Assembly: GCA_902771785.1 (NCBI GenBank) | Contig: CACXYH010000014.1 | Location: 1 to 56,930, forward strand | Direction of reading: 5' to 3' | Source: an uncultured Prevotellaceae bacterium | GTDB lineage: Bacteria > Bacteroidota > Bacteroidia > Bacteroidales > Bacteroidaceae | DNA length: 56,930 nt | Shown here: piece by piece, positions 1-56,930 of the stretch | Layout: each line of letters begins with the position of its first letter | How positions within the stretch are numbered: the stretch's first letter is position 1 | Notes under the pieces: generated by a model | What the model was told of the DNA's origin: nothing | Databases searched by the model: none | Seen by the model: the letters and a program-made list of their open reading frames with translations, nothing else | Translations under genes and position numbers: made by a program

Positions 1-1656
1 ACGCTGGTCGGTTCTGGTAAGACGACCATCACAGCCACGTTTGCCGGCAATAGCCAGTATGCCGCCGCTTCTGCAAGCTACGAGCTGACCGTCTCAGCTC
101 CTGCTACGGGATTAGCATTCTCGACGGACGTTGTTAGCGTTGTCTTGAATGCCGAGTTTGAGGCACCAGTACTTAAGAACCCGAACAACCTGCCTGTGAC
201 CTATAGCAGCTGGAATACGAAAATAGCTACTGTGGATGCAAAGACGGGAGCAGTATCCATTCTGAAAGAGGGAACGACCACTATTCAGGTGACCTTTGCG
301 GGTAATGATAAATTCCTGGCAGATAGCGTCAGCTATAAGATAGAGGTGACCACGCCTAAGAGCATTAACTATGATCTCTGGATTGGTGACAAGCAAGTGA
401 CCAGCGACAATAAAGACGACGTTTTGGGTGACTACGCTGAAGACAGGAGCGCTCCAAGTGTTGTGTTCTCGACCGATGGTGGGAAATACGCATTAGTGCT
501 GACAGACGCAGCTCTGACAGAGCCCATCAAGAGCGGCTTGTCGGATAGCCTGAAAATCTATCTGATAGGTTCGAATACCATTAGCGTTGCCACAGGTTCA
601 GCCATTGCCCATACGGGAGCCCAGAGATCGGCCCTGATGTTCACGAAGAGCGAGTTGTTTGCCGGCACATTGACGATGCAAAGTGGTGATGCCTCTGTTA
701 TCACGGGCTTCTCAGACCTGAGCTTTGAACAGAATCTTATGCTGATCTCGCCGCTGAATGGAACCTATGCTAACGGCATGTTGGTTGACCCCTTAGGTGT
801 GGCTGCTACGTCGGCCACCATCCAGGCTCCCATCAATCCTATTGTAGAGGACACGAAGGTGGAATTCCCTGCCGACAACTTCACAGAAACTGACGAAGTG
901 ACAGGCGAGACGGAAGACTTAGACCTGACCAATACCGCCATTGACGATCTGCTTTACACGCTCAACCAGGATGCTGATGACGTGGAGGGCAGCGACGGAT
1001 ATGACGATGAGGAAAACTGTATTGTGCTGAACAACGTGCAGGATCCAGACGAAGTTGATGATATCATCGATGACTATGTTCCTGGTACGCCTGAGTATGC
1101 CGACCAGTTCACGGGCATTACCTTCCTTATTCCCGCTGGTACGGGCTTCATAGAAATCGAGTTCCAAACGTTCAATGGTAATAGACTCCACGTGAAGATA
1201 GGCGATAATGATCCTATTGAGGTGGTGAAGGAAGACCGCGATACCGTCTGGATTCCTTACGAGGTGGAAGTTCCGACTTACGTACGCATCTATAATGTAG
1301 GTACGGGAGTATCGGCTGCGCGTGACGGAGGAAACGTCTTCCGTGCTAAGAAGACGCTTGCACAGATTAAGATATACTCTGTAACCGTGAAGCCTGGCAC
1401 GTTGAAGAGTAGCAGTTCTAGTTCTGTTCAGCGTGTGGCTTCTTCGTATCCTGCCGAATTCGTACCCGAGAAGCGTACTGACTTGAACATTACGATTACT
1501 GACGACCCAGGTATCGGTACAGGCATTACTACTGTCGGTCAGCCGTATGCTACGCAGCCCGCCGAGGGTTGGTACACGTTGAGCGGTCAGCGCATTGCCG
1601 AGCCGAAGAAGAAGGGACTTTACATCTTCAATGGCCGAAAGGTGATGGTCAAGTAG
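1..1656 (+). CDS. secreted Big-domain protein with C-terminal tail, 5' truncated
   Basis: The frame is open from base 1, so the start lies outside the window; 551 codons are visible. Two bacterial Ig-like (Big_2-type) stretches are seen, recognisable by the recurring TTTIQVTFAGN / TTITATFAGN strand (about residues 8-20 and 94-105). They are followed by a beta-rich region and an acidic linker (about 300-345, many D/E). Near residue 470 there is a run of five serines. The last 25 residues have the Bacteroidales tail GWYTLSGQRI...KKGLYIFNGRKVMVK, which resembles type IX secretion or surface-anchoring tails. A surface or secreted adhesion-like protein is inferred; no catalytic domain is visible in this part. 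The next gene starts 6 bp after the stop, so the two are probably cotranscribed. Confidence 0.85.
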   Translation, partial: TLVGSGKTTITATFAGNSQYAAASASYELTVSAPATGLAFSTDVVSVVLNAEFEAPVLKNPNNLPVTYSSWNTKIATVDAKTGAVSILKEGTTTIQVTFAGNDKFLADSVSYKIEVTTPKSINYDLWIGDKQVTSDNKDDVLGDYAEDRSAPSVVFSTDGGKYALVLTDAALTEPIKSGLSDSLKIYLIGSNTISVATGSAIAHTGAQRSALMFTKSELFAGTLTMQSGDASVITGFSDLSFEQNLMLISPLNGTYANGMLVDPLGVAATSATIQAPINPIVEDTKVEFPADNFTETDEVTGETEDLDLTNTAIDDLLYTLNQDADDVEGSDGYDDEENCIVLNNVQDPDEVDDIIDDYVPGTPEYADQFTGITFLIPAGTGFIEIEFQTFNGNRLHVKIGDNDPIEVVKEDRDTVWIPYEVEVPTYVRIYNVGTGVSAARDGGNVFRAKKTLAQIKIYSVTVKPGTLKSSSSSSVQRVASSYPAEFVPEKRTDLNITITDDPGIGTGITTVGQPYATQPAEGWYTLSGQRIAEPKKKGLYIFNGRKVMVK

Positions 1657-1662
1657 AAGCTT

Positions 1663-2550
1663 ATGACGAAACATTCTATGATTATCTGGGGGACAGCATC
1701 TTTACTGATGCTGTCCTCTTGTGTTACCACCCGTTCAGGCTATGTGCCTGTAGAGGGTGGGGGACGCATCTACTATGAGGAGCGAGGCGAGGGCGAACCT
1801 CTGCTGCTGTTGCATGGGCATTCGCTCGATACCCGTATGTGGGACCAGCAGTTCAAGCCGTTCTCTCGTCATTACCGTACCATCCGTATGGATTTTCGTG
1901 GCTATGGGCGTTCGAGCGAGCAGCGTGAAGACCTGCAGATGACCCACATGGACGACGTGCTGACGCTCATGGATTCGCTTCGTATTGAGCGTGCCCATGT
2001 AGTAGGTCTTTCTATGGGAGCCTTTGTTGCAGGCGATATGTTGGCGATGGCGCCCCAGCGCCTGCTCAGTTGCGTGTTGGCAAGTGGCAGCATTCGCAAG
2101 GGTAGTCCTGGACCTTCGGAGCCGATGGACAGCGCAGAGCGAGCCAGGCGCGATGCTGAGATTGCTGCCTTAAAGCAGAAAGGGGTCGACGTCATGAAGC
2201 AGGAATGGATAGAGGCGCTCATCAAGTCGGGCGGGTCGAAGCGTGAGACGATGCGTCGCCCTTTGACGAAGATGATTGCCGACTGGACGGCCTGGCAGCC
2301 GCTTCATAAGGAAGTCCGCCTTTTCTATGGCAAGGAAGCCTGGAGCGAGCTGAAGCGCAAGTGTCCTCGTGTGCCGGTATTGATGCTGACAGGAGCTGCA
2401 GAGCATAAGGGCAGTCAGCCTCAGGAGCTGCTCTACCTGCCGTTAGGCCGTAAGGAAGAGCTGCCCGACTGCGGGCACATGATGAACATGGAACAGCCCG
2501 ATTTGTTCAATCGGGCTGTCCTGGAGTTCTTGCGCTCGGCAAGCAGATAG
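1663..2550 (+). CDS. alpha/beta hydrolase lipoprotein
   Basis: 295 residues. The N-terminus is a lipoprotein signal with lipobox LSSC (Cys20), so the enzyme should sit in the periplasm or on the cell surface. The alpha/beta-hydrolase fold shows an oxyanion HGHS (51-54), nucleophile elbow GLSMG (Ser117) and a C-terminal catalytic His in DCGHMMNMEQP (His272). The acid residue is probably an Asp/Glu before it. The fold covers esterases, peptidases and lactonases and the substrate cannot be told. It begins 6 bp after the upstream secreted protein. It ends 26 bp before the convergent pantothenate kinase, with no strong terminator between them. Confidence 0.85.
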   Translation: MTKHSMIIWGTASLLMLSSCVTTRSGYVPVEGGGRIYYEERGEGEPLLLLHGHSLDTRMWDQQFKPFSRHYRTIRMDFRGYGRSSEQREDLQMTHMDDVLTLMDSLRIERAHVVGLSMGAFVAGDMLAMAPQRLLSCVLASGSIRKGSPGPSEPMDSAERARRDAEIAALKQKGVDVMKQEWIEALIKSGGSKRETMRRPLTKMIADWTAWQPLHKEVRLFYGKEAWSELKRKCPRVPVLMLTGAAEHKGSQPQELLYLPLGRKEELPDCGHMMNMEQPDLFNRAVLEFLRSASR

Positions 2551-2576
2551 CTTTCCTTACGTGTTTGGTTCCTGGG

Positions 2577-3398
2577 CTATTTCCTTCCGTAGGCCAAGGC
2601 GGCGCCGATGGCGGTACAGAACTGCGAGTACTTTGGAATGTGGAAGCGCACGTCGTAGAGTTTCTCGAGCGCAGGGAAGATGTCCTTGCATTGGGGTAGG
2701 AGCGACAGGTTGCCGATGAGCACCATGTCGCGGCAGTCTATTCCCTGGGCGGCGAGAACTGCGGCAGAGCCGATGCTCTGCAGCACCATCGAGATGATGC
2801 CGCAGGCAATATCCTCTTTTGATGCATCGTTCTGGGCACGGGCGAAGATAGAGGCTGTGGCTTCCATAGGCAGGCCTGGGAGCGGATGGGCCGAAATGTC
2901 GCCGATGAGCAGGTTGATGTGCTTGATGTCGCCCTGCATGGCCAGGGCCGACACTTGCTTGATGTCGCTCGTGTTGAGCATGATGCGCGAGAGACCCTGC
3001 AGGGTTCCGCCGCCGATGCCGATGCCTCCGATGTGACGCATGTTGTCGCCTTCGCACATGACGAACGACGTACCTGTGCCCATAGAGACGACCATTGCGC
3101 GCTCCAGGCCGCTCTCGTAGCGGGCGCCCAGTCCGTCGGCTATAAACTCGTCGGTCTTTGTGGTGCTCACGCCATAGACGTCGTTCTGCACGTAGGCGGC
3201 ACCTACGCCCGTCAGCATCACGTGCTGCACGTCGCTCAGCTTGATGTTATTGTCGTGCAGATACTTGCCGAAGGCGCCATAGAGCGAGGTTACGGGGTCG
3301 GCGGCCGTAATGCGGATGGGGGCTGAGACGCGGCCGTCTCTCAGTCCTACAATCTTCGTGGTCGAGATGCCCACGTCTATTCCTATAATGATTCCCAT
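2577..3398 (-). CDS. coaW: type II pantothenate kinase
   Basis: 273 residues, the usual size of bacterial type II PanK (ASKHA fold). It would phosphorylate pantothenate as the first step of coenzyme A synthesis in the cytoplasm. The phosphate-1 loop IGIDVGISTTK lies at residues 5-15, the glycine-rich phosphate-2 loop SMGTGTSF near 105, and GGIGIGGGTLQGLS near 125-140. These match the eukaryotic/Staphylococcus CoaW class rather than CoaA or CoaX. It follows the histidine phosphatase by 6 bp on the same strand, so it is the second gene of that unit. Confidence 0.9.
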   Translation of the reverse strand: MGIIIGIDVGISTTKIVGLRDGRVSAPIRITAADPVTSLYGAFGKYLHDNNIKLSDVQHVMLTGVGAAYVQNDVYGVSTTKTDEFIADGLGARYESGLERAMVVSMGTGTSFVMCEGDNMRHIGGIGIGGGTLQGLSRIMLNTSDIKQVSALAMQGDIKHINLLIGDISAHPLPGLPMEATASIFARAQNDASKEDIACGIISMVLQSIGSAAVLAAQGIDCRDMVLIGNLSLLPQCKDIFPALEKLYDVRFHIPKYSQFCTAIGAALAYGRK

Positions 3399-3404
3399 GT
3401 CGTT

Positions 3405-4706
3405 TTAGTTTCTTTCAAATTTTGCTATTTTGTCGAGATAGTACTGGCGCAGGTCGGCCCACTTGTAGTAGGGGTGCATGTCGGTGGCTACGGGCAGGCG
3501 GCACTCGCGCTCGTTCAGCATCGCCTTGACCAGGATGTTGTCGTCGGGTGCAGGCGAGACGCCCTTGCCGCTTTTCTTCGGCCGATAGAAAATGAGCTGA
3601 ATGTTGCAGCCCATGGGGAAGATGCGGTAGTTGCGCCACACTTCGTCGAGCTTGCTCATGTCGTCGGTGCTCACGCCGCAGTTGTCGAGCTCCAGCAGGC
3701 AGGCCAGGGGCATGACGCACACCTCGTGGCCGAAGCGTAGCGTTGCCTGCACCTGCGTCACGGTGTCGGCAGTCGAGATGATGTTTTTCAGCAGGTTCAG
3801 CTGGCTGAAGGGCATCACTCCGCCCGTGTAGGGCGAGGCGCCATAGTTCTGATACCAGCCGATGTTGCGGATGCGCCATTGGTCGTAGACCTCTTCGTCG
3901 GTGAAGAGCGAAAGCAGCTCCAGCTGGGTGTCGTGGCTCTGCATGTTGGTGGCCACGTCGAAGAGCTGGCGCATGAGCGTGGCGGCGTTCACGTTGTTAT
4001 ACACGTATTGCTCGTCGTTGAAGAGCACTTTCATGAGTCGCTCTGGGTGCGTCAGCTTCTGTCGCCACTCGTTGGCCACGCGGTCGCCGCGTCCGCTCTG
4101 CCGTTTCACCTTGCCTTCCCAGTTCTGGTTCAGGTAGTATTGCAGGCTTTCGCTCACGTCGTTGTGGATGCGTGCCGTGGGGTTGGCAGCCATCAGTTCC
4201 TCGCATTCGGCTATCATCGAGAGGATGCAGCGGGTCACCACCGTCGAGCGGGCGTCGATGGTCAGGCCTTTGGCCTTGAATATCTCTGGGAAGTTCTGGG
4301 CCATGCGCTTGCCTATGTTGTGGTGCTGGCGCTCGCCTACGGTCGTGAGGTCGCCCAGGCGGTCGGTACTGGTGTCGTAGATGGCCTGTACCGTGCGCAG
4401 CACCTCCTCGCCCTTGGCCGTCAGCTTGCCGGCCTCTTTCGCTTCGCGCAGGGTGTTTCTGGGGTTGCGATAGTCGCCTTCGCTGATGAGCCAGCGCGAA
4501 CCGTGTCGTCCGTAGTGGCTCATGTAGAACGGCTCGTAGCCCTTGGGAGTGGGGGTGAGCGGGGTTGTAGACAGCTGGCGTTCGTAGTCCAGGTAGTTGC
4601 TTCCCGACAGGAATCGGTTCTCGGCGATTTCCTCGCGTGCCGTCTTTTGTGCGTGCAGGCTCAGCGTGAGCGTGGCTGCGGCGAGCATAGTCAATAGTCG
4701 TTTCAT
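3405..4706 (-). CDS. secreted histidine-type phosphatase (MINPP-like)
   Basis: 433 residues with a signal peptide (cleavage after LSLHAQ, about residue 20). The histidine acid phosphatase signature RHGSRW is at 67-72, with the nucleophile His68. The distal proton-donor region has GHE (about 325) instead of the usual HD, as in multiple inositol polyphosphate phosphatases. The family acts on phytate-like or other phosphomonoesters in the periplasm or outside the cell, so phosphate release from dietary inositol phosphates is plausible but not proven. It is the first gene of an operon with coaW, and a TATCTTTG promoter element lies about 37 bp upstream. Confidence 0.85.
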   Translation of the reverse strand: MKRLLTMLAAATLTLSLHAQKTAREEIAENRFLSGSNYLDYERQLSTTPLTPTPKGYEPFYMSHYGRHGSRWLISEGDYRNPRNTLREAKEAGKLTAKGEEVLRTVQAIYDTSTDRLGDLTTVGERQHHNIGKRMAQNFPEIFKAKGLTIDARSTVVTRCILSMIAECEELMAANPTARIHNDVSESLQYYLNQNWEGKVKRQSGRGDRVANEWRQKLTHPERLMKVLFNDEQYVYNNVNAATLMRQLFDVATNMQSHDTQLELLSLFTDEEVYDQWRIRNIGWYQNYGASPYTGGVMPFSQLNLLKNIISTADTVTQVQATLRFGHEVCVMPLACLLELDNCGVSTDDMSKLDEVWRNYRIFPMGCNIQLIFYRPKKSGKGVSPAPDDNILVKAMLNERECRLPVATDMHPYYKWADLRQYYLDKIAKFERN

Positions 4707-4742
4707 GCTTCTTTAGCTTTTATGGTTTTGTAATGCTGGCTG

Positions 4743-4750
4743 CAAAGATA
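4743..4750 (-). promoter_or_regulatory. -7 promoter element, phosphatase-coaW operon
   Basis: TATCTTTG on the minus strand, 36 bp before the phosphatase ATG, fits the Bacteroidetes -7 consensus TAnnTTTG. Confidence 0.65.
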
Positions 4751-4804
4751 CGCAATTATTTTCATACCTACAACAATTCCTGCGAAATGTTGTATGCGGA
4801 TGGC

Positions 4805-4914
4805 TCCATGAATCGATGCGATTAGTCCCGTGAATCGATGGGATTAGTACCGTAAATCGGGTCGATTAGTGCCGTGAATCGATGCGATTGGTCCCGCTAA
4901 TCGATGAGCATAGC
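4805..4914. repeat. 22-bp tandem repeat array 1 (five units)
   Basis: Five consecutive 22-bp units (4805, 4827, 4849, 4871, 4893) sit between the divergent phosphatase and DUF3667 genes. The unit core is TGAATCGATGSGATTAGT, which holds a dyad AATCG-N3-CGATT. Units 1, 2 and 4 are nearly alike; 3 and 5 are more diverged. There are no unique spacers, so this is not a CRISPR. The unit length is not a multiple of three and no gene covers it. Arrays with the same period lie at 16258 and 38279. Confidence 0.9.
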
Positions 4915-4958
4915 TAAGGGTTTCGTCAGAAAAGTTTGCGTGTTTGCGAAATAATGGT

Positions 4959-4966
4959 TATCTTTG
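4959..4966 (+). promoter_or_regulatory. -33/-7 promoter of DUF3667 gene
   Basis: TATCTTTG at 4959-4966 with TTTG at 4935-4938 exactly 20 bp before it. It lies downstream of an in-frame ATG at 4944, which rules that start out in favour of 4989. Confidence 0.75.
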
Positions 4967-4988
4967 CAGCGAAAAAATACAACGAACT

Positions 4989-5885
4989 ATGAACCTGAAA
5001 GCGCTCAAGGTACGATACAGACAGTTCAGAAGATGGCAGAAACGCCCCTACGAGGTGGCTCCCCTTTCTGATGTGGAGCATACGTGCGCCACCTGCCAAA
5101 CTCACTACACGGGCAACTTCTGCCCGCGTTGTGGCCAGTCGGCCCGTATCACGCGCTATTCGTTCAAGACGGCTCTGCTCCATTTCTTCGACGTGTGGGG
5201 ACTGGGCAACCGCAGCATGTTTCGCACCATTCGCGACCTGATGCTGCGTCCTGGCTACATGATTCGCGACTATCTCAACGGCATGCAGATGGCCTATTTT
5301 CCGCCCTTCAAGCTCTTCTTCCTGCTCACGGCCTTGTCGGTGATTGTAGAACACGGTCTCAACATCAAGGGCGAAAACATGATTGAGCTTAAGCGCCAGG
5401 AAACGTTGGCGAATGTAGACGAGGGTTTTAGTGATGCGCAAGAGCAGGAGCGGCTGTCAGAAAGGGAGCGGGAAGTGGAGACGAAGATGGAACAGTATTA
5501 TAGAAAAATGATGACAGGCTTCTACGACACGGCCACCAGCTATCCCAACATCTTTGGCTTGCTCGGCCTTACGGTTATGTCTCTGCCTCTGTTCCTGCTC
5601 TTCCGCAAGTCGCCCAACATTCGCTTCAGGTATTCAGAACTCTTTGTGTCGTTGGTCTATTCCAACAACATGTATTCCGTTTTCATCATTCTTATCAACT
5701 TCTTCTGTCTTGGAGAAAGGGTGCAGCTGATTGGCACGCTGCTCTATCTGATGCCTGTCAAACAGCTTTCGGGCTACAGCTATCTGTCTACGTTCTTCAG
5801 GTTTCTGCTTGCCTTCCTTGCCATTATGGTGCTGTTCATCGTGTTGGTTGCGTTGCTCGTTACTCTTGCCTACTTCTTCATTTAG
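4989..5885 (+). CDS. DUF3667 membrane protein with zinc-ribbon
   Basis: 298 residues from ATG 4989; the frame is open further up, but the promoter lies inside that extension. A zinc-ribbon-like N-terminus has CATC and CPRC pairs (Cys33, 36, 45, 48). It is followed by the DUF3667 core (GNRSMFRTIRDLMLRPGYMI, FPPFKLFFL), one membrane segment near 105-120, a charged coiled-coil stretch (about 135-165), and about three more membrane helices to the C-terminus. The family is common in Bacteroidetes and has no established function. The gene is alone on its strand and converges on the two-component operon. Confidence 0.8.
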   Translation: MNLKALKVRYRQFRRWQKRPYEVAPLSDVEHTCATCQTHYTGNFCPRCGQSARITRYSFKTALLHFFDVWGLGNRSMFRTIRDLMLRPGYMIRDYLNGMQMAYFPPFKLFFLLTALSVIVEHGLNIKGENMIELKRQETLANVDEGFSDAQEQERLSEREREVETKMEQYYRKMMTGFYDTATSYPNIFGLLGLTVMSLPLFLLFRKSPNIRFRYSELFVSLVYSNNMYSVFIILINFFCLGERVQLIGTLLYLMPVKQLSGYSYLSTFFRFLLAFLAIMVLFIVLVALLVTLAYFFI

Positions 5886-5918
5886 GTCAAGGCTGGCCGC
5901 GCCTCTGCTTGCGGCAGC

Positions 5919-6620
5919 TCAGCATAGCAGCTTGTAGCCTATGCCGCGCACGTTGATGATGCGTATGTGCTCGTCTTGCGCCAGCCGATGGCGCAGGCGG
6001 GTGATGAACACCTGTAGCGAGCGGGTGTTGAAGAACGAGTCGTCGCCCCACAAGTCGAGCAGGATGGCCTGCGTGCCCACCACCGCTCCGCGATTGTCGC
6101 TCAGCATGCGCAGCAGCTGCGCCTCGCGATGGGACAGCTGCTGCTGCGTACCGTCGATTTCGAGCCGTTGCTGTAGCGGGTTGAACAGGTAGCGCCCAAT
6201 CGCCGTTGTTCCTGCCGCAGCTTGTGTTGCAGGCTCTTTGGCGCCTCGCGTGTCGAAGCGGTTGGCCAGCGCCTTGATGCGCACAATAAGCTCCTGCATG
6301 CCGAAGGGCTTCTTCAGATAGTCATTGGCCCCCAGCTCGAATCCCTCCACCACATCGTTGATGGCCGAGCGGGCCGTGAGGAAGAGCACGGGCGTCTGTC
6401 GGTCGTGCTGCCGCAGCCGTCTCACCATCTCGAAGCCATCCATGCGAGGCATCATCACGTCGGCCACCACCACCTGGGGGCGCTCCTCGAAGAACAGACG
6501 CAGCCCTTCCTCGCCGTTGCGGGCTGTGGTGATGCTGAAGCCCTGCGCGTCGAGCGTGTCCTTGATAATCAGAGCCAGCGTCTGTTCGTCTTCTACCAGT
6601 AGTACGCTTATTGATTCCAT
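5919..6620 (-). CDS. OmpR-family response regulator
   Basis: 233 residues. The receiver domain has the acidic pair E10/D11, phospho-acceptor Asp54 (VVADVMMPRMDG), switch Thr82 and Lys104 (KKPF). The C-terminal winged-helix DNA-binding domain (about 137-233) ends in the typical RGIGYKLL strand. The start codon overlaps the last 13 bp of the histidine kinase gene, so translation is coupled. The kinase-then-regulator order resembles RprX-RprY of Bacteroides, but orthology is not shown. The divergent outer-membrane gene at 8196 is the likeliest target. A longer frame upstream overlaps the kinase and is not needed. Confidence 0.9.
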   Translation of the reverse strand: MESISVLLVEDEQTLALIIKDTLDAQGFSITTARNGEEGLRLFFEERPQVVVADVMMPRMDGFEMVRRLRQHDRQTPVLFLTARSAINDVVEGFELGANDYLKKPFGMQELIVRIKALANRFDTRGAKEPATQAAAGTTAIGRYLFNPLQQRLEIDGTQQQLSHREAQLLRMLSDNRGAVVGTQAILLDLWGDDSFFNTRSLQVFITRLRHRLAQDEHIRIINVRGIGYKLLC

Positions 6621-8071
6621 ATCAGTCTGATGGTTGTTCCTTTTCCCTCTTGGCTTTCGGCCTCCACGCTTCCGCCGTGTTTCAGCATCATCTGCTGCAC
6701 GTAGTAGAGTCCCAGCCCGTAGCCTTTCACGTCGTGGCGGTTGCCTTGCGGCACGCGATAGAAGCGCTCGAAGATGTGTGGCAGCCGTTCGCGGGCAATG
6801 CCTATGCCCTTGTCGCTTACTGCAATCATGTCCTTCCTGCAGCATATCGTCACCTCGGCCTCGCCTTCTGAGTATTTGATGGCGTTGTCAATCAGGTTGC
6901 TCAGCATGTTGGCCAGATGCGTGCGGTCGGCGCGTAGGGTCAGCGGTTGGGGCTGAATGTCGGTCTTGAAGTTCACGGGCTTGTCGGCTTTCAGCTGGTG
7001 CAGTTTCGTCTGCTGGTCCACCAGCTCGCCCACGTCCACATCCTCCAGCCTTAGCGTGAGCGTCTTGCGTCGCTCCATGCTCATCGACAGGATTTGCTCC
7101 ACCATTCCGCTCAGCTGTTGCAGCTGCTGTTGCGCAATCTCCAGATACTCGCGTTGCTTTGCGCCAGGGGTGCCGAAGTTCAGCAGGGCGTCGTTGGCGG
7201 CATAGGCTACGGCGATGGGCGTCTTCAGTTCGTGGGTGATGTTGTTGGTGAAGTCGGTCTTCATCTCGTCGAGCGTTTTCTGCCGAAGAATGGTTCGCAC
7301 GAGATACCAGAAGGCCAGGCACAGCACGAGCAGAATGGCAGCCGAGGCGCATAGGATGCCCGTCATCTGTTTGAGAACGATGCTGCGCACGGGGTAGTAG
7401 CTCAGCCGATAGGCTGCCTGCGTGTCGTTGTCGAGGGGGTATAGGTAGTGTTCGTCGTCGGCGGTAGGCACGTATCCGTTGCTTGCGATGCTGTCGGTCA
7501 CATGGCCCTTGTCGTCAATCACTTCCAGCAGGTGTGGCAGCCAAATTCCGCCTTCCCACAGGCGGGCCGTCAGCAGGCTGTCGAACCGTTGGGGCGAGGG
7601 GGCTATGAAGAGGTTCACGCCTGTGCGGATGCTGCGATGCATGTATTTCACCATCTCCTCCATCTCGGCCAGGCCGGAGGAAGCTTCAGGATCTACGGGC
7701 TTCCAGGTGGTGCTGGTTGTGCGGCTGAAGCTCATGGTGTCGTGCTTTTCGTGCTTCACCTGCCTTCGGCGCAGCTCCAGGTGTATCGAGTCGCCCGTAT
7801 CGTTGATGGTGCGGCTCTCCACATAAGCCGTATCGGCAAAGGGGCTGGCCGAGACCGATACCTGCCCGTGCAGGTTGCCCTCGTTGCGCAGCAGGCCCAC
7901 GCGCAGGTTCGTCTCCTGATTGTCGGCCATGTCTACGGCGCTCTCTATCTGCCGTCGCGTCTCCATTGTCTCGCGCTGGTAGAGCTTCACCAGCCACCAC
8001 GTCTGGTAGCAGAAGATGCCCACGAGCGAAGCCGCTACGAGCAGAGCCATTGATTTCATCTGTAGTTTCAT
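6608..8071 (-). CDS. sensor histidine kinase
   Basis: 487 residues from ATG 8071. Membrane helix 1 is near residues 6-24, then a periplasmic sensor region of about 200 residues, helix 2 (SAAILLVLCLAFWYLV, about 240-258), and no clear HAMP. The HisKA H-box is NNITHELKTP (His about 280). The ATPase domain shows the N-box (LIDNAIKYS), G1 (DKGIGIA), F-box (FERFYR) and G2 (GYGLGLYYVQ). It phosphorylates the overlapping response regulator. The -7 element ends 5 bp before the ATG, so the message would be leaderless unless translation starts at an in-frame ATG 12 or 21 bp further in. Confidence 0.9.
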   Translation of the reverse strand: MKLQMKSMALLVAASLVGIFCYQTWWLVKLYQRETMETRRQIESAVDMADNQETNLRVGLLRNEGNLHGQVSVSASPFADTAYVESRTINDTGDSIHLELRRRQVKHEKHDTMSFSRTTSTTWKPVDPEASSGLAEMEEMVKYMHRSIRTGVNLFIAPSPQRFDSLLTARLWEGGIWLPHLLEVIDDKGHVTDSIASNGYVPTADDEHYLYPLDNDTQAAYRLSYYPVRSIVLKQMTGILCASAAILLVLCLAFWYLVRTILRQKTLDEMKTDFTNNITHELKTPIAVAYAANDALLNFGTPGAKQREYLEIAQQQLQQLSGMVEQILSMSMERRKTLTLRLEDVDVGELVDQQTKLHQLKADKPVNFKTDIQPQPLTLRADRTHLANMLSNLIDNAIKYSEGEAEVTICCRKDMIAVSDKGIGIARERLPHIFERFYRVPQGNRHDVKGYGLGLYYVQQMMLKHGGSVEAESQEGKGTTIRLIWNQ

Positions 8072-8076
8072 GGCTG

Positions 8077-8084
8077 CAAAGGTA
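8077..8084 (-). promoter_or_regulatory. -7 element of the histidine kinase operon
   Basis: TACCTTTG on the minus strand, followed by cagcc and then the ATG at 8071. It is only 5 bp from the start codon. Confidence 0.65.
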
Positions 8085-8122
8085 CACATTATTTATATAT
8101 ATAGGTGCAAACGTTAAGCCTT

Positions 8123-8150
8123 TGTAACACTTCTCGTAAGACTCTGTAAC
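8123..8150. promoter_or_regulatory. candidate response-regulator binding site
   Basis: TGTAAC occurs at 8123 and 8145 (22 bp apart) with a weaker CGTAAG copy at 8135 between them. Direct repeats spaced about one helical turn are typical of OmpR-family regulators, and this site lies between the kinase operon and the beta-barrel gene. Function is inferred. Confidence 0.4.
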
Positions 8151-8182
8151 CGTTTTTTCTTCCTTGCCTCAGAACTTCGGCG

Positions 8183-8190
8183 TACCTTTG
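8183..8190 (+). promoter_or_regulatory. -7 element of the beta-barrel gene
   Basis: TACCTTTG ends 5 bp before the ATG at 8196 (spacer cagcg), the same geometry as the divergent kinase promoter. Confidence 0.65.
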
Positions 8191-8195
8191 CAGCG

Positions 8196-10250
8196 ATGAA
8201 AACAATATGCTTGCTATTGGCATGCTGCCTCGCCTGGACGGCGGGCCATGCTCAAAACGACTCTTTGCAAACGGACAGCCTGCTGCGCTCGCTGCCCGAA
8301 GTGATGGTAACGGGCGAACGCCCCATCGTGAAGGCTGAGGCTGGCCGGCTCGTCTTCGACTTGCCCCATCTGCTGAAAGACCGCGCGGCTGACAATGCCT
8401 ATGAGGCCCTGAAGGAGTTGCCTGGTGTGACGGAGCAAGACGGACGGCTGCTGCTCAACGGCCGTCCTGTGGCCTTGATGCTCGATGGTAAGGCTTCGAC
8501 CATGAGCGCTTCGCAGCTTGTTGCTCTGTTGCAGACCATTCCAGTCAGCAGGCTGAAGGATGCCGAGGTGATGCTCTCGGCGCCAGCCCGCTATCAAGTG
8601 CGCGGACAGCTCATCAACCTCAACCTGCAACGCAGTCTTGCCGACGTGCTGCAAGGCGAGGCCAAAGTCTTTGGCAGGCAACAGCACGACTCGAAGTATG
8701 GCGCGCAGGCCAGTTTGCTTTGGCAGCAAGGCGGCTGGGCTGCCGATGCCTACTGGCGCATGGACGGCGGGCGTGCGTATCACGTCATGAACGACGAGTC
8801 GCGCCACACGCTTCACGACGGTTCGCTCCACCAGATGGACAGCGAGCAACGCACCCATGCCAGCGGTCCTGTGCATAGCTATCGGCTTGCTGCCGACTGG
8901 ATGCCGGCCGAGAACCATAGGCTCAGCCTCGCCTATACAGGCAACTATGCCAAGAAGCGCAACGACCTCAGCATCGACGGAGCCGTCAAGGCAGCCTCGC
9001 GATACGACGGACACAACCTGATGCAGAACCTGCGAATGGACTATGCAACGCCTTTCCAGCTGAAGGCAGGCGTCGACTATACCTACTATGAGGCTCCCAT
9101 GAAGCAAGAGCTGGCCAGCCTGCTGCCTACAGGTCGGCTCGACTACACCACGCACAACAACCAGCGCATCAACCGCTGGAAGTTCTTCGCCCAGCAGGAG
9201 CATACGCTCAAGGGCGGCTGGAGCCTGAACTACGGCATCTCGCTCACCACCACCAACGACCATTCCTGGCAAGACTACGAAGGAAGCTCGCCCAGCTGGG
9301 GCCGGTTGGAGGGAACTCCTCATCGCGAAACCATTACCAACGTCTATGCAGGATTCACGAAGAGCTGGGGAAGGCGCGTCTCCCTCGACCTCTCTCTCGC
9401 GGCCGAACGCTACCATAGCGAGGCTTTCAGCGAGTGGGCACCCTTCCCCAATCTCACGCTCCAATGGCTGCCCAGGAGCGGGCACGTGTTGCAGCTCTCG
9501 CTCTCAAGCGACCGCAGCTATCCTGAATACTGGGCTGTTCAGCAGGCTACTAACTACTCGATGGGCGGCTATGGCGAGATCGTGGGCAATCCTCATTTGC
9601 GCCCCTCGAAGTCGTATCAGCTGCAAGGGCTCTGGCTGCTGCATAACAAGTATCAGTTCGTAGCGTGGTATGAACATGTCGACGACTACTTTGTGCAGAC
9701 CAACTACCAGCGGCCCGACCGCCTCGTCATGGAGTATCGCTGGCTCAACTTCGACTACCATCGGCAGGCAGGCCTCATGGCCCATGTGCCCGTTACCTTG
9801 GGCCAATGGCTTCGCAGCTCCCTTTCGGCCTATGGCGTTTGGCAGCATGAGAAGGATGGCGACTTCTACGACCTGCCCTTCTCGCGCCACGTCGTCTACG
9901 GCATGTTTCAGGTGCGCAATACCATCGTCCTTTCCCAGCGCCTCACCATGCAGCTCAATGGCAGCTATCGCACGCGTGCCATTCAAGGCATCTTCGACCT
10001 GCCGGCCTCGGGCAACCTCTCTGCTGCCCTCGAATGGAAGCCGTTGCCGCAGCGGCTCACCCTCAAGTTTTATGGCAACGACCTCCTGGAAACCAACGCC
10101 ATAGCCCCAGAGATGCACTACCACACGCAGCACTTCCGTATGCACACCAGCAGCTATCGCGAGGTGGGGCTTTCGCTCACCTATACCTTTGGCGCCTACA
10201 AGGAACGGAGGCATGAGGCAGTCGACACTTCGCGCTTCAAACAAGAATGA
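8196..10250 (+). CDS. outer-membrane beta-barrel protein with plug domain
   Basis: 684 residues with a signal peptide (cleaved near GHAQ, residue 20). A TonB-dependent-receptor-like plug follows (about 30-150: LPEVMVTGE, ELPGVTEQDGRLLLNGRP, DAEVMLSAPARY). The rest (about 160-670) is a barrel of alternating aromatic strands as in the outer membrane protein beta-barrel family (OMP_b-brl_3). The CarboxypepD-like N-terminal domain often found in this family is absent. It is probably an outer-membrane transporter or assembly protein of unknown substrate. Divergent transcription from the two-component operon suggests control by it. Confidence 0.85.
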   Translation: MKTICLLLACCLAWTAGHAQNDSLQTDSLLRSLPEVMVTGERPIVKAEAGRLVFDLPHLLKDRAADNAYEALKELPGVTEQDGRLLLNGRPVALMLDGKASTMSASQLVALLQTIPVSRLKDAEVMLSAPARYQVRGQLINLNLQRSLADVLQGEAKVFGRQQHDSKYGAQASLLWQQGGWAADAYWRMDGGRAYHVMNDESRHTLHDGSLHQMDSEQRTHASGPVHSYRLAADWMPAENHRLSLAYTGNYAKKRNDLSIDGAVKAASRYDGHNLMQNLRMDYATPFQLKAGVDYTYYEAPMKQELASLLPTGRLDYTTHNNQRINRWKFFAQQEHTLKGGWSLNYGISLTTTNDHSWQDYEGSSPSWGRLEGTPHRETITNVYAGFTKSWGRRVSLDLSLAAERYHSEAFSEWAPFPNLTLQWLPRSGHVLQLSLSSDRSYPEYWAVQQATNYSMGGYGEIVGNPHLRPSKSYQLQGLWLLHNKYQFVAWYEHVDDYFVQTNYQRPDRLVMEYRWLNFDYHRQAGLMAHVPVTLGQWLRSSLSAYGVWQHEKDGDFYDLPFSRHVVYGMFQVRNTIVLSQRLTMQLNGSYRTRAIQGIFDLPASGNLSAALEWKPLPQRLTLKFYGNDLLETNAIAPEMHYHTQHFRMHTSSYREVGLSLTYTFGAYKERRHEAVDTSRFKQE

Positions 10251-10297
10251 ATGTATAGTTTCTTTGGTTAAGTGCTTGTCGTTTCGTCCTTTTTTTG

Positions 10298-10305
10298 TAT
10301 CTTTG
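10298..10305 (+). promoter_or_regulatory. promoter of the deoxynucleoside kinase pair
   Basis: TATCTTTG with CTTG at 10275-10278 exactly 19 bp before it. The ATG follows 27 bp later. Confidence 0.7.
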
Positions 10306-10332
10306 CCTGCAGAATAGAGCAAAGACGAAAAC

Positions 10333-10971
10333 ATGCACATTGCGATAGCAGGAAATATAGGAAGCGGAAAGTCGACGCTGACCGGCATGCTGGCCCGCCA
10401 CTATGGCTGGGAGGCACGCTATGAGGCCGTGGCCGACAACCCCTACCTGCAGGACTATTATCGCGACATCAAGCGTTGGTCGTTCAATCTTGAGGTGTAC
10501 TTCCTGAAGGAGCGCTTCCGCGACCTGATTGCCATCTCGCAGGCCGACCATACCGTTGTGCAAGACCGTACGATCTTCGAGGGCGTCTACGTGTTCATGG
10601 AGAACAATCGCGACATGGGCAACCTCTCTGAGCGCGACTACGAGACCTACATGGAGCTGTTCGAGCAGATGATGTCGATAGTGCGTCTGCCCGACCTGAT
10701 GATCTACCTGCGTGCCTCCGTGCCCCATCTTGTGGACAACATCCAGCGGCGTGGCCGCGACTACGAGCAGACCATGCAGCTGGAATATCTCGAGAACCTG
10801 AACCGTCGCTACGACGACTTTATATATAATAGGTATAAAGGACGCGTCATCACCATCGACAAAGACTCGCTCGACTTCAAGCATCGTCCTCGCGACTTCG
10901 CTCAAATCGTAGACCGTATCGACCAGACGCTCTTCGGCCTCTTCCCTGTAACCCCCAATCAACAAATATAA
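10333..10971 (+). CDS. deoxynucleoside kinase (copy 1)
   Basis: 212 residues. The P-loop GNIGSGKST (7-15) starts a dNK-family fold, with the family DRT motif (VVQDRTIFEG) near residue 75 and the LID motif RRGRDYEQ near 140. The family phosphorylates deoxynucleosides to monophosphates in salvage. Purine-type (dGK/dAK-like) specificity is plausible from the size and motif layout but not certain. A close paralog follows after 5 bp, suggesting a heterodimer or divided substrate range, as known for the paired dGK/dAK enzymes of lactobacilli. Confidence 0.85.
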   Translation: MHIAIAGNIGSGKSTLTGMLARHYGWEARYEAVADNPYLQDYYRDIKRWSFNLEVYFLKERFRDLIAISQADHTVVQDRTIFEGVYVFMENNRDMGNLSERDYETYMELFEQMMSIVRLPDLMIYLRASVPHLVDNIQRRGRDYEQTMQLEYLENLNRRYDDFIYNRYKGRVITIDKDSLDFKHRPRDFAQIVDRIDQTLFGLFPVTPNQQI

Positions 10972-10976
10972 GAACT

Positions 10977-11603
10977 ATGCACATCGCAGTAGCAGGCAAC
11001 ATCGGTAGTGGCAAAACCACATTGACCAAGCTCTTGGCCCATCGGTATGGATGGACGCCCAGGTTCGAACCCGTAGACAACAATCCCTACCTGTCTGACT
11101 TTTATGCAGACATGAAGCGTTGGTCGTTCAACCTTCAGATATACTTCCTGAACAAGCGCTTCAAGGAGGTGGTGGAGATTTCGAAGTCGAAGGAGACGAT
11201 CATCCAAGACCGCACAATCTTCGAGGATGCGTGTATCTTCGCGCCCAACCTGCATGGCCAGGGCATGATGAGCGACCGCGATTTCGACAACTATTGCGAC
11301 CTGTTCAATCTGATGATGTCGCTCGTGAAGCTGCCCGACCTGATGATTTACATTCGTTCGAGCATCCCCACGCTCGTGGCGCAAATCCAGAAGCGCGGCC
11401 GCGAATATGAGCAGACCATGCGCCTGGACTATCTGCAAGGCCTGGAGCGCCGCTATGAGGAGTGGATTGCTGGCTACAAGGGTCAGCTGATTGTGATTGA
11501 CGGCGATACTTGTAAGTTTGGCGAGAACCCAGAACACCTGCAGCAGGTGACGGACATGATTGATGCCAAGCTCTTCGGCTTGTTCCCGATGGAAGGAGTT
11601 TAG
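10977..11603 (+). CDS. deoxynucleoside kinase (copy 2)
   Basis: 208 residues, a clear paralog of the upstream gene: same P-loop GNIGSGKTT (7-15), KRWSFNLQIYFL segment, DRTIFED and LID KRGREYEQTM. It differs from copy 1 in the region after DRTIFE (DACIFAPNLHGQGMMS against GVYVFMENNRDMGNLS) and in the C-terminus, which may alter substrate choice. It starts 5 bp after copy 1 and is surely cotranscribed. The heptad-repeat region begins right after the stop. Confidence 0.85.
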   Translation: MHIAVAGNIGSGKTTLTKLLAHRYGWTPRFEPVDNNPYLSDFYADMKRWSFNLQIYFLNKRFKEVVEISKSKETIIQDRTIFEDACIFAPNLHGQGMMSDRDFDNYCDLFNLMMSLVKLPDLMIYIRSSIPTLVAQIQKRGREYEQTMRLDYLQGLERRYEEWIAGYKGQLIVIDGDTCKFGENPEHLQQVTDMIDAKLFGLFPMEGV

Positions 11604-11800
11604 AATTAAGAATTTAGAGTTAAGAGGTAAGGAATTAAGAGTTTAGAGTTAAGAGTTAAGAAGTATCGCCTTCGGCGAGTAGGAGGTAAGAGGTAAGGAA
11701 TTAAGAAGTATTGGCTATGGATAGTACTTCTTAATTCTTACTTTTTACTCGCAGCGAAGCGAGAATACATCTTAATTCTTAATTCTAACTTCTTAACTCA
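11604..11800. repeat. heptad-repeat region with nested hairpins
   Basis: Both flanks consist of imperfect 7-bp units of the AATTAAG / AGTTAAG type; the right flank carries the complementary CTTAATT / CTTAACT units, so the whole can fold back. Inside are a 12-bp perfect stem (11699-11710 with 11725-11736), CGCC-TTC-GGCG (11667-11677) and CTCGC...GCGAG (about 11748-11762). There is no gene here. It may terminate the kinase transcript or be a small dispersed repeat. A shorter heptad run is at 35599. Confidence 0.75.
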
Positions 11801-11809
11801 TAAGCAACG

Positions 11810-11845
11810 AAAAACCCCGCTACGGTCTTGCGACTTTCGCGGGGC
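11810..11845 (-). terminator. intrinsic terminator of tRNA-Phe
   Basis: On the minus strand, stem CCCCGC/GCGGGG (11839-11844 with 11815-11820) is followed by TTTTT, just downstream of the tRNA. Confidence 0.75.
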
Positions 11846-11861
11846 GTAATGAAAGGAGGAG

Positions 11862-11944
11862 TGGTACCTCCAGGAATCGAACCGGGGACACACGGATTTT
11901 CAGTCCGATGCTCTACCAACTGCTACCAACTGAGCTAAGGCACC
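11862..11944 (-). tRNA. tRNA-Phe (GAA) with a 10-bp D-arm duplication
   Basis: Acceptor stem GGTGCCT/AGGTACC with discriminator A (CCA not encoded), anticodon loop ACTGAAAAT in stem CGGAC/GTCCG region (anticodon GAA), and T-arm GGTTCGATTCC are all present. The D-arm reads GCTC-AGTTGGTAG-CAGTTGGTA-GAGC. The 10-mer CAGTTGGTAG is tandemly repeated, giving an 18-nt D-loop instead of 8 and a length of 83 instead of 73. It could be a functional variant, a broken gene or a sequence error. It has its own promoter (11984-11991) and terminator. Confidence 0.85.
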
Positions 11945-11983
11945 ATTTGTGTGTTAGAACGCTTTCCTTTCGTTTTGCGTGTG

Positions 11984-11991
11984 CAAAGGTA
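11984..11991 (-). promoter_or_regulatory. -7 element of tRNA-Phe
   Basis: TACCTTTG on the minus strand about 40 bp before the tRNA 5' end. Confidence 0.65.
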
Positions 11992-11995
11992 CAAC

Positions 11996-12032
11996 AAAAA
12001 AAATAATCCGCCAAACTTTTTGCGGATTATTT
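11996..12032 (-). terminator. terminator of the sppA-lpxK-thiL operon
   Basis: Perfect 11-bp stem AAATAATCCGC/GCGGATTATTT (12001-12011, 12022-12032), followed on the minus strand by a run of T. Confidence 0.8.
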
Positions 12033-12055
12033 TTGCGTTAGGCTTAATTTTTGCA

Positions 12056-12136
12056 TTATTTCACCACATATTTCCTTCCTTGATGGATGAAAATGCCCTT
12101 TTCGGTAGGATAATTGGCTGGGCAGATGCCCTACCT
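12056..12136 (-). pseudogene. 3' remnant of a secreted-protein gene
   Basis: Directly after thiL, the minus strand encodes about 25 codons, ending PTEKGIFIHQGRKYVVK and a stop. This is the same C-terminal tail as in the secreted proteins at 1-1656 and 39344-44047. A stop codon lies in frame just before it and no start or body is present, so it looks like the leftover end of a deleted gene. Confidence 0.55.
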
Positions 12137-12138
12137 GC

Positions 12139-13200
12139 CTATAGCGGATTCCAACCTTGGGCCTTGAGCTCGAATTCCTGATTGTCGCGGGTGACGAGGA
12201 TGTGGCCGTACTTCTGCTGGGTGATGTGGCCGATGAGGTGGACGTCTTCTACGGCCTGCACTTTCTCCAGGTCGCCGATGGGGACGGTAAAGAGCAGCTC
12301 GTAGTCCTCGCCTCCGTTGAGTGCGCAGGTGGTGACGTTCATTTCCATTTCTTCGGCCATGACTGCTGTCTGGTAGTCGATGGGCAGGTTCTTCTCGAAG
12401 ATGCGGCAGCCCACGCCGCTTTGCTTGCAGATGTGCATGAGCTCGCTTGAGAGTCCGTCGCTGATGTCCATCATGGCCGTTGGGCGTATGCCGGCCTGTC
12501 GCAGGCGTTCGATGATGTCGCCGCGCGCCTCCGTCTGCAGCTGTCGTTGCAGCAGATACTCCTTGCCGGCAAAGTCGGGCGAGAAGTGGGCCAGCTCCTC
12601 GAGGGCCTTTTTGTCGCCCTTGCGCTTGGCCTCCTCCACCTGGCTGTAGTAGACGCTCTTCTCGCGCTCCAGCAGTTGCAGTCCCATGTAGGCTGCGCCC
12701 AGGTCGCCGCTCACGCAGATGAGGTCGGTATCGTGAGCTCCGTTTCGGTAGACGATGTCTTCCTTGCGGGCTTCGCCGATGCAGGTGATGCTGATGGCCA
12801 GGCCTGTGTAGGAAGATGTGGTGTCGCCTCCCACGATGTCGACGTTCCATTTCTCGCAGGCCAGTCGGAGGCCGGCGTAGAATTCTTCCATGTCCTCTAC
12901 GCTGAAGCGCTTGCTGAGTGCCAGCGAGACGGTTATCTGTCGTGGGGTGCCGTTCATGGCGAACACGTCGCTAATGTTGACCATAGCCGACTTGTAGCCC
13001 AGGTGCTTCAGGTCGATGTAGGTGAGGTCGAAGTGTACGCCCTCCATGAGCAGGTCGGTGGTGACGAGCACTTCGCTGTCGGGATAGGCGAGCACGGCGC
13101 AGTCGTCGCCGATGCCGTATTTCGTACTATCGTTCTTGGGGGTGATGTCTTTGGTGAGGCGGTCGATGAGTCCGAACTCGCCGAGTGATGCTATTTCCAT
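12139..13200 (-). CDS. thiL: thiamine-monophosphate kinase
   Basis: 353 residues, the usual ThiL length. It converts thiamine monophosphate to thiamine pyrophosphate with ATP in the cytoplasm. The start MEIASLGEFGLIDRLT, the metal/ATP motif YGIGDDCAVL (about 27-36), VGGDTT, and MDISDGLSSEL are typical of the family. It is the last gene of sppA-lpxK-thiL, 11 bp after lpxK. A continuous frame runs far upstream of this start through the lpxK antisense reading and is spurious. Confidence 0.93.
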   Translation of the reverse strand: MEIASLGEFGLIDRLTKDITPKNDSTKYGIGDDCAVLAYPDSEVLVTTDLLMEGVHFDLTYIDLKHLGYKSAMVNISDVFAMNGTPRQITVSLALSKRFSVEDMEEFYAGLRLACEKWNVDIVGGDTTSSYTGLAISITCIGEARKEDIVYRNGAHDTDLICVSGDLGAAYMGLQLLEREKSVYYSQVEEAKRKGDKKALEELAHFSPDFAGKEYLLQRQLQTEARGDIIERLRQAGIRPTAMMDISDGLSSELMHICKQSGVGCRIFEKNLPIDYQTAVMAEEMEMNVTTCALNGGEDYELLFTVPIGDLEKVQAVEDVHLIGHITQQKYGHILVTRDNQEFELKAQGWNPL

Positions 13201-13211
13201 TTCTTTTCTTT

Positions 13212-14357
13212 CTATTTGAAGCTGATGGTGGCTGGCTTTTCGTCGGGTGCCTGCTTTCCCTTGCGCTTGGCCAGGATGCTGTTCTTGGAGTTTTTCTGAA
13301 TGTAGCTCAGAATGAAGTCGTTGAAGGCGCTCTCGTGGTTGAGCATGAAGCTGACGCGGATGGGTATGGCGTAGAGGTTCTGCCGCACGTCGTTGCTCAT
13401 GCCTTTGGCTTCTGCCAGTCGGGCGGCATCTTTCTCGGTGGTGATGATGCACTTGGGCGAGGGCATGGCCTCGAACTCGGCGTTGATGCGGTCTATGTCC
13501 TTGCGGCAGAAGTTGTGGTGGTCGGGGTAGGAGAGGTTGTAGTAGGTGGCACCTTTGAGCATGGCCGAGAGGTCGGTCTCGAGCTGTTGCGGCGAGGCGA
13601 TGCCCGTGAGCAGGAGCACGTGCATGTTGTTGAGCGTGGAGAGTCCTGTGCACTCTTCTGGGAAGATGGGCACGAGCGGCTCGTAGTTGAGCGTGGTGAA
13701 GAACAGCTTCTGATAGGGGAAGAGGTCCATGGCCTTGGTGATGACGCGGAACTCCATGGGCTTCAGCTCCTTGGGACATTTGGTGACGATCACCACGTCG
13801 GCGCGGTCCTTGCCTTTGAGCGGTTCGCGCAGTCGGCCGGCCGGCAGCAGCTTGTCGTAGATGATGAGGCGATGGTAGTCGACGAGCAGGATGTTGACGC
13901 CAGGCTTCACGTAGCGATGCTGAAAGGCGTCGTCGAGCACGATCACGTCGAGCGTCGGGTCGAGCTCTGTGAGCTTCTCTATGCCGTGCACGCGCTTCTT
14001 GTCGACGGCTACCGTCACTCGCGGGTATTTGTGCTTCATCTGGAAGGGCTCGTCGCCCAGGTCGCGCATGGTGGTGTTGTCGTTGGCCACGACGAATCCT
14101 TTCGACTTCCGCTTGTAGCCTCGGCTGAGGACGGCCACTCGGGCCTTGTCTTGCAGCAGGCGTATGAGGTACTCCACGTGGGGCGTCTTGCCTGTTCCGC
14201 CTACGGTAATGTTGCCCACCGAGATGATGGGTATGCTGAAGGCGCGGCTCTTCAGGATGCCCGTTTCGAAGAGCATGTTGCGAAAGCCCACCCCTAAGCC
14301 GTAGAGCCAGCTTAGGGGTGTGAGCCATTCGTTGATTTTGATGAAATCGCCTTCCAA
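13212..14357 (-). CDS. lpxK: tetraacyldisaccharide 4'-kinase
   Basis: 381 residues, a lipid A synthesis enzyme adding the 4'-phosphate at the inner membrane. The N-terminal amphipathic segment (LTPLSWLYGLGVGFRNMLFE) is followed by the P-loop VGNITVGGTGKTPHVEYLI (about 46-64) and DDAFQHRYV (about 142-150), both diagnostic. No ATG is available at the N-terminus. A TTG at 14357 preceded by AGAAAGAAGGAA is the best start, 16 bp after the sppA stop. Confidence 0.9.
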   Translation of the reverse strand: MEGDFIKINEWLTPLSWLYGLGVGFRNMLFETGILKSRAFSIPIISVGNITVGGTGKTPHVEYLIRLLQDKARVAVLSRGYKRKSKGFVVANDNTTMRDLGDEPFQMKHKYPRVTVAVDKKRVHGIEKLTELDPTLDVIVLDDAFQHRYVKPGVNILLVDYHRLIIYDKLLPAGRLREPLKGKDRADVVIVTKCPKELKPMEFRVITKAMDLFPYQKLFFTTLNYEPLVPIFPEECTGLSTLNNMHVLLLTGIASPQQLETDLSAMLKGATYYNLSYPDHHNFCRKDIDRINAEFEAMPSPKCIITTEKDAARLAEAKGMSNDVRQNLYAIPIRVSFMLNHESAFNDFILSYIQKNSKNSILAKRKGKQAPDEKPATISFK

Positions 14358-14373
14358 TTCCTTCTTTCTCTTT

Positions 14374-16164
14374 TTATTTCATGAGGGTGCTGTAGGGCAG
14401 TCGGGCCTGCAGGCGGTTGCGCTGCTGGTCGCGGCGCAGCTCGAGCACGGGCTCATAGAGTTCGCCGAGGAAGTTGCGCAGCTCGCCGTCGAGATAGCTG
14501 CCCTTCTTCTCGTTGGCAAAGAAGGTGTCTTTCCAGGTGGTCTTGCCAGGATAGTTGCAGGGGTAGTATTCGCCCTCTATTTTGGCCAGTTCGGCTGCTT
14601 TCTTGACGGCATCGTCGAGCGAGCCGAGCTTGTCGACGAGCTTGATGGGGAGGGCGTCGGTGGCCAGCCATACGCGGCCTTGTGCCACTTCGTGCACCTG
14701 CTCCTTGGTGAGCTTGCGTCCGTCAGACACGATGGTGAGGAAGGTGTCGTAGCCGCGGGTCACGTAGCTTTGCATGAACTTCAGCTCCTCGCTGTTTTCC
14801 TTGGCCAGCACCAGGTTCTCCTCGAAGTCGGTATAGCGGTTGGTCTTCGTTCCGTCGAAGGTGACGCCCAGCTTGTCGGTTACGAGTCCGCTGAAGTTGG
14901 GTATGAGTCCGAAGATGCCGATGGAGCCTGTGATGGTGGTGGGCTCGGCAAAGATGTAGTCGGCCGGCGAGCTGATCATGTAGCCGCCCGATGCGGCCAC
15001 GCCGCCCATCGAGACCACCAGCGGTTTCTTGGCTTTGAGGTTCTTCAGGGCGTGCCATATCTGCTCTGAGGCTACGGCCGAGCCTCCAGGCGAGTTGACG
15101 CGCAGCACGACGGCCTTCACGTCGTCGTCCTTGGCCAGCTTGTTCAGGTCTTCGACCACGGTGCTGCCCACGATGCTATGCTCGCTCATGAAGCTCGACG
15201 AGAGCTCGTCGACAATCTCGCCATAGGCGTAGTAGACGGCAATCTTGTCGCCCTTCTCCTTCTTCTTCGACTTCACGCCCATCATGTCGGCGAGGGTGAG
15301 CTGGTTGATGTCGTCGTCCTCGCCCAGGCCCAGCTTCTGCTTGATGACCTCCTTGATGTGCTCAGGATACATGAGCCGGTCGATGAGCTTGCCCTGCAGG
15401 TAGTCCTCGGGATTGGCGAAGGCCATGATGCTGTCGCTCACCATCTGGTCGATCTGCTGTGCCTGCAGCTTGCGGCTGTCGGCGATGCTCTTCAGCATGT
15501 GCTGCCAGATGCCTTGCTGAAAGGCCTCGCGCTGCTCGCGGTCTTCAGGGCTCATGTCCTTGCGGGTGACGCTCTCCACGTAGCTCTTGTATTTGCCTAC
15601 GCGCACGGGCTGGTATTTGATGCCCAGCTTCTCGTAGAGTCCGGTCATGTACTCGCTCTTGCCGCCCAGGCCCTTCAGCTCGAGCATGCCCGTCTTGTTG
15701 AGGAAGATGCTGTCGGCCACCGAAGCCACGTAGTAGCTCGTCTGCATATAGTTGTCGGCATAGGCAATAATCCACTTTCCGCTCTGCTTGAAGTCTTCCA
15801 GGGCGTCGCGCACCTGCTGTGCCGATGCGGGCGAGTCGAAGCTCATGACGCCTCCCTCGAGGTAGATGCCCTTGATTTCCTCTTCGTCCTTGGCCTTGCG
15901 GATGCTGCTCAGCACGTCGTCGAGGCCCATGACTTCCATGTTGGCCTGACCCAGGATCATGCTCAGCGGGTTGCCCTCTTCGGCGCGCTCGCTGATGGTT
16001 CCGTTCAGCTTCAGCACGAATACCGAGTTGTCTTTCACTTTAGTACTTCCGCTGTCGGATGCTATCATGCCGACGAGCGAAATCATGAACAGAATGCCGG
16101 TAATGACCGACAACAGGATGATGCCACACATCGTGGCAAACATCATTTTCAGAAATTCTTTCAT
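14374..16164 (-). CDS. sppA: signal peptide peptidase SppA, 67K type
   Basis: 596 residues from ATG 16164. An N-terminal membrane anchor (about 5-30) precedes two tandem S49 domains. The catalytic Lys lies in GKYKSYVES (about residue 190) and the Ser in VAASGGYMI (about 392), as in the E. coli-type enzyme that degrades cleaved signal peptides at the inner membrane. The start is set by the promoter element at 16199-16206; an in-frame ATG further upstream lies beyond it. First gene of the operon with lpxK and thiL. Confidence 0.92.
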   Translation of the reverse strand: MKEFLKMMFATMCGIILLSVITGILFMISLVGMIASDSGSTKVKDNSVFVLKLNGTISERAEEGNPLSMILGQANMEVMGLDDVLSSIRKAKDEEEIKGIYLEGGVMSFDSPASAQQVRDALEDFKQSGKWIIAYADNYMQTSYYVASVADSIFLNKTGMLELKGLGGKSEYMTGLYEKLGIKYQPVRVGKYKSYVESVTRKDMSPEDREQREAFQQGIWQHMLKSIADSRKLQAQQIDQMVSDSIMAFANPEDYLQGKLIDRLMYPEHIKEVIKQKLGLGEDDDINQLTLADMMGVKSKKKEKGDKIAVYYAYGEIVDELSSSFMSEHSIVGSTVVEDLNKLAKDDDVKAVVLRVNSPGGSAVASEQIWHALKNLKAKKPLVVSMGGVAASGGYMISSPADYIFAEPTTITGSIGIFGLIPNFSGLVTDKLGVTFDGTKTNRYTDFEENLVLAKENSEELKFMQSYVTRGYDTFLTIVSDGRKLTKEQVHEVAQGRVWLATDALPIKLVDKLGSLDDAVKKAAELAKIEGEYYPCNYPGKTTWKDTFFANEKKGSYLDGELRNFLGELYEPVLELRRDQQRNRLQARLPYSTLMK

Positions 16165-16198
16165 ATCTGCTGTTGTTGTTTTGAAATATTTCAAGGTG

Positions 16199-16206
16199 CA
16201 AAGGTA
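16199..16206 (-). promoter_or_regulatory. -7 element of the sppA operon
   Basis: TACCTTTG on the minus strand, about 34 bp before the sppA ATG. Confidence 0.7.
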
Positions 16207-16257
16207 CGAACTTTTTCTCATACTACCTAATAAATAAGGTGTGTTTTTTCTTTTTAT

Positions 16258-16389
16258 TTACAGAACCGCTCTGATTGGCCGGATGAACGGCACGGATTTG
16301 TCGGATGAATCGCCCCGATTTGTCGGATGAATCGCCCCGATTTGTCGGCTGAATCGCCTTGATTTGTTCGTCTAATCGGCACAAGGCAG
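16258..16389. repeat. 22-bp tandem repeat array 2 (about six units)
   Basis: Four clear 22-bp units begin at 16280, 16302, 16324 and 16346, with diverged units on either side (16258, 16368). The unit is CGGATGAATCGCCCCGATTTGT, whose core AATCG-N3-CGATT has dyad symmetry and matches array 1 in the same register. Two units differ at only a single base or not at all, so the expansion looks recent. It is located between sppA and GH28 in a 663-bp gene-free stretch. Confidence 0.9.
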
Positions 16390-16471
16390 CGCTCTGCCTG
16401 TAGCAGGGCCTACGTAATCCTCCATACGGCTTTTCTAAGGAAGTACGTAACGTCGCTCACGTCAAAATGGA

Positions 16472-16692
16472 ACTTTGTGACATTTGACTTTGTGACATTA
16501 AGCAACTTCCATAACTACATCGGCAGTAAAATCCCTGAAATTTTACAGTTCAATGTTAAAATTATATAATATTATAATAATATTAATAATATATATAATA
16601 ATATTAAAATATAATACTATATATTTTCTTATGCATTTCTATCTCCTAACTATTGAACCACCTTAATGTCACAACGTCACATGTCACAAAGT
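16472..16692. repeat. inverted repeat pair with TGTGACA motifs around AT-rich DNA
   Basis: 31-bp arms at 16472-16502 and 16662-16692 are inverted and identical except at two positions. Each holds two TTGTGACA copies. The 159-bp spacer includes a nearly pure A/T stretch (about 16555-16630). No coding frame, DnaA box cluster or gene was seen. It is similar in style to the TGTCAC arms of the element at 38085. Confidence 0.8.
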
Positions 16693-16756
16693 ACAAAACG
16701 GGGGATGAGACTGCCTGAAACAAAGAGCCTTATACGATTTCTTTTTCTGGCTCTTA

Positions 16757-16788
16757 TTTGGTAGTTTGCGAAAAATGTTGTAATTTTG
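16757..16788 (+). promoter_or_regulatory. promoter of the GH28 gene
   Basis: TTTG at 16757-16760, 20 bp, then TAATTTTG at 16781-16788. The ATG at 16828 follows 39 bp later. Confidence 0.7.
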
Positions 16789-16827
16789 CACTCTCAAACA
16801 AACCCAAAACAGACAAACTACGCAAAA

Positions 16828-18180
16828 ATGAAGCAGAAAATCCTGATGACGATGGCCGTACTCGTGCTCAGCATGCTCGGCACAACGGCTATGGCGAAGA
16901 AAAAACAAACGGTAAAAAACGACCTTTGGCCCAATGGCGAGCCCATTTCGGCTTGGTTTAGCGACACCACGAAGGTAAACGTGACGCAGCTGGGCAAGCA
17001 ATACGTGCTTACCGACTACGGCGTGCGCCAGGGAACGACCGAGATTCAGACCAAGGCCATCCAGGCCGTCATCGACCGCGCAGCCGCCGAGGGCGGAGGC
17101 GTCGTCGTCGTGCCCAAGGGCACCTTCTTCTCAGGCTCGCTCTTCTTCAAGCAAGGCACCCACCTCTACGTAGAGGAAGGAGGCGTGCTGAAAGGCTCCG
17201 ACCGCATTCGCGACTTCGAGATACGCGAGACGCGCATCGAGGGACAGACCTGCAAGTATTTCGTGGCACTCATCAATGCCGACGGCCTCGACGGCTTCAC
17301 CATCGCCGGCAAGGGCACCATCGACGGCAACGGTACCGACTACTGGGAGGAGTTCTGGATTCGCCGCCAATGGAACCGCCAATGCACCAACAAGGACGCC
17401 CAGCGCCCCCGTCTCACCTATATCTCTAACTCGAAGAACGTCACCATCCAGGACGTGCGGCTCATCAACTCGCCCTTCTGGACAAACCACATCTACCGTT
17501 GCGACCACGTGCGCTACCTCGACCTCTACATCTATTCGTCGACCGTCGACATCAAGGGCCCGTCGACCGATGCCATCGACATCGACGTGTGCCACGACGT
17601 GCTCGTGCGCGGCTGCTATATGAACGTCAACGACGATGCCGTCGTGCTCAAGGGCGGCAAGGGCACCTTTGCCGACCAGGCACCCGAGAACGGCCCTTGC
17701 TACAACATTCTCGTGGAGAACTGCCATTATGGCACGGTGCATGGCTGCATGACACTCGGCTCCGAGTCGGTTCACGACTGGAACGTCATCATGCGCAACT
17801 GCCATGCTGACAACACCAACAACGTGCTCTGGCTGAAGATGCGCCCAGACACCCCGCAGCACTATGAATACGTGCGCGTGGAGAACTTCACGGGCAAGTG
17901 CCGCAACTTCCTGCTCGTGCGCCCCTGGACGCAGTTCTACGAGAAGCAGGACCGCCCCGACATGCCGCTCTCACAATGCAACGACATCACCTTCCGCAAC
18001 TGCCAGATGGATTGCGGCACCTTCTTCAACGTGACCGGCAGCGACAAGTATGTGCTGAAGAACTTCACCTTCGAAGGCATGAACATGAAGGATGCAGCCA
18101 AGGAGAAAGCCTTCACCCAGCGCCCCATCGAGAACCTGACGCTGAAAAACGTCGTGGTCAACGGCGAGCGCATCGAGTGA
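16828..18180 (+). CDS. glycoside hydrolase family 28 (polygalacturonase-like)
   Basis: 450 residues from ATG 16828 with a signal peptide (cleaved near AMA). The GH28 right-handed beta-helix motifs are present with variations: STDAIDID (usual NTDG), NVNDDAVVLKGG (the DD pair), VHGCMTLGSES (usual GHG) and LWLKMRP (usual RIK). It probably acts on pectin, as a periplasmic galacturonidase or rhamnogalacturonidase. The changes in the NTD and GHG motifs are typical of exo-acting or divergent subfamilies. No other pectin genes are adjacent. It is followed by a hairpin at 18207. Confidence 0.85.
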   Translation: MKQKILMTMAVLVLSMLGTTAMAKKKQTVKNDLWPNGEPISAWFSDTTKVNVTQLGKQYVLTDYGVRQGTTEIQTKAIQAVIDRAAAEGGGVVVVPKGTFFSGSLFFKQGTHLYVEEGGVLKGSDRIRDFEIRETRIEGQTCKYFVALINADGLDGFTIAGKGTIDGNGTDYWEEFWIRRQWNRQCTNKDAQRPRLTYISNSKNVTIQDVRLINSPFWTNHIYRCDHVRYLDLYIYSSTVDIKGPSTDAIDIDVCHDVLVRGCYMNVNDDAVVLKGGKGTFADQAPENGPCYNILVENCHYGTVHGCMTLGSESVHDWNVIMRNCHADNTNNVLWLKMRPDTPQHYEYVRVENFTGKCRNFLLVRPWTQFYEKQDRPDMPLSQCNDITFRNCQMDCGTFFNVTGSDKYVLKNFTFEGMNMKDAAKEKAFTQRPIENLTLKNVVVNGERIE

Positions 18181-18206
18181 CCTCTGCCAGCGAAAACGAC
18201 CTGAAG

Positions 18207-18247
18207 GCGTGCCAAAATGTCAGACAAAAGCGTTTTGGCACGCTTTT
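18207..18247 (+). terminator. hairpin terminator overlapping the groES promoter region
   Basis: Perfect 11-bp inverted repeat GCGTGCCAAAA (18207-18217) / TTTTGGCACGC (18233-18243) followed by TTTT. It can end the GH28 transcript, and its right arm is part of the sigma-54-like element below. Confidence 0.6.
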
Positions 18248-18251
18248 AGCA
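18236..18251 (+). promoter_or_regulatory. sigma-54-like promoter of groES-groL
   Basis: TGGCACGCTTTTAGCA has GG and GC exactly 10 bp apart and matches the -24/-12 consensus TGGCACG-N4-TTGCA at all fixed positions but one. No CIRCE element or TAnnTTTG box was seen before groES. Inferred from sequence only. Confidence 0.45.
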
Positions 18252-18312
18252 TAGAGTAAGGCAGAAAAAATAAAAACATTAATATTAAACATTCAATAAA
18301 ATAATAAGTATT

Positions 18313-18585
18313 ATGACAATTAAACCATTAGCTGACCGCGTGCTGGTATTGCCCGCACCGGCCGAAGAGAAAATCGGCGGCATTATCATTCCCGACACCG
18401 CCAAGGAGAAACCCCTACACGGCATCATCAAGGCCGCCGGCAAGGGAACAAAGGACGAAGAGATGATTCTCAAAGAGGGCGACGAAGTGCTCTACGGCAA
18501 ATATAGCGGCACCGAAATCGAGCTCGAAGGCGAAAAATATCTCATGATGCGCCAGAGCGACGTGCTCGCTATTATCGAAAAGTAG
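18313..18585 (+). CDS. groES: co-chaperonin GroES
   Basis: 90 residues. It forms the heptameric lid of the chaperonin. Typical segments are [12 protein letters not shown] (3-14), the mobile loop with [13 protein letters not shown] (22-34) and the C-terminal [12 protein letters not shown]. The gene is 89 bp upstream of groL, and that spacer is filled with short A/T-rich direct repeats. Stress induction is likely. Confidence 0.97.
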
Positions 18586-18593
18586 TCATATTT

Positions 18594-20306
<1,713 letters not shown>

Positions 20307-20343
20307 TGAAGAAATCGCCTTAGAAAGAAACATTATTGGCTGA

Positions 20344-20378
20344 GAGTGGCCTGCCTTCTGGGTGGGCTGCTCTTTTTT
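20344..20378 (+). terminator. terminator after groL
   Basis: Stem GAGTGGCC/GGCTGCTC (20344-20351, 20365-20372; two G-U pairs) followed by six T. Confidence 0.65.
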
Positions 20379-20444
20379 GGTGCGTTTTTTCTTGCTTTTT
20401 TTATTTTTGCGGCAGCAAAATGGTCGTTGTTACATTATTTTTTG

Positions 20445-20452
20445 TAACTTTG
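20445..20452 (+). promoter_or_regulatory. -7 element of the cytidylate-kinase-like gene
   Basis: TAACTTTG, 40 bp before the ATG at 20493. Confidence 0.65.
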
Positions 20453-20492
20453 CATCCCAAATACACATATTTACTAAATTATTTGCAAAGGC

Positions 20493-21143
20493 ATGAGCAC
20501 GAACGAAAGATTTGTCATTACGATTAATCGTGAGCTGGGTAGTGGCGGACGTACCGTTGGCCGATTGGTGGCCCAACGGTTGGGTGTCCCTTTCTACGAT
20601 AAGGCACTCATCCAGGCGCTCACGCAGAAATACAACCTGAGCGTGGCGGAAATAGAACGGATGAAAGGGCGCAACCATTCATGGTGGGCCGACTTCAAGC
20701 GTGCCATGAACATTGGAGCCCGACAAGGCGCTTCGCAATACGGCTACCGCCCCTCCGACATGCCCGATACGCTGACTACCGACGAGATGTTTCAGACGGA
20801 GCAGGAAGTGCTGAAGGGCATTGCTGCCGACGAGTCGTGCGTGGTGGCCGGGAGGAGCGGCTTCTTCGTGTTTCGCGACCATCCCCGCCATCTGAGCATC
20901 CTCATTCAGGCGTCGATGGACTATCGCGTGGCACGAGTGGCCCGCAAGCAGAACCTGACGCCAGAAGAGGCGCGAAAGACCATCGACCGCGTTGACGAAA
21001 TGCGCGAGAACTACGTGAGGAAGTACACAGGAACGTCACGCTACGACACCCGCAACTACGACCTCGTGCTCTCTGCCGACGGCAAGACGGAGGAGGAACT
21101 GGCCGACGTCATTATGATGTATATAGAAAAAAAACTGAAATAA
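20493..21143 (+). CDS. cytidylate kinase-like family protein
   Basis: 216 residues. It starts with ITINRELGSGGRTVGRLVA, a P-loop variant typical of the cytidylate-kinase-like family common in Bacteroidetes and Firmicutes, and has VVAGRSGFFVF and RRD-like basic residues in the lid (RVARVARKQNLTPEEA). The family is related to Cmk, but the true CMP kinase is a separate gene, so the substrate is unknown. The phosphotransferase gene starts 2 bp after its stop, so the two are cotranscribed. Confidence 0.8.
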   Translation: MSTNERFVITINRELGSGGRTVGRLVAQRLGVPFYDKALIQALTQKYNLSVAEIERMKGRNHSWWADFKRAMNIGARQGASQYGYRPSDMPDTLTTDEMFQTEQEVLKGIAADESCVVAGRSGFFVFRDHPRHLSILIQASMDYRVARVARKQNLTPEEARKTIDRVDEMRENYVRKYTGTSRYDTRNYDLVLSADGKTEEELADVIMMYIEKKLK

Positions 21144-21145
21144 CT

Positions 21146-22003
21146 ATGCGTGAAGAAGTGCAGAAAATAAACCTGGACGACTATTTCCAGACGGGCGAGG
21201 GTGGAACAGCCCTTACCTACAACCACAAAAACGGCAAGACGCTGGCCAAGCTCTTCATGTCGAGCGTGGCAGCAGATAATGCCGCTCGCGAGTTTCACAT
21301 CAACCAGGTGGTCTACGAGAGCGGACTGCCTACTCCCAAGCCTATCCGCCTGATTACCGACGGTACCCGCTTCGGAGCTGAGTACGAGCTTATCAGTCCC
21401 AAACGCTCCTTCACACGCATCATCTCGCAGGAGCCCGACAAGCTGGTGCCGCTCTCCGAACTCTTTGCCAAGCTTGCCAGGCAAATCCACCAGACTCCGG
21501 CCGACACCAAACGGCTGCCCGACATGAAAGAACTGGTTGGCTCTTGGATTGACCGCTTCAAAGAGCTGCCCGATACTTACAAACAACGTTTCCACAAATT
21601 CCTCGAAACGGTTCCCTCTACGCCCACCTGCCTGCATGGCGACCTGCATATTGGCAACATCATTACCGACGGACAACGCAACCTGTGGATTGACGTGGGC
21701 GACTTTGCCTATGGCGTTCCGGAATGGGACTTGGGCATGATGTATTACTCGGCAAACTTCTTGTCGCCAGAGCGATGCGACAATATCTTCCACCTCGACG
21801 TGCCCACCCTCAAGGCCCATTGGCAAGCCTTTGCGCCTGTCTACTACGGTACCGACTCAAAGGAAGCGTTAGAGGCCGAAGTGCGCAAACTCTATCCCTT
21901 CATTGCCACTAAGATTGCGTTCCTGATTAGCAAGCTGAGAAATGGAGATGGAGTCGTATCTGAGGCGCTCATGAAAATGTTTGACCAATTCATGCCGCAA
22001 TGA
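21146..22003 (+). CDS. aminoglycoside-phosphotransferase-like kinase (TIGR02172 type)
   Basis: 285 residues with a protein-kinase-like fold. The N-lobe begins with GGTALTYNHKNGKTLAKLF (nucleotide loop and Lys). The Brenner motif CLHGDLHIGNI (about 163-173) gives the catalytic Asp, and IDVGDFAYGVPEWDLG (about 182-197) gives the metal-binding Asp. The small-molecule substrate is unknown; antibiotic resistance should not be assumed. It follows the cytidylate-kinase-like gene by 2 bp. Confidence 0.75.
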   Translation: MREEVQKINLDDYFQTGEGGTALTYNHKNGKTLAKLFMSSVAADNAAREFHINQVVYESGLPTPKPIRLITDGTRFGAEYELISPKRSFTRIISQEPDKLVPLSELFAKLARQIHQTPADTKRLPDMKELVGSWIDRFKELPDTYKQRFHKFLETVPSTPTCLHGDLHIGNIITDGQRNLWIDVGDFAYGVPEWDLGMMYYSANFLSPERCDNIFHLDVPTLKAHWQAFAPVYYGTDSKEALEAEVRKLYPFIATKIAFLISKLRNGDGVVSEALMKMFDQFMPQ

Positions 22004-22043
22004 CGAAAAAGAATAAGAATAACTATAATAATAAAGGAATAAT

Positions 22044-22910
22044 ATGAAAAGAAGCATTTTAGCCGTGTTCCTCCTATGCACCACAATGGCTGTTCAAGCA
22101 CAAGAGCAGGAACAGGAGACCGTTAACGCCTATTTCACTACGAGTGAGATGCCCGACATGATGAAGTTCCTGCCTGGGCCTCCCGACAGCACTTCGGTGG
22201 CTTTCATGAACGATGTGGCTCGCTACTATTGGGGTAAGGAGATGCGCAAAGATCCTGAGCGGGCTGCTGAGGCTACGCGCGATGCCGTCTACGGACTGCC
22301 CACCATTCTCGCCGAGTTTGAAGAAGCCTTCGGCATGAAGATTAGCGCCGAGGAGACTCCTGAAATCTATAAAGTGCTGCTCGAGGGAACAGCTACCTGC
22401 GACAGCATCTGCACCATTCCAAAGGCCACCTACATGCGTCGCCGCCCCTTCATGGTGTTCAACGAGGCAACGCTCTATCCTGAGGACGAACCTGCCTTGC
22501 GCAAGAACGGTTCCTACCCCTCGGGCCACACTCTTCTGGGTTGGAGCGCAGCACTCCTGATGTCGGAAATCAACCCCGACCATGCTACGGAGATTCTTGC
22601 CCGCGGCTATCGTTATGGTGAGAATCGTCTGGTGGTGGGTGCCCATTGGCAGAGCGATACCGATGCAGCACGTCTGGCAGCCTCGGCAGCCTATGCGCGT
22701 CTGCATACCAGCGAGCGCTTCCTGGAGCAGATGAAGAAGGCACGTGCCGAGTACAAGGCGTTGACAGAGGTTCCGACAGCTGTCCGTTCTGCCAAAATCG
22801 TGTCGATGAATGCGTCGGATGGTGCTGCCTATACCTTGCAGGGCACGCCTGCCGACGACAATACGCATGGTGTAGTCATCAAGAACCATCAGAAGGTGTT
22901 GAGAAAATAA
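22044..22910 (+). CDS. class A non-specific acid phosphatase (PAP2 superfamily)
   Basis: 288 residues with a signal peptide (cleaved near AVQAQ). All three PAP2 motifs are visible: K-x6-RP in KATYMRRRP (about 127-135), GSYPSGHT (about 156-163, the class A signature), and R-x5-H-x2-D in RLVVGAHWQSD (about 195-205). It is a periplasmic phosphomonoesterase. It lies 24 bp upstream of another phosphatase-domain lipoprotein on the same strand, suggesting a joint role in phosphate scavenging. Confidence 0.9.
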   Translation: MKRSILAVFLLCTTMAVQAQEQEQETVNAYFTTSEMPDMMKFLPGPPDSTSVAFMNDVARYYWGKEMRKDPERAAEATRDAVYGLPTILAEFEEAFGMKISAEETPEIYKVLLEGTATCDSICTIPKATYMRRRPFMVFNEATLYPEDEPALRKNGSYPSGHTLLGWSAALLMSEINPDHATEILARGYRYGENRLVVGAHWQSDTDAARLAASAAYARLHTSERFLEQMKKARAEYKALTEVPTAVRSAKIVSMNASDGAAYTLQGTPADDNTHGVVIKNHQKVLRK

Positions 22911-22934
22911 TCTTTTTTTAAGTATAAGCTCTAT

Positions 22935-24677
22935 ATGAAAAGGATACTGAACTGGGTGCTGGCCGCCACCCTTATCTGCGGCCCGATGCTGCTCTCTTCC
23001 TGTACGAACGAAGACAATAGCATTGCCACGACACCGGCCAAGAAAGAGTACTTCACGTTGTGGAACTCGTGCGAGGCCTTGAGCGCTTTGAAGGAATACG
23101 TGCAGGACGTGACCAATCCGGCCTCGAAGAACTTTATCAAGCCAGAAGACCGTATCGCCACGTTCGACATGGACGGAACCTTCGTCGGCGAGCTCTATCC
23201 CAGCTATTTCGAATACAACTTGCTGGAGCATCGCGTGCTCGACGACAAAGACTACAAGGACATTGCCCCCGACGACGTCAAGGAGACGGCACAGGAAATC
23301 CGCGATTTCGTCAGGTTCGGCCAGAAGTTGCCTGCCCATTTCGACATGAAGCATGCCCAGGCTGCCGCAAAGGCTTATGCCGGCATGACGCTGGCTCAGT
23401 TCGATGCCTACGTCAAGGCGTATGCAGCCCTGCCGGCCAACGGCTTTAAGGGAATGACCTACGGCCAGAGCTTCTATAAGCCCATGCTCGAGGTGTTCGA
23501 CTACCTGAAGGACAACGGCTTTACCTATTACGTCGTTTCTGGCTCCGACAGGTTCATCTGCCGTTCGCTGGTTGCTGCTATCGGTATCGAGCCCAATCGC
23601 GTGATTGGCATGGACGTGAAGCTCCGCTCTACCAGCCAGGGTACCGAGGAGGGCGTCAACTATACGATGGGCAAGGAGGAAGACCTCGTGCGTACCGACG
23701 AGCTCATCATCAAGAACCTGAAAACCAATAAGGTGCTTCAAATCACCCAGGAGATAGGCAAGGTGCCCGTCCTCTCCTTTGGCAATAGCGGCGGCGACTG
23801 CGCTATGCACAACTACGCCTTGAGCAATCCGTTGCATCGTTCGGCTGCCTTCATGCTCATCGCCGACGACGAAGCCCGCGACCATGCCAACCGCGCGAAA
23901 GCCCTCGGACTGGCCAAGCAATGGAGCGAAGCCGGCTACCACGTTATCTCGATGCGCGACAACTTCAGAACCATCTATGGCGACGGCGTGGAGAAAACCG
24001 ACTTCACGTTCCCCGTCGATACGAAAGCCCTAACCGACTGGCAGGCAGGAAGAACCGTTAGCGCCGAGGCTGTAGAGGCCTTCGGCGGGGTCGACAAGTG
24101 CTTTGCCGCCGAACCCATTCCCGATGGCGTGTGGCAACGCATGCAGGGCAAGACCTACAAGGAGAATCCCTACATCGGACGCGATGACCTGCGCCACATC
24201 CGCGCCTTGCATTGGGATTACGACGACCAGATTCACGTGGGCGAGATGATTTGCAATGCCCAGATTGCCGACCGCGTGGCCCGCATCCTGCGCCAGCTCT
24301 ATGATGCGAAGTATCCCATCCAGCGGATGGTGCTGCCCGATGTCTATAATGCCGACGACGAGACTCAGATGCGTGCCAACAATACCTCGTGCTTCTGCTA
24401 TCGTGCCATCGCCGGTTCCACGAAGCTTTCGAAGCATGCACGTGGCTTGGCTGTCGACATCAATACCCTCTACAATCCTTATTATAAGGATCGTGCCGAC
24501 GGCACGCGCTTCATTCAGCCCGCAACCGCCGAGGAGTATTGCGACCGCACAAAATCATTCCCCTACAAGATAGACCACAACGACCTCTGCTTCCGTCTCT
24601 TTACCGAGGCTGGCTTCGAGTGGGGTGGCGACTGGACCACGTGCAAGGACTTCCAGCATTTCGAACTCATCGAGTAA
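22935..24677 (+). CDS. lipoprotein fusing a HAD phosphatase to an M15 peptidase domain
   Basis: 580 residues. Lipobox LSSC (Cys23) places it in the periplasm or on the surface. The HAD half (about 65-350) has motif I FDMDGT (Asp78, Asp80), motif II VVSGSD and motif IV GNSGGDCAM. The second half (about 385-578) is a D-Ala-D-Ala-carboxypeptidase-like M15 domain with zinc ligands in HARGLAVDI and a final CKDFQHFE. The reading frame is continuous with no slippage. HAD and M15 in one polypeptide is unusual; joint work on phosphorylated cell-wall fragments is only a guess. The RelA/SpoT-type gene begins 14 bp downstream. Confidence 0.82.
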   Translation: MKRILNWVLAATLICGPMLLSSCTNEDNSIATTPAKKEYFTLWNSCEALSALKEYVQDVTNPASKNFIKPEDRIATFDMDGTFVGELYPSYFEYNLLEHRVLDDKDYKDIAPDDVKETAQEIRDFVRFGQKLPAHFDMKHAQAAAKAYAGMTLAQFDAYVKAYAALPANGFKGMTYGQSFYKPMLEVFDYLKDNGFTYYVVSGSDRFICRSLVAAIGIEPNRVIGMDVKLRSTSQGTEEGVNYTMGKEEDLVRTDELIIKNLKTNKVLQITQEIGKVPVLSFGNSGGDCAMHNYALSNPLHRSAAFMLIADDEARDHANRAKALGLAKQWSEAGYHVISMRDNFRTIYGDGVEKTDFTFPVDTKALTDWQAGRTVSAEAVEAFGGVDKCFAAEPIPDGVWQRMQGKTYKENPYIGRDDLRHIRALHWDYDDQIHVGEMICNAQIADRVARILRQLYDAKYPIQRMVLPDVYNADDETQMRANNTSCFCYRAIAGSTKLSKHARGLAVDINTLYNPYYKDRADGTRFIQPATAEEYCDRTKSFPYKIDHNDLCFRLFTEAGFEWGGDWTTCKDFQHFELIE

Positions 24678-24691
24678 GAAGTTTTCAAATT

Positions 24692-25786
24692 ATGAAATAT
24701 CAGCTTGACATGCATAGCGAACAGCTCATGGAGGAATACCATGAGCGGTTAGCTGTTTACGAGCGTTTGGCGCAGTTGGCCAACGAGGCGTTGCGTCATG
24801 CATTGGAGACGCAGCACCTGCACGTAACGACGATGGAGTTTCGCGTAAAAACCGAAGACTCCTTGGCAGGCAAGCTGGAGCTGAAAGGTGCAAAATACCA
24901 TACCCTTAGCGATGTGACCGATATCGTTGGCATACGTGTGGTGACGTTCTATAGTGCCGACGTTGACAAGGTGGCTGCCATTGTCAGCGAGACCTTCAAC
25001 GTAGACTGGAGCAAGTCGGTCGACAAGCGTAAGCTGCATAGGCTCGATAGTTTCGGCTACAACTCGTTACACTACATTTGTTCTTTGCCGAAGCAGATTG
25101 TCGACGACCCGGACATGCCGTTGCTCAACGAGCTGCCCTTCGAAATACAGATGCGTACGGCCATGCAGCACGTGTGGAGCACGCTCGACCACGATACGGG
25201 CTATAAGGGTGATGTGAAGATTCCTCGCGAGTATATGCGTCAGTTCAATCGGCTGGCGGGCATGTTGGAGCTGATTGACGAGGAGTTCAGCCGACTGCGC
25301 AACACGTTGACCGACTATCGGCGGCAGATGCTGGCGTTGGAGGCTTCCGGACAGCTCGACGACGTTGACTTGAATGCCGACACGTTCCGTCGCTATTTAG
25401 AGACGAACCCCTTCGTCCGTCTGAACCAGCGCATTGCTGCCATCAACCAGGCCGAGCTGTATCCGGTACCGATGATGCCCTTCTTGCGCGTACTCCAGAA
25501 AATGGGGTTTGAAACCCTTGGCGACGTGAACCGACTCATCGAGGAATATAGCGATGATGCCTATCGGCTGGCGGTATCGCAGCTCGGAACTACCGACCTC
25601 GACATCCTTTCCGACAACATCGGTTTGCAAAATCTATGTTATGTCTACGTATTGAAGCAGGGTGGGGGACTGACGGGACTCTGTAACGTGCTCGACTGGC
25701 TGAAAGGCTATGACCCTGCCAACATGGAGTTGGCTAAGGTGTTGCTTGAACAGGCACGGAGAATTAACTGGAACGAAGAGAAGTGA
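24692..25786 (+). CDS. RelA/SpoT-type (p)ppGpp synthetase (small, no hydrolase)
   Basis: 364 residues from ATG 24692. The synthetase domain (about 25-190) shows KLELKGAKYHTL, DIVGIRVVTFY, FGYNSLHY and EIQMRTAMQHVWSTLDHD. There is no HD hydrolase and no TGS/ACT domain; a helical C-terminal extension of about 150 residues follows. It should make (p)ppGpp from GTP/GDP and ATP as a small alarmone synthetase. It is the first gene of a close trio with the SpoIIE-type phosphatase (22 bp downstream) and STAS protein. Confidence 0.8.
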   Translation: MKYQLDMHSEQLMEEYHERLAVYERLAQLANEALRHALETQHLHVTTMEFRVKTEDSLAGKLELKGAKYHTLSDVTDIVGIRVVTFYSADVDKVAAIVSETFNVDWSKSVDKRKLHRLDSFGYNSLHYICSLPKQIVDDPDMPLLNELPFEIQMRTAMQHVWSTLDHDTGYKGDVKIPREYMRQFNRLAGMLELIDEEFSRLRNTLTDYRRQMLALEASGQLDDVDLNADTFRRYLETNPFVRLNQRIAAINQAELYPVPMMPFLRVLQKMGFETLGDVNRLIEEYSDDAYRLAVSQLGTTDLDILSDNIGLQNLCYVYVLKQGGGLTGLCNVLDWLKGYDPANMELAKVLLEQARRINWNEEK

Positions 25787-25808
25787 TTAAAGCGCGAAGA
25801 AAAAAGAT

Positions 25809-28058
25809 ATGAAAAAACTGCTGAAAAAAATTATGCCAACGTCGCTACGCTCGAGGAGTAGCTTGGCCATCATCGTGACGGCTGCCGTACTCGTCGAGGT
25901 TACAAGCGCCGTGCAATATTTTTTCGCCAAGGAGGGCATCCGTCAGGAGGTAGAACATCGTGCCGAGAGCGAACTGAGGGCTAAGAGCCTTGAGATACGC
26001 AATGTGATGAATGTGGTCGAGGTGGCTGTCGAAAACATGGCGTGGGCCGTGGAGCAACGGCTGTCAATGCCAGATTCGATGTGGGTCGTCACTCAGAAGC
26101 TTTTAGCCGACAACGAGGATATCGTTGGTAGTGCTGTGGCCTTTGAACCTTATTATTATAAAGGTAAGGGGCGTCAGTTCTCGCCTTACTCCTATAAGCA
26201 CGATGGTATCACGACGAGCAAGCAGCTGGGTTCCGATGAGTACGATTATCACACCATGGAGTGGTATACCGCACCCATGCAGTCAGGTCAAGGACATTGG
26301 AGCGAGCCTTATTTCGACGAGGGCGGTGGCGAGATGATGATGTCTACCTATAGTATGCCCATCCGCGATGCCTCGGGTCGGCAAGTTGCGGTCTTCACAG
26401 CCGATGTGTCGCTCGACTGGCTGTCGGAGGTCATCAATGCCAGCCATATCTATCCCACCAGCTACAATCTTCTGTTGTCGCGGACGGGTCAGATCATGGC
26501 TTGTCCCATAGAAAGTCTGGTGATGCGCAAGAGTATTGAGGAAGTGACAGGCAAGATGGAAGATACAACCATGAATCATATCAACAGCGAGATGCTGGCC
26601 GGCAATAGCGGGCAGGCCACCGTCCACGATGCCAACGGTGAGAAGAATTACGTGTTCTATGCGCAGATGGATGGCAAGACGGGTTGGTCGATGGCTGTTG
26701 TCTGCTCCGATCGCGAAATCTTCTATAGCCTTCGTCAGGTGGGATTCAACCTATTCTTGCTCATGCTCTTTGGCCTGGCATTGTTAGGCTTCATCATTTG
26801 GCGTGTCGCTCGTAGTGCTCGCCGGCTGCAGGAGGTGAATGCAGAGAAGGAACGTATAGGCAACGAACTCTATATTGCAAGTAAAATCCAGACAGCCATG
26901 TTGCCCAAGACCTTCCCGCCCTATCCTGACTGCAAAGAAATAAGCATCTTCGGACAGCTGAATCCGGCCAAGGCTGTGGGAGGCGACCTTTACGACTTCT
27001 ATATTCGCGATAACCACCTGTTCTTCTGTATTGGCGACGTCAGCGGTAAAGGTGTTCCTGCCTCGTTGGTGATGGCCGTGACACGCGCTTTGTTCCGTAC
27101 AATCTCCTCTCATGAATCGAGGCCCGAACAGATCGTTACGCGACTCAGCAACACCATCGCCGAGGATAATGAGATGAACATGTTCGTGACGTTGTTTGTG
27201 GGTAGTATCGACTTGCAGACGGGGCTCATGCGTTATTGTAATGCCGGTCATGATGCTCCGTTGCTGATTTCGAAAGGAGGCCGTCGCATCGGGCTCTTGC
27301 CTGTAGACAGCAACATTCCTGCTGGTGTGATGCAAGGCTGGGGATTTAGTTGCCAGGAGACCTCTATCGATAATGGCACGACGATTTTCCTCTATACCGA
27401 CGGACTGACAGAGGCCGAGAATATCAGTCACGGGCAGTTCGGAGACCAGCGCATTCTCGACACGGCACAGGCAGCTTTTGCTAAAGGAGGGGTGTCGCCA
27501 CGCGTTCTCGTTGAGCAGATGACGGAAGCCGTGCATAGTTTCGTGGGAGAGGCAGAGCAGAGTGATGACCTGACGATGATGGCTATTTTATACGATCGTA
27601 AGGATACTGACCATATGCCAGACTCGACAGGGAAGGCAGAAATTCATCACTCCATCACTTTGCCAAACGATATCGAGAAGGTTCCTGAACTCCACGATTT
27701 CGTCAACAACATTGCCGAAGATGCAGAACTTGACCCGTCCTTGTCTATGAGTATTGATCTGGCTATCGAAGAGGCTGTGGTCAATGTGATGAACTATGCC
27801 TATCCGCAAGGTACGAAAGGAACGGTTAACATCGTGGGCACGATAGAAGACAATTGGCTTCAGTTCGTCATTACCGATACGGGAATACCGTTCGACCCCA
27901 CGGTTCAGGAAGATGCCGACACGACCTTGTCGGCCGAAGACCGTCCTATTGGCGGACTCGGCATCTTCATGGTTCGGCAGATTATGGATAGCGTCAGCTA
28001 CGAGCGGACAGAAGGAAAAAACGTCTTGACGTTGAAGAAGGATATATGCGTGAAATAA
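25809..28058 (+). CDS. membrane sensor with SpoIIE phosphatase and HATPase (RsbW-like) domains
   Basis: 749 residues. Membrane helix 1 (about 18-36), a dCACHE-type periplasmic sensor (about 40-305), helix 2 (about 318-336), and a short helical linker are followed by a PP2C/SpoIIE phosphatase (about 370-595; metal ligands in VGGDLYDFY and GDVSGKGVPASLVM). Last is an anti-sigma-kinase-type HATPase (about 610-745; N-box EEAVVNVMNYA, G1 DTGIPFDP, G2 GGLGIFMV). One protein thus carries both opposing activities of a partner switch, and the STAS substrate candidate is encoded 20 bp downstream. Confidence 0.9.
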   Translation: MKKLLKKIMPTSLRSRSSLAIIVTAAVLVEVTSAVQYFFAKEGIRQEVEHRAESELRAKSLEIRNVMNVVEVAVENMAWAVEQRLSMPDSMWVVTQKLLADNEDIVGSAVAFEPYYYKGKGRQFSPYSYKHDGITTSKQLGSDEYDYHTMEWYTAPMQSGQGHWSEPYFDEGGGEMMMSTYSMPIRDASGRQVAVFTADVSLDWLSEVINASHIYPTSYNLLLSRTGQIMACPIESLVMRKSIEEVTGKMEDTTMNHINSEMLAGNSGQATVHDANGEKNYVFYAQMDGKTGWSMAVVCSDREIFYSLRQVGFNLFLLMLFGLALLGFIIWRVARSARRLQEVNAEKERIGNELYIASKIQTAMLPKTFPPYPDCKEISIFGQLNPAKAVGGDLYDFYIRDNHLFFCIGDVSGKGVPASLVMAVTRALFRTISSHESRPEQIVTRLSNTIAEDNEMNMFVTLFVGSIDLQTGLMRYCNAGHDAPLLISKGGRRIGLLPVDSNIPAGVMQGWGFSCQETSIDNGTTIFLYTDGLTEAENISHGQFGDQRILDTAQAAFAKGGVSPRVLVEQMTEAVHSFVGEAEQSDDLTMMAILYDRKDTDHMPDSTGKAEIHHSITLPNDIEKVPELHDFVNNIAEDAELDPSLSMSIDLAIEEAVVNVMNYAYPQGTKGTVNIVGTIEDNWLQFVITDTGIPFDPTVQEDADTTLSAEDRPIGGLGIFMVRQIMDSVSYERTEGKNVLTLKKDICVK

Positions 28059-28078
28059 TAAACTAAATATATAATGGT

Positions 28079-28381
28079 ATGATTTTTGAAGTAAAAGAAA
28101 CAGATGGAGGCATGTACGCTACAGTTAGCGGACGCCTCGACACTCCGTCGGCTGTTGCTGCGCAAAAGGAAATAGCTCCGTTGCTGGAGCATGCCGACAA
28201 GGAGATTATCCTCGATTGCAGCAACCTGGAGTACATCAGCAGCTCAGGTCTGCGCCTATTGCTGACCATCCGCAAGGAAGCCTCTGCAAAAGGAGGCAAG
28301 GTGATCGTAGAGCACATCAACGACGACATCAAGAAAGTGTTTATGATGACGGGCTTCTACAATCTCTTTGAAATCAGATAA
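28079..28381 (+). CDS. STAS-domain anti-sigma-factor antagonist
   Basis: 100 residues, a single STAS domain of the SpoIIAA/RsbV type. The conserved loop reads YISSSGLRLLL. Ser55 is the probable phosphorylation site; the Asp that usually precedes it is Ser54. It is presumably phosphorylated by the HATPase and dephosphorylated by the SpoIIE domain of the upstream protein. No target sigma factor is adjacent. A hairpin at 28427-28464 follows. Confidence 0.9.
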   Translation: MIFEVKETDGGMYATVSGRLDTPSAVAAQKEIAPLLEHADKEIILDCSNLEYISSSGLRLLLTIRKEASAKGGKVIVEHINDDIKKVFMMTGFYNLFEIR

Positions 28382-28426
28382 TAGGAATTGTCGCAGAAGC
28401 AGGTATTTGCTACCTCAGCTTGACAA

Positions 28427-28464
28427 AAAGTGAGAAATCGCAGGAAAAAGCGGTTTCTCACTTT
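28427..28464 (+). terminator. hairpin after the STAS gene
   Basis: 15-bp stem AAAGTGAGAAATCGC / GCGGTTTCTCACTTT with one G-U-type mismatch and an 8-nt loop. There is no T-run, so it may act as a terminator or RNA end-protecting hairpin. Confidence 0.5.
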
Positions 28465-28502
28465 GATATAAGTCAAAAATGATAGTTTTTGAGACGAAAA
28501 TG

Positions 28503-28534
28503 TTTGGCTGCACACTAAAAACTTTCTACCTTTG
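28503..28534 (+). promoter_or_regulatory. promoter of the candidate small RNA
   Basis: TTTG at 28503-28506, 20 bp, then TACCTTTG at 28527-28534, a full match to the Bacteroidetes promoter. No start codon with an open frame follows before the terminator near 28630. Confidence 0.6.
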
Positions 28535-28539
28535 CATCA

Positions 28540-28632
28540 AGAAAAAGATATTTTTGATTTGTTTTAGTAGATTAGTTTTTAAGTAGTTTGTTTTTTGAGA
28601 AACCGGCTGTCGTGATGACATTCGGTTTTTTT
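28540..28632 (+). ncRNA. candidate small RNA or leader of the glycosidase gene
   Basis: A region of about 93 bp begins just after a good promoter and ends in AACCG...CGGTT with inner TGTC/GACA stem (28600-28628) plus seven T. It lacks an ORF. A separate promoter (28668-28675) serves the next gene, so a short independent transcript is the simplest reading. An attenuated leader is the alternative. Confidence 0.4.
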
Positions 28633-28667
28633 ATTTCCTTATTCTTGCTTATGTCAGAATTAATGCG

Positions 28668-28675
28668 TACATTTG
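28668..28675 (+). promoter_or_regulatory. -7 element of the DUF4450 gene
   Basis: TACATTTG, 7 bp before the ATG at 28683. Confidence 0.55.
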
Positions 28676-28682
28676 CAGGCGT

Positions 28683-31631
28683 ATGAGAAAACTATCTACT
28701 ATATTACTATCCATCATTTTCTTTTCTGTTTATGCCCAGAAGCAGAAAATAGGCGACTTCATTGAGTCGACGTCCTACAATCTTGACAAAATTGGAGTTG
28801 AGCGCGTGCAGCAGTATTTTCCCAAGAACGGCGCCTTCGTCTGTGAGAACGGAACGAACCATTTCACGCGTGCCCTCTATGGCAGCTATACCGACTGGCG
28901 ACTGGAAACGAGCGACCGTCCTGTGTTTGCGGTAGTGAAGAAAGGTCATCATCGGCACATTCGATTTTCGCTCGAAACTGGCGGAAAGCTGGTAGCCCTC
29001 GACTCTACGGAGCATTGTGTGGCTTACTATGAGGCAGGTCAGCGCACTTATCGGCTGAGCGACCCGCGTTGGGGTGTGGCAGAACTGTTCGTCGAAGTCG
29101 TGGCTTGTCCCGACCGCGAGGCCGCCATCTGGCGTTTCTATGGTCCTCAGTTCCAGGGAAATGCCCAGTTGCGTGGTCAGGTGTTGGATATTGCTATTCC
29201 CAGACTGCATCGGAATGGCGACATCGGAGCCGACAAGCCAGGATGTTTCGAGGCTCGTGGCCCGGTATTGCAGGAGGTCGTGCTGCCGCTTGGTGTCGGC
29301 ACGCAGTTTGTCGAAGTCGACCTGAACGAGCTGCGTGTTCCAGAACCGCAGAAGGCCGATGCTGAGTATCAGTCGGCAGCAGAGCATTTCCGCAATTTGT
29401 CAGAACGCGTCAGTTTCCATACCCCCGACCCCTATATCAACACTCTTGGTGGTGCGCTCGCTTTGGCAGCCGATGGCGATTGGGACGGCAAAACGTGGCT
29501 GCATGGCTGCATTGGCTGGCGCATGCCTTTGGCAGGTTGGCGTGCCGCCTACGTTGGCGACGTGCTTGGCTGGAACGAACGCCAGCACTCTCACTTCGAT
29601 GCTTACGCCAAGAGTCAGGTGACCAACGTGCCCGCCACCATTCCTCATCCCTCGCAAGACCCGAAGATGAACATGGCGCGTGCCGAGAAGAAATGGGGTA
29701 CGCAGATGTACTCCAATGGCTACATCTGCCGTAACCCGGAGCGTAACGACCAGATGCACCACTACGACATGAACCTGAACTACATGGACGAGCTGCTCTG
29801 GCACTTTCAGTACGATGCCGATACGGCCTATATGCGCCAGCTCTGGCCCGTCATCGAGCGCCACCTGGCATGGGAGAAGCGCAACTACGACCCCGATGGC
29901 GACCATCTCTACGATGCTTACTGTTGCATCTGGGCCAGCGACGCCCTTTACTATAACGGGGGAGCCGTCACCCATAGCTCTGCCTATAATTATAGAGGAA
30001 ACAAGCTGGCTGCCCGCATAGCTGAAATCATCGGCAAGGATGCCCGGCCCTATCGCGAAGAGGCTGAGGCCATTCTGCAGGCCATGAACAGCCGTCTGTG
30101 GCTCAAGGACAAGGGCGTCTGGGCAGAGTACCAAGACGCAATGGGTCTGAAACGGTTGCATGAGAGCCCTGCCGTATGGAGCATCTACACGCCCATCGAC
30201 TGCGGAGCCTGCTCGCCTGAACAAGCCTGGCAGGCCACAGAGTGGGTGGAGCGTAATATTCCGCATATACCCATCGGCTCCTTCAACACCATCTCCACTT
30301 CCAACTGGTTGCCCTATAGCTGGAGCATCAACAACGTGGCAGCTGCTGAGGTGATGCACACGGCGCTCGCCTTCTTCGAGGCCGGACGCTCGGAGGAGGG
30401 CTATCGCCTGCTAATGGGCAACGTGATGGACCAGATGTATTACGGCGCCTGTCCGGGCAACTTCGGCCAAATCAGCTATTTCGATGCTGCCCGCGGCGAA
30501 TGCTATCGCGACTTTGGCGACTGCATCGGCATCTCTTCGCGCACGCTCCTGCAAGGTCTCTTCGGCATCATTCCCCAGGCGCTCGATGGCAAGTGCATCA
30601 TTCGTCCCGGTTTTCCCAGCAGCTGGGATAGCGTGAGCGTGCAAACTCCCTACCTTTCTTATATATATAAGCGTAAGGACGGGAAGGATACCTATGAAAT
30701 CACTCAAAACTTCTCGCGACCTCTGCAAATCGTGGTTCGCCAGAATCTGGGAGGTGGCAAATGGCGCGATGTGGAAGGGAGTAGTGAGAAGGCACAGCTT
30801 CTCACCTGCACCTCTCCTCAGTTGGAGAAATACACTTCAAATATATCCTCTCCTCGTGTGGAAGAGAAACCATTAGGACTCTCCGACCCTGGCCAGCACA
30901 AGAATTGCAAACCAGTTGCAATAGACAGCTATTACAATGCCAAGGTCGACGATATCTTTAAAAACGAGTATCTGTCGCCCCGTCCGCAGACCACTACCTT
31001 ACAAATTCCTACACAGGGTATTGGCGAGTGGTGTCATCCCACGCTGACTGCCGATATCAATGACTCCGTTTTCCGTTCCTTCATTGAGCGTGATTGCATC
31101 AACGTGGCCGGCATACTCTTCCGTTCGCCTAAACAGGGAAGCAACATTGTTTATACCTCTCTGTGGGATAACTATCCCGACAGCGTGGTGATTCCTTTGA
31201 AAGGCAAGGCTTCGAGCGCCTATCTGCTTATGGCGGGCAGCACCAACCACATGCAGAGCCGCATCGACAATGGTCTTGTGGTCGTTGCCTATAGCGACGG
31301 AACCACCGACACCCTTGCCCTGCGCAACCCCGACAACTGGTGTCCCATCGAGCAGGACTATTATGTTGACGGTAAGGCCTTCCAGACAGTCGAGCCTCGT
31401 CCCTTGCGTGTCTGCTTAGGACAGGCAAGTCCTGACGGACACCTGCTCGTCAGTCGCGACTTAGGCCGTGAACTCGGCATCCGCGAGGTCTATGGCCGGC
31501 CTATCCCTGGTGGAGCTGCCCAGTTGCTGTGCATGCCCCTCAATCCGAAGAAGAAGTTGCGCTCGCTCACCCTGCGCACGCTCTCCAACGATGTGGTCAT
31601 CGGTCTGATGGGCGTCACCCTTACGTATTGA
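28683..31631 (+). CDS. secreted DUF4450 / six-hairpin glycosidase-like protein
   Basis: 982 residues with a signal peptide (cleaved near VYAQ). The N-terminal part (FTRALYGSYTDWRLETSD) matches the DUF4450 type of Bacteroidales. The central region (about 245-660) has the alpha-toroid features of six-hairpin glycosidases (WLHGCIGWRMPLAGWR, DYDPDGDHLYD-like loop, DCIGISSRTLLQGLFG). The C-terminal beta domains (about 720-980) are probably carbohydrate-binding. The substrate is unknown. It stands alone, with no SusC/SusD neighbours. Confidence 0.75.
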   Translation: MRKLSTILLSIIFFSVYAQKQKIGDFIESTSYNLDKIGVERVQQYFPKNGAFVCENGTNHFTRALYGSYTDWRLETSDRPVFAVVKKGHHRHIRFSLETGGKLVALDSTEHCVAYYEAGQRTYRLSDPRWGVAELFVEVVACPDREAAIWRFYGPQFQGNAQLRGQVLDIAIPRLHRNGDIGADKPGCFEARGPVLQEVVLPLGVGTQFVEVDLNELRVPEPQKADAEYQSAAEHFRNLSERVSFHTPDPYINTLGGALALAADGDWDGKTWLHGCIGWRMPLAGWRAAYVGDVLGWNERQHSHFDAYAKSQVTNVPATIPHPSQDPKMNMARAEKKWGTQMYSNGYICRNPERNDQMHHYDMNLNYMDELLWHFQYDADTAYMRQLWPVIERHLAWEKRNYDPDGDHLYDAYCCIWASDALYYNGGAVTHSSAYNYRGNKLAARIAEIIGKDARPYREEAEAILQAMNSRLWLKDKGVWAEYQDAMGLKRLHESPAVWSIYTPIDCGACSPEQAWQATEWVERNIPHIPIGSFNTISTSNWLPYSWSINNVAAAEVMHTALAFFEAGRSEEGYRLLMGNVMDQMYYGACPGNFGQISYFDAARGECYRDFGDCIGISSRTLLQGLFGIIPQALDGKCIIRPGFPSSWDSVSVQTPYLSYIYKRKDGKDTYEITQNFSRPLQIVVRQNLGGGKWRDVEGSSEKAQLLTCTSPQLEKYTSNISSPRVEEKPLGLSDPGQHKNCKPVAIDSYYNAKVDDIFKNEYLSPRPQTTTLQIPTQGIGEWCHPTLTADINDSVFRSFIERDCINVAGILFRSPKQGSNIVYTSLWDNYPDSVVIPLKGKASSAYLLMAGSTNHMQSRIDNGLVVVAYSDGTTDTLALRNPDNWCPIEQDYYVDGKAFQTVEPRPLRVCLGQASPDGHLLVSRDLGRELGIREVYGRPIPGGAAQLLCMPLNPKKKLRSLTLRTLSNDVVIGLMGVTLTY

Positions 31632-31660
31632 GTATATCGTTGCAGCATATTTGAAGGCAA

Positions 31661-31719
31661 ACTTAAACAACAAAGACAACTTGCTGATGAGGATAAGAAG
31701 TTGACTTTGTTGTTTAAGT
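31661..31719. terminator. long hairpin between the glycosidase and ECF sigma genes
   Basis: 22-bp arms (31661-31682, 31698-31719) complementary except for one position, with a 15-nt loop. There is no long T-run. It may be a terminator or processing site. Confidence 0.55.
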
Positions 31720-31807
31720 CGTCTTTAGCCCATTCCCTAGCATGCTTTAATTTCTTTTAACGTCTGGATATGTAATATTATTCCTATTCTGTTGTCTATT
31801 AAACAGA

Positions 31808-32362
31808 ATGAGCAAGACCATCGACATAGACGAACAGCGACGCATCCGGCAGATACTTGACGGCAAACATGGCGAGTATGCCTACTTCGTCGGCCGGTAT
31901 TCACAGCAGGTGCTCGACTTCGTCAGCCGCATGGTTGGCGATGCCAGCGATGCCGAAGAGTTGGCACAGGACACCTTCGTCAAGGCATTCCGTTCGCTGG
32001 CTTCGTTCGGATTCCAGTCGTCGTTCGCTACGTGGCTCTGCCGCATCGCCTATCATGAGGCACTCAACCACCTGAGGCGGCAACATCCGCATACGATAGA
32101 CATCGACGATATGCCGATAGCCGACGGCGAAGACGAGGCTGAAGAGTGCGATGCTCGCATCGACCTCCTGGAAGAGACGATTGGCTTGCTTCCCCCCGAC
32201 GAGCAGCAGTTGCTGCATCTCTATTATTACGAAGACCGACCGTTGCGAGAAATCGCCTATATCATGGATGTGGAGCAAGGCGCCCTGGCCACTCGGCTCC
32301 ACAGAATACGCAAGAAACTGATGACGATGATGAAACAGAAAGAACATGAACGAACAGAATGA
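31808..32362 (+). CDS. ECF-type RNA polymerase sigma factor
   Basis: 184 residues. Region 2 has VGDASDAEELAQDTFVKAF (about 41-59) and FATWLCRIAYHEALNHLRR. Region 4 has LLPPDEQQLLHLYYYEDRPLREIAYIMDV and the helix-turn-helix QGALATRLHRIRKKL. It directs transcription of a stress or envelope regulon. The downstream gene overlaps its 3' end by 17 bp and encodes a membrane protein, the usual sigma/anti-sigma pair. No TAnnTTTG box was seen before it. Confidence 0.92.
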   Translation: MSKTIDIDEQRRIRQILDGKHGEYAYFVGRYSQQVLDFVSRMVGDASDAEELAQDTFVKAFRSLASFGFQSSFATWLCRIAYHEALNHLRRQHPHTIDIDDMPIADGEDEAEECDARIDLLEETIGLLPPDEQQLLHLYYYEDRPLREIAYIMDVEQGALATRLHRIRKKLMTMMKQKEHERTE

Positions 32363-32930
32363 CAAAAACCTGCGCGAAGCCCTCAGACGACGGGAGGCGA
32401 AGCGCCCCAAGCGGCAAGTACCTGCCGACTTCTGCGACAAGGTGATGGCTGAGGTGCAACCCCGACGTCGGCGCTGGCCACGTTTGGCTGCTGTCGCTTC
32501 CGTTGCCGTAGCTGTAGTAGTTGCTGCGCTATTGCTTTGGCCGAAGGCTGAGCCGGCGCCTGCGCTCGTTGCCGAAACGGGGATTGTTGCTCCCGCTGTT
32601 GCGAAGCAGTCGGCAACAACGCACGTCCCGGTCGCAGCAGATTTGCAAGTTCACAATCCTGCACCCAGGAAACACCGGCGTAAACCCGCCAAAGAAATAC
32701 CCGACACCCTGGGCGCCGGCATCTGGCAGTCGGAGCGCAACGTGCTCATGGCCCTGCAGGTGCTCAGCGAGTGCGAGGCCGTCATTGAGAAAGAGGAACT
32801 GGCCGTGCGCAATGCTTTGGTCGAGACTTCTTACAACACCCTGCCTCAGCCCGGCACCCAACTGGTGGTATGCGAGAACGGCGACTACCAAATCGTGGCA
32901 TCCAACGAGCAGAATATCATAGAAATATAA
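32346..32930 (+). CDS. candidate membrane anti-sigma factor
   Basis: 194 residues. A basic cytoplasmic N-terminus (1-44), one membrane helix (about 45-65, AVASVAVAVVVAALLLW) and a periplasmic C-terminal part of about 125 residues are visible. No known anti-sigma domain (zinc HxxxCxxC) is present. The role is inferred from the 17-bp overlap with the ECF sigma gene and the membrane layout. A secreted protein gene follows after 25 bp. Confidence 0.65.
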   Translation: MNEQNDKNLREALRRREAKRPKRQVPADFCDKVMAEVQPRRRRWPRLAAVASVAVAVVVAALLLWPKAEPAPALVAETGIVAPAVAKQSATTHVPVAADLQVHNPAPRKHRRKPAKEIPDTLGAGIWQSERNVLMALQVLSECEAVIEKEELAVRNALVETSYNTLPQPGTQLVVCENGDYQIVASNEQNIIEI

Positions 32931-32955
32931 GTAACACATCCAAAAACATACGACA

Positions 32956-33966
32956 ATGAAGACATTCGCAAAACTCATGACCCTCGTCCTGCTGTCCATG
33001 CCGACGGCAACCTGGGCGCAGAAGAACATCGAAGGCATGTTCGACACTTTCCGTAACACTAAAGGCGTCAACGTGTCTGTCAGTAACAACATGCAGCGCG
33101 ACGATGCCGGCCATATTGAGGAAGAAACCGTGGAGCTTAGCATGCTTGTTGGCAAACAGAACTTCGGGCTGTTTGAGAAACTGCAGAAAGCCTTTGAAGC
33201 CGATGGGGCACAGGCCACCACGTTCTATACCTGCTTCAATCCCGTAACTGGCAGCAATCGCCAGCTGTGGGCCATTAAGACCAGGCAGGGCAGCGAATTC
33301 CGTATCGGAGAGAAAGCAAACAGCAGCTACGCCATCATCACCTTTACAGACAAGGAGAATCCCAAGCGTCGTACCGTCTATGCTGCCGAGTGGTGGAATA
33401 CCGACGATGCGAACATCAAGCAGGGCTTGCTCGTCCGCTCCTATGGCGATAAGCCCAGCATGGCCAGCGCCAGGAGTTCAGTCTTCCCATGGGACCTTGG
33501 CCAGCTGCGTAAAGGATTAAAGAATCTTGATATGGACAGCATCCGCAATAGTCTATTGGACAGTCGCGTCATCGGGGAGGCAACTCCCGGTATCTTTGAC
33601 GGAGTCCTTTCGGGAATGCTCACAGACGACAAGCCCCTTGACGTGGGCGACAACGTTGATGAGTGGATGACCAAAGCCAAGCAACGCATGTCGCACCTGA
33701 GCAATGCCGACTGGCACCGCTTCTTCGGCCTGATTACCCAGCGTATAGACGACTACGTCAGCGGCAATAAGAAGGCCGATAAGGATGCGTGCATCATCTA
33801 CGCCGGTTTGGTCATGGACCTCGTGAACAACAGCAGTCGGCTCAGCGAAGAAGAGAAGGCCCTCAGCAGCCGTCGTCTTTGGGATGTTATCAATAAGATT
33901 GATGGTGATTCTAACGAATATTTTCGCAGCCTTCTTGTTGTTGCTGCCAATAAATTGAACGAGTAG
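32956..33966 (+). CDS. secreted protein of unknown function in the ECF sigma operon
   Basis: 336 residues with a signal peptide (cleaved near TWAQ, residue 22). The first domain (about 25-150, EGMFDTFRNTKGVNVSVS) resembles the small DUF4252-type proteins often encoded beside ECF sigma genes in Bacteroidales; this is not certain. The C-terminal 150 residues are helical. It is probably part of the sigma/anti-sigma operon, perhaps as its signal or target. Confidence 0.6.
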   Translation: MKTFAKLMTLVLLSMPTATWAQKNIEGMFDTFRNTKGVNVSVSNNMQRDDAGHIEEETVELSMLVGKQNFGLFEKLQKAFEADGAQATTFYTCFNPVTGSNRQLWAIKTRQGSEFRIGEKANSSYAIITFTDKENPKRRTVYAAEWWNTDDANIKQGLLVRSYGDKPSMASARSSVFPWDLGQLRKGLKNLDMDSIRNSLLDSRVIGEATPGIFDGVLSGMLTDDKPLDVGDNVDEWMTKAKQRMSHLSNADWHRFFGLITQRIDDYVSGNKKADKDACIIYAGLVMDLVNNSSRLSEEEKALSSRRLWDVINKIDGDSNEYFRSLLVVAANKLNE

Positions 33967-34023
33967 AGTATAACAAATAATAAAGAATTGCTTAGCAAAG
34001 GTGCGGAATTAGGAATAATTTCG

Positions 34024-34031
34024 TACCTTTG
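34024..34031 (+). promoter_or_regulatory. -7 element of the AmgK-RapZ fusion gene
   Basis: TACCTTTG, 8 bp before the ATG at 34040. Confidence 0.6.
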
Positions 34032-34039
34032 CAGCAATT

Positions 34040-35596
34040 ATGGAGAAACTATTAGCACTATACAAGCAATGGAGTGGGGCAGAGCCCACCACCATGGAGC
34101 AGTTGCCGGGAGCAGGCAGCAATCGCCAGTACTACCGCTTTTGGGATGCTGAGGGGAAGAGTGTCATCGGCTGCATCGGTACCAGTCGCGACGAGAACCA
34201 TGCCTTCGTCTACCTGGCCCGCCACTTCGAGCGTCGGCAGCTGCCCGTTCCCCATGTGCTTGCCGTGAGCGACGACGAGCTGCGCTATCTGCAGCAGGAC
34301 CTTGGAACCGTTTCGCTCTTCGACGCCATTCGCGGAGGACGCGAGGCTGGAGGCCGATATACGCTGGCCGAGCAGGAACTCCTGAAACGCACGATCCGCC
34401 AGCTGCCCAATATCCAGTTGCGTGGAGCCCGCGAGCTCGACTTCTCGAACTGCTATCCGCAGCCTGCCTTCGACCAGGACTCCGTGCTCTTCGACCTGAA
34501 CTACTTCAAGTATTGCTTCCTCAAGGCTACCGAGCTCGACTTCCATGAGCTGAAGCTCGAGGCCGACTTCCGGCTGCTGGCCAAGGACCTGACTGCTGCC
34601 GGCGACGAGCAATGTTTCCTCTATCGCGACTTCCAGGCCCGCAATGTGATGCTCGTCCCTTCGCCCTCCGACTCTCTTCCTTCACCTCACTTCATCGACT
34701 TCCAAGGCGGCCGCCGCGGCCCTTACTACTACGATCTGGCTTCGTTCCTCTGGCAGGCCAGCGCCAAGTATCCCCACAAGCTGCGCCGTGAGCTGGTCTA
34801 TGAGTACTATAATGCGCTGAAACAGTACACCGAGGTGCCGTCGCCCCATCATTTTGTCGACCGTCTGCGCCTGTTCGTCCTCTTCCGCATCCTGCAGGTG
34901 CTGGGGGCTTATGGCTTCCGAGGCTACTTCGAGCGCAAGCAGCACTTCATCGACAGCATTCCCCCAGCCATTCACAATCTGCGCGAACTGATGCAGTCAA
35001 GCTCGTTCCCCTATCCTCATCTGATGGATGTGCTTCGCCGTCTCAGCGACCTGCCGCAGTTCCAGCAGATAGAGGCTACGGCCTCGCGTGCCGATGGCTA
35101 CAAGATAACCGAGAAGAATCCCTATAAACCCCATCCTAAGGACGGCCCTGCCACGTTCTCGAAGTACGACGCACAAGGCCCCTTGGTGGTCAAGGTCTTC
35201 AGCTTCAGCTATCGCAAGGGCATCCCTGAGGACGAGAGTGGCAATGGCGGAGGCTACGTGTTCGACTGCCGGAGCACCCACAACCCTGGCCGCTACGAAC
35301 CCTATAAGAAACTGACGGGCCTCGACGAGCCTGTCATCCGCTTCCTCGAGGACGATGGCGAAATCCTCACCTTCCTCGATAGCGTCTACCGGCTGGCCGA
35401 TGCCCATGTGCGCCGCTACATCCAGCGCGGCTTCACGTCGCTCATGTTCAGCTTCGGATGCACGGGCGGACAGCATCGCAGCGTCTATAGTGCTCAGCAT
35501 CTGGCCGAGCATCTGCACCAGAAGTTCGGCATCGAGGTGCGCATCTGCCACCGCGAGCAAGGCATCGAGCAGACGTTAAAAAACAACAAGGTATAA
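34040..35596 (+). CDS. AmgK-like sugar kinase fused to RapZ C-terminal domain
   Basis: 518 residues. The N-terminal 330 residues are an aminoglycoside-phosphotransferase-fold kinase (GAGSNRQYYRF near 24, catalytic YRDFQARNVM near 197, metal site IDFQGGRRGP near 217), like AmgK, which phosphorylates MurNAc at the anomeric carbon. Residues about 360-512 match the RapZ C-terminal domain (VFDCRSTHNPG, FGCTGGQHRSVYSAQHLAEH). In E. coli that domain senses glucosamine-6-phosphate. The next gene is MurU-like, giving the recycling pair MurNAc to MurNAc-1-P to UDP-MurNAc. In the Brenner motif the usual His is Tyr. Confidence 0.82.
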   Translation: MEKLLALYKQWSGAEPTTMEQLPGAGSNRQYYRFWDAEGKSVIGCIGTSRDENHAFVYLARHFERRQLPVPHVLAVSDDELRYLQQDLGTVSLFDAIRGGREAGGRYTLAEQELLKRTIRQLPNIQLRGARELDFSNCYPQPAFDQDSVLFDLNYFKYCFLKATELDFHELKLEADFRLLAKDLTAAGDEQCFLYRDFQARNVMLVPSPSDSLPSPHFIDFQGGRRGPYYYDLASFLWQASAKYPHKLRRELVYEYYNALKQYTEVPSPHHFVDRLRLFVLFRILQVLGAYGFRGYFERKQHFIDSIPPAIHNLRELMQSSSFPYPHLMDVLRRLSDLPQFQQIEATASRADGYKITEKNPYKPHPKDGPATFSKYDAQGPLVVKVFSFSYRKGIPEDESGNGGGYVFDCRSTHNPGRYEPYKKLTGLDEPVIRFLEDDGEILTFLDSVYRLADAHVRRYIQRGFTSLMFSFGCTGGQHRSVYSAQHLAEHLHQKFGIEVRICHREQGIEQTLKNNKV

Positions 35597-35598
35597 CA

Positions 35599-35633
35599 TT
35601 AATCTTTAATCTTTCATCTTTAATCTTTAATTT
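35599..35633. repeat. heptad repeat TTAATCT (five units)
   Basis: Five 7-bp units of TTAATCT/TTCATCT/TTAATTT lie between the fusion kinase stop and the next promoter. They resemble the A/T heptads at 11604-11800. Confidence 0.7.
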
Positions 35634-35638
35634 ATTTG

Positions 35639-35646
35639 TACCTTTG
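35639..35646 (+). promoter_or_regulatory. -7 element of the murU-like gene
   Basis: TACCTTTG, only 5 bp before the ATG at 35652. Confidence 0.6.
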
Positions 35647-35651
35647 CACCT

Positions 35652-36413
35652 ATGAAACAAGCAATGCTCTTTGCCGCAGGGCTGGGAACCCGGCTGAAAC
35701 CGCTGACCGACACGATGCCAAAGGCACTGGTGCCCGTAGCAGGACAGCCGTTGCTCTGGCATGTGGTCATGAAGCTGAAGGAGGCTGGCTTTGAACGCAT
35801 TGTGGTCAACGTGCATCATTTCGCCGATCAAATCATCGACTACCTGGCCGTCCAACATAACTTCGGCCTCGACATTCGCGTTAGCGACGAGCGCCAGCAG
35901 CTTTTAGAGACCGGTGGCGGTATCCGTAAGGCATTGCCGCTCTTCGATGCCGAAAGCCCTATCCTGATTCATAATGTCGACATTCTGAGCAACGTAGACC
36001 TTGCCCGGCTGTACGACGATGCCCTCCAGAGCCACGTCGACGCCCTGTTGCTGGTCAGCCGCCGGCAGACAAAGCGCTACTTGCTCTTCGACGACGAATA
36101 CATACTCGACGGCTGGACAAACATAGAGACTGGCGAGGTGAAGTCGCCCTACGCAGGTCTCGACCCCTCCGACCTGAAGCAGTTGGCCTTCTCGGGCATC
36201 CATGTGGTGGCTCCCTCGGTATTCCCATTGTTGCAGGACATGCCCGAGCGCTTCGGCATCATCGACTTCTATCTGAAGTATTGCCATCAGCGCGCTTTCC
36301 TGGGCTTCGAGAAAAAAGACCTCCGACTCATTGACGTGGGCAAGCTCGACACCCTCGGCGAGGCAGAACAATTCCTGCAGAGCCTGAATCAACAGCAGAC
36401 AATTCACAATTAA
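35652..36413 (+). CDS. sugar-1-phosphate nucleotidyltransferase (MurU-like)
   Basis: 253 residues. The signature FAAGLGTRLKPLTDTMPKAL lies at 7-26, followed by the second binding loop LETGGGIRKAL (about 84-94), metal-site HNVDIL (about 107-112) and LAFSGIHVV. The closest functional match is MurNAc-1-phosphate uridylyltransferase (MurU), which makes UDP-MurNAc from recycled MurNAc. The call rests mainly on the neighbour, the AmgK-like kinase. It has its own promoter in addition to possible readthrough. guaA starts 12 bp downstream. Confidence 0.8.
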   Translation: MKQAMLFAAGLGTRLKPLTDTMPKALVPVAGQPLLWHVVMKLKEAGFERIVVNVHHFADQIIDYLAVQHNFGLDIRVSDERQQLLETGGGIRKALPLFDAESPILIHNVDILSNVDLARLYDDALQSHVDALLLVSRRQTKRYLLFDDEYILDGWTNIETGEVKSPYAGLDPSDLKQLAFSGIHVVAPSVFPLLQDMPERFGIIDFYLKYCHQRAFLGFEKKDLRLIDVGKLDTLGEAEQFLQSLNQQQTIHN

Positions 36414-36425
36414 ATCAATCATAGT

Positions 36426-38060
36426 ATGCAACAGAAGATTATTATTTTGGACTTCGGCTCGCAGACGACTCAGCTCATTGGTCGCCGCGTTCGCGAGTTG
36501 GACACCTTCTGCGAAATCCTTCCCTACAACAAGTTTCCCAAGGACGATCCTTCGGTGATTGGCGTCATCCTCTCGGGGTCGCCCTACAGCGTTCACGACC
36601 CAGAGGCCTTCAAGGTCGACCTGACGCAGTTCGTGGGCCGCTTGCCTGTGCTGGGCATCTGCTATGGTGCGCAGTTCATCAGCCACACCCTGGGCGGACG
36701 TGTAGAGAAAGCCGACAGTCGTGAGTACGGACGTGCTAACCTTGAGACGGTCGACACGACGAACCCCCTGTTCAAGGGCTTCGAACAGCATTCGCAGGTT
36801 TGGATGTCGCATGGCGACACCATCACCGCCATCCCCGAAGGCTTTGAGGTCATCGGCAGTACCAAGGATGTGACGAATGCCGCCTTCTGGACTCCCTCCC
36901 TCGGGAGGGCTGGGGAGGGGTCAGCACCAATATTTGCCGTTCAGTTCCATCCTGAAGTGTTCCACACCGTGCAGGGCACGCAGCTCTTGAAAAACTTCGT
37001 GGTCGACATCTGCGGAAGTCGTCAGGAGTGGAGTGCCGCTTCGTTTGTCGATTCTACCGTAGCTGAGCTGAAGCAGCAGCTGGGCAACGACCGTGTCATT
37101 CTCGGACTCTCGGGTGGTGTCGACTCGTCGGTAGCTGCCGTTCTGCTCAATCGTGCCATTGGCGACCGCCTCACTTGTATCTTCGTAGACCATGGTATGC
37201 TGCGCAAGAACGAGTTTACGCAGGTAATGGAAGACTACAAGGTGCTGGGTCTGAATGTGATTGGCGTCGACGCATCCGATAAATTCTTCGCCGACCTTGC
37301 CGGCGTTACCGAGCCCGAGCAGAAGCGCAAGATTATCGGTCGCGATTTCATTGAGGTGTTCAATGCTGAAGCCAAGAAGATCACCGACGCCCGCTGGCTT
37401 GCTCAGGGCACGATCTATCCCGACCGCATTGAGAGCCTGAACATTACAGGCAAGGTGATTAAGAGCCATCACAACGTGGGCGGTCTGCCTAAGGAGATGC
37501 ACCTGCAGCTGTGCGAACCGCTGAAGTGGCTCTTCAAGGACGAGGTGCGCCGCGTGGGACGTCAGCTGGGCATGCCCGAACATCTGATTACGCGTCATCC
37601 CTTCCCCGGCCCCGGCTTGGCTGTCCGCATCCTTGGTGACATTACCCGCGAGAAAGTGCGCATCCTGCAAGATGCCGACGACATCTATATCCGTGGCCTG
37701 CGCGACTACAAGGTGAAGCTTTCTGGCGAGGAAGCCCGCAAAGTGCTGGCCGCCGGCGTACCTGCCGACATGAGCAACGGCGAAATCGAAGTGTCGCTCT
37801 ACGACCAAATCTGGCAGGCAGGCGCCATCCTGCTGTCCACCGTCCGCTCTGTAGGCGTGATGGGCGACGAGCGTACCTATGAGAACCCTGTAGCTTTGCG
37901 TGCCGTCACCTCGACCGACGCCATGACTGCCGACTGGGCCCACCTGCCCTACGACTTCATGGCCAAGGTGTCGAACGAGATTATCAATAAAGTGCGTGGC
38001 GTCAATCGCGTCTGCTACGACATCTCCTCGAAGCCACCCGCAACGATTGAGTGGGAGTAA
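36426..38060 (+). CDS. guaA: GMP synthase (glutamine-hydrolysing), with a short insertion
   Basis: 544 residues. The glutaminase domain has GICYGAQ (nucleophile Cys near 79) and VQFHPEV. The ATP-pyrophosphatase domain has the PP-loop [16 protein letters not shown] (about 224-239), and the C-terminal dimerisation domain ends PPATIEWE. It converts XMP to GMP. Residues about 156-166 ([11 protein letters not shown]) are an extra stretch just before the FAVQFHPE strand and are encoded by a G/C-rich palindrome (36891-36922). The frame is kept and all catalytic motifs are intact, so the enzyme is probably active. Confidence 0.95.
36891..36922. repeat. palindromic insertion inside guaA
   Basis: About 32 bp of purine/pyrimidine-biased sequence with CCCTCCC-TC-GGGAGGG followed by CTGGGGAGGGG, quite unlike the surrounding codons. 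It reads through in frame as about 11 residues. Confidence 0.6.
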
Positions 38061-38084
38061 TGCCGTAAACGCTCCATATTTTTT

Positions 38085-38564
38085 TTTCGTGAAAATATCT
38101 GTCACTCTGTCACCAAACAGGCGTAATTCGTTGGATGATAGGATGTTTGGTTGGTGACAGATGTGGTGACAGATAGGGTGATAGATGTATGATAATCTGT
38201 CACCCTATGCATTTTACCCCATTTTTTGCGTGTTTTTCTCGCGACAGAGGTAGGTGCATGCTTCAGCAAAGCACGCTGGAAAGCCAGTTTTTGCAGCAGA
38301 ATCCATCGGTTTCCACGTCGGAAACCAGTGGTTTCCTGCGGAGAAACCGATGGATTCCGACGTGGAAACCGATGGGATACGGTGCGGAATATGGTGACCA
38401 GCCGTGATGGCTGCGATGGCAAAATGGATGGGCTTGGGCGCATAAAACGCTGAAATCCTACACTCTATCACCCTATCTGTCACCACATCTGTCACCAACT
38501 AAACCATCTCTACGCCAGTTAGTTAGGTCGATTTGGTGACAGAGTGACAGATATTTTCACGAAA
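38085..38564. repeat. 480-bp symmetrical inverted-repeat element
   Basis: A perfect 33-bp inverted repeat (38085-38117, 38532-38564) encloses, after 33 bp on each side, a second perfect 35-bp pair (38151-38185, 38464-38498). The inner pair consists of 12-bp direct units GGTGACAGATGT / GGTGACAGATAG / GGTGATAGA. Another inverted TGTCACC copy lies near 38197. The middle holds the 22-bp array 3. There is no ORF and no clear target duplication. It fills the guaA to FNT gap. Confidence 0.85.
38279..38410. repeat. 22-bp tandem repeat array 3
   Basis: Units of 22 bp begin at 38301, 38323, 38345 and 38367, with weaker ones at 38279 and 38389. Each contains GGTTTCC or a variant and, 12 bp on, GGAAACC, forming an internal dyad. 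The phrase CGATGGGAT is shared with array 1 in the same register. Confidence 0.85.
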
Positions 38565-38651
38565 TTTTTTCTGGTATTGTTTGAGGGGACTCCTCAAACG
38601 GGTGTGACTTTATGCAGAAAGTGGTGAGCTTACGATAAAAACACAATAATT

Positions 38652-38682
38652 AAGCCGAAAGTTTTGTGCTTTCGGCTTTTTT
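38652..38682 (+). terminator. intrinsic terminator before the FNT gene
   Basis: Perfect 10-bp stem AAGCCGAAAG/CTTTCGGCTT (38652-38661, 38669-38678) with six T. It would stop RNA coming from guaA or the inverted-repeat element. Confidence 0.8.
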
Positions 38683-38685
38683 GTA

Positions 38686-38693
38686 TAACTTTG
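38686..38693 (+). promoter_or_regulatory. -7 element of the FNT-like gene
   Basis: TAACTTTG ends 5 bp before the ATG at 38699, right behind the terminator T-run. Confidence 0.65.
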
Positions 38694-38698
38694 CAACC

Positions 38699-39298
38699 AT
38701 GGAACATTTGCGAACAACTTTTCCGCTGGCGATATTGGCCGGCATCTGTATTTCTATCGGCTGCGTCGTCAACTTGCGGGTAGGTGGTGTGGCTGGTGCT
38801 GTACTCTTTGCTTTCGGACTGACGACCGTTGTCTATTACGGGCTGAAACTCTATACAGGAACGGCAGGCTTCATTCGCCGGCACGGCGATTGGGGTATGC
38901 TGGCCTGGGTGCTGGCAGGCAATATAGTGGGCTGCTGGCTTTTCGCCCTGCTCATTGGCTATGCGCAGCCCGACTGCATCGCTCCGGCTTCGGCCATCCT
39001 CGACGGGCGCATCTCGAAAGGTCCGCTGGCCTGCTTCCTGCTCGCCATCGGCTGCGGCTTTATCATGACGACGGCCGTGGAGTTTGCCCGCAAGGGAAAG
39101 ATGCTGCCGCTGCTGCTCGGTGTGCCGGTGTTCATCCTCTGCGGCTTTGCTCATAGCATTGCCGATGCATTCTACTTCCTCGTCAGCCCGACGTCGCAGC
39201 TGCTGCAGCCAATGGTGCTGGCTATTTACGTGAGCGAGGTGCTGGGCAACTTCGTGGGCTGTAACCTCTACCGATGGGTGGCACCTCAACAAGACTGA
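38699..39298 (+). CDS. formate/nitrite transporter-like membrane protein
   Basis: 199 residues from ATG 38699. About six membrane helices are visible, with glycine-rich segments typical of the FNT family (GICISIGCVVNLRVGG, NIVGCWLFALLIGY, FAHSIADAFYF, SEVLGNFVGCNL). It would be a pentameric channel for formate, nitrite or a similar small anion. At 199 residues it is shorter than E. coli FocA (about 285), lacking terminal extensions. The promoter sits 5 bp before the start codon, so the transcript would be almost leaderless. Confidence 0.7.
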   Translation: MEHLRTTFPLAILAGICISIGCVVNLRVGGVAGAVLFAFGLTTVVYYGLKLYTGTAGFIRRHGDWGMLAWVLAGNIVGCWLFALLIGYAQPDCIAPASAILDGRISKGPLACFLLAIGCGFIMTTAVEFARKGKMLPLLLGVPVFILCGFAHSIADAFYFLVSPTSQLLQPMVLAIYVSEVLGNFVGCNLYRWVAPQQD

Positions 39299-39343
39299 GT
39301 TTACGTTACTAACTTTTACTTATATTACTATAACTAAAAAACT

Positions 39344-42300
39344 ATGAAACACCTGTTCTCATTGTTGGTCTTTGTACTGACTATGCTTTCACTTCATGCT
39401 GAGCCGATTACGCGTGAGCAGGCACAGAAGAAGGCGGAAGAGTTTATGAAAAGCCGGAATAACTATCGTAGGCTGGCGCCCGTCACCAACCAGCGCAAAC
39501 TGGCTCCGGGGCGTCGTAATGCACCACTTGCGGCGACCAGTGAATACTATGTATTTAATAAAGGTACGCGCGAGGGCTTTGTTATCGTGTCGGGCGACGA
39601 CCAGACAACGCCGGTTCTGGGCTATTGTGACGAAGGAGAGTTCAACTACGCAGAGCTTCCTCCTAACATGCAGGAATGGCTTGATGGCTATGAACGTCAG
39701 ATAGCTGTGATACAGCAGGGTGCTCCCTACGTGGGCGATGCTGTTCCCACTCACCCGAAGGTGGCACAGCTGATGAAAAGTAAGTGGAGTCAGGGCAATC
39801 CTTATAATCTGACCTGTCCCATGTACTTCTCGCTGGGGCGTTCGGTGACTGGTTGCGTGGCTACGGCCATGGCCCAGATCCTGTACTATAATCGCGAGAA
39901 ATCGGTTTCGGAGACGACGGCTGCCATGCCGGCCTACGAGACTTGGAACTCGCATGAGACCTATGGAAAGTTGCATGTGGAAGGTATTCCTGAAGGTGCA
40001 CCCATTGACTGGGAGAACATGAAGGATGAATATGGCGGCAGTGCTACCGACAAGCAGAAGCTGGCCGTGGCCGACCTGATGCACTATTGTGGTGTTGCCG
40101 TGAAGATGGGCTATTCCAACTCCTCGTCGGGTGCACAGTCGCACGATGCCTATCTGGCTTTCGGCAAGTACTTCGGCTATGGCTCTTCTGTGCGCTACGT
40201 GAGCTATTCCACCGTGTCGAGCGACGTGGAGTGGGACAGAATCGTGTATGCCGACATTGCTGAAGGCCGTCCTGTCTATGTGAGCGGTTCTAACAGTAGC
40301 GCCGGTCATGCTTTCGTGGCCGATGGCTACGACGGCAACCTGCGTTATCACATCAACTGGGGTTGGGGCGGCACCAGCGACGGCTACTATCTGCTCACTC
40401 AGCTGACGCCTGGCCAGCAGGGTATCGGCGGCAGTAACGACGGTTATAACGACTATCGCGAAATTATTGTGGGCATTGAGCCTGAGAACTATGGCGAGAA
40501 GGCCATGAGTTTTGCCGATGCTACGGTGAAAAGCATCTGTCTGGCCAACTTTGATGCCAATGGCGACGGCAAACTCACTTATGGTGAGGCTGCTGCCGTG
40601 ACTGACTTGGGCACCGTGTTTAAAGGCACGGGCATCAAGACCTTCAAGGAGCTCTACTACTTTACGGCTGTCAAGACGCTGCCCGACGATGCCTTCAATG
40701 GCTGTTCGCAGTTGACCAATATCCGGCTGCCGAAGGAAATCCTGTCGATTGGCGCTCGTTCGCTGAAAGGCTGCTCGAAGTTATCGCGCCTGGACATGCC
40801 TAATCATGTGAAGACCATTGGTGCTGAGGCCTTTGCCGGTTGCTCGCTGCTGACAACAATCACGCTGCCCGACGAGTTGCCGGAACTCTGTGATGGCGTG
40901 TTTGCCAAGAGCGGTATCACTACAATTTCGCTGCCTATCACAGTGGCGACTATTGGTGCTGAGGCCTTTGCTGACTGTCCGAAGCTGACAAATGTTGAGG
41001 TGAAAACCTTCCTGCCGGCAAATATCAAACTGAACGCTACGGCTTTCTCTGGCACCGATCTCTCGAAGGCTACGCTCAACTGCATGCAGGGCACGAAGGC
41101 ATACTTCTCGACAGCCGACGTTTGGAAAGAGTTTGGAACGATTGTTGAGAAGCGTGAAATATCGGCCGGCAATTTCGCCGACCTCGAAGTCGGAAAGACT
41201 TACTACCTCTATCATGTAGGTACGGGACAGTACCTGACGAAGGGCGAAGCATGGGGAACACAGGCTGTTGTAGGCAGCGAGCCGATGCGCTTCACCGTGA
41301 GCCGCCGTGCAACGATGCCCGAGGGCGTTTACTACCTGACGTCAGACGATACGGGCAAGGATGGAAAATACTTGTTCCGCACTTCGACCGATAGCAATGT
41401 GGGAACAGGGATTATTGCCTCGTTCGTGGATGGTAGCGAACTAACTGCCAATGCCTACTGGCGTATACAGTCGGCGGGCGACAAGGTGTTCACCATTCAG
41501 ATACCTGCTGGCGGTAGCGGCTACGCAGAGGGTAAGTTCTGGGGCGTGCAGACCGACCATCGGAGCAATGCCGCATCGCCCACCTACGGCGTCTATGCCG
41601 ACATTGTCTATGCCGACCATCCCACCAATTGCCAGTGGCGTTTTGTGCTTTACGATGAAACAGAGGTGAAGAAATTCAAGAATGCACAGGTATTGGGTAA
41701 CCTGCTCGTCATGGCCAAGGACAGGAGACTGAAAACGGAGATCGAGCAGGCGGTGTACGACAACCTGCAGAGCACAGCCGACGAACTGCGCAGTGCTCAG
41801 CGCTCGTTGCGTAAGAAGTTGAATTTCATCGACTTTGCCGATGATTATGTAGGACAGGTGTGCGTGTCGCTCTTCGATATAGATACTGACGGCGAACTGA
41901 GCTACAGTGAGGCTGCCAAGGTGAACGATCTGGGCTGGATGTTCTATAGCTACTTCTACGGAAAGACTACACTTGTAAGCTTCGACGAGCTGCAATACTT
42001 CACCAGCGTTCCCTCAGTCTACGGCAACACCTTCGAAGGATGTACCAATCTGGAGTCGGTCGTATTGCCCAAGAACCTCACGCATCTTTATTACAGAGCG
42101 TTCCTTGGCTGCAAGAAACTGCAGGAAATCAGCATTCCTGAGTTTGTCAACACGATTGGCGACGACTGCTTCAACGGATGCTCGGCCATTCGCACGGTGA
42201 CTTGCTTCAATCCTAATCCTGCCAATATCTCACTGGGTGGAAACGTCTTTGCGGGCGTTCCCTTGAAGGAGTGTACGCTCCGTGTGCCCTTCGGCACCAA

Positions 42301-44047
42301 GAAACTCTACGAGAATGCCGAGGTATGGAAGGAGTTTGGAAAGATTATTGAGGTGCGCGGACACATGCAGCCAAAGTTCTCGCCTGTCGAGGCAGACGTG
42401 CCTGGCTACGTGTTTAACCTTTCTACCCGCAAGTTTATTGCCATGGGCGAAGCCTATGGAACGCAGTCGGTAGTGGCCGGTAACGGTATTCTCTATCAGT
42501 TTAAGCATTCCAAGAGCATGGCAGACAGTGTCTATTATCTTGCCGATGCTTCTGGCAAGGTGGTCTTCCGCACTAATACCGATAAGGAAGTGGGCGATGG
42601 CGTGCCAGCCTGCTTTGGCGATGGAAGTGTCTCTACCAAGGCTTACTGGCGAATTAGCAATCTGGGCGATAACGTCTTCACCATGCAGGTGCCCGAGAAT
42701 GACGCGAACTATGTTGAAGGCAAGTATCTGGGAGTCAGTGAAGACCATCAGAGCAGCTATGCCAGCCCCACCTACGGACTGTATTGGGATTTGGCTGGCG
42801 CAGGAACTGAATGGGCGTTCGTTACCAAGGACGACCTTGATGCGGCACGACTGATTGATGCTCAGGCAGAAACACTGGCCGAAATGCTGAAGCGAGCCGA
42901 AGCTGCTCAAGTTGATGCCAAGGAAGAGCAGGCTGTCTACGACAATAGCGAGAGCACTGCCGACGACCTTCGGGCTGCGATCGTTTCCGTTCGTGCGAAG
43001 CTCAACTACATCACCTTCAACGACGACCGGGTGCGTAACATCTGCTTAGACAACTGGGACAGCGACTACGATGGAGAGCTGACTTTTGACGAGGCTGCCC
43101 GCATCACCACCATCGGTGAGACCTTCCGTGGTGCCTCCAACATCAAGAGTTTCCCCGAATTGCGCTATTTTACGGCACTCACAGAGATATCAGCCAATGC
43201 TTTCCGCAGCGCTATGTCGTTAGAGACGGTTTATCTGCCTGCCAGTGTCAAGTCGATAGGCGACTATGCCTTCACGGGATGCAGTGTGCTGAAGTATCTC
43301 GTCGTACTCAACGACCAGGAAATGATACCTTTGGGCGTCATTGGCATTCCCAACAAGACAACGCTCTTTGTTCCTGCAGCGCAGCTCGATGCCTATCAGA
43401 ACGATGAGGCGTGGACGGCGAAATGCGCCGTCGTTGAGTATACCGGTAAGCCTGTTGTCACGGCTCAGGCTTCTCGTGTCTACGGACGCCGTGCTGCTGC
43501 TGTCGACGTGAAAGTGCTGGGTGCTCCTATTGACGGAACTCCTGAGTATGAGTGTGCCTATATTGCCGATGCAACGACGCGCGTGGGCACTTACCCCATA
43601 GTGCTTACTAAGGGTACGATCACCACGCTTGGCGTGGAGCTTCGCGATGGCATCTTTACCGTCGAGCCGGCTCCGCTTACTATCACAGCCAAGAGCTATA
43701 CTCGCTACGAAGGACAGGATAATCCGGAATTTGAGCTGACTATCAAGGGCTATCGTAACCGTGAGACTGATACCGTCTTCACCGTTCGTCCTATCGTTAC
43801 ATGTGAGGCAACGAAAGAAAGCCCCGCCGGCGAATACGACATTGTGGTGAGCGGTGCTGAGGCATGGAACTATGCGATGACTTACGAAAACGGTAAGCTT
43901 ACCGTGCTGTCTGACCCGGCAGGCATCAGCAGCCTTGAGGCCGACGAACAGCGTCTGCCTGTCTACGACTTGCAAGGTCGCCGTGTGGCTCAGCCTCGTC
44001 AGAGTGGTGTCTACCTGAAAGGCAAGCGAAAGATATTCGTGAAGTAG
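39344..44047 (+). CDS. C10 (streptopain-like) peptidase with LRR, Ca-binding and MBG modules
   Basis: 1567 residues with a signal peptide (to about 19) and a Spi-type inhibitory prodomain (about 20-120). The C10 protease has Cys171 (SVTGCVATAMAQ) and His322 (AGHAFVADGYDG). Then come three modules, each with a Ca-loop D-x-D-x-DG-x-L-x-x-x-EA (near 402, 845, 1238) followed by BspA-type LRRs. Two ricin/lectin-like inserts (GKTYYLYHVGTGQYL near 612; near 1023) lie between them. Two MBG-like beta domains (about 1370-1525) and the tail GVYLKGKRKIFVK complete the protein. A secreted, surface-attached host- or food-protein protease is likely. Confidence 0.88.
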   Translation: MKHLFSLLVFVLTMLSLHAEPITREQAQKKAEEFMKSRNNYRRLAPVTNQRKLAPGRRNAPLAATSEYYVFNKGTREGFVIVSGDDQTTPVLGYCDEGEFNYAELPPNMQEWLDGYERQIAVIQQGAPYVGDAVPTHPKVAQLMKSKWSQGNPYNLTCPMYFSLGRSVTGCVATAMAQILYYNREKSVSETTAAMPAYETWNSHETYGKLHVEGIPEGAPIDWENMKDEYGGSATDKQKLAVADLMHYCGVAVKMGYSNSSSGAQSHDAYLAFGKYFGYGSSVRYVSYSTVSSDVEWDRIVYADIAEGRPVYVSGSNSSAGHAFVADGYDGNLRYHINWGWGGTSDGYYLLTQLTPGQQGIGGSNDGYNDYREIIVGIEPENYGEKAMSFADATVKSICLANFDANGDGKLTYGEAAAVTDLGTVFKGTGIKTFKELYYFTAVKTLPDDAFNGCSQLTNIRLPKEILSIGARSLKGCSKLSRLDMPNHVKTIGAEAFAGCSLLTTITLPDELPELCDGVFAKSGITTISLPITVATIGAEAFADCPKLTNVEVKTFLPANIKLNATAFSGTDLSKATLNCMQGTKAYFSTADVWKEFGTIVEKREISAGNFADLEVGKTYYLYHVGTGQYLTKGEAWGTQAVVGSEPMRFTVSRRATMPEGVYYLTSDDTGKDGKYLFRTSTDSNVGTGIIASFVDGSELTANAYWRIQSAGDKVFTIQIPAGGSGYAEGKFWGVQTDHRSNAASPTYGVYADIVYADHPTNCQWRFVLYDETEVKKFKNAQVLGNLLVMAKDRRLKTEIEQAVYDNLQSTADELRSAQRSLRKKLNFIDFADDYVGQVCVSLFDIDTDGELSYSEAAKVNDLGWMFYSYFYGKTTLVSFDELQYFTSVPSVYGNTFEGCTNLESVVLPKNLTHLYYRAFLGCKKLQEISIPEFVNTIGDDCFNGCSAIRTVTCFNPNPANISLGGNVFAGVPLKECTLRVPFGTKKLYENAEVWKEFGKIIEVRGHMQPKFSPVEADVPGYVFNLSTRKFIAMGEAYGTQSVVAGNGILYQFKHSKSMADSVYYLADASGKVVFRTNTDKEVGDGVPACFGDGSVSTKAYWRISNLGDNVFTMQVPENDANYVEGKYLGVSEDHQSSYASPTYGLYWDLAGAGTEWAFVTKDDLDAARLIDAQAETLAEMLKRAEAAQVDAKEEQAVYDNSESTADDLRAAIVSVRAKLNYITFNDDRVRNICLDNWDSDYDGELTFDEAARITTIGETFRGASNIKSFPELRYFTALTEISANAFRSAMSLETVYLPASVKSIGDYAFTGCSVLKYLVVLNDQEMIPLGVIGIPNKTTLFVPAAQLDAYQNDEAWTAKCAVVEYTGKPVVTAQASRVYGRRAAAVDVKVLGAPIDGTPEYECAYIADATTRVGTYPIVLTKGTITTLGVELRDGIFTVEPAPLTITAKSYTRYEGQDNPEFELTIKGYRNRETDTVFTVRPIVTCEATKESPAGEYDIVVSGAEAWNYAMTYENGKLTVLSDPAGISSLEADEQRLPVYDLQGRRVAQPRQSGVYLKGKRKIFVK

Positions 44048-44082
44048 CTGGTCTCGGCTGACTTATATCCTTATGATTTTAA

Positions 44083-44118
44083 TTTGAGGGGATGTCACAG
44101 AAGCGACATCCCCTCAAA
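44083..44118. terminator. bidirectional terminator between protease and SulP genes
   Basis: Perfect 14-bp stem TTTGAGGGGATGTC/GACATCCCCTCAAA, 8-nt loop, followed by a T-run on the plus strand. The genes are convergent. Confidence 0.85.
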
Positions 44119-44122
44119 CTTT

Positions 44123-45802
44123 TTATTGCTCAACGATTTCGCGCGCACGCTGTAGCGCAAGGTCTATGTGGTTGCAGATGTTCTTCTCGCCCAACAGTTC
44201 AGTGAAACCATTTCGCTTCAGTACCGCCTCAACCTTTGGAACAACGCCCGACAGCACAATTGTAATGCCTTCTTTCTGACTCATAAGGCACAGATTCTCC
44301 AGATTGTGCAGGCCTGTCGAGTCGATAAACGGCACTTTTCTCATACGGATGATGCGCACCTTGGGGCGTTGGCCGTAGCGGGCCATGATGTCTTCGAAGC
44401 GGTTACCGGCACCGAAGAAGTATGGACCATTGATTTCGTAGACCTCTACGTCCTTGGGAATACTCAAATGTATCAGGTTTCCCTTCTCCATGTCGGCATC
44501 CTCGTTCAGGTCTATTTCGTCGAAAATCACCTTCACGTCGGTCGTCTCCGACATGCGCTTCATGAATAGCAAGCAGGCACAGACGAGGCCAACCTCGATG
44601 GCAATGGTCAGGTCGAAGATGATAGTGAGGAGGAATGTGAGCACCAGTACGGTAATGTCGCTCTTTGGATTGCGCATCAGTGCCACGAACGAACGCCAGC
44701 CGCTCATGCCGTAGCTGACGACGACGAGCACGCCAGCCAGACAGGCCATGGGGATGTATTGTGCCAGTGGCATGAGGAAGAGGAATATGAGCAGTAGTAC
44801 AATGGCATGAACGATACCTGCAATTGGCGTACGTCCGCCGTTATTGATGTTGGTCATGGTTCGTGCTATGGCTCCTGTAGCAGGTATTCCGCCAAACAGG
44901 GGCGAAACGATGTTGGCCAGTCCCTGACCTATCAGCTCGGTGTTCGAATTGTGGTGGTCGCCAATCACACCATCGGCAACCGTTGCCGATAGCAGACTCT
45001 CGATAGCGCCCAGTACGGCGATGGTCAATGCCGGAGCTACCAGCCCCTTGATCGTGTCCCATGTCAGCTCGGGCACGGTGGCTCCGGGTAGTTGCGAGTT
45101 GATGCTGAAACGGTCGCCGATGGTCTCGATGGTTGTCACGCCAGCATATTGCTTTAACAGCAGGGCGGCCACCGTCATGAGGATGATGGCAACGAGCGAA
45201 CCAGGAATGCGTTTGCTCACTTTGGGCATCACAGCGATAATCACCACGCTGGTCAGACCGATGCAGGTGCTCCAGAGATCGATACTCTGCAGGTTTTGCA
45301 GGTAGACAATCCATTTCTCGATGAAGTCGGCTGGCACGTTGCTTATCTGCATACCCATTAAATCCTTTATCTGTGTGGTGAAAATCGTTACAGCAATACC
45401 ACTTGTAAAGCCAACGATGATGGGGTAGGGGATATACTTGATGATCGTGCCCAAGCGTAATAGACCGAAGCCGATGAGGAAAATACCGGCCATGAGCGTG
45501 GCAATGGTGAGTCCCGTCATACCATATTGGCCGATGATGCCGGCAACAATCACGATGAAGGCTCCTGTAGGACCGCCAATTTGTACTTTACTTCCGCCTG
45601 TGGCCGAAATAATTAGTCCCGCCACGATGGCTGTGATGATGCCCTTCTCGGGCGACACGCCGGAGGCTATGCCGAAGGCAATGGCCAGTGGCAATGCCAC
45701 AATGCCCACGATAACGCCTGCCATTACGTCGGCCATCAGCGTCTCGCGGTTGTAGTTCTTGAGTGCCGAAATCAACTTCGGCTTGAAGTCTAAAGTTTTC
45801 AT
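44123..45802 (-). CDS. SulP-family anion transporter with STAS domain
   Basis: 559 residues from ATG 45802, selected because the promoter element lies at 45834. About 10-12 membrane helices span 25-425, with SulP motifs (GIVALPLAIAFGIASG, GGTGK-free PTGAFIVIV, FGGIPATGAIARTMTN). The cytoplasmic STAS domain covers about 440-555 (VPFIDSTGLHNLENL). It is probably a sulfate, bicarbonate or similar anion transporter; specificity cannot be assigned. Confidence 0.9.
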   Translation of the reverse strand: MKTLDFKPKLISALKNYNRETLMADVMAGVIVGIVALPLAIAFGIASGVSPEKGIITAIVAGLIISATGGSKVQIGGPTGAFIVIVAGIIGQYGMTGLTIATLMAGIFLIGFGLLRLGTIIKYIPYPIIVGFTSGIAVTIFTTQIKDLMGMQISNVPADFIEKWIVYLQNLQSIDLWSTCIGLTSVVIIAVMPKVSKRIPGSLVAIILMTVAALLLKQYAGVTTIETIGDRFSINSQLPGATVPELTWDTIKGLVAPALTIAVLGAIESLLSATVADGVIGDHHNSNTELIGQGLANIVSPLFGGIPATGAIARTMTNINNGGRTPIAGIVHAIVLLLIFLFLMPLAQYIPMACLAGVLVVVSYGMSGWRSFVALMRNPKSDITVLVLTFLLTIIFDLTIAIEVGLVCACLLFMKRMSETTDVKVIFDEIDLNEDADMEKGNLIHLSIPKDVEVYEINGPYFFGAGNRFEDIMARYGQRPKVRIIRMRKVPFIDSTGLHNLENLCLMSQKEGITIVLSGVVPKVEAVLKRNGFTELLGEKNICNHIDLALQRAREIVEQ

Positions 45803-45833
45803 TACTATCTTTTTACCTATTGAAATGATGCTG

Positions 45834-45841
45834 CAAAGGTA
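45834..45841 (-). promoter_or_regulatory. -7 element of the SulP gene
   Basis: TACCTTTG on the minus strand, 31 bp before the ATG. Confidence 0.65.
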
Positions 45842-45850
45842 GTAAAAAAA

Positions 45851-45883
45851 TATAAGGCAGTGCTTCAAACACACTGCCTTATA
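45851..45883 (-). terminator. terminator of mscL
   Basis: 12-bp stem TATAAGGCAGTG/CACTGCCTTATA, then TTTTTTT on the minus strand; it overlaps the SulP promoter region. Confidence 0.8.
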
Positions 45884-45908
45884 TATAAATAATGTGTGAT
45901 TTCTTGAT

Positions 45909-46337
45909 TTACTTCTGTTTCAGCAGGTCGCGAATCTCAGCCAACAGCTCTTCCTGGGTGGGACCGGCAGGAGCTGCGGGTGCTTCGGGCTCTTCTTTTT
46001 TACGGTTCAGCTTGTTCATTCCCTTAATCATGAGGAAGATACAGAAGGCTACGATGACGAAGTCGATGATGTTCTGAATGAACTGACCGTAGGCCAGCAG
46101 CGATGCACCAGCCTCTTGGGCCTCTGCCAGTGTCTTGTACTTCGTGTCGTCGCTCAAGTTGACGAATAAGTTGGTGAAGTCGATACCACCGGTGACGAGG
46201 CTAATGACGGGCATGAGCACGTCGTTGACCAGTGAAGTCACAATCTTACCAAACGCACCGCCGATGATGACACCGACAGCCATGTCCATTACGTTGCCCT
46301 TCATGGCAAACTCCTTGAATTCTTTAATAAAACCCAT
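45909..46337 (-). CDS. mscL: large-conductance mechanosensitive channel
   Basis: 142 residues. The N-terminal amphipathic helix [20 protein letters not shown] (3-22) and TM1 [18 protein letters not shown] are typical, followed by a periplasmic loop, TM2 (about 85-108) and a charged, proline/alanine-rich C-terminus with the final helix [11 protein letters not shown]. It is a homopentameric inner-membrane valve that opens on hypo-osmotic shock. A single-gene unit; no exact TAnnTTTG box is visible before it. Confidence 0.96.
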
Positions 46338-46515
46338 AGTTGCTAATTTTTGATGTTAAATATATAAATGTTTAAAGTCGAGTGCTGTTGTTTTTGCTAT
46401 CTGCATTTTGCAAACGCAGGTTTGATGTCTTGACTTTGCTCAGTTTTCAGCGTGCAGTTTTCACTTTTCACTTTAATTAATACTGATATCAAGTGCAAAT
46501 ATAGGAATTTTTTTG

Positions 46516-46523
46516 TAACTTTG
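46516..46523 (+). promoter_or_regulatory. -7 element of gapA
   Basis: TAACTTTG, 82 bp before the ATG, leaving an A-rich leader of about 75 nt. Confidence 0.65.
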
Positions 46524-46605
46524 TGCCCGAAAACAAAAAAAAGTGAAGAAAATAGCAAAAATAATTGATAATAAGTAATAACCCTTTTAAATTAAAAGTA
46601 AAAAA

Positions 46606-47631
46606 ATGACAAAAGTTGCAATTAACGGTTTCGGCCGTATTGGTCGCCTCGCTTTCCGTCAGATGTTCGAGGCTGAAGGTTATGAAGTAGTAGCAATCAA
46701 CGACTTGACCAGCCCCAAGATGCTGGCTCACCTGCTGAAGTATGACACCGCTCAGGGTGGTTTCTGCGGCAAGTTCGGTGAGAACAAGCACACCGTAGAA
46801 GCTGGTGAGGATTTCATCGTTGTTGATGGTAAGAAGATTACTATCTATGCTATTCCTAACGCTGCTGAGCTGCCTTGGGGTAAGCTGGACGTAGACGTTG
46901 TTCTGGAGTGCACAGGTTTCTACACTTCTAAGGAGAAGGCTTCTGCCCACCTGACCGCTGGTGCAAAGAAGGTTGTGATTTCGGCTCCTGCCGGCAACGA
47001 CCTGCCCACCATCGTTTACAACGTTAACCACAAGACCCTGACTCCCGCCGACACTGTTATCTCTGCAGCTTCTTGCACCACTAACTGTCTGGCTCCTATG
47101 ACGAAGGCTCTGAACGACTTCGCTCCCATCCAGAGCGGTATCATGACCACCGTTCACGCTTACACTGGCGACCAGATGATTCTGGACGGTCCTCAGCGCA
47201 AGGGTGATGTTCAGCGTGCTCGTGCCGGTGCTCAGAACATCGTTCCTAACTCAACGGGTGCTGCAAAGGCTATCGGCCTCGTAATTCCCGAGCTGAACGG
47301 TAAGCTGATCGGTGCTGCACAGCGCGTTCCGACTCCTACGGGTTCTACCACTATCCTGCACGCTGTTGTGAAGGGTGAGGTTACCGTTGAGGGCATCAAC
47401 GCTGCCATGAAGGCTGCTACCAATGAGTCGTTCGGCTATACCGAGGAGAAGCTCGTTTCTTCTGACATCATCGGTATGAAGTTCGGTTCGCTCTTCGATG
47501 CTAACCAGACCATGGTTTCTAAGATTGGCGATGGCAACTCTCTCGTTCAGGTTGTTGCTTGGTACGACAATGAGAACTCTTACACTTCTCAGATGGTTCG
47601 CACCATTAAGTACCTCGCTGAGCTGAAATAA
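46606..47631 (+). CDS. gapA: glyceraldehyde-3-phosphate dehydrogenase, type I
   Basis: 341 residues. Rossmann start [16 protein letters not shown] (3-18) for NAD binding; catalytic Cys in [12 protein letters not shown] (about 157); catalytic His in [10 protein letters not shown]. It makes 1,3-bisphosphoglycerate in glycolysis. Codon use is distinctive: GCT, GTT, TCT and CGT dominate, while most genes here, including groL, prefer C-ending codons. A long A-rich leader and a strong terminator (47661) suit a highly expressed single gene. Confidence 0.97.
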
Positions 47632-47660
47632 TACCTGTTCAGGTTTTTGAAAGCATAAAC

Positions 47661-47693
47661 AAAGCCGTCTGACATTCGCTGTCGGACGGCTTT
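47661..47693 (+). terminator. terminator of gapA
   Basis: 14-bp stem AAAGCCGTCTGACA/TGTCGGACGGCTTT with one wobble pair and 5-nt loop, followed by a T-rich tail. Confidence 0.8.
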
Positions 47694-47795
47694 CTTTGTA
47701 GCGCTATGCCGTCTTTTTCCGTCAATTTACTGCGTCATTACGTAAAAACAAGTAATTTTGCGCGGAAAAACGTTTGAAATGTCGTCACTTATTAC

Positions 47796-47803
47796 TATCT
47801 TTG
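47796..47803 (+). promoter_or_regulatory. -7 element of the AraC-type gene
   Basis: TATCTTTG, 8 bp before the ATG at 47812. It lies within an upstream in-frame extension and so argues for that start. Confidence 0.6.
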
Positions 47804-47811
47804 TAGCGCTT

Positions 47812-48837
47812 ATGAACAATTTATCTGCTTTCCTGATAGGCATTGCTACGGCATTCTTTGCTATCTTCGCTCTGCATATTCTCTGCTGGCGACCACGCCG
47901 TACTCGGTTCCAAACCGTGCTGGGTGTCATCATGGCCATCTGGGCTGTGTGGAGTGCAAAAGACTTGGTGTTCACTTTCCCCGACATGTATCGCGACGAT
48001 GTGCTGTGGTGGATACTTATGATTGACGGTTGGTCGGCCCTCACCTATACCGTCTTTATTTTTGAAGTGGTCATGCCGGGTTGGACTACCTGGAAGCGGT
48101 TGGCCTTGCTGGCTCTGCCGTTTTTGCTCTTTACTGTGGCTTTTGCCATTTGGCCGAGAATAGAGGTTGTCTATGCTTATGCTGGGTTCTTGTGGTTCTA
48201 TGCCTGGGCTATAGTCATTGTCGGATATATTAAGATGAAACGCTACCTGCACTACGTACGCCGTGAGTATTCGAACATTGACCAGATTGACGTAACATGG
48301 CTCAAACCGGTGTTCCTCTTTGCTATTGTTGGGCAGTTGGCTTGGCTCTTCACGTCGCTCTATGCCTCGGTGGTTGTCGATATTGTTTACTACGTCAGCG
48401 TCATTGTCTTGTGGCTCGTCGTACTTCAATACAGCTGGAATTTCCGCCCTATTACGGTCGTCAATACCGAAGGAGCAGCATCGCTGTCGAAGTCTACGTC
48501 GCCAATCGCTCAGGGCAGTCTTGAGCGTGTTGTTGAGGATCAGCAGCTTTACTTGCGTCCAGACCTCACCTTGCAGGAACTGGCACAGAGTCTGGGAACG
48601 AACCGAACCTACGTGAGCAACTATATCAGCCAGGTGATGGGGCAAACGTTTTATGACTACATCAATCAGTTGCGCATTGAGCGCTCTACACTTCCACTCA
48701 TCAACGAACATCCGGAATACACCTTTGAGTTTGTGGCTCGTCAGAGCGGTTTTATTTCAATGTCGACCTTCCGTCGCGCATTTAAAAAGATTACAGGACA
48801 GACGCCCAGTCAGTATGTGGCTATGAGAGAGCAGTAA
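47812..48837 (+). CDS. membrane-bound AraC-family regulator
   Basis: 341 residues from ATG 47812. Six or seven membrane helices fill about 1-205. A linker leads to a C-terminal AraC DNA-binding domain (about 240-340) with two helix-turn-helix segments (LTLQELAQSLGTNRTYVSNY; FEFVARQSGFISMSTFRRAF). This layout, a membrane-embedded sensor with AraC output, is common in Bacteroidales. Targets are unknown; the adjacent lipoprotein gene is one candidate. Confidence 0.85.
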   Translation: MNNLSAFLIGIATAFFAIFALHILCWRPRRTRFQTVLGVIMAIWAVWSAKDLVFTFPDMYRDDVLWWILMIDGWSALTYTVFIFEVVMPGWTTWKRLALLALPFLLFTVAFAIWPRIEVVYAYAGFLWFYAWAIVIVGYIKMKRYLHYVRREYSNIDQIDVTWLKPVFLFAIVGQLAWLFTSLYASVVVDIVYYVSVIVLWLVVLQYSWNFRPITVVNTEGAASLSKSTSPIAQGSLERVVEDQQLYLRPDLTLQELAQSLGTNRTYVSNYISQVMGQTFYDYINQLRIERSTLPLINEHPEYTFEFVARQSGFISMSTFRRAFKKITGQTPSQYVAMREQ

Positions 48838-48853
48838 AAAAATGCTTTCTGAT

Positions 48854-48884
48854 TTTGTCATACGCCAATTTTTATGTATCTTTG
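48854..48884 (+). promoter_or_regulatory. promoter of the lipoprotein gene
   Basis: TTTG at 48854-48857, 19 bp, then TATCTTTG at 48877-48884; the ATG is 51 bp on. Confidence 0.7.
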
Positions 48885-48935
48885 CCGACATCTAATAGAC
48901 TTTAATAAGGAACTAATTATCGAGGAACTATCATT

Positions 48936-49910
48936 ATGAATAAACTTATGATGAAGATGTGTTTGTTTGTCCTGGCGCTTGGACTGACTTCCTGCGGTCA
49001 CCAGAAGGTGCAACAAAGTAGCAATGATATAGAAGACGGATTCAATCGGGAAGCTATCCTTGACAGTCCTAATGGTACTTCCACCCATGCTTTCACAGGC
49101 AATACCCCAACCATTGAGCTGCCTAAGATGATGATGCCGGGTCCCATCGACCCCATTCCTTCAGAAGGTGAGACTCCGATATTGATGATGGCTTATCTTG
49201 GACCATTCACGACGCTGGGTGAACTCCATGCCAGCCCTTTCTACGCTCAGCTTTGCTCTGTGTATCCTGAGCTTAAAGGCATCGACAACCTTATTGATAC
49301 GGGCCAGGGCGACCTGTGGCTCATCCGTCCTTGGAGTGAAGGCATGTCGTTGGCCATCAATGAATATAATATGGCGATGTTCAACGGCGAGCAGGAAGAT
49401 AGTTCTGGCGAAATCTATCTGAGAACGGAGCAGGCTGAACCCTTGTTGCTGCGCATGAATGCTTACGACCCAGGCTCAGTTCACATTTGCGCTGTTGACA
49501 ACGATGGACATCAGTTGAGTTTCATTCCCACACTATCTCCGCAGGACAATCGTCTGAGAACGGAGCCGGGTGTCATGAACTATAGCTTCAATCCTGCCGA
49601 CAACAGCGTAGAATATGGAGACGACTATACAGCTCAGTTAACCGACGGCAGTACTCTCTCTGCGCGCTTCTATGCCAACCATCTGTTGCGGTTGGACGAC
49701 CAACTGCTCACCTACATGGCCTTCCTGCAAGAAGATGGCGGCGTGGGTATTTACATTGCGGGCCCAGACATTGAGAGCTATGCCCTGCTCGACGGCATGG
49801 CTCCCGACCAAGGCTTTTCGCTGAAAGTAGTCAGAGGCAGCGACCTCGGCTTCGGCATCGGTAAGGCGCTCAGGTTCAAGAACAATGCTGCCGACGACGA
49901 GACAGTGTAG
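48936..49910 (+). CDS. lipoprotein of unknown function
   Basis: 324 residues. Lipobox LTSC (Cys20) predicts lipidation. The rest is a mixed alpha/beta protein without a recognised motif. A short proline-rich patch (MMMPGPIDPIPSEGETP, about 67-83) precedes the folded part. It has its own promoter. It follows the membrane AraC regulator on the same strand, and no other partner is visible. Confidence 0.7.
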   Translation: MNKLMMKMCLFVLALGLTSCGHQKVQQSSNDIEDGFNREAILDSPNGTSTHAFTGNTPTIELPKMMMPGPIDPIPSEGETPILMMAYLGPFTTLGELHASPFYAQLCSVYPELKGIDNLIDTGQGDLWLIRPWSEGMSLAINEYNMAMFNGEQEDSSGEIYLRTEQAEPLLLRMNAYDPGSVHICAVDNDGHQLSFIPTLSPQDNRLRTEPGVMNYSFNPADNSVEYGDDYTAQLTDGSTLSARFYANHLLRLDDQLLTYMAFLQEDGGVGIYIAGPDIESYALLDGMAPDQGFSLKVVRGSDLGFGIGKALRFKNNAADDETV

Positions 49911-49929
49911 CTATTCCTAAGGGTATGCA

Positions 49930-50253
49930 TTAACGTGTTTTGGGGATGAAGGGAGCTTCTTCTACTTCTTCCTCAAATTCCTCATCGTTGGTCGTGTTGT
50001 CTGACTTTAGCGACTGCTTTGGCGAAGTGCTGCTTTCCGTGCTTGCTGCAGGGGCTTGTTGGGCGTCACGCTGCTTGTTGGCGGCCTTACGGCTTTTGCC
50101 TTTTTTGCTTTTTGCCTTCTCTTTCTTGGTGTTTACGATTTCCTCAGTCTGTTCGGGCTCAGGCTCTTTCTCTTTCTTGATGTGATTTTGGTAGAGGCAG
50201 TAGGCCCCATAGGCTGCTAATAGCAGGATGACTAGTTTGATAAAATCCTTCAT
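49930..50253 (-). CDS. small single-pass membrane protein of unknown function
   Basis: 107 residues. One N-terminal membrane helix (about 4-22) is followed by a highly charged tail: a Lys/Glu-rich stretch (about 26-62), a Ser/Thr/Gln-rich linker and an acidic patch EEFEEEVEEAPF. No family is recognised. It starts 6 bp after the NPCBM-like gene and is surely in its operon, so a joint role is likely. Confidence 0.65.
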   Translation of the reverse strand: MKDFIKLVILLLAAYGAYCLYQNHIKKEKEPEPEQTEEIVNTKKEKAKSKKGKSRKAANKQRDAQQAPAASTESSTSPKQSLKSDNTTNDEEFEEEVEEAPFIPKTR

Positions 50254-50259
50254 AAAGTG

Positions 50260-52581
50260 TTATTGTTTCTTCTTTCTGACTGTCATATCATAGAGTACGT
50301 ACTGGCCAGAACGGTATTCGCCGCACTCCAGCCAGAACATAAGCTGCGTACACTTGTGGATTGGTATGGTGTAGGTCGTAGGCTTCATCTCGTTGCACAC
50401 CATAAACTCGCCCACCTTCACCTGATCGGCAAATACGTCGAGACGAACGGAATCGGCCTTCGCATTGCCGCCTAATGCATTGACCATAGGGTCGACGTAA
50501 GGCGATTTGCATGCCACGGTGAATGTCAGTTCGTCGTATTCGCCGTAGGGATTGAAGGCACAGACGGAAGCCTGGTGGTCGCCGGCTCCGAAGATGGAGA
50601 GAGCTCCCATGCTGAGTCCCTTGTTGGCCAGTTCCTGAACATCCTTCTCATTGGCTCCATTCTTGAAGAGGTTGAACAGTCCGGCATTAGCTACGCCTGC
50701 TGTCGTTCCGGTTGCTGCTCCTACGCTGCTGCCTGAGATGGCTCCGCCTGCCATGGTCACAAACATGAACAAGGCCCTGAACGGTGTGATGTCCTCAAAG
50801 GCGAAAGGTACGTTGGTCTCCAGCATGACACCTTTATATATTTTAGAGCCGTCCTTCATTTGGAAGTAGCGGCGCTGTGAGCCTCCGTTTTGGAAGCAGT
50901 CGTTGAAATCAAAGTTGGTCAACATCGACAGGTAGCGGCCTACGTAGTGATAGTAAGGTTGCTTGCAAAGGTCGATGAGGTCTATCGAGTCTGGGCATTC
51001 TGGTTTGGGGTGTGAGAAGAGTTCGCTGTTGTCTCTCACCTCGCCGCGATAGAGCGTGATGTCGCCAATGCCGAAATAGCTGTCGTTCTGTTTGAAGGTT
51101 CCTGGCTTGGCAAAGGTCAGCAGTCTGCACTTGTTCAATGGGACGACGAAACGTTGGTTGAGCCACGTGACGTGGATAACAGTATCGAGCACCACCTTGT
51201 CGTCGCACTTGATGATGATTCTGTCGTCGGCCTGCGTGCGTCGCTTGGTCAGTGCTCCTACGGTGAACGACATGTAGTCGAACTCGTTGGCCAGGTCGTA
51301 TGACCAGTAAGCAGAAACAAGTTCGTCGAGCAGCGTCTTACCTGGAGTTAGAATGAAGCCCTCGCTGAACTTCTCACCGCCCATAGAGAATGTGAGGTAG
51401 TCTGAAGCACCATCGAACAGACTCTTCTCGTAGCCTGCAACGCCCTGTACGGAGAATGGCTTTATGTTCTGGATGAGTGAACACATGTCGGGCAGTTGCG
51501 ACAGCCGCTTCTTCGAGCCGTTGACGAGCCCTGGCTTGGGTACTTTCGTCATGTCATAACCCGTGGGGTAGGCAAAGATATTGACAATACCGAAGGTGAT
51601 GCCACCGTTCAGACGGCTGTCCTCGTCGATGCTATAGAATGCCAACTGATTGACGCCTTTGACGTCGAGCACCACCCGCTCGGCTAAGTCGTCCTGTTTC
51701 ATACGCTTCTCGTAGATAATCTTGCCGTCGGCCTTCACAGTCATCCAGCCCGTGGCTCCGCTGGCCTGATTGTCGCGCGGTCCGACGATGAACGACAGCT
51801 TGTCGTATTTCTTCTGTAGCCAGAAGTAGGCGAACGACTCGTTGTGGCCGATGAATGCCTCGTTGGCCGAGAACTGAATGCCTGTTTTATAGGTTACGCG
51901 GTTGATGCTGATGCTCTCTGAACGCTGTTGCTCTGGCACGTCAGGTCGCTTGGTGATAGCATGCATCCATTTCGTAAAGTATGGGTAGAGTGTACCTATC
52001 AGCTGCACGCGGTCGTTGGTTGGTATCTTGTCCAGCGTGGTTCGCATTGGTATGAATTTCTCTGTCGGCTTCCATAACTTGGCTACGGCGAAAGCCAGCG
52101 CCTGCTCACCCCCCAGGTGGTCGAACCGCAACTGGCGCACGCCCTTGATGTTGAGTACCACTTCCTGCGGTGCATCATAGACATGTACCACCTTGTCGAA
52201 TATCTTCTTGCCGTCGGCCTTGATGGTGAGGATGGCATTATTCTCGTCGCTGTGCAGATAAGAGTCGCCTAACGGTCCCAACACGAAGCTCATCTTCTCG
52301 TAGCCTTGAGGCAGGTCGAAGACGATGAAGCCTGGCTGGTTACTGGCAATGAGGCCGGCACGACCGGAACGCATGATGAAACCGTTGGAATAATGGTAAC
52401 CACCCACCACCATCTCTTCTTCCTTCTTGGCACTATACGTGCTATAGTGTCGCTCGCTGCTGGGCTTCAGTTTGTCGATGACGTAGGTCTGTGCGGACAA
52501 GGGCAGAAAGTTGAACAGGCACAACCATAATACGGTCATGACTTTCTGCGTTGCAAACATTTGATGATTTTTAGGTTCCAT
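50260..52581 (-). CDS. secreted protein with repeated NPCBM-like domains
   Basis: 773 residues from ATG 52581 with a signal peptide (cleaved near PLSAQ). At least three copies of an NPCBM-like beta-sandwich are visible (about 45-175, 205-330, 375-505). Each has the pattern of a hydrophobic YxxxSFxVGP strand, a KADGKxIxxK hairpin and VVLDVKGVxQLxF. Glycine/alanine-rich residues (near 615-650) form a membrane-like stretch, followed by a fourth similar region. NPCBM binds carbohydrates in other proteins; binding here is inferred. No catalytic domain was found. Confidence 0.65.
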   Translation of the reverse strand: MEPKNHQMFATQKVMTVLWLCLFNFLPLSAQTYVIDKLKPSSERHYSTYSAKKEEEMVVGGYHYSNGFIMRSGRAGLIASNQPGFIVFDLPQGYEKMSFVLGPLGDSYLHSDENNAILTIKADGKKIFDKVVHVYDAPQEVVLNIKGVRQLRFDHLGGEQALAFAVAKLWKPTEKFIPMRTTLDKIPTNDRVQLIGTLYPYFTKWMHAITKRPDVPEQQRSESISINRVTYKTGIQFSANEAFIGHNESFAYFWLQKKYDKLSFIVGPRDNQASGATGWMTVKADGKIIYEKRMKQDDLAERVVLDVKGVNQLAFYSIDEDSRLNGGITFGIVNIFAYPTGYDMTKVPKPGLVNGSKKRLSQLPDMCSLIQNIKPFSVQGVAGYEKSLFDGASDYLTFSMGGEKFSEGFILTPGKTLLDELVSAYWSYDLANEFDYMSFTVGALTKRRTQADDRIIIKCDDKVVLDTVIHVTWLNQRFVVPLNKCRLLTFAKPGTFKQNDSYFGIGDITLYRGEVRDNSELFSHPKPECPDSIDLIDLCKQPYYHYVGRYLSMLTNFDFNDCFQNGGSQRRYFQMKDGSKIYKGVMLETNVPFAFEDITPFRALFMFVTMAGGAISGSSVGAATGTTAGVANAGLFNLFKNGANEKDVQELANKGLSMGALSIFGAGDHQASVCAFNPYGEYDELTFTVACKSPYVDPMVNALGGNAKADSVRLDVFADQVKVGEFMVCNEMKPTTYTIPIHKCTQLMFWLECGEYRSGQYVLYDMTVRKKKQ

Positions 52582-52600
52582 GTTTTTAAGATTGTTTCCA

Positions 52601-52608
52601 CAAAGATA
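52601..52608 (-). promoter_or_regulatory. -7 element of the NPCBM-like gene
   Basis: TATCTTTG on the minus strand, 19 bp before ATG 52581, which excludes an in-frame ATG-less extension further upstream. Confidence 0.6.
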
Positions 52609-52714
52609 CGACATTCTGCAGAAGCATGCAAATCATATAGTTCATTTTTATCCTTTGACGCATGAAATGTATGAGTTGAACGATTGTGAGCATTGGTCAA
52701 ACGGAAAAATAGTG

Positions 52715-52722
52715 TATCTTTG
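52715..52722 (+). promoter_or_regulatory. -7 element of the DUF1963-SEL1-MORN gene run
   Basis: TATCTTTG, 36 bp before the ATG at 52759. Confidence 0.65.
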
Positions 52723-52758
52723 CAACATCGAATCATTCTAAAAACCTAATTGCCATTG

Positions 52759-53391
52759 ATGATAAAAATCGAGACATATGTTGCAGACAATCCTCTGACA
52801 GGTCTGAGCAAGTGGTGGGGACAACCCGACATGCCCGACGACTTGGACTATCCCGAGGTGCCACTGACCGACGAGGACGGTGAGCAATATGATGAGCCAC
52901 TGACCTTCGTCTGCCAGATACGCTGTGAGGATATTGGCGCTCTTGATAAGGAGGACCTGTTGCCCCACGAGGGTATGCTCTACTTCTTTGCCGCCCTCGA
53001 CTATTTTCTGGGTGACATCGACACAGCTGCCTATCCAGGCATGGGTGCGTGGCTACCTGAATATTTTCGAGTATTCTACGCCCCTTCCTGCGACAACCTA
53101 CACACCCACCGCATTGTGAACGAAGACGGAAGCCCCGCCACGCTGCCCGCCGAGCGCATCGTGTTTTCGTCTTGCAATGAGGCGGCCGACGGTCTTCGCC
53201 TGTTGGGTCTCCCATATATAGAGGAGGTACGCGAAGACATGCCTGGACGGCTGTCGCTGCTGCAAGTGGACGAGAACGACCGCTGGGGACTGACCTTCCA
53301 CGACTGCGGTATGCTTAACTTCCTCCTCCGTCCCGACGACCTGCGGGAGCGGCGGTGGGACAAGACCGAATGCTATCTTTTTTCTTTTTAA
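52759..53391 (+). CDS. DUF1963 (YwqG-like) protein
   Basis: 210 residues from ATG 52759. The opening SKWWGQPDMPDDLDYP, then LTFVCQIRCEDIG, GMLYFFAALDYFLGD and the end GMLNFLLRPDDL match the DUF1963/YwqG pattern. It is cytoplasmic. The function is unknown; relatives occur beside toxin or immunity genes in some bacteria, which is only a hint. It is first in a run of at least four genes; the next starts 7 bp after its stop. Confidence 0.7.
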   Translation: MIKIETYVADNPLTGLSKWWGQPDMPDDLDYPEVPLTDEDGEQYDEPLTFVCQIRCEDIGALDKEDLLPHEGMLYFFAALDYFLGDIDTAAYPGMGAWLPEYFRVFYAPSCDNLHTHRIVNEDGSPATLPAERIVFSSCNEAADGLRLLGLPYIEEVREDMPGRLSLLQVDENDRWGLTFHDCGMLNFLLRPDDLRERRWDKTECYLFSF

Positions 53392-53398
53392 TGCAAAA

Positions 53399-55354
53399 AT
53401 GTCAATGAATACGACCGATAACATGAAATGGAATGTAGCTATACTGAACATCGACTGGCGCGCCGACCGCCACGATGAGTCGCACTGCATCGAGTTTGAG
53501 GTGCCCACTGCCGACAACCCCACGCCGGAGCACCCCGTGGTGAAGGGCGGCATATTGTCTACAGCACGCCTGCCCATGAGCAGTGAGTGGGGGCCGTTGT
53601 TTGCCAGCGTCAAGGTGGAAGCCTTCGACGACGAGTCGCTCACCGTGCAGTACGGCAAAACGACCCGTACCGTCCGCGTCGGCCAGCCTTGGGTGAAGCT
53701 GGGCGAGGGCGGCATGAACTACACCAACTTCTGGCTCTTCCTTGGCGTGAAGTATGTGCAGCCTAAGCCCCAACCCCTCATCGTTACCCACGATGAGGAG
53801 TTCTTGCGCCGCTTCCGCCAGAAGGAGCGCATCATGCGACTTACCGATGCCGACGTGCAGTTGTTGCGTGAGCAGGCCGACAAGGGAGATGCCTACGCCC
53901 AGTACGGGCTGGGGCGCTGGCTGTATTATAACCAACCCATAGATACAGCGATGTGCGAGGCCGAGCAGTTGTTTCTTTCGTCGATGAAGTCTGTACCTGA
54001 TGCCATGACTGCTTATGCGCTGATGTGGCGCTATGGCGACACCAAGGAGAACAGGATGGACTTAGAGAAGAGCAACCAGCTGTTGCAGACCGCATTGGAG
54101 CAGGGTAGTGTGCGGGCAGCAATACAGATGGCGCGCTACCGGATATTCGGCATCTTCTGCGACGCAGAACCGGAGGCCGTAGCCAAGGAGATAGAGGAAC
54201 GGATGGAAAAGGAGGGCGACTTCGACCCCGAATGGCACACCCTGCTGGGGTATGCCTATGAGGAGACAGACCGCCAAGACGATGCTGTCGACCAGTATGA
54301 ACAGGCTGTTGCCCGAGGCGACATGAACAGCCTGTTCTATATGGCATCTATCTACTATCAACGAGGCAATATGGCGCTCTATGAAAGCCTGATGATGAAA
54401 GGCATCCTCAGGGGGAGTGCCTTGTGTCACATCTATCAGGCTGATATGGACGAGGAAGACTATCAGAAATTGTCTGCTCATGAGAAAAGGGAGATGCACG
54501 ACCGGTTGCAGGCTGATTTGGAAAGTGGCTTGAAGATGGGTGATGGTTTGTGCGCCTACTATCTTTGGTGGAACACCTACAATAAGACGCTGGGCTTTAG
54601 TGGCGATGAAGAGAAATGGGCCGGCTATCTGAAGCAAGGCGCACGATTGGGTGAGGTCAATTGCATTATGATGATTGCAGAGCTGGCAGAAGACGGCGAA
54701 TGGCCCGAGTCGCTGAGCAAACATGACATCTACGAGCTGTGGCTGAAGGCAGCACGATATAGTTATAAGCAAAAGGAGGCTATCTGCAAGTTGAAGGGTT
54801 GCTATGACACCGCTTTCCTGCTGCAACACAAGGAAGAGCTGGAGAAGTACTGGCTGCCGCTCTGGCATCAGCTCTACCCGGACGCCCCTGACCCCCAACC
54901 AGCCAGAGCCCCCAAGACACCCATCGACCCAATGGTCATCGTCATCTGGCCTACGGGGCATTTGGATGTAGAGAAGGCCGACGTGCATCAGATGACATCG
55001 TATCGTGAGATGGGGCAGCAGTTGATAGGTGCTGACGGGCTTGATGCCGTGCGCAACACGCCGCTGCTGAGAATCATCGGCGATGCCGCCGAACTCGACA
55101 AGCCCTTGGTGATGTATGTCGACCGCGATGCCCAAATGAAGAGCCTGCCCGATAATGCCATCGGCACGTTGCTTTATGGTGGGACAGAGGTGCGCGGCCC
55201 CATCATCGTCTGCTTGCAAGACACGACAGGCGATTGCCACAGTTTCACCAAGCAGGAAGACCTGGTAGGTACGTATAATGAGATAGACAAACACACAGGT
55301 GGACTACTAATTATAAAAGATGAAGATGATGGAAAATATGATGCATATGTCTGA
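53399..55354 (+). CDS. SEL1/TPR-repeat protein with C-terminal DUF3846-like domain
   Basis: 651 residues without signal peptide. An N-terminal beta domain (about 8-120) is followed by helical SEL1-like repeats (about 155-500; GDAYAQYGLGRWLYY, MNSLFYMASIYYQRG) and a C-terminal DUF3846-like domain (about 560-640, DKPLVMYVDRDAQMKSLPDN then IGTLLYGGTEVRGPIIV). DUF3846 is mostly found on phages and plasmids, so its fusion to SEL1 repeats on a chromosome is unusual. It is probably a scaffold or interaction protein. Its end overlaps the next gene by 35 bp. Confidence 0.7.
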   Translation: MSMNTTDNMKWNVAILNIDWRADRHDESHCIEFEVPTADNPTPEHPVVKGGILSTARLPMSSEWGPLFASVKVEAFDDESLTVQYGKTTRTVRVGQPWVKLGEGGMNYTNFWLFLGVKYVQPKPQPLIVTHDEEFLRRFRQKERIMRLTDADVQLLREQADKGDAYAQYGLGRWLYYNQPIDTAMCEAEQLFLSSMKSVPDAMTAYALMWRYGDTKENRMDLEKSNQLLQTALEQGSVRAAIQMARYRIFGIFCDAEPEAVAKEIEERMEKEGDFDPEWHTLLGYAYEETDRQDDAVDQYEQAVARGDMNSLFYMASIYYQRGNMALYESLMMKGILRGSALCHIYQADMDEEDYQKLSAHEKREMHDRLQADLESGLKMGDGLCAYYLWWNTYNKTLGFSGDEEKWAGYLKQGARLGEVNCIMMIAELAEDGEWPESLSKHDIYELWLKAARYSYKQKEAICKLKGCYDTAFLLQHKEELEKYWLPLWHQLYPDAPDPQPARAPKTPIDPMVIVIWPTGHLDVEKADVHQMTSYREMGQQLIGADGLDAVRNTPLLRIIGDAAELDKPLVMYVDRDAQMKSLPDNAIGTLLYGGTEVRGPIIVCLQDTTGDCHSFTKQEDLVGTYNEIDKHTGGLLIIKDEDDGKYDAYV

Positions 55355-55937
55355 CGAACAGAAAGCTGAGCGCGTGGTCGCATTGATTGACGAGATGCGC
55401 GAGAACTCACAAGAGATGCGCCAGTGGAAAAATGTGATGCTGGCCCGCGAATGTCAAGTATTGCTACGATCGATTTCCGACCGTGATGCATCGGCAGGAA
55501 TGGTGCTGGCTATCAATGCCATTGTCGAGCAGCTGCCTGAGTACGACATGCCTCGCTATGTGTTGACCCTGCTGCACTATGAGTTGGAGCTGCTACAGAT
55601 TTCCGGTGATAAGGAGGCTTGGAGCTATCCTACTAAAACGGATGTTGAGCAGCAGATTCGCCGACTGGAGGACTATATCGACGAGGAGCATGTCAGCGTC
55701 AGCGAATTCATGGAGAAATACAGCCGTCACTTGAAGTTCGACCCCCAGGCGCGAACCCCGGAGTGGGAAGCCAACTATTTGGAAGTGGAAAAAGAATGCG
55801 ACCGTCTGCTGGGCGACACACCTCGCGGAATGGGTTACTGTTTCGCCTATTGGAGCACGCTACGCGAGGTATTAGCTAAGCGGGGTATCCAGTGGCACTC
55901 GCCCCAGGAGTTGAATCCCCGCGTAATGTTCGACTAA
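55320..55937 (+). CDS. small helical protein of unknown function
   Basis: 205 residues if it starts at 55320, overlapping the upstream gene by 35 bp. In-frame ATGs at 55347 and nearby are also possible starts and would shorten the overlap. It is mostly alpha-helical and charged, with no recognised motif and no signal or membrane segment. Translational coupling to the SEL1 gene is likely. Confidence 0.65.
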   Translation: MKMMENMMHMSDEQKAERVVALIDEMRENSQEMRQWKNVMLARECQVLLRSISDRDASAGMVLAINAIVEQLPEYDMPRYVLTLLHYELELLQISGDKEAWSYPTKTDVEQQIRRLEDYIDEEHVSVSEFMEKYSRHLKFDPQARTPEWEANYLEVEKECDRLLGDTPRGMGYCFAYWSTLREVLAKRGIQWHSPQELNPRVMFD

Positions 55938-55983
55938 CCCGGAACTTTTATCTCTTATTCTGGTAATTCTTAACTTTCAAGAT

Positions 55984-56930
55984 ATGGCAACAGTATGTTA
56001 CATTAACGTTTATCACGGTTACTTCGACCGTGGCGCAAAGGTCAATGAGACGCCCCTTGAGCACCGTGAGATTGACGAGGAACAAATCAAGGTGGGCGAG
56101 GAATTGCCCAAATGGCCCGTTTTGGGGGGCGAGCCCATGGTGACGGCTTACGACGGGCAGCAGCTCACGCTGGAAAGGCATGGAAAGACATTCACCCTCA
56201 AGGTGGGCGAAGAGAAGGAAATCGATAGCTCTGAGCACCAAGTGGGCATGGGCGTCTATAGCCGCAGATGCTACTGCGTAAAGCTCCTCAGCACGGAACT
56301 TTTCTACAAAGGAGACTGGCAGCAGGGCAGCACCATTTCGCAGAAATTGGAAGGCCCCATTGGCGACGGCGAGGTGCGCTATCCCAACGGCGACCACTTC
56401 AAGGGCTCGTTCCACCTCAGCTATGCCCACATCAACGGGCCTGCCTACGCTGCCGAAGGACGCTATGAGTTTGCCGACGGTTCGTGGATTGAGCGTGCGT
56501 GGATTCACACCTCTAAGGAACGTAAACCTGAGTTCTGGGGCTTGCACGGTGTGTTCCGCATCCATCACCCCAAAGGGCCTGACAGCATCGCTATGTTCCT
56601 CAACGGCGGCAAGCGCTACGGCTTCGAGCTCTTCCTGCCAGAGAATGACTGGAACCATCCCCGGGTCGAGGAGTGGTATGCTGGCGACTGCGTCATTCGC
56701 TACAGCGGACCCGACGAAGTGTTCCACTATGAGGTGGTTGACTACGAAATAGACGAGACCAGTAGAGTAGATTGTACGACGCTCAAACTGACGTTGAAAG
56801 ACGGCAACAAGGTCTATCGCATCGAGCAGCGGGGCGGACGCTACGAGGCCAACCAATTCGACAGCTACGTCTACGAGCCATCGACGCGCGCAACCGTATG
56901 GTTGCCAAATGGCGACAGCATCGACCACTT
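55984..56930 (+). CDS. MORN-repeat-like protein, 3' truncated by the window
   Basis: At least 315 codons with no stop before the window end, starting at ATG 55984, 46 bp after the previous gene. It has an N-terminal beta domain (CYINVYHGYFDRGAKVNE). MORN-type repeats follow (GDGEVRYPNGDHFKGSF near 120, GRYEFADGSWIER near 158, and further G-x-F/Y repeats to the end). No signal peptide is visible. The function is unknown; MORN repeats act in protein or lipid contacts elsewhere. Confidence 0.65.
   Translation, partial: MATVCYINVYHGYFDRGAKVNETPLEHREIDEEQIKVGEELPKWPVLGGEPMVTAYDGQQLTLERHGKTFTLKVGEEKEIDSSEHQVGMGVYSRRCYCVKLLSTELFYKGDWQQGSTISQKLEGPIGDGEVRYPNGDHFKGSFHLSYAHINGPAYAAEGRYEFADGSWIERAWIHTSKERKPEFWGLHGVFRIHHPKGPDSIAMFLNGGKRYGFELFLPENDWNHPRVEEWYAGDCVIRYSGPDEVFHYEVVDYEIDETSRVDCTTLKLTLKDGNKVYRIEQRGGRYEANQFDSYVYEPSTRATVWLPNGDSIDH

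Follow-up and report, generated by a model that had tools for sequence, protein, structure and literature searches.

INTRODUCTION

Several described systems resemble parts of the locus considered here. BrickBuilt of P. gingivalis is, in the portion of its report available to us, a MITE of 84–991 nt present in 19 copies, with a 23-nt tandem array, a non-repetitive leader and tail, and 12-nt tips resembling IS5 elements (PMC4596501). The initiators SaPI Rep and SCC Cch2 are described, in the accessible text of another study, as binding iterons directly downstream of their own genes through a C-terminal domain (PMC7581432). PF05272 (VirE/VapE) is treated as a predicted helicase in the available part of an account that also covers the BT4734-like AEP family (PMC5862659); neither 'inverted repeat' nor 'DUF3874' occurs in the main text of that account.

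We analyzed a 480-bp intergenic object in a 56,930-nt stretch of the draft genome of an uncultured Prevotellaceae bacterium (contig CACXYH010000014.1), hereafter called the window. Like BrickBuilt, as far as the accessible description goes, the object belongs to the Bacteroidales, is intergenic and combines inverted tips with an internal tandem array; unlike BrickBuilt, it terminates in iteron clusters of ~100 bp and has a partner that bears a helicase gene but no recognizable transposase. Assignment to BrickBuilt itself was rejected, because the 22-bp array is accompanied by the tips CCATATTT/TACCAG and iteron ends and not by GAGACC-like tips, leader and tail. With MITEs in general, the family of the object shares a short, non-coding, multi-copy form and terminal inverted repeats, but not target-site duplication. 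As in the available description of SaPI and SCC, a putative initiator helicase gene is followed by a cognate iteron cluster, since the right end lies directly downstream of the VapE gene. However, SaPI and SCC use other helicase families (DUF927, D5-like) according to the same text, whereas the family here uses VapE, and its iteron cluster is doubled, inverted and placed at the very ends, with no recombinase gene between. The encoded protein has the same domains as the BT4734-like AEP family and PF05272 in the part of the account consulted, but the motif I acidic residues of the former were not seen in most element proteins. On balance, we consider it probable, with modest confidence, that the object (~38074–38576) is a non-autonomous copy of a small Bacteroidales mobile-element family, whose full members carry a VapE helicase between inverted iteron ends.

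RESULTS

Architecture of the 480-bp object

The initial annotation had described nested perfect inverted pairs of 33 and 35 bp with equal 33-bp gaps around an array termed array 3, and this geometry proved exact in the window. The outer arms (38085–38117 and 38532–38564) were complementary at 33/33 positions and the inner arms (38151–38185 and 38464–38498) at 35/35, and both gaps, the left spacer (38118–38150) and the right spacer (38499–38531), neither assigned a strand, measured 33 bp. The spacers matched each other at just 17/33 positions, which indicates that the TGTCAC/GGTGACA iteron set is conserved between the arms and the whole arm is not. Taken as terminal inverted repeats, the arms extended over 101 nt with 84% complementarity and 278 nt between them, and tandem arrays were located at 38152–38188 (12-bp units) and 38321–38389 (22-bp units). 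Because the right 101-bp end was found again elsewhere in the own genome (E-values down to 6e-35), the symmetry of the object is not a chance product.

Comparison with other copies by eye placed the true edges slightly outside the 480 bp, at ~38074 and ~38576, with the tips CCATATTT and TACCAGAAAA. The left end, of what we call the A type (38074–38187, plus strand; outer edge set by eye), was aligned with 10 other A ends from the own genome; it comprises an AT-rich tip, two outer iterons TGTCACTCTGTCACC (38100–38114), the left spacer and three 12-bp inverted iterons (38152–38187), so that the iteron-like 12-bp units previously suggested for the inner arms were recovered. The right A-type end (38464–38576, minus strand; tip TACCAGAAAA, outer edge likewise by eye) is an inverted copy of the left one. 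The core, which corresponds to array 3, is a 22-bp array with palindromic units (38284–38394, no strand assigned) and resembles the array of locus L035 described below. The object is flanked upstream by a 544-aa ORF (36426–38060, plus strand), a putative guaA, and downstream by an ORF at 38699–39298 (plus strand), a putative FNT gene, both names being taken from the earlier annotation; the ATG start of the latter was chosen by eye, and the same ORF is also listed with a longer GTG start at 38666.

Copies in the own genome

The own genome was searched as a draft of 3.29 Mb in 123 contigs, in which some ends are cut at contig edges. The 480-bp query gave 41 matches, from which 13 stretches were fetched, and probing with one A and one B end identified 17 ends (11 A-type and 6 B-type) at 13 places including the window. 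Four places were two-ended: the window (A/A), L027 (B/A, ~0.54 kb), L032 (B/B) and L035 (B/A, ~3.1 kb). One end plus an array was present at L026, L028, L033 and L034 (the L034 array being a different sequence), a single end truncated by contig ends at L029, L030, L031, L036 and L038, and an array without an end at L037. The core probe matched at 10/13 places (not at L029, L031 and L034), and the ORFs next to the copies differed among places. Far from peculiar to one locus, the 480-bp object represents a small element without genes, of which many copies are scattered through the genome.

A 21-base end word, with at most one mismatch allowed, was present in 1/150 genus genomes, namely the own genome, and absent from the 149 others; blastn of the end matched 2/40 genomes, the own genome and G014 (two weak 33-base matches). 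Such a search of the own genome and relatives had been set out beforehand as a test of mobility, with conservation at this locus alone in all relatives as the refuting outcome. The result was the opposite, the end being multi-copy in the own genome and near-absent from the relatives searched. The suggestion of a non-autonomous mobile element is supported by the dispersed copies and by the gene-bearing partner with the same ends, although no copy gain or loss was seen directly.

Four contig ends within elements (L029:2280–2389, L030:1–100, L031:1–100 and L036:1–95) share, by eye, a sequence ending in GTAAGCG, which we take to be IS66-like; an insertion sequence seems to sit inside some own-genome copies.

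A gene-bearing partner

At L035, one end pair encloses ~3.1 kb with two genes, encoding a DUF6078 protein (147 aa, E = 1.4e-36) and a 744-aa frame in which BT4734-like_N, VapE and DUF3874 domains were identified. The VapE-like domain (PF05272) of the latter scored 112.8 bits against a curated cut-off of 25, a cut-off that four more proteins also exceeded, and a solved relative, 7pds (E = 1.9e-10), carries the name 'Similar to D. nodosus vapE'. The BT4734-like_N/VapE/DUF3874 protein is predicted to be a replication helicase. Its primase activity is doubtful, because the AEP motif I acidic residues were not seen by eye in most aligned BT4734-like N-terminal domains. The partner with window-type ends encodes DUF6078 and VapE, in a draft genome whose gaps may contain another partner, and its array is similar to that of the window copy. 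By eye, some sequence next to the array in the mini-elements has no counterpart in L035, from which they therefore do not derive by simple deletion.

Reading the ORFs between the ends of L035 and of 16 genus elements, we recognized no transposase and none of the integrase or packaging genes by which a SaPI would be known. The ORFs of the 16 genus elements were VapE, one ORF of ~145–160 aa (assigned to DUF6078 by Pfam in all 5 examined) and a few ORFs of at most 111 aa. When ends were sought genome-wide in G040 and in the own draft genome, where ends are partly cut at contig edges, the VapE pair was the only gene-bearing one seen.

VapE loci across the genus

VapE relatives at E ≤ 1e-100 were found in 46/200 genus genomes. 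A first look covered 29 short loci (L079–L107) from the VapE search, many of them with flanking inverted repeats, and 40 larger loci were then fetched, 14 chosen from the first look and 26 blind to repeats. With a threshold of 38 bits, an inverted repeat surrounded VapE at 29/41 loci (the 40 and L035); because these loci were collected via VapE, the set cannot show that VapE alone sits between such ends, and ends around other genes would be missed. The repeat was present at 15/26 loci of the blind set, with 11/26 below threshold, at 4/15 of the remaining short-flank loci and at 0/3 further VapE-like loci of the own genome. The corresponding controls gave 0/37 for outer flanks, 17/600 for mixed left and right flanks and 3/41 for direct orientation.

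The full-length elements spanned 2.1–3.4 kb (29 measured). By eye, their ends share one plan, consisting of a tip, direct iterons, a spacer and inverted iterons, with differing words (TGTCAC, TGCCAC, TGCCTACA, TGCATACAC, ATCAC, TACCAC and others); the iteron words vary between elements yet agree at both ends of each element. DUF6078 was found in 24/29 elements (disrupted or shortened in L136 and L162; missing from L141, L145, L146, L147 and L150), and the helicase genes of some (L155, L162) were short, without the BT4734-like N-terminus. An array of 20–24-bp units lay between the left end and the helicase gene in 22/29 elements, compared with 4/58 flank and 1/29 coding stretches. It tracked DUF6078, occurring in 21/24 elements with and 1/5 without that gene (P = 0.007), the elements without DUF6078 also having less room; 4/29 elements had neither.

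Among 28 elements, end similarity correlated with the similarity of VapE (rho = 0.33) and DUF3874 (rho = 0.34; each 0/500 permutations), of the N-terminal part (rho = 0.24; 1/500) and of the middle part (rho = 0.18; 3/500), whereas for control flanks the correlation with protein similarity was near 0. Holding as it does for all four protein parts, the correlation may be mere linkage. The earlier idea of a protein-binding platform would fit these data, in that the iteron ends are conserved in sequence and their similarity tracks VapE. By comparison, the proposed long hairpin RNA found no backing, as 0/25 and 0/22 predicted pairs showed two-sided compensatory change.

We also read six loci in named records, where relatives are annotated by family or DUF names only. 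End pairs surround VapE in L110 (B. finegoldii) and L112 (an unverified faecal 'phage' contig), and a weak pair lies beside genes annotated as DUF6078 and BT4734 family in L111 (P. distasonis). The end pair of L108 spans several genes, and in L109:2789–3945 (B. finegoldii) an inverted repeat of 115 bp (84%), containing TCTCTCATA words, surrounds an HU-family gene that adjoins a BT4734 gene; L113 had no end pair.

Mini-elements, edges and insertion sites

Using the full element L124 of the single-contig genome G040 as a query against that genome, we obtained 88 matching pieces and fetched 20 stretches. Eleven mini-elements (L233–L243) had two ends 0.78–1.13 kb apart, with an array inside in 11/11; L245 had two ends, one of them partial, without an array match, and 8 other stretches were single-ended. 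Alignment of 31 ends in 20 stretches (L124's two ends and L245's partial end left out) revealed an edge cliff, with 0.84–1.79 bits at positions 0 to 8 (CTCTACCAG) versus 0.04–0.20 bits at positions –1 to –9. Over the 110 outer bases, the single-base maximum was 0.55 bits, and several ends have common flanking sequence over ~80 bp. The G040 mini-elements have the same end–array–end build as the window object, with different iteron and array words. Given that G040 contains both a full element and array-bearing two-ended mini-elements, we interpret the 480-bp object as a non-autonomous copy that keeps cis sites only. Likewise, G061 and G058 contain L143-family ends apart from the full element. 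A sequence of ~84 bp (L247:757–840) recurs directly outside several G040 ends and once inside one; it may reflect a preferred target or an outer portion that has been lost.

Among the loci compared, no clean empty site was found, and guaA was not found within the ~1.5-kb flanks of the FNT gene at 9/9 relative loci. For one G061 mini-element, the orthologous G058 flanks also border element sequence. In two species, related elements occupy different sites (L134:1980–4755 and L135:3998–6781), and their alignment is confined to the stretch from about tip to tip. Target duplication was not above chance: for 29 full elements, the longest shared flank word was 5.55 in own pairs versus 5.30 in 812 mixed pairs, and the flanks of mini-elements were compared by eye only. 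Classical transposition is therefore not shown. At L129/L130, two genomes have a common left flank (94.7% over 1.5 kb) plus the element, and no adjoining right-flank match was found; at L143/L152, the right flanks are 97% identical and the main element stretch just 86%.

DISCUSSION

Our interpretation of the window object as a gene-less family member builds on its architecture, its dispersal, the sharp edges in G040, the one same-ended gene-bearing partner in the own genome and the tracking of the helicase by the end sequence. In full-length members, two inverted ends of ~100 bp, each an iteron cluster of direct repeats, spacer and inverted repeats, enclose a helicase gene of the VapE type; most of these helicases begin with a BT4734-like domain and end with DUF3874, and most members also have DUF6078. 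In most members, a tandem array of 20–24 bp, often with palindromic units, precedes the helicase gene. The 480-bp copy retains the cis sites alone, namely end, array and end. Acting as a replication initiator, the helicase may bind the iterons at the ends and DUF6078 may bind the array, and the copies could then be replicated and inserted in trans.

That helicase-bearing relatives lack a recognizable transposase hints at a possibly undescribed way of moving DNA. Because the partner is helicase-only and target duplication is missing, we tentatively put forward a wider hypothesis, possible but short of an even chance in our judgment: a mobile-element class that has neither transposase nor integrase and whose borders are two inverted initiator iteron clusters. 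In this class, VapE would recognize both ends and amplify the interior, copies would return to the chromosome with no duplication of the target, end–array–end derivatives lacking genes would be amplified in trans, and the end and array code would be lineage-specific.

A transposase encoded elsewhere (DDE or single-strand HUH/RAYT-type) might instead move the copies in the manner of MITEs, with VapE genes as passengers. Short length, dispersal, inverted ends and sharp edges are MITE-like traits, and since HUH-type enzymes leave no target duplication, its absence here would fit such an enzyme. The available text on BrickBuilt moreover provides a MITE with a 23-nt minisatellite and IS5-like tips (PMC4596501). 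However, the VapE pair was the only gene-bearing one in the genome-wide end searches of the own draft genome and G040, the ORFs of the 16 genus elements were confined to VapE, the ~145–160-aa ORF and a few of at most 111 aa, and end sequence follows VapE sequence; we regard this reading as unlikely, though deserving of weight. If it were correct, the family would be a form of MITE and not a new category. Descent from satellite islands, now decayed and maintained by a phage or plasmid helper, is improbable: initiator helicases with iterons do drive SaPI and SCC modules, as far as the accessible text describes them (PMC7581432), and VapE relatives are present in some phage and plasmid records, but integrase or packaging genes would find no space among the ORFs that lie between the ends, one IMG/VR scan with two peptide patterns confirmed no relative, and the iteron clusters form inverted pairs at the termini.

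Readings without mobility fare worse. Conserved TGTCAC motifs at fixed spacing, and iterons conserved in sequence without compensatory pairing, are what would be expected of host-regulator sites dispersed near genes. Such an operator role is nevertheless very improbable, given that the inverted cluster pairs enclose an array or genes, that the edge is precise in the alignment of 31 ends from 20 stretches of a single genome (several of these ends sharing flanks), and that none of the 149 other genus genomes searched contains the end word. It is hardly credible that a long hairpin RNA or cruciform is the functional form; the arms are able to pair, and hairpin seeds beat all 200 shuffles in 10/20 arrays tested, but the consensus pairs showed no compensatory change (0/25 and 0/22) and spacer stems were strong, by eye, in some copies only.

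With the family read as VapE-bearing elements and their gene-less copies, many VapE relatives become cores of inverted-end elements, which gives VapE, DUF3874 and DUF6078 a testable function. The family would also explain one class of repeats and minisatellites between genes, and it provides naturally occurring mini-elements that have cognate ends. If no transposase is needed, it would represent a distinct route of DNA mobility.

Two further arrays were noted in the window. One, at 4784–4913, is a 22-bp array with AATCGATGCGATT-like units, and no inverted repeat of at least 16 bases was found near it within 4200–5500. The other lies in the region 16263–16692, where a second 22-bp array (16263–16367) is followed by inverted TTTGTGACATT iterons, whose arms (16472–16513 and 16651–16692, 83%) perhaps belong to a different element of similar kind.
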